DNA of 22,875 nt from a virus: the IMG/VR virus record IMGVR_UViG_3300042914_001412, positions 1 through 22,875 of that record; one strand, written 5' to 3'. Below, piece by piece: positions 1 to 22,875 of this stretch. Within the stretch, counting starts at the first letter, position 1, and each line of letters starts with the position of its first letter. Position numbers and translations under genes: made by a program. The notes beneath the pieces were generated by a model. The model saw only the letters and a list, made by a program, of their open reading frames with translations. It was not told the origin of the DNA and searched no databases.

Positions 1-1171
1 GCGGACGAATGACGCTGTAGCCATACAGAACGTCAATACGGCAGGGCAGTCGGTCGTTGTTGATGTCATACTGACGGACAACGCGGAGCGAGATACCGTT
101 GTGAACCTGGCGCGAAGCCATGTCGACACCCTGCGGGAGCAGAAGGTCGGCGGTGGCGAACGCGATAGCGTCCTTGTGGTAGATCAGGTTCTGCGGATAC
201 TGCGTCGAGGCAGCGCCGAGGAACGTGACAGCCGCAGAAGCGACCGGCAGAGCGTCGACCGTGGCAAGAGCCTGCGTGGCCGAATACATCGCCGGGACAG
301 TGACCGAAGCGGTGGTCGACGCCGTAACGTCAGCCAGAGCCACGAACTGATACAGCGAGCCAGTCGACTCACGGGTCTGCGGGTTAACGGCGTAGACGTT
401 GGCGATGGTGAACACGTCACCGGCCTTGATCGTCGTGGAGCCGAGGCCCGTCAGAACAATCGTGGTCGAGCCTTCGGTCGTGACCGACGAACTGACCGTG
501 ACCGTGCCCGTGCGCGAACCCGTCGTGAACTGCTTAATCGACTGCGACATATTCAGTTCGTCGTAGCCGAGAATGCCTTCACCGAAGATGCCGTTTTTGA
601 ACTGCTTCGAGATAGCCGAAACAGGGTTGAACAGGCCCTTCATGCCTTCGATCAGCGACGCGTTGGCGGCCGGGTTGACCGTCGCGTAACGCGGCGACAT
701 GACAGCGGCGTTCTCATTCAGCTTCTGCTGCGCCTGCAACAGAACCAGCGAGGTGGCCGGGGTCGTGCCGGGCGTGCCGACCGAGTTGCCGATGTATTTG
801 AAGCTGTTCGCAACGTCGGCGTCGATGGAGGACGCAAGCTGCGAAATACGCGGCTTCAGCACACGTTCCGCGAAGTCGTCCAACTGCATCGTCAGTTCGG
901 CGGTCGTGAAGTTGACGCCGATGTGCTTCTGCGACGAAACGGTCAGGGTCGTGTACTGTTCGTTGTCGTCCTGCACCTGAAGGGCAGCGCCGTCCGTGAC
1001 CAGAGCGCGGTCGGGCAGACGGATGCGCAGGGTCGAGCCGATCTTAGCGCCTTCGACGGCGAAAGAGTCGTCATACTGACGGTTGACGGTGCGGGTCAGG
1101 ACAAGATTATTCTCAAGGATCTCAAGAGCCTTGCGAGTAATCATATCAATAGTAAGAAGTGAGTTAGACAT
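1..1171 (-). CDS. P22-type major coat protein, 3' end beyond window
   Basis: Major capsid protein that polymerises with the scaffold into the procapsid. The start codon is at 1171, with a GGAGAT ribosome binding site just upstream. About 390 residues are visible before the frame leaves the window at base 1 without a stop. The translation begins MSNSLLTIDMITRKALEILE. Near the visible end it reads RVVRQYDINNDRLPCRIDVL, which matches the conserved C-terminal part of P22 gp5-like coat proteins (family from memory). In between are features typical of the family: VTDGAALQVQDDNEQYTTLTV near residue 45, and a Thr/Ser/Val-rich insertion-like domain in the second half. It lies 3 bases after the scaffold stop, so the two are almost certainly co-transcribed. 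Only a few residues of the C-terminus should be missing. The long antisense frame across it is a codon-bias shadow. Confidence 0.93.
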   Translation of the reverse strand, partial: MSNSLLTIDMITRKALEILENNLVLTRTVNRQYDDSFAVEGAKIGSTLRIRLPDRALVTDGAALQVQDDNEQYTTLTVSSQKHIGVNFTTAELTMQLDDFAERVLKPRISQLASSIDADVANSFKYIGNSVGTPGTTPATSLVLLQAQQKLNENAAVMSPRYATVNPAANASLIEGMKGLFNPVSAISKQFKNGIFGEGILGYDELNMSQSIKQFTTGSRTGTVTVSSSVTTEGSTTIVLTGLGSTTIKAGDVFTIANVYAVNPQTRESTGSLYQFVALADVTASTTASVTVPAMYSATQALATVDALPVASAAVTFLGAASTQYPQNLIYHKDAIAFATADLLLPQGVDMASRQVHNGISLRVVRQYDINNDRLPCRIDVLYGYSVIRP

Positions 1172-1174
1172 CCT

Positions 1175-1951
1175 TTATCTCCGGTTTTGCGCTTCCCACT
1201 TCTTGATCTGCCGCTGACGTTCCGCTTCTATCCAATCCGACGTTGACATTGACTTTAATGACCGGGGGTCAGTCGTGTCATACCGCGGGCCTGAGTTTGA
1301 TCGGGTAGCCGTGACAGGAGCAAGCGGTGCGGGCGCTGACGATGTGCGCTTAGTCGGCGGATTCGAGGTGAGATTCATCTCGATCTTACCGATTTCCTTC
1401 GCCTGCAAGACAGGCGGCAGACGGGCTATGCGTCCGGCTTCCTTTGGATTGGAGCCGAGCCAATAAATGACTTCGGGGCCAATGTCGGAAGCCTGGATGG
1501 CTTGAGCCATTACGTCCGTGACGGGGAGGCTAGGATTATACGCGACTTGTTCAAAGTCCTCGTATCTATCCCGCGCTTCCTCTTCACGGTCGCGGTATGA
1601 CTCCAAGATCGCCGCCTGCTGCTGTGCGGCCTCTCGCTGTGCCAGTAGCTCTTGAGCGCGCTGGTTGGCCAATGCTTCCGCATAGACTTGGGCGTTCTCA
1701 AAATCGTCCGGCGCAGGTGGAGGTGCGGCCGGCTGTCTAGCCTGCTGCTCCGCAAGCCGCTGGGCCTGCTCTCTTTCCCATTTGCGCTGTTCTCTTGCAA
1801 GGCGCTTGCTGACAATCGCGTCCAACTCTTCTTGAGAGAACGATTTTGTCTGCTGCTGTTCCTCCGGCGTCGATTCAACAGATTCCGGCGCTGCCGTGGC
1901 TTCCGGTTCCGGCGCGGGGCTGATCTCCGCTACAGCCTGTTCGTCTTCCAT
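1175..1951 (-). CDS. Capsid scaffolding protein
   Basis: About 258 residues, highly charged, with no hydrophobic core. A Pro/Glu/Ala-rich N-terminus leads into the motif SFSQEELDAIVSKRLARE and then a long Gln/Arg/Glu-rich helix, roughly residues 40-130. That motif followed by a coiled coil is usual in phage scaffolds of this class. Position directly upstream of the coat gene supports the call. The C-terminus is basic (ending KKWEAQNRR), as expected of a segment that contacts coat protein. I chose ATG at 1951 because AGGTGA, an exact match to the anti-Shine-Dalgarno, sits just before it. A GTG at 1957 would add two residues and overlap that site. The protein is expected inside the procapsid and lost on maturation, by analogy with P22. 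Confidence 0.87.
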   Translation of the reverse strand: MEDEQAVAEISPAPEPEATAAPESVESTPEEQQQTKSFSQEELDAIVSKRLAREQRKWEREQAQRLAEQQARQPAAPPPAPDDFENAQVYAEALANQRAQELLAQREAAQQQAAILESYRDREEEARDRYEDFEQVAYNPSLPVTDVMAQAIQASDIGPEVIYWLGSNPKEAGRIARLPPVLQAKEIGKIEMNLTSNPPTKRTSSAPAPLAPVTATRSNSGPRYDTTDPRSLKSMSTSDWIEAERQRQIKKWEAQNRR

Positions 1952-1987
1952 TTTCACCTAGCTTTCCGGCCAGTCGGTTTACAAAAA

Positions 1988-2143
1988 TTACTCTTCTTCG
2001 GCTTTGTCGTCAATAAGACCCTTACCGATCTCTTGGATCTTGACTGCTAAAGGTAGCGCTTCATTCGCTACGGCCAAACCGCCAGCTTTAGTCGCCAAGT
2101 CAAGCATCTGCAAAAGTTTATTCAATTCTTCAACTGTGAACAT
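1988..2143 (-). CDS. Small acidic helical protein, 51 aa
   Basis: A 51-residue protein beginning MFTVEELNKLLQMLDLATKA and ending in the acidic tail IDDKAEEE. It is predicted to be mostly helical, with no cysteine and no membrane segment. Its ATG overlaps the stop of the upstream gene as TAATG (2141-2145), so translation is probably coupled. It sits between the tail fibre partner gene and the scaffold. I do not recognise a family. Short proteins of this style (xVEELNxLLxxLD) often occur next to fibre and scaffold genes in phages, but no function can be stated. The perfect start-stop overlap and the clean spacing to the scaffold gene support it as real. Confidence 0.72.
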   Translation of the reverse strand: MFTVEELNKLLQMLDLATKAGGLAVANEALPLAVKIQEIGKGLIDDKAEEE

Positions 2144-2472
2144 TAATTACTCCAAGGCAGCGGGGGTCGAATTACGGGAGGATTTATTTGATTGGCGATC
2201 TGTTGGTCAAGAGCCGCGACTTGTGCAGCTAATATCTCTTCACCCATCGCATCTTCTAACCAACCGATAACCTGTGCTTCAGTCAGATCAGCGTATGGTG
2301 TGAAGTCGCTGTCTGGGTCTAGCGTTACGGATTGTGAGCCGTAGATGTCAGCGGTGTGTGTTCCGTCTGTCGCTTGTCTGCGCCAGTGGCACGTAAAGAC
2401 TACATCAGTATGTCCTTCGTGTTCTGGATAGCACTCTAGTTGAGAGATTACCCATAAATATGTGTTGCTCAT
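2143..2472 (-). CDS. Conserved phage protein next to tail fibre (DUF7936-like)
   Basis: A 109-residue protein beginning MSNTYLWVISQLECYPEHEG. It has a beta-rich first half (VVFTCHWRRQATDGTHTADIYGS), a middle motif DFTPYADLTEAQVIGWLEDAMGEE, and a proline-rich tail. This layout matches small phage proteins I recall being grouped as DUF7936, with a short beta domain followed by a YxDLTxxxVxGWxxxxxG helix. The family name is from memory. The start overlaps the fibre stop by 4 bases (ATGA, 2469-2472), so it is coupled to the fibre. A tail-fibre accessory or assembly role is plausible from position alone. Base composition is more AT-rich than the upstream structural genes, like the 3' half of the fibre gene, so the two may have moved together. 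Confidence 0.75.
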   Translation of the reverse strand: MSNTYLWVISQLECYPEHEGHTDVVFTCHWRRQATDGTHTADIYGSQSVTLDPDSDFTPYADLTEAQVIGWLEDAMGEEILAAQVAALDQQIANQINPPVIRPPLPWSN

Positions 2473-4010
2473 ATCTTTGCCTCTAATTCAGCTACTTTTA
2501 CGGCGAGTTCTTGTATTGCTTTGACAAGTCGAGCTTCCGTTTTGCTCCACCCAGAAATCATGAGCATCCCCTCTGCGTCCTCTGCAACACAATCAGGATA
2601 AACTTGCTCCATATCTTGGGCGATAAAACCTATTTGATGACCTGTTCCATCCTTGTAATCAAACTCTGACGGCTTAAGTTTGCAAATATTTTTCAACTGA
2701 TATGGTAGCGGTGTAATATTTTCTTTAAGTCTTGCATCAGAACTTGAAGTGAATGTCGCAGCATTAGCGCCATTAGCGGTGATTAGGCCGCTGCCCGTAG
2801 CGTTATTGTTAATAAAGAATTTAACGAACACCTGAGAGGTTGTAGTGTCGTTATCATATTTAGAAACACCAAGGGCATCATACGCCAAACTTGACGCTTG
2901 TGTGTTCATAAAGAAGCCAGCGCGCCCCGTAGCAGAATTTACGAACGATGTGATTACGCCGTTGTTTGCAGTCGTCCCAACCAGCAGGTTTCCGCTGCTG
3001 TCGATGCGTGCGCGTTCTGTTGAGCTTGATCCGAGTATCAGGTTTCCACTACGGCTAGTTATACCGAAGTCACCCGCAGTCCCTCCAGAAACAAGATTAG
3101 CACCCGACCCAATATCACCAATAGCAGTTCCGCTATTTGTGAACCTGATGTATACTCCAGACGCATTCGTAGAGTTGAAGTTTGTCGCTAGCGATACAGA
3201 ACCAGATGATACATCGAGCCTAACTCCCGGCGTAACACCCAGTCCTAAATTTCCTGCGCTATCAATTGTTGCCGCAGTCGTCGCGCCATTATTGCCGACT
3301 TTGAACAAAATGCTGTCGGACGTGCCGACACCGGACGTTGACTGAAGCGTTAGCGACGACGATGCGGTCGTGCCACCAATCACGAGCGGCGATGTTAGGC
3401 TAGTCGTAAACGTGGGCGACGTGCCAAGCACGACGGAGCCAGTGCCGGTAACAGCATATTCACCCAGCACGCCAGCATTGTTATACAGCACGCGACCAGA
3501 CGTGCCGCCGGTGATCGCCGTCGTGCCAACATCAAGGTCAACGCCGAGCGCGGTCGGGTTCGTCCAAGACGTGACGCCGCCCGTAGTAGACGTAAGGATG
3601 TAGCCGTTACCGGCTGCAACAGCCGGAGGTAGCGTCATTGTCCATGCAGCAGTGGCGCTATTCGACGATTGAATTGTAACCGGCCATGCGCCCGCTGCGG
3701 TGTTCGCCAGCGTCAGCGTGCCCTGCGTCGTCTGCTGCACGCCCAGCGTCGGGGTAGCCGTTGCAGAGATTGTATTCACAGAACCTGAAACGATGAACGT
3801 GCCCGCGCCGGTCGTGTTAAGCCCCGTGCCACCGGATGTGACCGCCAGTGGGGTCGAGAGCGTCAGGCTCGACGCCGACATAGCGCGGCCAGCGGTGAGG
3901 TTAGCGATGGAAACTTGCTTCGTCGTGGCCGACTGCACAATCGGCAGAACTTCCGTGCCGTCTAGTGGGGTCGTAGACGCCGGAAGTTGGGAAATCTTTA
4001 CGTCGGCCAT
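2469..4010 (-). CDS. Tail fibre or tailspike with C-terminal S74 intramolecular chaperone
   Basis: A 513-residue receptor-binding fibre. Residues 1-50 (MADVKISQLPASTTPLDGTE) match the N-terminal segment common to many phage fibres. A long Gly/Ser/Thr-rich beta stalk follows to about residue 415, with repeats such as LVVGTxxNNG and GNLxLGxxxxxR. From residue 423 the sequence SSDARLKENI starts a peptidase S74 domain. In this family the chaperone drives trimerisation and then cleaves itself off, using a Ser-Lys dyad five residues apart. Ser424 and Lys429 have exactly that spacing. The usual downstream elements GFIAQDMEQVYP and a C-terminal coiled coil (KAIQELAVKVAELEAKI) are present. The first third is GC-rich and the last half AT-rich, which suggests a swapped distal part. 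The start is the ATG at 4010; the protein likely sits on the virion tail. Confidence 0.88.
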   Translation of the reverse strand: MADVKISQLPASTTPLDGTEVLPIVQSATTKQVSIANLTAGRAMSASSLTLSTPLAVTSGGTGLNTTGAGTFIVSGSVNTISATATPTLGVQQTTQGTLTLANTAAGAWPVTIQSSNSATAAWTMTLPPAVAAGNGYILTSTTGGVTSWTNPTALGVDLDVGTTAITGGTSGRVLYNNAGVLGEYAVTGTGSVVLGTSPTFTTSLTSPLVIGGTTASSSLTLQSTSGVGTSDSILFKVGNNGATTAATIDSAGNLGLGVTPGVRLDVSSGSVSLATNFNSTNASGVYIRFTNSGTAIGDIGSGANLVSGGTAGDFGITSRSGNLILGSSSTERARIDSSGNLLVGTTANNGVITSFVNSATGRAGFFMNTQASSLAYDALGVSKYDNDTTTSQVFVKFFINNNATGSGLITANGANAATFTSSSDARLKENITPLPYQLKNICKLKPSEFDYKDGTGHQIGFIAQDMEQVYPDCVAEDAEGMLMISGWSKTEARLVKAIQELAVKVAELEAKI

Positions 4011-4021
4011 TTATCTAGTCC

Positions 4022-4504
4022 TTAGAAAGAAGCAACGCGGTCTTGGAACGCCTTAATGCGGGCGTCGAGGGCATTACGATCTGATTCGATGCGAGCCAAG
4101 TCGGCGGCGATCTTAGCCTCGCGCGCAGCGACTTCGTTTTCGCGCACAGCGACAGCCGCTTCAGCCGCAGAAGCCGCCGCTTCACGATCAGCCATCGCCT
4201 TTTCAAACGCCTTCTCGCGCTTGGTTACGTCCTTGTCGCGGGCGTCCGCGGCAGACTTGACTTCCTTGGCGTTGGCGTGCGCCGTTTTAGCTTCAGCGAC
4301 CAGAGCGTCAGCCTGCGCCTGCGCAGCCGCCAATTCGCCTTTGGCCTTCTCACGATCCGCCAGCGCCGCTTCAGCCGCGCTCAGCGCGCCCTGACGCTTG
4401 GCCAGTTCGTCGCGGACTTTCACATACTGCGCGAGATCTTTGGGAAGCTGTTTTGTGAAATATTCAATCGGATCTACGTCCGACGATCCGCCGATGAATT
4501 GCAT
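4022..4504 (-). CDS. Alanine-rich long coiled-coil protein, possible fibre or stalk accessory
   Basis: About 160 residues beginning MQFIGGSSDVDPIEYFTKQL. After this short N-terminal segment the rest is one nearly unbroken alpha-helical coiled coil, rich in Ala, Glu, Lys and Arg (for example ALSAAEAALADREKAKGEL and REAAASAAEAAVAVRENEV). It ends KAFQDRVASF. There is no signal peptide, no cysteine and no membrane segment. I start it at 4504, preceded by GAGG. The open frame extends to 4588, but that extension runs through the end of the upstream gene and has arginine-rich shadow composition. It lies immediately upstream of the fibre gene in the same operon, so a rod-like virion or fibre-attachment role is reasonable. 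No family recognised. Confidence 0.75.
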   Translation of the reverse strand: MQFIGGSSDVDPIEYFTKQLPKDLAQYVKVRDELAKRQGALSAAEAALADREKAKGELAAAQAQADALVAEAKTAHANAKEVKSAADARDKDVTKREKAFEKAMADREAAASAAEAAVAVRENEVAAREAKIAADLARIESDRNALDARIKAFQDRVASF

Positions 4505-4511
4505 GATGACC

Positions 4512-4820
4512 TCAGACGTAATAGCTAATGTTGACCTTGGCGCTGCCCGTCGTCTCGATGAACTTAATCTTTGACAGGTCGCCGTCATACTGGAAGATAA
4601 CGCCAGCTTTTAAGAGCATACCGCGCGAAGCCGTTGGCGCTTCGCCATTATCAAGCCATCGCACATCCTGCGTCTCCGCAACGATCAGCGCAAAATTGGC
4701 TTTGACATTCATGCCGGAGATCGGATCGCGCGCCGGAACGATTAGCCCTGTAGCGGTGCTGACGTTGTCAAGTTGCTGGTAGCCAAGGCAGCAAGTAATG
4801 GCTTTCACGTTAGCAGTCAC
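4512..4820 (-). CDS. Conserved phage virion-region protein, 102 aa
   Basis: A 102-residue beta-rich protein with segments GYQQLDNVSTATGL, ALIVAETQDVRWLDNGEAPT and YDGDLSKIKFIETTGSAKVN, ending ISYYV. Proteins of this pattern (xxVRWxDDGxAPTAxxGMxL, then IKFIExxxxAxLNVSYY) recur in structural clusters of many phages. I know them only as uncharacterised, likely structural, proteins. The start is a GTG at 4820 placed right after the upstream TAA, with AAGGAGATC as its ribosome binding site. The next in-frame GTG five codons later is a weaker alternative. It stands between the repeat protein and the coiled-coil protein. The compact beta-sandwich look would fit a minor capsid, connector or fibre-base protein, but this is not shown. 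Confidence 0.75.
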   Translation of the reverse strand: MTANVKAITCCLGYQQLDNVSTATGLIVPARDPISGMNVKANFALIVAETQDVRWLDNGEAPTASRGMLLKAGVIFQYDGDLSKIKFIETTGSAKVNISYYV

Positions 4821-5465
4821 TTATGATCTCCTTCGCTGGGCCATTGATCGCAGCCACGCAATTTGCTGTTCTTCCGCCGGTGCAGGGGCAGGGCCATAGT
4901 TAATTATAACACTGTAGCCGGTGATTGAATAGTCGCCCTTTTGAACCTCTAGCACACGTCCGCGCTGGATGTCTACATTCTGGCCAGTGATCGAATAGCT
5001 GCCCGTTTGGGCGACAAGTTCTCTATTAAATTGGAACGTAACCGATTGGCCCGTGATTGCATAGGAGCCTGACCCGGCCGTGATGGCGTTGCCCTTGAGG
5101 ATCGTGACAGGGTAGCCCGTGACCGCGTAAGACCCAAACCCTGCGTCAATCCGCTTGCTGCGCTGAAGGTCGGCTGGGTAGCCCGTTATGAAATACTCGC
5201 CGCCGCAGCCCGATAGCTGAAGGATGACCTGCGCAATGATGTAGTCGCCGTCTTCAGTTATTAGCGGCCAGCCGCTCTCGGTCAGCAGCCGGGCGTTATA
5301 GTCGAGGACGGCCCAGATCTTTTCGCCGTCTTCCGTAATCAGGAACTTGCCATCTTCGGCAAGGAGATACGCGCCGTCATCGGGCCCGGTGACAATGATC
5401 TTGTCGCCTGCCTGAGTAACTAGATAATCGCCGTCCTCCGTGAGCAGGAGGGAGATATAGAACAT
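4821..5465 (-). CDS. Repeat-built beta protein, probable virion or fibre component
   Basis: A 214-residue protein made of two kinds of internal repeats. Residues 7-76 hold three copies of a unit like LLTEDGDYLVTQAGDKI (starting near residues 7, 34 and 60). Residues 89-190 hold five copies of G-x-Y-x-[IV]-T-G-x-x-[AV], starting at residues 89, 111, 133, 155 and 177, an exact 22-residue period. The tail is APAPAEEQ followed by a basic helix ending QRRRS. Short strands with conserved Gly and Tyr suggest a beta-solenoid or stacked beta-hairpins. It lies among accessory virion genes, 4 bases after the preceding stop, with only a weak ribosome binding site, so coupling is likely. I recognise no named family. 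An adhesive surface or fibre role is inferred from the repeats. Confidence 0.78.
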   Translation of the reverse strand: MFYISLLLTEDGDYLVTQAGDKIIVTGPDDGAYLLAEDGKFLITEDGEKIWAVLDYNARLLTESGWPLITEDGDYIIAQVILQLSGCGGEYFITGYPADLQRSKRIDAGFGSYAVTGYPVTILKGNAITAGSGSYAITGQSVTFQFNRELVAQTGSYSITGQNVDIQRGRVLEVQKGDYSITGYSVIINYGPAPAPAEEQQIAWLRSMAQRRRS

Positions 5466-5469
5466 ATCA

Positions 5470-5886
5470 TCACGTCGCCTGGAAGGTGCCGTTGACCGAA
5501 TCCATCACGACGGTGACGCTCTCCCCTGCTGACACAAGCTGACTAGAGCCGTAATCCCAATAGGCGACGGGCGTGCTGGTCGTCGAATCCCACAGGATCG
5601 CGTAACGGAAGGTAAAGCCGCTGCCCGTGGCCGTCCATGCGGCCGGATTGTTGAGGACTAGCTTGTAGACGCCGCCCGTTTGGGTCGCAGACGCTGTGGT
5701 CGCGGGATTGCCGCCAGCCGTATAGCCGCCCGCGGTCGGCAGATCCGTCGTTCCAGACACGAATGTCGTGTCGGCCGGGTTGACCGTCGCCGCGAGCGCC
5801 ACATACCACGCGTCCGAGCCCGAATTGATGTTCTCCATCAACGGTTCAATGGCGGCCGGATACTTTGTGTAAGTGGCTATCGGCAT
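5470..5886 (-). CDS. Conserved phage structural-region protein, 138 aa
   Basis: A 138-residue protein beginning MPIATYTKYPAAIEPLMENI. The core follows a pattern I know from many phage genomes: an N-terminal ATYTKYPxxxExLxxxIxxxGSDxxxVAL, then GGYTAGGNPATTASATQTGG, GVYKLVLNNPAAWTATGSGF, TFRYAILWD, and a WDYGSS segment near residue 110. It looks like an all-beta immunoglobulin-like fold and is usually placed with head or tail accessory genes, though its exact job is not known to me. It follows the ferritin-like gene by 3 bases and precedes the repeat protein by 4, so it is part of the same transcript. A decoration or fibre-base protein is possible. Start ATG 5886 is the natural start. Confidence 0.8.
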   Translation of the reverse strand: MPIATYTKYPAAIEPLMENINSGSDAWYVALAATVNPADTTFVSGTTDLPTAGGYTAGGNPATTASATQTGGVYKLVLNNPAAWTATGSGFTFRYAILWDSTTSTPVAYWDYGSSQLVSAGESVTVVMDSVNGTFQAT

Positions 5887-5889
5887 GAT

Positions 5890-6243
5890 TTAGGCCAAAA
5901 ATTTGAGTTTATAGAGCGTCGAGAGGTAGAGCGCGACGATTTCGTCGATTATGTTCTGAATCGCCGTATCGTCGTATTCTTCGCGCTCTTTTTCGACTTT
6001 TTTCAGCGAATCTTCCAAGAATTCGACGACATTATTGGTTTTTTCGGCCGAATGCAGCGTAATCGGCCCGATTAGACCGTATCTGCCCTGATAGGCTTCC
6101 GCCAGCGTGTCCGCGAGGTCGATCACGGCCGGATAGAACTTACCCAGCGCCTTGTGTTTGGCGAAGGATCGCGTGTTTAGATGCACGGAATGCGTCACAT
6201 CGCGCGCCAAGAACAAATGTCCGATCAGATCCGCGCAACTCAT
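5890..6243 (-). CDS. Ferritin/Dps-like helical phage protein (DUF5856-like)
   Basis: A 117-residue all-helical protein. It contains the phage-family signature HSVHLNTRSFAKHKALGKFY and an end IIDEIVALYLSTLYKLKFLA, which I associate with DUF5856 (name from memory). The visible ligand pattern is His18, then His30 (+12), Asp45 (+15) and Glu49 (+4). This is the same spacing as the Dps dimer-interface ferroxidase ligands (His51, His63, Asp78, Glu82 in E. coli Dps). The segment after it, DLADTLAEAYQGRYGLIG, also reads like the Dps second helix. At 117 residues it is shorter than Dps (about 167) and seems to lack a basic DNA-binding tail. Its start overlaps the portal stop by 4 bases (ATGA). Iron or metal binding, or a structural role beside the portal, are both possible. 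Confidence 0.8.
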   Translation of the reverse strand: MSCADLIGHLFLARDVTHSVHLNTRSFAKHKALGKFYPAVIDLADTLAEAYQGRYGLIGPITLHSAEKTNNVVEFLEDSLKKVEKEREEYDDTAIQNIIDEIVALYLSTLYKLKFLA

Positions 6244-8357
6244 TGACCCATCCCCTGCATTGGCGCGCTGCCCGGCACTATATCGCCCGTATCCAGCGCA
6301 GCCGCTATCGTGCCCTGCACTATATCCTGCACTTGCTCAGGCGTCAGGCCGCTCTGCATGGCCGACAGACGCTTCGTTTCGGCGTCGTAAGCCTTAATCT
6401 GCGCGTTCTGCTCGTCAATCTTGAGTTTCTGTATCTCATAAGACTGAAGAACCTGCTGCACCTGCGCTTTGGTTTCTTCCATCGCCTGCGACATTTGCAT
6501 GATCTGCTGCCGCATGACCTGCGCTTCTGGCGATTCGTCGGTGTTTTGGAGAACGCGCGGGTCGAGCATCTTCTCAAACCGCTTGGCCATCGTCTCAGCG
6601 CCCGGCCAGTCCATATTCTTGACGAACAGGTCGCCCGCAACGCCCCACAGCGCGGGGTTCGTTTGCAGGATCTGACCCATCGTGTCCATAGCCTCCTGCT
6701 TACGGGTCATGTAGCTGGGGCCAGACGACACATGCACGTCGTAGGTGCCGACGTTCGGATTGTAGATCTTCATGATCTCCACGCCCTGCTCGTCGACAAC
6801 GCGACGCACCGCTTCCGGCTGGGCCGGGTTGATGCGCGCCATGTCGACTTCGCCCTCGACGTTGATGATACGGGCGACGCGCTGCGTGTCGTAAATCTTC
6901 GGGATAAGGTCGACTAACTGCCGCGCGACGTATTTTATCGCCCGAGCGAGGTTGTCAACATAATGATACGTACTCGTGTCTCCTTGCCTCTCCCGAGCGA
7001 GGATCGCACGCCCCGTGCGTTCATTGGAGGTCGCCCCAATGCTACTGTCGTACTGGCCCGTGGTCGATTTAATATCTTCCCCTGCCCCCATTTTAGCTTG
7101 AATGAGTCCCGTCTGGGCCAGAGGCGGCTGCGCGCGCTCAGGAAGGGGAAGAGGGTTTCCAGCACCATCGCTTACGTCCGGGTTGACCTCAAGATACGGC
7201 CAGTTGTTCGTGTTGGCCGTCTTCCATTGCATTTCGTAGCCTTCGAACTGGCCGCCATAGCCAATGAAAGGCGCTTTCGGGGCCAGCGCGAGCATTTCCG
7301 CTTCTTGGCTGACCCAGTAGTTATACATGCGCTGCGCGTCCTTCGCGTTGCGCACAAGTCCACTTATGTAGATCTGTCCGTCGACCTCGAACTCGTTGCC
7401 GATGACGCGCACGACGGGAATGTATTTGCCCGCCCACTCGCGTTCCTCAAGCACCTCGTAACCGTTGGTCTTGATCCACATAACGCGGCGGCGCTCGCTC
7501 TCACGCGACTTGATCGGCTTGCCATAGGCCGCTTTGAGGCGCTTGTCTTCTGGCGTGCCTGCGAACGCCGTCACATTGTCCGGGTAGAGGTTGAGCGTTT
7601 CGCGCTTGCTGTCGATGTAAAAATACTCAGCGATGCGCACCGTTTCCTGGCTGACCCACATGCTCAGCGTCTGATCGCCCACGCCCTGCGACATCATGCC
7701 GGTCACAGGCGTCGCGTCGGGGTAGAGGTCTTCATATTCAGCCTTCGGAATGTCTTCCGTAATGAAGCAATAGCGCGCGTCCTGACCGCATGGATCTTGA
7801 ATCATTGGATCCATGTAGACGCTAAAGCTGCTGCGCACGCGGCCGATGCGAATGTCCTGCTCAAACGAATTCTCGTTCGTGTATTCCGTCAAAACGCGAA
7901 TGTAGCCCTCGCCGTATGTGACCTGGTTGTCACAGGCCGTGTCATAGGCCACGTCAGCGTCGGACATATACTCAATGTGCCGCACAATGCCGTCGAAGAT
8001 TTCCGCGACCTCTGGGTCGGCGTTGTCGTCGGCCGGGATGACGCGCGCAGTCGGACGGTTCTGGCGTTGCTCGTTCGTCACGAGGCGCACATGCTGCGGC
8101 AGCTTGTTGATCGTCAGGCACGGGCGTGCGTTGATCGTCTGGCCCTGCACCGCGCCGCGTGTCGCCAGCACGTCCGCCGGCCATTGCCACGCGTTGTCCG
8201 GCGAACCCGCCATGAAGCGCAGATCGTCTAACTCGTCTTCGCGCGAGTCCGAATAGGCCGCCATCGCCACCGTAAAGCGGTGACGCATGGTCGCAAGCCG
8301 GTCATCGTCCGGGTTGTCGGAGACTTTGCCTGCGGCGATTACGTCATCAGAAGCCAT
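6240..8357 (-). CDS. Portal protein, P22 type
   Basis: A 705-residue portal, close to the 725 residues of P22 gp1. It forms the dodecameric ring at the capsid vertex through which DNA is packaged and ejected. Recognisable features are the N-terminal DDRLATMRHRFTVAMAAYSD, the FMAGSPDNAWQWP segment, the LTINKLPQHVRLVTNEQRQN stretch, the middle block YNYWVSQEAEMLALAPKAPF, and GATSNERTGRAILARERQGD. The C-terminal 90 residues form a Gln/Met-rich helical barrel (QQIMQMSQAMEETKAQVQQV) and end in a flexible Gly/Met tail. Start ATG 8357 shares a base with the TAA of the upstream gene (TAATG). It overlaps the next gene by 4 bases. Its position after terminase and before coat is the standard order. Confidence 0.95.
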   Translation of the reverse strand: MASDDVIAAGKVSDNPDDDRLATMRHRFTVAMAAYSDSREDELDDLRFMAGSPDNAWQWPADVLATRGAVQGQTINARPCLTINKLPQHVRLVTNEQRQNRPTARVIPADDNADPEVAEIFDGIVRHIEYMSDADVAYDTACDNQVTYGEGYIRVLTEYTNENSFEQDIRIGRVRSSFSVYMDPMIQDPCGQDARYCFITEDIPKAEYEDLYPDATPVTGMMSQGVGDQTLSMWVSQETVRIAEYFYIDSKRETLNLYPDNVTAFAGTPEDKRLKAAYGKPIKSRESERRRVMWIKTNGYEVLEEREWAGKYIPVVRVIGNEFEVDGQIYISGLVRNAKDAQRMYNYWVSQEAEMLALAPKAPFIGYGGQFEGYEMQWKTANTNNWPYLEVNPDVSDGAGNPLPLPERAQPPLAQTGLIQAKMGAGEDIKSTTGQYDSSIGATSNERTGRAILARERQGDTSTYHYVDNLARAIKYVARQLVDLIPKIYDTQRVARIINVEGEVDMARINPAQPEAVRRVVDEQGVEIMKIYNPNVGTYDVHVSSGPSYMTRKQEAMDTMGQILQTNPALWGVAGDLFVKNMDWPGAETMAKRFEKMLDPRVLQNTDESPEAQVMRQQIMQMSQAMEETKAQVQQVLQSYEIQKLKIDEQNAQIKAYDAETKRLSAMQSGLTPEQVQDIVQGTIAAALDTGDIVPGSAPMQGMGQ

Positions 8358-9160
8358 TATTCACCTTGCCTAGAACGGATAACATCTTTTTGGATTTTTA
8401 CAAATCCGGGGCTGCGATCCGGCACTTCATAAATGTTTCCGACGCCCGCGCGATCTATCCAGTCTAAAAGAAATGCGCCATACCTATTACCGGCGTGTTC
8501 TTTTTTAGTGGCTATAGAATCTAACAGCCCTTTTTCGAGTTGAGCCGCCGTAACTACGTCGCCATCTTTTAAAAGCTGAACACGGGTTTGTTTTAGCGGC
8601 GAACTATCTAATTTAACTGTAAATTCTTCGTTTATAGGAAACGCATCGGAGAGTATAGTATCTTTAAACGAGCTAACTTCTTTATTTGCGCGGTCGAACA
8701 TTTTTCCCCTAAAAGTTTCTTGCATTTGCGGGGACATTTTTTCGTCTGCGAAATTAGAGAATAGTTTTTCTACCGGCGTGCCTTTAGGCTGGGTAAATCC
8801 TGTCCCGCGCCCCGCCGAAGAAGTTTGTCCTGTAAAAGTGTTATGTAGCCGCGCTCGCATTAGCGCTTCACTTACAGCTTTCTGCTCCGCCCTAGCCGCA
8901 ACGTTAGCGCCGGGTAGCGGTAGCATGGCCATGATCGCGCCCTTGGTGTCGCCGGCGCGAGCGGCCTCTTGGCCCTGTAGCACGTTGCCTGTGCCGGGCA
9001 GATAGCCAAGAATGTCAGCTATGCCCGTCGCAAACTGACGCCGCTCCGGCGACGGGCGTGTGTCGCCCATCAGATAGGCCGCAATCTGTTCCTTCCATGA
9101 CGGCTCATACGGCCGCAGCATGGCGTTACGCGGTTCAGGAGCGAGCGCATTGACCGGCAT
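8357..9160 (-). CDS. Mosaic virion-associated protein with conserved N-terminus and AT-rich variable C-terminus
   Basis: A 267-residue protein. The N-terminal part has MLRPYEPSWKEQIAAYLMGD (residues 14-33) and a Gly/Ala-rich stretch, LGYLPGTGNVLQGQEAARAG (51-70). Both resemble the leading segments of phage inner-virion or polyvalent proteins as I recall them. From about residue 110 the protein is Lys/Glu/Phe-rich and ends YEVPDRSPGFVKIQKDVIRS. GC is about 67% over 8881-9060 but about 40% over 8461-8760, so the C-terminal half looks like a later acquisition. It lies between the small basic genes and the portal with TAATG overlaps at both ends. An ejected or capsid-internal effector is a hypothesis; I see no catalytic motif. 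Confidence 0.75.
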   Translation of the reverse strand: MPVNALAPEPRNAMLRPYEPSWKEQIAAYLMGDTRPSPERRQFATGIADILGYLPGTGNVLQGQEAARAGDTKGAIMAMLPLPGANVAARAEQKAVSEALMRARLHNTFTGQTSSAGRGTGFTQPKGTPVEKLFSNFADEKMSPQMQETFRGKMFDRANKEVSSFKDTILSDAFPINEEFTVKLDSSPLKQTRVQLLKDGDVVTAAQLEKGLLDSIATKKEHAGNRYGAFLLDWIDRAGVGNIYEVPDRSPGFVKIQKDVIRSRQGE

Positions 9161-9312
9161 TATTTACACGACTTGCCCATTTTCTTACCGGCAGCGCTGC
9201 GCTTGGTCGAGTAGGCGATAGCGACCGCCTGTTTCGGCGGCTTGCCCGCTTTGATTTCCGCAGCCACGTTCTTACGGAACGCGTTCTTTGATGTTGACTT
9301 AACGAGCGGCAT
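9160..9312 (-). CDS. Small basic phage protein (DUF6496-like), 50 aa
   Basis: A 50-residue, strongly basic protein beginning [20 protein letters not shown] and continuing [20 protein letters not shown]. The pattern of a basic N-terminus, [21 protein letters not shown], and a Lys-rich tail matches a widespread small phage and environmental family that I recall as DUF6496. It has no membrane segment. Its stop and the next start overlap as TAATG (9158-9162). Its own start overlaps the previous stop in the same way (9310-9314). It belongs to a trio of basic small proteins between large terminase and portal. Charge and position suggest DNA or packaged-nucleoid contact, which is inference. Confidence 0.8.
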
Positions 9313-9461
9313 TATTTTTTCCTCGTTTTAGCTGACTGCTTGAACGCCTTGGCGGTCGGTGCGCCCTCTGCGCCCGGCTTGCGCATCTTCTCGCCAGAGC
9401 CTGCTTTGATGCGCGCGCGCTTCGCGTGAATGTTGGCGTAGAGCCCAGGCTTACTTGCCAC
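9312..9461 (-). CDS. Small basic phage protein, 49 aa, GTG start
   Basis: A 49-residue basic protein. Its core, [20 protein letters not shown] then [16 protein letters not shown], is a pattern I have seen in many phages and never with a function. It starts at GTG 9461, inside the last codons of the upstream gene. AGAGG lies 7-8 bases before it, and no ATG precedes the conserved region in this frame. The stop overlaps the next ATG as TAATG. Net charge is strongly positive, with alternating Lys/Arg and Gly/Pro, so it is probably a flexible nucleic-acid-binding or capsid-internal peptide. That role is inference from composition. Confidence 0.78.
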
Positions 9462-9702
9462 AGTTCCACCTCTTCATGCTGGCCTTCGCCCGCTCTGCGT
9501 TCTTCGACTTAGCGACCACGCCGCCCATGCGTGCGCAGAAGCTGGCCTTACGGCCCTTGTCGGCCTCGCTCTTAGGATTGGGAGCCGGCGGCTTGAGCTT
9601 GCTGCCCGTCGCGGCGTTGTATTTCTGACGGCCCTTGGCGGTCAGACCAGCGCCCGCCTTAGTCGATAGCTTCTCGCCACGCCCTACTGACAGCGATACC
9701 AT
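9451..9702 (-). CDS. Small basic phage protein (DUF6321-like), 83 aa
   Basis: An 83-residue basic protein with GEKLSTKAGAGLTAKGRQKY and then NAATGSKLKPPAPNPKSEAD, followed by the cysteine-containing end RKASFCARMGGVV...SMKRWNCGK. The pattern of KLSxKAGAGLTxKGRxKYNxATGSxLKxP, then RRKSFCARMxG, then xxSLKRWxC is one I associate with the small phage family DUF6321. The two cysteines (near residues 56 and 81) could bind metal or form a disulphide. It starts directly after the terminase stop (9703), and its 3' end overlaps the start of the next gene. The function is unknown; packaging-associated nucleic-acid binding is a guess from charge and position. Confidence 0.82.
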   Translation of the reverse strand: MVSLSVGRGEKLSTKAGAGLTAKGRQKYNAATGSKLKPPAPNPKSEADKGRKASFCARMGGVVAKSKNAERAKASMKRWNCGK

Positions 9703-11232
9703 CTAGTGTCCCATCCATCCTGAAGAGGCTGTTCCACCACCATAACTGACGCGCGGTCTGTTGTCCATTGGTCTGGCCTCCCTGTGCGCCACAGGATACG
9801 CGAACGTCACGGCGATAGCGTCGGCGGCGTCGGGGCTGGCTAGACCACGCGCCTTCATGTCTTTCTTGCTTTCTAGGAATATAGTCCCTTTACTGTCGGG
9901 CTTCATCATGGGGCCGGTCAGGTCGCTCTTTAGGAAGCGGTCGTTTGGGATGCTGGCTGTCTTCAGCCACTCCCGCATGGCGTGCCACATTTCAGCGCGC
10001 TTGTTTCCGAACATGATCGGACGGGAAGACTTGCTGCCGAAGTTGACGCCCCTGATCTTGTATCGCTGCTCCTTGAGCCGGTCGACGACGCCCGCCCCTA
10101 GGCCGCCTTCGTCCACGACGACGAGCGCTGGGCGGAACTCTTCGATGATGTCAATGACTCTGCCGACCACCTCCATCGTGTCGTCGCCGCGGTAGCGACG
10201 GATGCCGATGATGTCACGGCCCTGCCGGATAGCGATGACCGTCGCGTCAGCCCCGAACCGCGCCGGGTCGACGCCCACGATTATCGGCGCTGTCTGATCT
10301 TTCTGCGGCGATCTTTGCTGCGCCTCCATGACCAGTGATGACGGTATGAACTGGTCATCGCTCGCGTTCGGGAAGGCTCCGTAGACCTCGACGTGAGCCT
10401 GAGCGCTGTCGGGGCCGTATTCGTCGATAATCTGCTGATAGACTGCCTTATCAGTTCCCTCCACGCTTCTGGCGTCAACAACCTTGTTTCGCCAGAAGTC
10501 GCGCTTGTTGTGGAAGCACTCGTAGAAGTATCCGCTGTTACGGCGGGGGTTGCTAAAGCTAAGCCAAAAACGATTAGGAGTGTTCTCTGTAAAGAAGCCA
10601 CTGGCCACCGCCCAGATAGAGTCATCAATACCGCTGGCCTCGTCGAACACGAGCATGACGCCCGCGAAGTTGTGCACGCCCGCGTAGCTGTCAGGGTTCT
10701 CGGCCGACCACAGCCGCCCCTCCACGCCCCAGTAACGCGTGCCCAGCTTTAGATCGCGCTCGACCAGTTCCGCAATCCACTTGGCCGGCAGCACGCGGGT
10801 GGCGCTTACCTCGAACCAATGGCTGTTGAGGCACATTGATAGCCATTTGGTGATCTCGGCCCAAGTGACGCTGCGTAGCTGCGCTTCTGAGTTGGCCGAC
10901 ACGATAGTCGTCGAGCCTATGCGCGTGGTCAGCATCCAGATCACGAGCCAACTCACGAGGGCTGACTTGCCGATACCGCGGCCGGAGGACGTGGCCATGC
11001 GAAAGGTTTCAAAGTCAACCTTGCCGTTATTCTCTTTGATGTGGTCGCGCAGGTCTTGGAGGACTTCTAGCTGCCACTTGCGCGGGCCTGTGAAGTGTTC
11101 CAGTGGCGTGCCGGCCTTACCCCACGGGAACGCCATCCTCACGAACGCGACCGGATCGTTCTTCACCTGCGCCGACCATAAGGTCGCCATCAGCTTCTGT
11201 TCTTCGTCCGCTGAGTAGATCGGCACTTGCAT
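9703..11232 (-). CDS. terL: Terminase large subunit
   Basis: The 509-residue packaging motor ATPase and nuclease. ATPase: Walker A GRGIGKS (residues 84-90), Walker B VMLVFDEA with Asp197 and Glu198, and coupling motif SNP near 227-229. Nuclease: first acidic residue Asp322 in IIVGVDPARFGADATVIAI, second Asp374 in VVVDEGGLGAGV, and third in SPDAADAIAVTF (Asp468/Asp471). Both halves are intact and the length is normal. The start ATG 11232 has GGGAGAG upstream. The first 116 bases overlap the 3' end of the small-subunit gene in another frame. It cuts concatemeric DNA and pumps it through the portal. The frame downstream is immediately followed by the three small basic genes. Confidence 0.95.
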   Translation of the reverse strand: MQVPIYSADEEQKLMATLWSAQVKNDPVAFVRMAFPWGKAGTPLEHFTGPRKWQLEVLQDLRDHIKENNGKVDFETFRMATSSGRGIGKSALVSWLVIWMLTTRIGSTTIVSANSEAQLRSVTWAEITKWLSMCLNSHWFEVSATRVLPAKWIAELVERDLKLGTRYWGVEGRLWSAENPDSYAGVHNFAGVMLVFDEASGIDDSIWAVASGFFTENTPNRFWLSFSNPRRNSGYFYECFHNKRDFWRNKVVDARSVEGTDKAVYQQIIDEYGPDSAQAHVEVYGAFPNASDDQFIPSSLVMEAQQRSPQKDQTAPIIVGVDPARFGADATVIAIRQGRDIIGIRRYRGDDTMEVVGRVIDIIEEFRPALVVVDEGGLGAGVVDRLKEQRYKIRGVNFGSKSSRPIMFGNKRAEMWHAMREWLKTASIPNDRFLKSDLTGPMMKPDSKGTIFLESKKDMKARGLASPDAADAIAVTFAYPVAHREARPMDNRPRVSYGGGTASSGWMGH

Positions 11233-11638
11233 CTAATATCTCTCCCTGGATCACGCGCTGCTGCGCCTCTTCTAGCGCCGCGATGATGGATATGCGCTGC
11301 TCGACCTGCACCTGCACCGACTGCGGGGCCGTCCACTTGTGGACGTGTTTTAGAATGTCCAGCGCCGCCTTCGTGTCGCCAGCGCGGGCGGCGTTGTGCA
11401 GCACCTCGGACATTTCCGCTTCGCCCTCAGCGCGCCCCTTCTGTTCGGCATACTCCGCGATGGGGTCGAACTGCACCAGCCGCCGATACTCGGTCGGGGT
11501 CATGCCCGCGGCGTAGGCGAGCGTGTCGCCTTTCAGCCCTTTGCGGGCGGCGAGATAGATGCGCTCTAGGACGGCTTCCGTCGCCTCTATTTTGCGCGGT
11601 TCATAAGGTAGGGACTCAAACATAAAGTCTTTTACCAT
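11117..11638 (-). CDS. terS: Probable terminase small subunit
   Basis: About 173 residues, directly upstream of the large subunit, the usual place for the DNA-recognition subunit. After a short N-terminus comes a helical HTH-like region, AVLERIYLAARKGLKGDTLA then YAAGMTPTEYRRLVQFDPIA, of the kind found in small terminases. It is followed by an oligomerisation-like helix (AEMSEVLHNAARAGDTKAAL) and DILKHVHKWTAPQSVQVQVE, a common terS ending motif. The last 38 residues are read in the region shared with the large subunit and look less constrained. Start choice is uncertain: ATG 11638 (MVKDFMFES) and ATG 11623 (MFESLPYEP) are both possible and neither has a good ribosome binding site. The open frame to 11728 has no good start. 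Confidence 0.8.
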   Translation of the reverse strand: MVKDFMFESLPYEPRKIEATEAVLERIYLAARKGLKGDTLAYAAGMTPTEYRRLVQFDPIAEYAEQKGRAEGEAEMSEVLHNAARAGDTKAALDILKHVHKWTAPQSVQVQVEQRISIIAALEEAQQRVIQGEILDASADLLSGRRTEADGDLMVGAGEERSGRVREDGVPVG

Positions 11639-11732
11639 TAAAATAAAAAATAAAAAAGTTCGCGTGATGGCTACGTATTTCTTAAAGGAGATCCCCAGGC
11701 CCAGCCCCCCCCTATTTGTCAACGCCACCTGC

Positions 11733-11756
11733 GTTAAGGTTAAATGTTAAGGTTAA
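11733..11756 (+). repeat. Tandem 11-bp repeat GTTAAGGTTAA
   Basis: Two identical copies of GTTAAGGTTAA at 11733-11743 and 11746-11756, 13 bases apart. The second runs into the perfect palindrome GGTTAACC (11751-11758). The site lies about 95 bases upstream of the small terminase start, where an operator for the leftward operon could sit. The binding protein is unknown. Confidence 0.8.
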
Positions 11757-11759
11757 CCA

Positions 11760-11928
11760 ATAGTCAAATAGTCATGCAGATCGGGGATCGGTGCTGGCAT
11801 GAGTTATGTTGTCAATCATAGTCAAATAGTCATGGAGATGCAGGGTTGGTGCTAGGTCGCACTGTGATGACTGCGCGGGCCTGGTCGACGAGGGCCAGGA
11901 GGCATAGTCAATAGTCATGATAGTCATG
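11760..11928 (+). repeat. Left arm: seven ATAGTCA direct repeats
   Basis: ATAGTCA occurs at 11760-11766, 11768-11774, 11818-11824, 11826-11832, 11904-11910, 11911-11917 and 11920-11926, all in the plus orientation, and four copies extend to ATAGTCATG. The first two pairs form an 18-bp unit (ATAGTCAAATAGTCATG core) repeated at a 58-bp interval. The third cluster is three near-tandem copies. Such short direct repeats resemble iterons or a repressor-binding array. Confidence 0.82.
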
Positions 11929-12012
11929 GATTTTAGATGCAAGGTTGCGCCCGTGTTCTATATATCATTCTGTATACATTCATACAATTGGTATGAGTAT
12001 TACACACCCATA

Positions 12013-12094
12013 ACTATATGACTATTCCTAAGCCGCGCCTCGCCTCGCGCCCGCGTTGTTGACGACTATTCCATAACTATTTCGTAACCATTCC
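12013..12094 (+). repeat. Right arm: ACTAT motifs with an 11-bp phased run
   Basis: The inverse core ACTAT occurs at 12013 (ACTATATG), 12021 (ACTATTCC), 12065 (ACTATTCC) and 12076 (ACTATTTC), with a variant ACCATTCC at 12087. The last three are spaced exactly 11 bases apart, close to one helical turn. They are in the opposite orientation to the left-arm ATAGTCA motifs, with an AT-rich core between the two arms. Confidence 0.72.
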
Positions 12095-12121
12095 GACATT
12101 TCACCAAAAGATTTGTTGCAA

Positions 12122-12130
12122 TTATCCACA
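12122..12130 (+). promoter_or_regulatory. Perfect DnaA box TTATCCACA
   Basis: TTATCCACA is an exact match to the bacterial DnaA box consensus TTATNCACA. It lies between the ACTAT array and the first rightward gene. The same operon encodes a stand-alone DnaA domain IV protein (15301-15534), which makes a chance match less likely. It could bind host DnaA, the phage protein, or both. Confidence 0.6.
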
Positions 12131-12143
12131 GTCCGTGGTCAGA

Positions 12144-12165
12144 TAACATATCCACAGAGAGGAGG
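12144..12165 (+). promoter_or_regulatory. AACATATCCACA leader motif 1 with strong ribosome binding site
   Basis: TAACATATCCACA (12144-12156) is followed by AGGAGG (12160-12165), 7 bases before the ATG at 12173. The ATATCCACA part differs from the DnaA box by one base. The same motif recurs at 12526 and 12986, each time just ahead of a ribosome binding site. The block GGAGG-N-ATAGTCA at 12161-12173 also occurs at 11898-11910. Confidence 0.65.
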
Positions 12166-12172
12166 AATAGTC

Positions 12173-12283
12173 ATGTATCAAGTCTACGTCTATCGCCATG
12201 ACTATTGGTTATTTGTCGACTCAACCGTTGACTTAGCCGCAGCGCAAGCGCTGGCGGCGCGCATTGGGGGGGTGGTCATATGA
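12173..12283 (+). CDS. Small early protein, 36 aa
   Basis: The first gene of the rightward operon, with AGGAGG seven bases ahead of the ATG. The 36 residues begin MYQVYVYRHDYWLFVDSTVD and end with an Ala-rich helix and GGVVI. There is no membrane segment or signal peptide. The stop overlaps the next start as ATGA (12280-12283). The layout (a beta strand YxVxV, an aromatic strand, a short Ala-rich helix AAAQALAARIGG) parallels the first 45 residues of the next gene, so the two may be paralogues. I do not recognise a family. The very strong ribosome binding site and the tight coupling argue that it is translated. Confidence 0.65.
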   Translation: MYQVYVYRHDYWLFVDSTVDLAAAQALAARIGGVVI

Positions 12284-12489
12284 CTATGACGGCGTATGAA
12301 GTGATGATCGAAACGCGTGACTTTCGTATGTCGCGCATCTTGGCGACGACTACGAAAGCGGAAGCAATCAAAGCGGCGCGGGAACTAGCTAGAACGAGCG
12401 GCGGCAAGGTGGCGTGGGTTCACGTGTTCAACATCCCGACCGCGTTGTCTGTCTTTTCGATGCAGGCGTTAACAAAATCTTTAGCATAA
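12280..12489 (+). CDS. Small alpha/beta protein, 69 aa
   Basis: A 69-residue protein beginning MTMTAYEVMIETRDFRMSRI, followed by TTTKAEAIKAARELARTSGG and KVAWVHVFNIPTAL. This is a beta-beta-alpha-beta pattern of the sort seen in tiny regulatory or host-interaction proteins. Translation is coupled to the preceding gene through ATGA. The second ATG two codons later (MTAYEV) is an alternative start. A strong hairpin terminator begins 5 bases after the stop, so the first two genes form a short transcript of their own when termination works. No family recognised. Confidence 0.7.
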   Translation: MTMTAYEVMIETRDFRMSRILATTTKAEAIKAARELARTSGGKVAWVHVFNIPTALSVFSMQALTKSLA

Positions 12490-12493
12490 TAAG

Positions 12494-12523
12494 AGGCGGC
12501 GCTTGCAAGAGCGCCGCCTTTAT
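12494..12523 (+). terminator. Intrinsic terminator or attenuator after the first two small genes
   Basis: The perfect 9-bp stem AGGCGGCGC / GCGCCGCCT (12494-12502 with 12511-12519) with an 8-base loop is followed by a short weak T tract (TTTAT). Because downstream genes continue on the same strand, it may act as a partial terminator, or as a break before a new promoter near 12526. Confidence 0.75.
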
Positions 12524-12525
12524 CG

Positions 12526-12551
12526 TAACATATCCACACTGTAAAAGAGGA
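12526..12551 (+). promoter_or_regulatory. AACATATCCACA leader motif 2
   Basis: TAACATATCCACA (12526-12538) comes 7 bases after the terminator tract. It is followed by GAGGAG (about 12546-12551), about 10 bases before the ATG at 12561. It is the same motif as at 12144 and 12986. The ATATCCACA part is one mismatch from a DnaA box. Confidence 0.6.
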
Positions 12552-12560
12552 GCCAAGACC

Positions 12561-12947
12561 ATGTGGGACAATTACAAGCCAACCAAAGCCGAGCGCGCCG
12601 CAATCGAGAACGCGTGGCAGGTCGTGTATCGGCTAACCGGCCATGACTGGCGGACAGAGGACATGACAAGGCAGGAGGCCAAAGGTTATGGCAACCGGCA
12701 TGACCGAATCGGGTTGAACGGCGCAAAGGCGCTGGCGGTCAAATGGTTCTATAATGGAACGCAACAGCCCGATCTAAAGCTGGCCGACTATTACTTTTGC
12801 CGGCCAGCGGCCATCTGGTTCACGGGATATGGCGCGTCGAAAGCCTACGCCATATCGGTCGAGGACGAAAACACATTAGTGGCCGGTCTGACCGCGCATG
12901 AAGACGCGTTTAAGCGCATGATCGATGAGAACAGAATAGCAGCATAA
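12561..12947 (+). CDS. Uncharacterised early protein, 128 aa
   Basis: A 128-residue protein beginning MWDNYKPTKAERAAIENAWQ. It contains VVYRLTGHDWRTEDMTRQEA, an aromatic middle block (KWFYNGTQQPDLKLADYYFC) and a helical end KRMIDENRIAA. There is no signal peptide. One cysteine (in YYFCRP) and several Trp/Tyr residues suggest a compact globular fold. I chose ATG 12561 because of the GAGGAG site upstream. The open frame extends to 12414, but that would run back through the terminator and leader. It is followed by a second hairpin and a third copy of the leader motif, so it may be a monocistronic unit. No family recognised. Confidence 0.75.
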   Translation: MWDNYKPTKAERAAIENAWQVVYRLTGHDWRTEDMTRQEAKGYGNRHDRIGLNGAKALAVKWFYNGTQQPDLKLADYYFCRPAAIWFTGYGASKAYAISVEDENTLVAGLTAHEDAFKRMIDENRIAA

Positions 12948-12953
12948 CTTACA

Positions 12954-12984
12954 GGCGGCGCTTCACGGCGTCGCCTTTTCTTTT
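12954..12984 (+). terminator. Second terminator-like hairpin
   Basis: The stem GGCGGCG (12954-12960) pairs with CGTCGCC (12969-12975) through one G-U pair and an 8-base loop, and is followed by TTTTCTTTTG. It starts 7 bases after the stop at 12947. Its 5' arm resembles that of the first hairpin. Confidence 0.78.
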
Positions 12985-12985
12985 G

Positions 12986-13005
12986 CAACATATCCACATA
13001 GGAGC
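12986..13005 (+). promoter_or_regulatory. AACATATCCACA leader motif 3
   Basis: CAACATATCCACA (12986-12998) directly follows the T-rich tract of the second hairpin and precedes AGGAGC, with the ATG at 13014. Three copies in three consecutive leaders imply a shared control signal rather than chance. Confidence 0.6.
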
Positions 13006-13013
13006 AAACGACA

Positions 13014-13499
13014 ATGACCAGCTTAAAAGAATGGATGGATCAACAGTGGCGCAACCCGGGCGTTAGGTTTTCCGGCCATGGCGTCGCGTATATCGGCACC
13101 TGTTTTAAAGATATGCAGGTTCGCGGCGGGTCAAATCGCACCTATAAGTCAAAAGAGCAAAAGGCGTATGAAGCGCGCTTCGGCATTTACAACAAAAAAC
13201 TTGTGCCGATCATCTTGGCCGAAGCAACACGCGACGACCGCTTTAGTCTGCCGCGCTATAGCTGGCCGAAGGAAGCGGAAGCCGCACAAGTAGCCGCGCC
13301 TGCCGTCGCCGTCATACCGCGCAAGCGCGTCTCGCATAAGAAGGTGACGCAAGCCGCCGCCATACTGGCCAAGGTGCCGCAGGACGAATTGACGGCTTTC
13401 CTAGCCAAGTTTGGCCTGTCACTGTCGCTCGCCGCGTCCATTGCGTCATTGGATAACGTCGAGCAGATCGCGCGTCAGTTTTTGAGGGCAACGCTATGA
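13014..13499 (+). CDS. Uncharacterised protein, 161 aa
   Basis: A 161-residue protein beginning MTSLKEWMDQQWRNPGVRFS and continuing FSGHGVAYIGTCFKDMQVRG. After a basic middle (SNRTYKSKEQKAYEARF) comes an Ala/Val/Pro-rich linker (residues 87-103). A helical C-terminal domain follows (KVTQAAAILAKVPQDELTAF, then LAKFGLSLSLAASIASLDNV). Two domains joined by a flexible linker are apparent, but I recognise neither. An AGGAGC site lies 10 bases before the ATG. The stop overlaps the next start as ATGA. It starts the longest unbroken coupled run of small genes (13014 to 15801). Confidence 0.75.
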   Translation: MTSLKEWMDQQWRNPGVRFSGHGVAYIGTCFKDMQVRGGSNRTYKSKEQKAYEARFGIYNKKLVPIILAEATRDDRFSLPRYSWPKEAEAAQVAAPAVAVIPRKRVSHKKVTQAAAILAKVPQDELTAFLAKFGLSLSLAASIASLDNVEQIARQFLRATL

Positions 13500-13660
13500 T
13501 TGAATTAGAGCTGGAAGCCAAAGCGATAGAAGAGTTGATAGAGCTGCTATCCGCCCTACCAACTCGAACAAATCATCTGGACGACGCGCTGCTAACGCTG
13601 CGCGACGTTTACGACAACGCCGCTGAAGAATACTGGACGAACGTTTGGAGCAACCCGTGA
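13496..13660 (+). CDS. Small acidic helical protein, 54 aa
   Basis: A 54-residue protein of mostly Leu/Glu-rich helix, beginning MIELELEAKAIEELIELLSA and ending DNAAEEYWTNVWSNP. It looks like a helical hairpin or dimerising coil. It is coupled at both ends, by ATGA with the previous gene and GTGA with the next. No family recognised. A small inhibitor or adaptor would fit its acidity, but that is a guess. Confidence 0.7.
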   Translation: MIELELEAKAIEELIELLSALPTRTNHLDDALLTLRDVYDNAAEEYWTNVWSNP

Positions 13661-13953
13661 CGTATCTCATTGACTATGAATTAGACGAATTCCAGCCGTG
13701 GCCGGGCATGGCCATCTATGCCTATGGCGTTGCGACCATCACCTATAAATGGGAAGGGCGCGACCGCGACACCGGCGACGACGCCGGCCCATACGACATA
13801 GAGTTGCAACACCTCACAATAAGCGCCGACAAGGCTAAAGAGCCTGACCGCTGCATAGAACAGACTGACCCGCTGTTCGAACGGATTGAAGCCATCCTAT
13901 GCGCCAGCCGCGACGTCGACGCCGCCTGTAGGGCTGACCATGCGGAAGACTGA
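13657..13953 (+). CDS. Uncharacterised acidic protein, 98 aa
   Basis: A 98-residue protein beginning with the GTG-initiated segment TYLIDYELDEFQPWPGMAIY and continuing with a strand-rich core (YGVATITYKWEGRDRDTGDD). It ends in an acidic Cys-containing helix (ILCASRDVDAACRADHAED). GTG 13657 is preferred over TTG 13645 because GGAG sits 6 bases before the GTG and the GTGA overlap with the upstream stop is the pattern used throughout this operon. Three Cys residues near the C-terminus could bind metal. No family recognised. Confidence 0.72.
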   Translation: MTYLIDYELDEFQPWPGMAIYAYGVATITYKWEGRDRDTGDDAGPYDIELQHLTISADKAKEPDRCIEQTDPLFERIEAILCASRDVDAACRADHAED

Positions 13954-14035
13954 TCTGATCGCCTTTGCCGTGGGGGCGGCGCTTGCCGTGCCGCTCCTTT
14001 TTCTCTTCCTGATCCACCTGCTAGGGGGGCTGTAA
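13940..14035 (+). CDS. Tiny single-pass membrane protein, 31 aa
   Basis: A 31-residue peptide MRKTD followed by a strongly hydrophobic stretch LIAFAVGAALAVPLLFLFLI and the end HLLGGL. It has a positively charged N-terminus and one membrane-spanning helix (residues 6-28), so it should insert in the inner membrane. It overlaps the previous gene by 14 bases, and its stop overlaps the next ATG as TAATG. A holin or spanin would usually be longer, so lysis is possible but not supported. It could be a superinfection or host-membrane effector. Confidence 0.6.
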   Translation: MRKTDLIAFAVGAALAVPLLFLFLIHLLGGL

Positions 14036-14217
14036 TGCTTTACGTTGACGACGTTATGCACATTCTGGGCATAGATAACGATTGGGTCGCGCGCTGCATC
14101 CTTGCGCGCATGGACTTAGACTTCTCTGAATGCACGCACGAAGAATTTATAGCCGAATGCAAGCGCGCGGCGGCTGAATTCGTCGAAGAGTGCGCCAACG
14201 CCGAACAAGGAAGCTGA
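14035..14217 (+). CDS. Small acidic protein, 60 aa
   Basis: A 60-residue protein beginning MLYVDDVMHILGIDNDWVAR and ending with EFIAECKRAAAEFVEECANA plus a short tail. Mostly helical, three cysteines, net acidic. Its start is coupled to the membrane peptide by TAATG. It is followed 3 bases later by the next start, with AAGGAAG in its own end as the ribosome binding site for that gene. No family recognised. Confidence 0.7.
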   Translation: MLYVDDVMHILGIDNDWVARCILARMDLDFSECTHEEFIAECKRAAAEFVEECANAEQGS

Positions 14218-14220
14218 CCA

Positions 14221-14460
14221 ATGGATATGGAACTAGAGATGCGCGACATATCGCGCAAATGGGTGGCTATTATCGGCGTGGGGTATAACCCGGACACGGC
14301 GGCGGACGACTACAGCCCGGCGCTGACTAAAGACCAGCAACGCGAATACGCATTCGACATGCGCAAGCTGCGACGCATGGAGCGCGTTTGCGGGATGTGC
14401 GTTTATGAAGCCGGATTGAATGCAATGGCTGACGCGGGGCTGATACCATGCGAGTTCTAG
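14221..14460 (+). CDS. Small protein, 79 aa
   Basis: A 79-residue protein beginning MDMELEMRDISRKWVAIIGV and containing DDYSPALTKDQQREYAFDMR and a Cys-rich end (CGMCVYEAGLNAMADAGLIP). AAGGAAG precedes the ATG. The CxxC at about residues 57-60, with a further Cys at 77, hints at metal binding. Its last 13 bases overlap the methyltransferase-like gene, so the two are probably translated together. No family recognised. Confidence 0.7.
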   Translation: MDMELEMRDISRKWVAIIGVGYNPDTAADDYSPALTKDQQREYAFDMRKLRRMERVCGMCVYEAGLNAMADAGLIPCEF

Positions 14461-14996
14461 TCGCCTGCGAGTTTAGCGGCACCGTCCGTGACGCATTCAC
14501 ACGGCGGGGGCATTACGCAGTTTCATGCGACTTGCTCCCGTCTGAAACGCCCGGCCCGCACCATCAAGGCGACGTGTCGATGATCCTGACCGATGGCTGG
14601 GATCTAATGATCGCGCATCCTCCCTGCACGCACCTTGCCGTGTCCGGCGCGCGCTGGTTCAAGGATAAAAGAGAGGAGCAAGCGGAGGCGCTCGACTTCG
14701 TGCGGCTGTTGCTCGACGCGCCGATTCCGCGCATAGCGCTGGAAAATCCCGTCTCGATCATTAGCAGCAAGATTCGGAAGCCTGACCAGATCATCCAACC
14801 TTGGCAGTTTGGCCACGGCGAGACGAAGGCCACGTGCCTATGGCTGCAAGGGCTACCGCCCCTACAGCCCACGGACATAGTGGAAGGCCGCACGGCGCGC
14901 GTTCATCGTATGCCGCCCGGCCCGGACAGGTGGAAAGAACGGTCACGAACTTATGGAGGCGTCGCGGAAGCGATGGCGGCACAATGGGGCGCATGA
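14448..14996 (+). CDS. Short cytosine-C5 methyltransferase-like protein
   Basis: A 182-residue protein with a Rossmann-like beginning (RVLVACEFSGTVRDAFTRRG, then AVSCDLLPSE). These match the cofactor-binding motif I and the acidic residue after strand 2. It continues with WDLMIAHPPCTHLAVSGARW, carrying Pro-Pro-Cys60 where C5 methyltransferases have the catalytic PC, and RIALENPVS with the ENV-like motif at Glu99-Asn100. The C-terminal part (EGRTARVHRMPPGPDRWKER) replaces the usual target-recognition domain and helix motifs. At 182 residues it is about half the length of a normal m5C enzyme. It may methylate phage DNA for anti-restriction, modify another pyrimidine substrate, or be an unexplored variant. 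It overlaps both neighbours. Confidence 0.72.
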   Translation: MRVLVACEFSGTVRDAFTRRGHYAVSCDLLPSETPGPHHQGDVSMILTDGWDLMIAHPPCTHLAVSGARWFKDKREEQAEALDFVRLLLDAPIPRIALENPVSIISSKIRKPDQIIQPWQFGHGETKATCLWLQGLPPLQPTDIVEGRTARVHRMPPGPDRWKERSRTYGGVAEAMAAQWGA

Positions 14997-15130
14997 AGAA
15001 CTATTACGAATTCTCGCAACTGATCCGTGAACTAGAAACCGAAACGCTGCTGATAATGGCGCAGGCCGAAGATGACGAATACAAGCGCCAACTGATCGAA
15101 TGGGAGATTGAAGAACGTGCTAAGGCTTGA
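14993..15130 (+). CDS. Small acidic helical protein, 45 aa
   Basis: A 45-residue peptide MKNYYEFSQLIRELETETLL, then IMAQAEDDEYKRQLIEWEIE, then ERAKA. It is a single acidic amphipathic helix or helical hairpin. The start overlaps the methyltransferase stop by 4 bases (ATGA). Its end overlaps the next gene by 14 bases. No family recognised. Given the position, a partner of the methyltransferase-like protein is possible but unsupported. Confidence 0.65.
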   Translation: MKNYYEFSQLIRELETETLLIMAQAEDDEYKRQLIEWEIEERAKA

Positions 15131-15353
15131 CCTCACAACCATCCCCGGCGGCGTCCGGGTCAACTGGCGCACCGGTGAGGGGCTAACCTTCCATCGGCGC
15201 GACGGCTCCCTGATAATGAAAATAAACGCCGACTACGCAGACGACCGCGCGCTGATGACCGCAGCGCACGCCCTCAATTTTATGTTTAGGAACATCAAAC
15301 ATGCTGGAACGGCAAATACAGGAACTGATCTGGGAGACGGCGGCCAAGTATAA
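15117..15353 (+). CDS. Small protein, 78 aa, GTG start
   Basis: A 78-residue protein. From GTG 15117 it reads LRLDLTTIPGGVRVNWRTGE and continues with GLTFHRRDGSLIMKINADYA, DDRALMTAAHALNFMFRNIK. A beta-rich N-terminal half is followed by a helix. I prefer GTG 15117 because the alternative TTG 15108 lies immediately on top of the GGGAGA site. The last 53 bases overlap the DnaA domain IV gene in another frame, so the C-terminal tail (HAGTANTGTDLGDGGQV) may be an overlap product. No family recognised. Confidence 0.62.
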   Translation: MLRLDLTTIPGGVRVNWRTGEGLTFHRRDGSLIMKINADYADDRALMTAAHALNFMFRNIKHAGTANTGTDLGDGGQV

Positions 15354-15534
15354 AATCTCCACAGACCTCTTGACCGGCCATAACCGCCGCAAAGAGGTCA
15401 TATGGCCCCGGTTCGAGGTCATGTGGCGCGCACGGCACGAGTTGAACGCACCCTATCAGACCATCGGCCAAGTGCTAGGCGGCCGGGATCATTCCACTAT
15501 CATGCACGGGATCAAACGCTATGAAAACCGCTGA
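15301..15534 (+). CDS. Stand-alone DnaA domain IV (DnaA-box-binding) protein
   Basis: 77 residues. IQELIWETAAKYKISTDLLT is followed by GHNRRKEVIWPRFEVMWRAR and then a helix-turn-helix: APYQTIGQVLGGRDHSTIMH, GIKRYENR. The segment GGRDHST (residues 60-66) is the DnaA signature in domain IV, where Asp, His and Ser/Thr contact the DnaA box. The Arg of the basic loop (R37) is present, but the following Gln is Phe here. No AAA+ domain is present, so this protein can bind DNA but cannot form an initiator filament. AGGA lies upstream of ATG 15301. It likely binds boxes at the phage origin or in leaders, or competes with host DnaA. The domain call is strong; the role is inference. Confidence 0.88.
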   Translation: MLERQIQELIWETAAKYKISTDLLTGHNRRKEVIWPRFEVMWRARHELNAPYQTIGQVLGGRDHSTIMHGIKRYENR

Positions 15535-15589
15535 TGTTGTGTCAGTTTTAATCGCAGTCCTGATCGAACTCATACTTGGGCTAAAATAA
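15521..15589 (+). CDS. Putative 22-aa hydrophobic peptide
   Basis: A 22-residue frame MKTADVVSVLIAVLIELILG-LK, mostly hydrophobic and potentially one short membrane helix. It overlaps the DnaA-domain gene by 14 bases and the next gene by TAATG, the same coupling style as its neighbours. Without that coupling I would not call it. It has no close Shine-Dalgarno of its own. Confidence 0.4.
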   Translation: MKTADVVSVLIAVLIELILGLK

Positions 15590-15801
15590 TGAAACACTGG
15601 GAAACGCAATTCGAGGACTATGGGGCGGTCGTTCCCGACTGGCCGCAGGATAAGCCCTGCTATGAGGTGAACAAGCCCTTATGGGCCTTCTGGCGGCGTC
15701 TGGAGCCTATGTCGCAGGAGCATCCCGTGTTCACCGAACAGGAGATAGTGCGACGACTTGACCTATTTTATTTTGGGGATGGAACGTGCCACACTGGCTA
15801 G
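15589..15801 (+). CDS. Last gene of the plus-strand accessory operon, 70 aa
   Basis: A 70-residue protein beginning MKHWETQFEDYGAVVPDWPQ and continuing DKPCYEVNKPLWAFWRRLEP, MSQEHPVFTEQEIVRRLDLF. It is acidic and aromatic, with no membrane segment. The start is coupled to the preceding stop by TAATG. A strong terminator follows 21 bases after the stop, confirming that this is the operon end. No family recognised. Confidence 0.7.
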   Translation: MKHWETQFEDYGAVVPDWPQDKPCYEVNKPLWAFWRRLEPMSQEHPVFTEQEIVRRLDLFYFGDGTCHTG

Positions 15802-15822
15802 TTTCCTCCCTACGGTGAACTA

Positions 15823-15850
15823 AGCCCCGCTTTGGCGGGGTTTTCTTTGT
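15823..15850 (+). terminator. Strong intrinsic terminator of the accessory operon
   Basis: The stem CCCCGC (15825-15830) pairs with GCGGGG (15835-15840), with a 4-base loop, A/G-T/T outer pairs and TTTTCTTTGTTTTG following. It lies between the plus-strand operon end and the convergent minus-strand gene ending at 15856. On the opposite strand the tract after the stem is not T-rich, so it appears to work mainly rightward. Confidence 0.88.
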
Positions 15851-15855
15851 TTTGC

Positions 15856-16434
15856 TTAGCGGGCAAGCCCGAGCATTTGCAGATACGGGTAGAGCGAGTC
15901 GCGCATAGCGTTGCGGTTAACGCCAGCGCTAATAGCCATGCCGAGCGGCATAGGCGGCCCTTGCGGGTTGCTATAATCACGGCCGCCCGCATAGGTTGAA
16001 TCTTCTGGCATACCTTGCTGCCCTAGTACGGGCGCGGGACCGGGTATCTGCTCCCGCATACGCCCCGCCATACGCATGGCTTCGGCCTGCCGCATACGGG
16101 CGTCAAGCTCAAGCTGATGCTGGATCGGATCGTAGGGGTAGGCCTGCTGCACGGCCTGCTCATACTGCGGCTGCGTGTAATAGTAATTGGAACCGGCAGG
16201 GGCGGGCATGGGTTGATTCAGCCGCGCCATAATCCCAGCGATTTCCTTCCTGTAGTCCATGTCCTCGTCGACCGGCCCAGGGGCGTTCGGGTAGGCCATC
16301 CGGTTCTGCTCATACCGCAGACGCTGCATCTCCGGCTCATATTCGACGCCGCCTTCCACACCCGCCGCCAAACGTGCTATGACGTTGCTTTCCAGTTCCT
16401 TGGCCGTCAGTTTGCCTCTGAGTTTTTTAGCCAT
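15856..16434 (-). CDS. Uncharacterised Met/Gln/Pro-rich protein, 192 aa
   Basis: A 192-residue protein beginning MAKKLRGKLTAKELESNVIA. A helical segment (residues 8-75) leads to a low-complexity middle (NQPMPAPAGSNYYYTQPQYE) and a Met/Arg/Gln helix (ARMRQAEAMRMAGRMREQIP). The C-terminus is Gly/Pro-rich and ends YLQMLGLAR. The repeated Pro/Gln/Tyr composition is typical of flexible virion or ejection proteins, but no family is recognised. ATG 16434 is chosen over an in-frame TTG at 16464, which has no ribosome binding site. The gene is alone on this strand between two plus-strand units. Its start shares a CATG with a divergent gene. Confidence 0.68.
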   Translation of the reverse strand: MAKKLRGKLTAKELESNVIARLAAGVEGGVEYEPEMQRLRYEQNRMAYPNAPGPVDEDMDYRKEIAGIMARLNQPMPAPAGSNYYYTQPQYEQAVQQAYPYDPIQHQLELDARMRQAEAMRMAGRMREQIPGPAPVLGQQGMPEDSTYAGGRDYSNPQGPPMPLGMAISAGVNRNAMRDSLYPYLQMLGLAR

Positions 16435-16672
16435 GACCGAATCCGAGTTCGAGCGACGCCTCAAGGCGCTTCAACAGGAAATATCCGAAGCCTATCTTAA
16501 AGGATATGCAGAGGCCAGGCAACGGGCGCAATGGAACCTTACCGCCTGTCTCGACGAGGCGACGCGCCTCCGAAACGCCCTGGAATTCGCTCTCGATGAG
16601 GTGCAAGACCCCCATCGGAGAGCGCAAATCCTAATAGCCATGCGACGCCACAGCGAATCAGATCAAGAATGA
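16433..16672 (+). CDS. Small helical protein, 79 aa, divergent from its neighbour
   Basis: A 79-residue, highly charged helical protein: MTESEFERRLKALQQEISEA, YLKGYAEARQRAQWNLTACL, DEATRLRNALEFALDEVQDP and a basic/acidic tail. It looks like a helical bundle or coiled coil. Its ATG (16433-16435) shares CATG with the minus-strand ATG at 16434, so the promoters would lie inside each other's coding sequence. The stop lies within the end of the primase-helicase gene (10-base convergent overlap). No family recognised, and no clear ribosome binding site on this side. I judge it real because its composition is not that of a shadow frame. Confidence 0.6.
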   Translation: MTESEFERRLKALQQEISEAYLKGYAEARQRAQWNLTACLDEATRLRNALEFALDEVQDPHRRAQILIAMRRHSESDQE

Positions 16673-18975
16673 CGCAACGGCACCACATTGTCCGCCCCTC
16701 CGGGCTCGACCATATCGCGTAGATGGCTCTTCGGAAGATCAGCCAACTCCGGCCGCACAAATATGTGCCGCTTGGACTTGTTAGTTGTCGACAAACACAG
16801 CCCCTTGTCAACCCAGCCCGTCTCCTTCAGGGCGTGGAGCAGCGCCGGCTGCACGATCTTGAGATGCGAATTGACGGGGATAGCGTCGGATATGATCTTG
16901 ATGATGTTGTGCCAGGGGCCAGCGATAATGTCTGTGTTGAACGGCGCTTCGCGCTTCTCAATCAAGTGGTAAATGAAACTCTCTGCGTTGCTCATGCCGG
17001 TATAGACCAGCCGCTGCTTATATTCAGTCGTGAACGGGATCGCTTTCGGGTTGAACGCCGACACGTCACGCGCCTGTAACCAGCCGGCCACGGCTTCAAA
17101 CCCGCCGTTCTTATACCAACCCCAAATCCGTTGCGTTTCGTCCGAGGTCATCTTAGGCGCGTCAGACCAAACACAAAACCAGCGCCGGTCATCCGAATCA
17201 AGCGTGATCGGCATTGATTCATTCGTGAACGCCAGCAAGAAAATCCGGTTCGGCATTTCATACGGATGCAAGCCCTTGCGATTGACCGTCAGCATCTCCG
17301 GCGGCGCGGCGATTACAGGCTTGAGACGGTTCGCCAGCGCCCGGCGTTCCCGCGCCTCCGGCTCTTTCAGTTCATTCAGCACCATAACCTCAGTCTGATA
17401 ATGGTAGCCGAAGTCGCTCGTGATCTTGTCGCCGTCGATCACCTTCACGTTCTTCATGTGATCGCCGCCAATGGCCCACAAGAACGGATACCACATCGTA
17501 TCCTTGCCGATGCCGCCGTTGCCGCCATGCAGAACCGCATGGTTGATCTTCGTGCGCGGCTGTTGCAGCTTTACGGCCATCACGTCCCAAATATGATTTA
17601 ACTCGCGTTCGTCTGGCACGAGTCGACGGCAATGGTCGATCCACAGTTGCGGGTCGCCAGGGCTTTTGATCTCCGGCCGCGCGTCACGCCAGACGTTGCC
17701 ATAGACAAGCCCATCACGCTGCACTTTCCACTCGTCGCCGGCGGCGTAGGTCATGCCCTTCAGCGCGTAGCCTTTCATCGCCTCGCGGTTCTCGTCATAC
17801 CAGTTCGACGCTTCAAGCCGGCGCGGCTTCGCGCCAACAGACTTGCATTCTATATGCCGGAACAGCGCATTAAACGCACGGCGGCTGATCTCGCTGCACA
17901 TCTCATGGTCAAAGTAACCGTCGTCGTCGATGACATAGGCGAAGCGTTTATGCCATGTGGCGCGGTCTTCGCGTCCTGCTTGCTTACGCTCCGTCTCAGC
18001 GATACGCACCGCCGCCTCATCGGGGAATTCTTCGGTCGGCGTCAGTTTGTTAATCTTACTGGTATATTCGGCAATGAGGTCGTCACGCAATCCGGGGATG
18101 ACACGGGGGCCACCCTGTTCCGCCACCCAATCGCAAAAGAACTTGCTATCAAGACCGTCGCAATGACCATGATGACAACAGAATGAACGATCCTGCGGCT
18201 TGTATCGCGCTTCAATGCTGCCATCGGTATGCTCCGCATGATTCGGGCAAACAACGCCGCACCAACCGGCCGCGTTCGTGCCGGATAATACTAAGCTGTT
18301 CTCGCTCAACCATGCCAGCACCGTATCCGCGCCGTTGTCTTTTACGCGGAACGTAATAGCCCGAGCGGTGCCAGGTTCCGCAGGCGTCACACCGAACGCT
18401 GCAATCAATTCTTGGATCGTGTATTCAACGCCGGGATTAAACTCTACCTCACGGCAGATAAATTCCTCTTTGCCCGGCTTACGATTTACGGAACCCGGAA
18501 GACGGCAGTTACGCACAGCGTTACGCGCGCCTCTGTCCGTGTAATCAGCCGCGCCAAGCGCCTCGACAAATACGGTCTGTTCTTCGACTGTCGGCTGTTC
18601 ACTGTAGGCAAACCAATACTGGTAGCTGCCTTCGCTTGTCTCGACGATAGCGGTCGGCTTGACCGGCGGCGTTTTGATGACAACGCTCTCGCCGTCATAG
18701 ACTTTCGTTTCGCCAATATCGTCCAGCATAAGGAACAGCACATGCGTGCAGTTCGCCAGCGCCGCAGACGGCTTTTCCGGCATACGATCCTTGATAAACG
18801 AGCCGGTGTTTAAAAACCAACTTTCACCGGCTTTGCGTTTATGCGTCGGGTAATACGCGGGCCAAGTATATTTACGCTTACCGTCAGCGTGATGCTTGCC
18901 AGTGTCGATCTGCTTGACAATAAGGGCTGTCTCGCCAGCCGGCGCGAGGCCGGTAAAATAATCGAACAAATTCAT
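16663..18975 (-). CDS. Primase-helicase fusion (AEP-like primase plus SF3-type helicase)
   Basis: A 770-residue replication protein. The N-terminal third resembles archaeo-eukaryotic/RepB-type primases, with HVLFLMLDDIGE carrying Asp85-Asp86, SEGSYQYWF (114-122) and NCRLPGSVNRKPG (156-168). A zinc-finger-like segment follows (CGVVCPNH at 239-246 and CCHHGHC at 266-272). The C-terminal half has a P-loop, LHGGNGGIGKDT (482-493). It also has the conserved DFGYHYQTEVMVLNELKEPE, FTNES near 583-587 and DSDDRRWFCVW, which match SF3/DUF5906-type helicases. It should prime and unwind DNA for the family A polymerase further upstream in the operon. The start overlaps the HNH stop by 4 bases (ATGA). Confidence 0.87.
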   Translation of the reverse strand: MNLFDYFTGLAPAGETALIVKQIDTGKHHADGKRKYTWPAYYPTHKRKAGESWFLNTGSFIKDRMPEKPSAALANCTHVLFLMLDDIGETKVYDGESVVIKTPPVKPTAIVETSEGSYQYWFAYSEQPTVEEQTVFVEALGAADYTDRGARNAVRNCRLPGSVNRKPGKEEFICREVEFNPGVEYTIQELIAAFGVTPAEPGTARAITFRVKDNGADTVLAWLSENSLVLSGTNAAGWCGVVCPNHAEHTDGSIEARYKPQDRSFCCHHGHCDGLDSKFFCDWVAEQGGPRVIPGLRDDLIAEYTSKINKLTPTEEFPDEAAVRIAETERKQAGREDRATWHKRFAYVIDDDGYFDHEMCSEISRRAFNALFRHIECKSVGAKPRRLEASNWYDENREAMKGYALKGMTYAAGDEWKVQRDGLVYGNVWRDARPEIKSPGDPQLWIDHCRRLVPDERELNHIWDVMAVKLQQPRTKINHAVLHGGNGGIGKDTMWYPFLWAIGGDHMKNVKVIDGDKITSDFGYHYQTEVMVLNELKEPEARERRALANRLKPVIAAPPEMLTVNRKGLHPYEMPNRIFLLAFTNESMPITLDSDDRRWFCVWSDAPKMTSDETQRIWGWYKNGGFEAVAGWLQARDVSAFNPKAIPFTTEYKQRLVYTGMSNAESFIYHLIEKREAPFNTDIIAGPWHNIIKIISDAIPVNSHLKIVQPALLHALKETGWVDKGLCLSTTNKSKRHIFVRPELADLPKSHLRDMVEPGGADNVVPLRHS

Positions 18976-19346
18976 TTATCCCTCCTGTGACGTTTTCTGT
19001 CGTCAGCATTTTCTTTGATTGTGCCGTAACATAAGTTAGCCAAAACATTATTTGTCTTGTTTCCATCAAGGTGACGTATTTCGCCGCGCTCAATCGTAAC
19101 AGGCCGTTCACCCACAAATGCGCGCAACACCAAATGATGCACATACGCCGTAAACGACCCGCTACTGCTACTCAGTTTTACGCACAAATACCCATTTTTA
19201 CTGCTGAATTGTTTTAACTCGCGACCTTTGTAAATTGTATTGCCGTGCTTTCCATATTTTACCTTACGCCATACCGAACGCACATGGCCGTAGTCGCTGA
19301 CCTCATAGAAGCCTTCATATCCGGGGATAGGTTTCCAATATTCCAT
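18972..19346 (-). CDS. HNH homing endonuclease with NUMOD4 domain
   Basis: A 124-residue free-standing homing endonuclease. NUMOD4-like start: YWKPIPGYEGFYEVSDYGHV (residues 3-22), which begins with the W-x-P-x-x-G-x-E-x-x-Y-x-V-S motif. A nuclease core follows, with AYVHHLVLRAF (His70-His71), RHLDGNKTNNVLANLCYGT (His92, Asn99/Asn100, Asn104) and a basic tail. The gene is AT-richer than its flanks and sits precisely between polymerase and primase, with a 4-base overlap on one side and 3 bases on the other. Such elements cut homologous loci lacking them and spread by repair. No intron boundary is visible in either neighbour. Confidence 0.92.
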   Translation of the reverse strand: MEYWKPIPGYEGFYEVSDYGHVRSVWRKVKYGKHGNTIYKGRELKQFSSKNGYLCVKLSSSSGSFTAYVHHLVLRAFVGERPVTIERGEIRHLDGNKTNNVLANLCYGTIKENADDRKRHRRDK

Positions 19347-19349
19347 GAT

Positions 19350-21236
19350 CTATTTCCCGTAACGCGACATAACGCTCGCCTCCACGTCTAGCGGTAAACC
19401 TTCCGCCCAAACAGGTGGGGTCGTCATTACTTCTTCTAGGAGCGCCTTCGCCTCTTCGGGCCGATCAGACTCCATAACAATTTCATCGTGAACATGCAGA
19501 ACAACGTCAGGCAGACGGCGCAAAGCCTCGCGTAAAAGATCATGGGCGGTCGCTTGTGTGACGTTCTCGCACGCAAGCCCTCGCCAAAGCCTGCCACGCG
19601 GCCACTCTTTAGCATCCGCCGCAGGCTTCCAAGACGCCTTTGAATAGGTGATCGAACCATCGTCTTCAAACTTGGCGTTCGGGTAGCACAGCACGCGGCC
19701 GGAAGGGAGAGCATACCAAAGGTGCTGACCGTCAGCCAAGTAAGATATGCGGCCGGCTGTGAATACTCTGCCGGGGTTGCGCAGCGCACGAATGTAAGCA
19801 ACCTCAAGGTCAGACCAGAACGGAACCGACCACACGTTTGTGCGACGCCATGCGTCTACCATACGTCGTGCCTCTTCTTCAGGAAGGCTCAACCCATAGA
19901 CGCGGCCCATCGCAGCGAACGCGCCGATTCCGCCGCCGAAACCGCACGCCAGTTCCTGCACCTTACCGACCTGGCGCTGCGACTTATTGACACTATCATA
20001 CGGCACGCGGAACGTAGCGGCTGCGTTGACGACGTAAGGATCTAACTTATCACGGAACTGTTGTAACTTATCCTCACCCCTACCGGACAACCATGGATTT
20101 ACGCGGCCTTCGATGGCCGACCAGTCAGCGACGACGAATTGTTTACCGGGCGCAGGGATTAAGGCGGGCCGTAACATACCCCGCAAAACGTCTGTGACAC
20201 GTCGTCCGTAGTTAGGCACGATGGCATGGCCGCGAACCATTGAATGTCGCACGGATTCTGGGTCTTCGGCGCATTGACGTGTAAAGTTGTGGACTTGCGC
20301 ACCATACGAGGAAGCGCGCCCTGTGGCTGATCCTCCCGCAAAGACGAAAGCCCCTCTAACACGGCCATCACTACAAGCAAGATTATCAAGGCGATTAAAT
20401 TTAGCAACAGAAGACGCCCAAAGGTCGTCAGCGCATTGTATGACTTCTCTGACATCGGGAGGCACCTCCTCTGGGTCGTCTATGGCCAGTAGGTTCGCGC
20501 GGACTGATTTGTCGATTGAGACTTTATCGGCACGTTCCATAAGTTTACGCGCTTCTGATCCAACACGTTCAAAGACCCATTCGCGCATACGGGGACTTCT
20601 GACCGATTGAATCGCGCCATCGGTGATTTCACGAACAGTAGTCTCGATCTCTTGAAGTTCGTCAGCCGCGTATTTGACCGCCGCACGGCATAGACGCTGA
20701 TCGACAAGAACGCCACGGTCATTGATGCGCTCGTTAGTGTGATAATCATCTAGTTCCTCCTGCGTCAGTTCCCGCATGGCTTTACTGGCGGCGCGCATTG
20801 TTCTAACGTCTTGCTCGCAGTATTCGATAAGTTCCGGTATGAGATCATCACGGTATGGAGGAATGCAGCAAGCACGAACCAGAGCAGCGCCACGATGATC
20901 TTTGCGCATTTCAGTTCCGGCGAATCGTCCGACATCTTCTAAACTCCCTGGCGCACAGTTCGCCCGCGCTTGCGCAGCGGTGCAGTAGAATTGTTCAAGC
21001 GGTATATCCATCTTGAGGACGTGCCAAAAGATAAGCCGCTCGAACGCCGCGTTGTGAGCCCGAATCTGACCCGTAATCTCCGGCATAGGTTCACCCGGCC
21101 GCCATGTCTGCACAGGGCCGTCATCAATAGCATACGACATGCAAATAACTTGCGTTGACGGATGACGGGCGTAGTTATATACGCCCGCCGTCTTCAGATC
21201 GCATTCCGATCTTGTCTCGAAATCGAGCCAGATCAT
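19350..21236 (-). CDS. Family A DNA polymerase with 3'-5' exonuclease
   Basis: A 628-residue replicative polymerase. Exonuclease: Asp5 and Glu7 in MIWLDFETRSE, the Exo II block AHNAAFER (60-67) and Exo III YCEQDVRTM (Tyr139, Asp143). Polymerase: conserved GGSATGRASSYGAQVHNFTR (301-320); motif A VVADWSAIEGRV (Asp371, Glu376); motif B RQVGKVQELACGFGG (Arg421, Lys425, Leu429, Phe433); motif C HVHDEIVME (Asp584, Glu585). The 5' nuclease domain of Pol I is absent, as usual in phage enzymes. Leu429 aligns with E. coli Phe762. The start overlaps an exported small protein by 4 bases. It is expected to copy the phage genome with the primase-helicase encoded downstream. Confidence 0.95.
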   Translation of the reverse strand: MIWLDFETRSECDLKTAGVYNYARHPSTQVICMSYAIDDGPVQTWRPGEPMPEITGQIRAHNAAFERLIFWHVLKMDIPLEQFYCTAAQARANCAPGSLEDVGRFAGTEMRKDHRGAALVRACCIPPYRDDLIPELIEYCEQDVRTMRAASKAMRELTQEELDDYHTNERINDRGVLVDQRLCRAAVKYAADELQEIETTVREITDGAIQSVRSPRMREWVFERVGSEARKLMERADKVSIDKSVRANLLAIDDPEEVPPDVREVIQCADDLWASSVAKFNRLDNLACSDGRVRGAFVFAGGSATGRASSYGAQVHNFTRQCAEDPESVRHSMVRGHAIVPNYGRRVTDVLRGMLRPALIPAPGKQFVVADWSAIEGRVNPWLSGRGEDKLQQFRDKLDPYVVNAAATFRVPYDSVNKSQRQVGKVQELACGFGGGIGAFAAMGRVYGLSLPEEEARRMVDAWRRTNVWSVPFWSDLEVAYIRALRNPGRVFTAGRISYLADGQHLWYALPSGRVLCYPNAKFEDDGSITYSKASWKPAADAKEWPRGRLWRGLACENVTQATAHDLLREALRRLPDVVLHVHDEIVMESDRPEEAKALLEEVMTTPPVWAEGLPLDVEASVMSRYGK

Positions 21237-21436
21237 TCGTCGCCGCTTTCGAGACGGTAGCCAAGATACTCACCGTTCGGGCCGTTGTAGATCGTCATGT
21301 CGCCCACCTTTGGCGCGCTGATCTGACCGTAGGGCGTGTAGTAAAAGTTCTCTTCGGGGTATTGCAGTTCGGTGGCGACTGGCCCGTTAGGGCCGCCCCA
21401 CACGGCTATGCCGGCGGCTAGGATAATGTGTTTCAT
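21233..21436 (-). CDS. Small exported protein, 67 aa
   Basis: A 67-residue protein with a signal-peptide-like start, MKHIILAAGIAVWGGPNGPV-A, then a short beta-rich body (TELQYPEENFYYTPYGQISA, then TIYNGPNGEYLGYRLESGDE). The likely mature part is about 46 residues and would be periplasmic, with cleavage after GPVA uncertain. It is coupled to its neighbours by ATGA on both sides (21233-21236 and 21433-21436). An exported protein inside the replication operon is unusual. Superinfection exclusion or envelope modification is possible, but nothing in the sequence proves it. Confidence 0.72.
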   Translation of the reverse strand: MKHIILAAGIAVWGGPNGPVATELQYPEENFYYTPYGQISAPKVGDMTIYNGPNGEYLGYRLESGDE

Positions 21437-21819
21437 TTTTTCAGGCTCTGGTAGGCGCGCTTGACGCGGACGCGAGTGATGATGTTGGCGATTGTGTTCT
21501 TGGCGATGTGCAGCTTGATCGCTACGACGTTGTGCGAGTTACCGTCGTTTATCAGTTTTTCGACTTCTAACTCGCGTTCCGTCAGCGGATCGGCTTTGAT
21601 AAGTTCGCACCACTTGTCGCTGTAGCTGGGGTTGATGATGACAGGCTCATGCTTCAGCACGCTATACTTGTGATAGTATTCTGTCGTGCCGCCCTCTAAG
21701 AACTTGATGCGGGGGATAGACAGGAGCATGTGACGCGCGCTGCTGCCGTTATCTTCGGCGCTACCATTACGCGGCATGTTGACCGGAATATACCGGCTTA
21801 CCTTCTCGATTCGATCCAT
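21433..21819 (-). CDS. LuxR/GerE-type helix-turn-helix protein
   Basis: A 128-residue protein. Residues 79-125 (LTERELEVEKLINDGNSHNV, VAIKLHIAKNTIANIITRVR) match the LuxR C-terminal HTH consensus, LTxREREVLxLxAxGxSxKEIA...L..S.xTVxxHxxxI. The N-terminal 75 residues (starting MDRIEKVSRYIPVNMPRNGS) are not a recognised sensor domain and contain one Cys (71). It is a likely DNA-binding transcription regulator, perhaps of its own operon or of the divergent region. The ATG at 21819 is overlapped by the preceding small membrane gene and its stop is coupled to the next gene. The call is firm for the HTH and open for target and signal. Confidence 0.82.
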   Translation of the reverse strand: MDRIEKVSRYIPVNMPRNGSAEDNGSSARHMLLSIPRIKFLEGGTTEYYHKYSVLKHEPVIINPSYSDKWCELIKADPLTERELEVEKLINDGNSHNVVAIKLHIAKNTIANIITRVRVKRAYQSLKK

Positions 21820-21887
21820 GACACAAACACTCCCGATGCTAAGCCGAAGCCGTAGAAGAACAGATACAGCGACAGATCTTCAATCAT
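21798..21887 (-). CDS. Tiny membrane peptide, 29 aa
   Basis: A 29-residue frame MIEDLSLYLFFYGFGLASGV, then FVSWIESRR. One hydrophobic helix (about residues 5-25) is followed by a positively charged end, typical of a single-pass membrane peptide with the C-terminus inside. The ATG overlaps the preceding stop by 4 bases (ATGA at 21884-21887). The stop lies 22 bases inside the HTH gene. It has AGAAGG immediately ahead of the ATG. Support rests mostly on coupling and composition. Confidence 0.5.
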   Translation of the reverse strand: MIEDLSLYLFFYGFGLASGVFVSWIESRR

Positions 21888-22153
21888 TCCTTCTCTCCCA
21901 GATAAGCGGCGCGGGCAGAACCCATCCACGGTTTAGAAATTGCCTTTTTCAGTTCTTCGTTCTCCGCTTCCAACTCCGCGATGCGGGCTTTTAAGGCGTC
22001 AACGTCAACCGCCAGACGATGCACGGCGAGCATCTTTTCCAACTCCGCAATCCGTCGTGCCTGCGCCTCTAATGCGTCGGCGGCGTCTTTGCAGTCATAG
22101 ACAGTCGGCACGGGAGCGCGCAGCCGTTCGATTAGGTCGGTATAGTCAGTCAT
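21884..22153 (-). CDS. Coiled-coil protein (Ea22/Ead-like), 89 aa
   Basis: An 89-residue protein beginning MTDYTDLIERLRAPVPTVYD. The segment DCKDAADALEAQARRIAELE leads into a leucine-zipper-like coil (AVDVDALKARIAELEAENEE), ending with WMGSARAAYLGEKE. This N-terminus (DLIERLRxxxxxxDCxxAADALExQxxRIAELE) is frequent in phage proteins annotated as Ea22/Ead-like, as far as I recall. The function is unknown. GGGAG sits before the ATG. A hairpin terminator lies just upstream, so it may be made from a reduced read-through level or from its own promoter. Confidence 0.75.
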   Translation of the reverse strand: MTDYTDLIERLRAPVPTVYDCKDAADALEAQARRIAELEKMLAVHRLAVDVDALKARIAELEAENEELKKAISKPWMGSARAAYLGEKE

Positions 22154-22165
22154 CGGCTCTCCCAG

Positions 22166-22190
22166 AAAAAGACGGCGGCCTAAGCCGCCG
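22166..22190 (-). terminator. Minus-strand terminator or attenuator inside the replication operon
   Basis: A 7-bp stem CGGCGGC (22173-22179) pairs with GCCGCCG (22184-22190) around loop CTAA. Read on the minus strand it is followed by GTC and five T (22166-22170). It lies between the candidate ssDNA-binding gene and the coiled-coil gene, all leftward. It would lower, not stop, expression of the polymerase side unless another promoter exists. Confidence 0.78.
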
Positions 22191-22201
22191 CCTCTCTATC
22201 A

Positions 22202-22828
22202 TCAGCCGCGACGACGACGGCCAGTGTCTGCGGTAGAGCCATCGACCGATTCGGCTGGCGCACCGTCGAGCGAAATCCATTCGATCACGTCAAACACCGG
22301 AGTGTAGACGCGACCGTAGGACTTATGCTGATAATATTCCGAGCCGAGTTTCACGACGGCCACAGGGGCGTCCTGATCTTTCTCGACCTGATCGGCAACC
22401 TTCATGGCAAGCTGGTGCATAGCGCGCTTACCGCCAACGGACGTGACCGTGTAGCGGGCTTCCGTGCCAGCATCCTCACCGTCGAGGCACTTGACGCTCA
22501 TGCCGACCTGCGGCTCCCATCCGCGCTTAGCGCCAGGCGGGGGCACGTCCAGTTCGGGAAGCGGCTCCGTAATGGACACCATCTTCTCGCCAAGCACTTC
22601 GCCTTCGCCCCACGCGATGAAACCGTGGACGAACGAGAACGGATTGACCGCCCAGCGTCCGTCTTTGTCGATCTCAGTCTGATCCGCGCCGTAAACCCAA
22701 TGGCCGGTCTTATCCATTTTCAGGATGACCGAACCGACGCCAGCGTCAGTGTCGAGTTTACGCAGCGACTCAGCCAGAGACGCAGCGGTGGGGAGATTGG
22801 CGTTGCCGAACTTCACAATATTAGACAT
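22202..22828 (-). CDS. Conserved phage replication-region protein, candidate ssDNA-binding protein
   Basis: A 208-residue protein beginning MSNIVKFGNANLPTAASLAE. Conserved-looking blocks are ILKMDKTGHWVYGADQTEID, WAVNPFSFVHGFIAWGEGEV and TSVGGKRAMHQLAMKVADQV. KLGSEYYQHKSYGRVYTPVF follows, then an acidic stretch and a basic RRRRG tail. I remember near-identical blocks in many podovirus-like genomes beside family A polymerases, always uncharacterised. Aromatic-rich beta segments and this position fit an OB-fold ssDNA-binding role, but no signature proves it. It follows the partial gene at 22831 by 2 bases and is separated from the next gene by a terminator-like hairpin, so it may be the most highly expressed protein here. 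Confidence 0.75.
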   Translation of the reverse strand: MSNIVKFGNANLPTAASLAESLRKLDTDAGVGSVILKMDKTGHWVYGADQTEIDKDGRWAVNPFSFVHGFIAWGEGEVLGEKMVSITEPLPELDVPPPGAKRGWEPQVGMSVKCLDGEDAGTEARYTVTSVGGKRAMHQLAMKVADQVEKDQDAPVAVVKLGSEYYQHKSYGRVYTPVFDVIEWISLDGAPAESVDGSTADTGRRRRG

Positions 22829-22830
22829 GA

Positions 22831-22875
22831 CTAGACCTTTAGCTTAGAGAAGGCAGAACGGATGTCCTTGCCTAT
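22831..22875 (-). CDS. C-terminal end of an upstream gene, cut by the window edge
   Basis: Only the last 14 codons (IGKDIRSAFSKLKV) and a TAG stop are inside the window. The stop lies 2 bases before the ATG of the next gene, so the two share a transcript. Too little is visible to assign a family. Neighbours of this kind in related phages include nuclease and RecT-like or DUF2815-like proteins, but that cannot be concluded here. Confidence 0.6.
   Translation of the reverse strand: MGKDIRSAFSKLKV

Follow-up and report, generated by a model that had tools for sequence, protein, structure and literature searches.

Opposed repeat arrays that vary with the phage's own primase-helicase mark a probable replication origin in a podovirus-type phage group

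The repeat locus between the terminase and early genes

The window, that is, the whole stretch of DNA analysed, is an entire IMG/VR record of 22,875 bases and is probably a fragment of a P22-like podovirus, with portal, terminase and scaffold genes to the left of a repeat array and PolA and a primase-helicase to its right. The array lies in the gap separating the leftward TerS/TerL operon from the rightward early genes, in agreement with the position between divergent operons given in an earlier reading of the letters (the sequence-only reading). The features around this gap are the following.

11117..11638, minus strand: TerS homologue, excluded as array reader (an identical protein accompanies a different motif in the relative L085)
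11760..11926, plus strand: left array of seven exact ATAGTCA copies (11760, 11768, 11818, 11826, 11904, 11911, 11920), tandem spacing 7-9 bp
11952..12012, no strand: AT-rich core, candidate DNA-unwinding element, carrying CTGTATACATT, which is retained in L085
12013..12091, minus strand: right array (TAACTAT, GACTAT, GACTAT, TAACTAT, TAACCAT, some degenerate), opposite in orientation to the left array
12123..12156, plus strand: two DnaA-box-like TATCCACA sites, 26 bp apart (starts 12123, 12149), ahead of the first early gene; likely to be a regulatory element of its own
12167..12173, plus strand: additional exact ATAGTCA, placed after the Shine-Dalgarno and before the ATG of the first early gene
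12199..12205, minus strand: additional exact ATAGTCA within the first early gene
12281..12287, minus strand: additional exact ATAGTCA at the start of the second early gene
15301..15534, plus strand: stand-alone DnaA domain IV protein (77 aa, PF08299), less favoured as array reader

The seven right-pointing ATAGTCA of the sequence-only reading (11760-11926) are all exact copies, and its four left-pointing ACTAT motifs (12013, 12021, 12065 and 12076) and single ACCAT variant (12087) are present as well. The exact copies at 12167, 12199 and 12281 and the two TATCCACA sites right of the array are additions to what that reading listed. Between the innermost opposed copies the G+C content is about 34%, compared with 48% in the surrounding region; the AT-rich stretch of that reading is therefore real, and it supplies the adjacent candidate unwinding region expected of an iteron origin. 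On both strands of the whole record, ATAGTCA was found 13 times against 1.43 expected, a number that none of 100 dinucleotide shuffles of the record attained, and 11 of the 13 copies are confined to 11760-12287. The motif, whose enrichment over shuffled controls had been proposed as a check and whose equal density elsewhere would have spoken against the element, is thus enriched and clustered at one genome site, as the short repeats of iteron origins are. Pairs of the form ATAGTCA-N0-3-ATAGTCA occur four times in the record, all at the array (zero in the reversed-pattern control). An Rfam search of 11500-12600 returned no match, a promoter scan returned nothing exceeding shuffles, and the extremes of GC skew, a further check suggested earlier, did not clearly point to the array as the start site.

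Conserved layout and lineage-specific motifs

Relatives were obtained by searching IMG/VR with TerL and TerS; a related TerL is found on hundreds of its contigs, and the comparison at the equivalent spot covered about 60 non-identical relatives. Some retain ATAGTCA there, but it is missing from close relatives, including some whose TerS is identical. A search for any repeated 7-mer at the equivalent locus gave the reason: the array of these relatives consists of another motif. The classes among 63 non-identical loci are ATAGTC (A), ATCGYC (C), TTATGC or TTAGGC (Y), TTAGGG (T), A/TTGGTC (G), ATTGTC (I), ATTGGC/TTGGGC (N) and a few others, with the best 7-mer often, though not at every locus, above 30 order-1 resamplings of its region, and with arrays weak or undetected in some relatives.

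The layout is shared across these motifs. Left of the core the relatives' loci carry 203 forward and 8 reverse copies, and right of it 11 forward and 118 reverse, with tandem copies mostly spaced 8 or 9 bp apart and the AT-rich core retained. In 22 of 44 loci, spread over classes A, C, G, T and Y, a distance of 99-101 bp separates the innermost opposed copies, and in most of the others it is 83-106 bp; the pair was selected as forward-then-reverse and 50-200 bp apart, so that its own orientation is imposed, whereas the orientation of the other copies and the narrow spacing peak are not. Conservation in related phages thus holds for the array and its layout and fails for the letters of the motif. 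The sequence-only reading had counted a motif not conserved in related phages as refutation, a rule that would have misfired, since it is the letters that differ from lineage to lineage and the array with its layout that stays. The array at 11760-12091 is a real, conserved functional element.

Several class assignments were dropped. Because sequence near the core confounded it, a 'GTTTACA' class was abandoned except for the distant relative MW202483, which has a GTTTACAT array at 28224-28478 with eight of the nine copies in its genome and a one-sided orientation. The GATCCC repeats of L025/L026 are a simple-sequence run (the same loci also have TTTATGC-type copies), and the N labels of L213 and L135 were too weak to keep.

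Covariation of the motif with the primase-helicase

The adjacent terminase was considered as a reader of the repeats. A terminase recognition site (pac or cosB-like), at which TerS would bind the repeats to begin packaging, would suit an array that adjoins terS, and in lambda-like phages the TerS sites are repeated and situated beside terS. This explanation retains hardly any probability: TerS of L085, L086 and L088 is 100% identical to that of the window, yet their array is ATCGCCA, and the 15 changes of motif class on the TerS tree are near the lowest of 200 shuffles (16). An identical protein with a different motif, together with these 15 changes, rules TerS out as array reader, and the lambda-type cos/pac arrangement, in which TerS sets repeat specificity, was not found here.

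A more distant gene, about 4.6 kb from the array, follows the motif more closely.

16663..18975, minus strand: primase-helicase (770 aa), proposed initiator, with a RepB_primase N-terminal domain, a DUF5906/SF3 helicase and a predicted C-terminal winged helix
16666..16998, minus strand: its C-terminal domain, aa 660-770 (AlphaFold2 mean pLDDT 88), proposed array reader
16768..16797, minus strand: variable wing, codons 727-736; residue 728 (16792-16794) is Leu in the window

The variation of the motif with the C-terminus of this protein was first noticed and then tested on trees of 34 shared taxa, on which changes of motif class were counted for each protein. The class changes 8 times on the tree of the primase C-terminal domain (minimum 7), still 8 times when the wing is removed from that domain, 10 times on the primase N-terminal tree and 15 times on each of the TerL and TerS trees, compared with about 19.5 changes on average for shuffled classes. 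Pairwise comparisons favour the C-terminal domain over PolA, the DnaA domain IV protein and ORF13014. Judged by these sequence comparisons, the array motif follows the C-terminal domain of the primase-helicase and not the adjacent terminase genes; the repeat changes in step with the predicted DNA-binding tail of the protein, and each lineage therefore appears to have its own lock-and-key pair.

Just 1 of the 770 primase columns separates seven ATAGTC from seven ATCGYC proteins, namely residue 728 (Leu/Met versus Cys/Ser), and 53 of the 1716 possible 7/7 splits possess any separating column. Residues 728 and 731 are the most informative columns for classes A, C and Y, with residue 728 being Leu/Met in 9/9 class A, Ser/Cys in 10/11 class C and Tyr in 17/17 class Y proteins. 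The sole exception, L089, combines an ATCGTC-type array with a Tyr-type wing; the lineage affinity of its contig (IMGVR_UViG_3300046001_006737) changes between 1.8 and 2.7 kb (1800-2700), and L089 may therefore be a recombinant or a chimeric assembly. Supported independent A/C contrasts number only three or four, all concordant and too few for p<0.05, so that the covariation statistics are suggestive and not closed. When further contigs were screened to try the residue-728 rule prospectively, none proved to belong to class A, C or Y.

It is worth asking whether the covariation is phylogeny or linkage only, with neighbouring genes co-travelling and another protein reading the array. The few independent A/C switches would fit this, as would the primase N-terminal half, which also tracks the motif moderately (10 changes). 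We regard it as unlikely, as TerS (<150 bp from the array) and ORF13014 (~1 kb) track the motif worse than the primase (~4.6 kb), and the single A/C-separating column is situated in the predicted DNA-binding wing. Linkage alone is insufficient because ORF13014, although closer to the array, fits the motif worse than the primase; this ORF (13014-13499) was rejected as array reader because near-identical proteins accompany different motifs (L015/L019) and divergent ones the same motif (L091/window).

Domains and predicted structure of the primase-helicase

Pfam recognises RepB_primase and DUF5906 in the primase-helicase, and an SF3 (AAA+) helicase domain, as found in the initiators of SaPI-type systems, is supported by sequence and fold matches to 6k9c and by fold matches to 7pds/7ola. 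The helicase part matches the C-terminal region of NrS-1 polymerase (6k9c) at 4.8e-7 by sequence and 2.7e-13 by fold, and the primase-helicase matches SaPI PriRep1 by fold at 1.7e-7; the whole-protein model has a mean pLDDT of 76 and a pTM of 0.41. In the AlphaFold2 model of aa 660-770, the elements follow the winged-helix order (helix, strand, helix, helix, strand, strand, helix), and the predicted wing joins two strands of the winged helix and has residue 728 at its start. Foldseek with the isolated C-terminal domain model against the PDB gave no significant match (best E 0.26), and a search for stand-alone copies of the domain in relatives found none.

DnaA-like boxes and regulatory alternatives

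TATCCACA occurs four times in the window against 0.34 expected (12123, 12149, 12531 and 12991, plus strand). All four share one orientation, precede early genes and stand 15-42 bp from the following ATG. Every relative whose DnaA domain IV protein shows 71% identity or more has two to five copies, which become fewer as the protein diverges. The boxes and the protein look like a separate regulatory pair, though one confounded with phylogeny, and the protein is possibly a phage DnaA-like regulator with TATCCACA operators. The HTH or DnaA-domain binder named in the sequence-only reading fits the array less well: the DnaA domain IV protein tracks the motif worse than the primase and fits better with the separate TATCCACA boxes than with ATAGTCA. 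Two similar cassettes were observed at 12494-12541 and 12953-13001, in each of which a GC stem resembling a terminator precedes (T)AACATATCCACA and the start of an early gene.

Two DnaA-box-like sites adjoining the array, in a phage that encodes DnaA domain IV, could also mean that the origin is read directly by host or phage DnaA and that the ATAGTCA array is accessory. This is very unlikely, given that the boxes recur singly ahead of later early genes (12531, 12991) in a single orientation and are absent in relatives that retain the array, and that ATAGTCA bears no resemblance to a DnaA box and changes along with the primase. The array is not built of DnaA boxes, as an oriC-type origin would be; its motif is ATAGTCA, with only the four TATCCACA in the window.

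A further alternative is a cooperative operator, at which a phage repressor or activator would control the divergent TerS and early promoters. Such a role would account for the position between divergent operons and for the exact ATAGTCA (12167) that overlaps the start of the first early gene. However, the covarying protein is the primase-helicase and not a dedicated regulator, the two regulator candidates (the DnaA domain IV protein and ORF13014) track the motif worse, and the TATCCACA boxes ahead of the early genes are a better operator candidate, which makes this alternative improbable. A secondary role is conceivable in which the bound initiator also represses the genes on either side. In the earlier proposal of an origin or switch, the iteron origin is well supported by the layout in relatives and the covariation with the primase-helicase, whereas a switch or operator as the main role is not.

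A probable origin with a matched initiator

We consider it likely that 11760-12091 is a phage replication origin, bidirectional and read by the phage's own SF3 primase-helicase via its C-terminal winged helix. Through this domain, copies of the primase-helicase would attach to the ATAGTCA repeats in double-stranded form, with the wing determining which repeat is recognised. Since the arrays face each other across the AT-rich core, they would bring together two helicase hexamers in a head-to-head arrangement, which would then melt the core and launch forks in both directions, while the fused primase would make primers for extension by the phage DNA polymerase (19350-21236). The most economical reading, we infer, is that an SF3 initiator loads itself, reads the repeats with its C-terminus and forms two opposed assemblies that melt the core between them, and the origin type is a variant within the known iteron/SF3-initiator kind.

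Several known systems share parts of this arrangement. Phage P4 alpha is a primase-helicase whose C-terminal winged-helix origin-binding domain recognises type I iterons; the likeness lies in a primase-helicase with a C-terminal winged helix (predicted here), whereas layout and motif differ, and a structural match of the present domain to the P4 domain was not obtained. SV40 T-antigen and papillomavirus E1 are SF3 helicases loaded on opposed sites beside an AT-rich stretch, but in these eukaryotic viruses the origin-binding domain is N-terminal, whereas the reader proposed here is C-terminal. SaPI Rep, which has been likened to both, uses its C-terminal domain to recognise the iterons of its origin and apparently does so as two hexamers (PMC7581432). 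The likeness to SaPI Rep/ori (also SCCmec Cch2) is the initiator helicase with a C-terminal iteron reader, as proposed here, and the solved structure of SaPI PriRep1 matches the present protein in fold; no solved structure similar to the C-terminal domain was found in this comparison. However, the SaPI ori is directly downstream of rep, whereas the phage array (11.8-12.1 kb) lies between terS and the early operon, 4.6 kb off from the primase gene, which ends at 16,663; moreover, SaPI is a satellite and this is a podovirus-type phage.

Among solved structures, the NrS-1 phage primase-polymerase comes closest to the helicase part, both in sequence and in fold. NrS-1 Pol initiates on an 8-nt template motif, TTTGGTTA, which is read by the HBD and occurs twice in the genome (PMC7102993, PMC8718748), in contrast to the many copies in opposed arrays, covarying with the C-terminal domain, in the present phage. 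In the PLE satellites of Vibrio cholerae, the DNA-binding domain of the initiator RepA covaries with the origin iterons, the pairs swap as a module, and the covariation was experimentally shown to reflect specificity (PMC8263062); that initiator is of another family, with RepA_N at the N-terminus and ~30-bp iterons.

More tentatively, and with some doubt on our part, wing changes as small as residue 728 and matching arrays might repeatedly rewrite initiator/origin specificity in these freshwater phages, yielding mutually exclusive replicon types and a legible wing-to-motif code over at least 10 motifs. The driver of such changes may be satellites or origin-directed nucleases that copy initiator specificity (the PLE/ICP1 case), or the avoidance of cross-replication in co-infection. 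A probable origin and initiator are now proposed for a group of freshwater phages that is abundant and mostly uncultured, and the natural series of matched protein/DNA pairs allows co-change of initiator and origin specificity without loss of function to be tested directly, with one residue (728) predicted to account for the A-to-C change in the repeat.

Variant arrays and neighbouring elements

Related primases (L255-L262) were observed on contigs binned in freshwater metagenome-assembled genomes, several of them betaproteobacterial, e.g. Rhodoferax, which is a hint only to the host because binning of phage contigs is unreliable. Among more distant contigs, ATGGACA is common to four with near-identical wings and CGGCA to three with similar wings. 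GTTAGTG/CACTAAC arrays appear in a distant subgroup (L305, L307, L312, L313), and in L313 they adjoin ATGGACA repeats, which suggests that two array types occur together there. L015, L037, L110 and L130 carry a second repeat, CTGTAATTTTACA/ATTACAG, within and right of the core, and their sequence beyond the array is unlike that of the window. In MW202483 (L252), an annotated homing endonuclease (27644-28090) lies between terS and the array; it recalls the origin-directed nuclease of ICP1.

Follow-up and report, generated by a model that had tools for sequence, protein, structure and literature searches.

The window analysed here is the whole of a 22,875-base viral contig, which carries structural genes in a leftward operon, an early operon that runs rightward (approximately 12173-15801) and a second leftward operon with genes for a family A polymerase and a primase-like protein. 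The penultimate ORF of the early operon encodes a protein of 77 amino acids, to which an earlier, sequence-only reading had assigned the DnaA signature GGRDHST without an AAA+ domain. In good agreement with this assignment, a Pfam profile search matched the protein to Bac_DnaA_C (PF08299; E = 5.6e-17; 62 bits, the cut-off being 31.5) and reported only this C-terminal DnaA domain and no AAA+ family; the protein does not have the AAA+ ATPase domain of a full replication initiator DnaA. The predicted model (mean pLDDT 96.4) adopts the helix-turn-helix fold of DnaA domain IV, the best Foldseek match being 1j1v (rmsd 0.7 Å, TMq 0.89, E = 1.3e-3), which was also matched by sequence (E = 1.3e-6). Through the alignment to 1j1v we compared the base-contact positions 399, 423, 432-435, 438 and 439 (E. 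coli numbering): five of the eight are identical to E. coli DnaA (399, 432, 433, 434 and 439), two are conservatively replaced (T435S and L438M) and one differs (P423Q), a set that fits a domain IV. Sequence and predicted structure identify this protein as a DnaA domain IV standing alone, a predicted reader of DnaA boxes.

DnaA-type boxes are found at the other end of the same operon (Table 1), next to four ORFs for which Pfam reports no family above cut-off. The octamer TATCCACA occurs at 12123, 12149, 12531 and 12991, always on the + strand and nowhere else in the window; across both strands, shuffled sequences contain 0.36 copies on average, and a count of four was never reached in 200 shuffles. 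The word AACATATCCACA is present three times (shuffle mean 0.01; 0/200 shuffles equalled this count). The sequence-only reading had placed it in three leaders, where it does lie, at 12145, 12527 and 12987, i.e. one base to the right of the figures given. The third leader reads CAACATATCCACA and the other two TAACATATCCACA. The perfect TTATCCACA reported at 12122 was likewise recovered; a single copy is unremarkable by itself (at least one in 15 of 200 shuffles), and it is its place, rather than its presence, that is surprising. This box fully matches the published consensus TTWTNCACA, from which each of the three leader boxes departs by one base.

Table 1. Features of the early operon, in window coordinates.
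Feature	Positions	Strand	Remarks
TTGCAA, candidate -35 of early promoter	12116..12121	+	placed by position from relatives such as L008
Box 1, TTATCCACA, at promoter-spacer place	12122..12130	+	equivalent place in 14/26 hairpin-free contexts of relatives
Head leader box TAACATATCCACA	12144..12156	+	26 bp 3' of box 1; precedes ribosome site of gene 12173
Early genes adjoining boxes	12173..13499	+	ORFs from 12173, 12280, 12561 and 13014
Terminator-like hairpin 5' of second leader box	12494..12519	+	identical L002 context folds at -24.8 kcal/mol, z -5.9
Internal leader box TAACATATCCACA	12526..12538	+	precedes gene 12561
Terminator-like hairpin 5' of third leader box	12953..12976	+	pattern scan; T tail present
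Internal leader box CAACATATCCACA	12986..12998	+	precedes gene 13014
Stand-alone DnaA domain IV, 77 aa	15301..15534	+	early operon, last-but-one ORF; Pfam, model, Foldseek

In the pattern scan, the hairpin ahead of the second leader box is reported on the - strand alone, as its tail on the + strand is poor in T, and the seven terminator-like sites in the region compare with a shuffle mean of 5.0, so that their count alone is not above chance. At the operon head of the window itself, promoter predictions found neither a good -10 nor a predicted promoter.

A protein scan of viral contigs yielded 31 loci, 19 of them close (63-100% identity, near-duplicates included). The octamer TATCCACA is present at the operon head of all 17 close relatives whose contig reaches this region; L004 and L015, the contigs of which end too soon, were left out. 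The sequence-only reading had held that it would fall if relatives with the gene lacked both kinds of box. This is not so for the close relatives, and it is so for the distant phages L021-L032, which have no leader element and among which only a few single copies of TATCCACA occur.

A further scan used the DNA polymerase as query. From the best 80 of 258 relatives, requiring at least 6.5 kb beyond the polymerase and removing six near-duplicates, we obtained 28 genomes with a small DnaA-domain gene and 15 without. In this set drawn from the best 80 of 258, the leader pattern, TAACNNANNNACA followed by a ribosome site and a start codon, is found in 23 of the 28 gene-bearing genomes (38 sites; one opposite-strand match) and in 0/15 of the gene-less ones, although the pattern was composed after seeing gene-bearing genomes, which favours them, and overlooks CAAC copies such as the third leader of the window. 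The exceptions among the gene-bearing genomes are L171, L175, L186, L190 and L194. This is the comparison of boxes with and without the gene that the sequence-only reading had proposed. Since the polymerase tree separates gene-bearing from gene-less genomes by one change, the association counts as one event. The comparison supports the joint occurrence of gene and leader element in relatives. A leader-pattern scan of viral contigs gave, among the first 120 matches, 14 contigs with a pair of boxes 26-27 bp apart. The gene lies downstream in seven of these, including all four with at least 3.3 kb of downstream sequence (three of the seven are also among the loci of the protein scan), and the remaining seven end within 2.9 kb. 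As the gene is 1.7-3.2 kb from the operon head, L119 and L141, with 2.8 kb downstream, come close to being informative.

The surroundings of the boxes fall into two main types. We collected 50 distinct TAACNTATCMACA contexts of 53 bases each, a count of distinct contexts in which lineages may be shared: a stable predicted hairpin precedes 24; another 22, at operon heads, lack a hairpin and have a -35-like hexamer; and four have neither. A second box lies upstream in 14 of the 26 hairpin-free contexts, at 26 bp in seven and at 27 bp in seven, and in 0/24 of the hairpin contexts; the other 12 hairpin-free contexts are without box 1. The geometry is clearest at the head of L017, TTGACA-ctatccacaatcggcc-TATAAA-TAACATATCCACA, where the first box occupies the -35/-10 spacer and the second covers the position at which the transcript is expected to start. 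Inside operons, boxes are mostly preceded by a terminator-like hairpin. Among the 22 contexts folding below -12 kcal/mol, to which the comparison of stems was limited, pairing is held through double changes, with one pair being G-C in 14, C-G in six and unpaired in two. Reading the internal TAACAT as a -10, with its -35 in the hairpin loop, fits some contexts (TTGCAA-17-TAACAT) and fails for L170, L019 and the AAACNCACA clade; we rejected this reading and attribute the fit to the lengths of loop and stem.

Per-genome word counting and a loose promoter-box regular expression were too noisy by themselves, and the promoter test used the fixed TTWTNCACA consensus with at most one mismatch. Promoters were predicted in 20/30 gene-bearing and 9/15 gene-less genomes. 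Of the 30 promoters predicted in gene-bearing genomes, 13 contain a box, four of them a strict match (shuffle mean 2.9, largest of 200 shuffles 8); of the 17 predicted in gene-less genomes, three do, none strict (shuffle mean 2.3, largest 7); the predictions include false promoters and the shuffles preserve base content only. A 16-nt run, AAAATAATGTTTGACA, is common to L017, which has the gene, and to L222 and L231, which are gene-less and close to each other. Judging from this run and its position, the promoters presumably share descent; their spacers differ (TTGTAAAAGAATCTTG versus CTATCCACAATCGGCC), and the gene-less pair has no box there. By eye, the heads of gene-less L199, L200 and L205 carry TGTAA...TTACA at this place, as does that of L201 with one mismatch, an arrangement that might suit another, dimeric regulator. 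The gene-less clade also has leaders of its own before start codons, so that the presence of a leader motif does not by itself imply a DnaA-type reader.

Both the box and its predicted reader change between lineages. Depending on the clade, the leader box is TATCCACA, TATCAACA, AAATCMACA or AAACNCACA (also AAAGTCACA). In the proteins of the AAACNCACA clade, D433 is replaced by T, T435 by A or P and H439 by R, positions that touch bases in DnaA; two of the seven genomes of this clade, L171 and L175, are without the leader pattern. This joint drift of box and contact residues fits co-evolution, in one clade. Proteins with D433N (L161 and L170) retain TATCCACA, so here change and box do not track. 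We also rejected the idea that C or A at box position 6 tracks residue 439, since L163 and L173 retain the histidine yet have TATCAACA. The word TAACAAACTCACA is the box of the other clade.

Taken together, DnaA-type sites on the early promoter and before early genes suggest that the domain has been reused as a gene switch. The 77-aa protein is best read as a transcription regulator of the early operon, probably one that represses itself with a delay through the operator and leader boxes; for the specific proposal that DnaA's DNA-binding domain has here been turned into a small regulator repressing its own synthesis through these sites, we see about as much for as against. With its gene near the distal end of the early operon, the protein would accumulate late. 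It would bind as a monomer to the box between -35 and -10 and to the box over the transcript start, and its own promoter would be shut off once enough protein had been made. At the internal leaders, protein bound right after a terminator-like hairpin would form a roadblock on the DNA, lowering expression of each box-led gene. We infer the sign of regulation, repression, from the location of a box on the core promoter. A fuller account, which we advance tentatively and rate a little below the specific proposal, extends to a podophage clade in which DnaA boxes serve as the early-promoter operator and a bare domain IV represses as a monomer at the promoter, at the start of the transcript and at hairpin-box-ribosome-site leaders, the gene-less sister clade having a different operator at the corresponding promoter. 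Several observations speak against a regulator: the 9-bp DnaA box does not explain the conserved TAAC, nor does regulation explain the location before ribosome sites; the leader boxes are one base off TTWTNCACA and the -10 of the window is poor; and unrelated phages have such a domain without leader boxes.

That the phage protein itself reads the boxes is the assumption on which a first alternative differs. The boxes are near or equal to the E. coli consensus, and predicted promoters of relatives such as L186 and L232 carry strict TTWTNCACA matches. Host DnaA might read the boxes and the early promoter sense it, with the phage domain IV, which has no AAA+ domain, competing for the sites and relieving or tuning this control; any domain IV that shares the contact residues would be a competitor at these sites. 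We consider this unlikely, as the gene-less sister clade, presumably also exposed to host DnaA, yielded no such boxes, and one clade shows drift away from the DnaA type in the box as well as in the contact residues of the protein.

Of similarly low probability, in our view, is that the leader element acts in RNA, as a start-associated sequence with a role in translation or mRNA processing, its likeness to a DnaA box being partly fortuitous. The element stands directly before the ribosome site and, at operon heads, over the expected transcript start; inside the operon it follows hairpins with stems paired through double changes; its TAAC part falls outside the DnaA box; and gene-less relatives have other leaders. 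Such elements are known from cluster K mycobacteriophages, where they were suggested to act in translation initiation (PMC3203893). However, the same octamer lies in promoter spacers, where other lineages have other box forms. Box 1, being in the spacer, is probably not transcribed, which argues for action on DNA, and the leader element has no Rfam match at the gathering threshold.

The least probable alternative by far is that the boxes are part of a phage replication origin, the protein aiding initiator assembly in the divergent intergenic region by the AATAGTCATG repeats: the head does adjoin a repeat-rich intergenic stretch (11733-12082), the phage encodes its own primase-helicase and DNA polymerase and there is a local cumulative GC skew minimum near 11-11.5 kb, but the boxes are spread out, each ahead of a start codon among the first genes, instead of forming a cluster, an ATPase is absent from the protein, the repeat sequence varies between relatives and the skew minimum coincides with the point where gene orientation turns, other points of the window being lower. 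Of the features of an oriC-like origin, the head shows two boxes 26 bp apart and this nearby minimum, which fits gene orientation as well. The sequence-only reading had taken 12122 to mark an origin, within a system in which the phage brings its own box reader and boxed leaders. The domain and the leader boxes do occur together; the origin gains no support, this place being in relatives the spacer of a sigma-70-like promoter, and no result speaks for control of replication or for the diversion or blocking of host DnaA that the sequence-only reading had raised as a possibility.

The regulator reading is proposed for this group of phages, and a general tie between phage DnaA domains and boxes was rejected: TTWTNCACA is absent in L236, L237 and L238 and occurs zero to two times per locus in L021-L028. 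L235 has three copies against 0.84 expected, and one TTATCCACA leader recurs among L028-type contigs. In the 220 bp 5' of a second DnaA-domain gene, inspected by eye in 11 relatives, no boxes were seen. A scan of genome contigs returned a 6.3-kb contig of a Betaproteobacteria MAG (69%, partial) and a Clostridium locus (31%), from which we make no host call. Were the early-operon regulator to hold, the reading head for DnaA boxes would have been recruited for gene control in a phage, with operator and regulator differing together at apparently one promoter, traceable across dozens of genomes.

In E. coli, the structure 1j1v shows DnaA domain IV bound to a DnaA box; the phage boxes have the same core and the phage protein keeps this fold and most base-contact residues, yet it is phage-encoded, stands alone without AAA+ and has Q in place of P423. 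Rather than forming an oriC cluster, the phage boxes are placed in leaders and at an early promoter. Among phages, Podoviridae sp. ctNMl277 (MW202483.1) carries a gene annotated as 'dnaa protein helix-turn-helix' and shares the order methyltransferase, DnaA-domain gene, primase-like gene and polymerase. Its polymerase is 62.5% identical and its DnaA domain just 31.9%, and its head promoters have TTATGCACA and TTTTACACA. Among the titles and abstract openings of the open-access literature we found no phage with a DnaA domain that stands alone and acts on boxes; the subject of PMC4776307 is a DnaA-binding protein from a prophage.

Two mycobacteriophage systems resemble the arrangement described here. 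The stoperators of cluster A phages are, like the boxes, asymmetric repeats, through which a monomeric protein acts on early promoters and on elongation (PMC9283540). They are spread over the genome, whereas the phage boxes are confined to one operon, with TATCCACA only at 12123-12991 in the 22.9-kb fragment, and the cluster A repressor has two DNA-binding domains where our putative repressor has one. The SAS/ESAS elements of cluster K are closer to the leaders: a 13-bp asymmetric element is found in one orientation just before the starts of non-structural genes, and about half have an inverted repeat just upstream, as many of our leaders follow a hairpin (PMC3203893). Their consensus, GGGATAGGAGCCC, is unrelated to TAACATATCCACA and includes the ribosome site, while here the element precedes it. 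The authors leave open whether a protein or an RNA binds SAS/ESAS. If our interpretation is correct, the 77-aa protein would be a candidate reader for a leader element of this class, giving a start-associated-sequence system with a reader protein that can be named and a simple system for asking whether such elements act on DNA or RNA. Unlike SAS/ESAS, the element described here recurs as a second copy in the promoter and is accompanied by the gene for a candidate reader in the same operon.

Seven relatives of the phage (L171, L175, L178, L181, L197, L198 and L229) form one clade in which the DnaA domain lacks D433 and T435, two of the base-contact positions in E. coli DnaA numbering, and the altered motif reads RTHAAV or RTHPAV. 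In five of the seven genomes, the leaders, that is, the boxes preceding the ribosome sites of early genes, have become AAACNCACA.

At the operon heads of the relative L186, each promoter spacer (the stretch between -35 and -10) holds two DnaA boxes that face each other: TTATCAACA or TTATGCACA comes first, and adjoining it, over the -10, is TGTGTATAA, which is TTATACACA in reverse. Among relatives without the small DnaA-domain gene, a TGTAA...TTACA palindrome lies in the corresponding spacer of L199, L200 and L205, and the L201 operon head carries it with one mismatch. The operon of L227 and L231 encodes a tiny HTH-like protein of 43-51 aa, for which the Pfam matches are weak.

Repeats in the window's divergent intergenic region consist of AATAGTCATG and its complement; the corresponding region in relatives holds different repeats.

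Relatives L155, L157, L159, L160, L162-L164, L173 and L192 encode a second DnaA domain IV protein, in which this domain is followed by a second helical region. In L162 that region gives a weak, below-cut-off Pfam match to the LuxR-type (GerE) HTH (E 0.0014). The window's positional counterpart matches GerE at 25.1 bits against a cut-off of 23.5, and Pfam finds no DnaA domain in it.

Locations of features in the window and its relatives
Feature	Location	Remarks
Divergent intergenic region	window 11733-12082	many direct and inverted repeats
DNA methyltransferase gene	window 14448-14996	early operon; phrog_757, E 2e-70
Counterpart of the 195-230-aa protein	window 21433-21819	
Gene of the 195-230-aa DnaA-domain protein	upstream of DNA polymerase	relatives named above
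DnaA boxes in promoter spacers	L186, C strand, near 2779 and 3029 (operon orientation)	operon heads

Within 11600-16000 of the window, nucleotide similarity to named phages (E 1e-5) is confined to the methyltransferase stretch. Other phages, L028-L032, whose DnaA-domain protein is distant, carry a single TTATCCACA that directly precedes a ribosome site with its start codon, in L028 at 10495 (- strand) and in L029-L032 at the same place.
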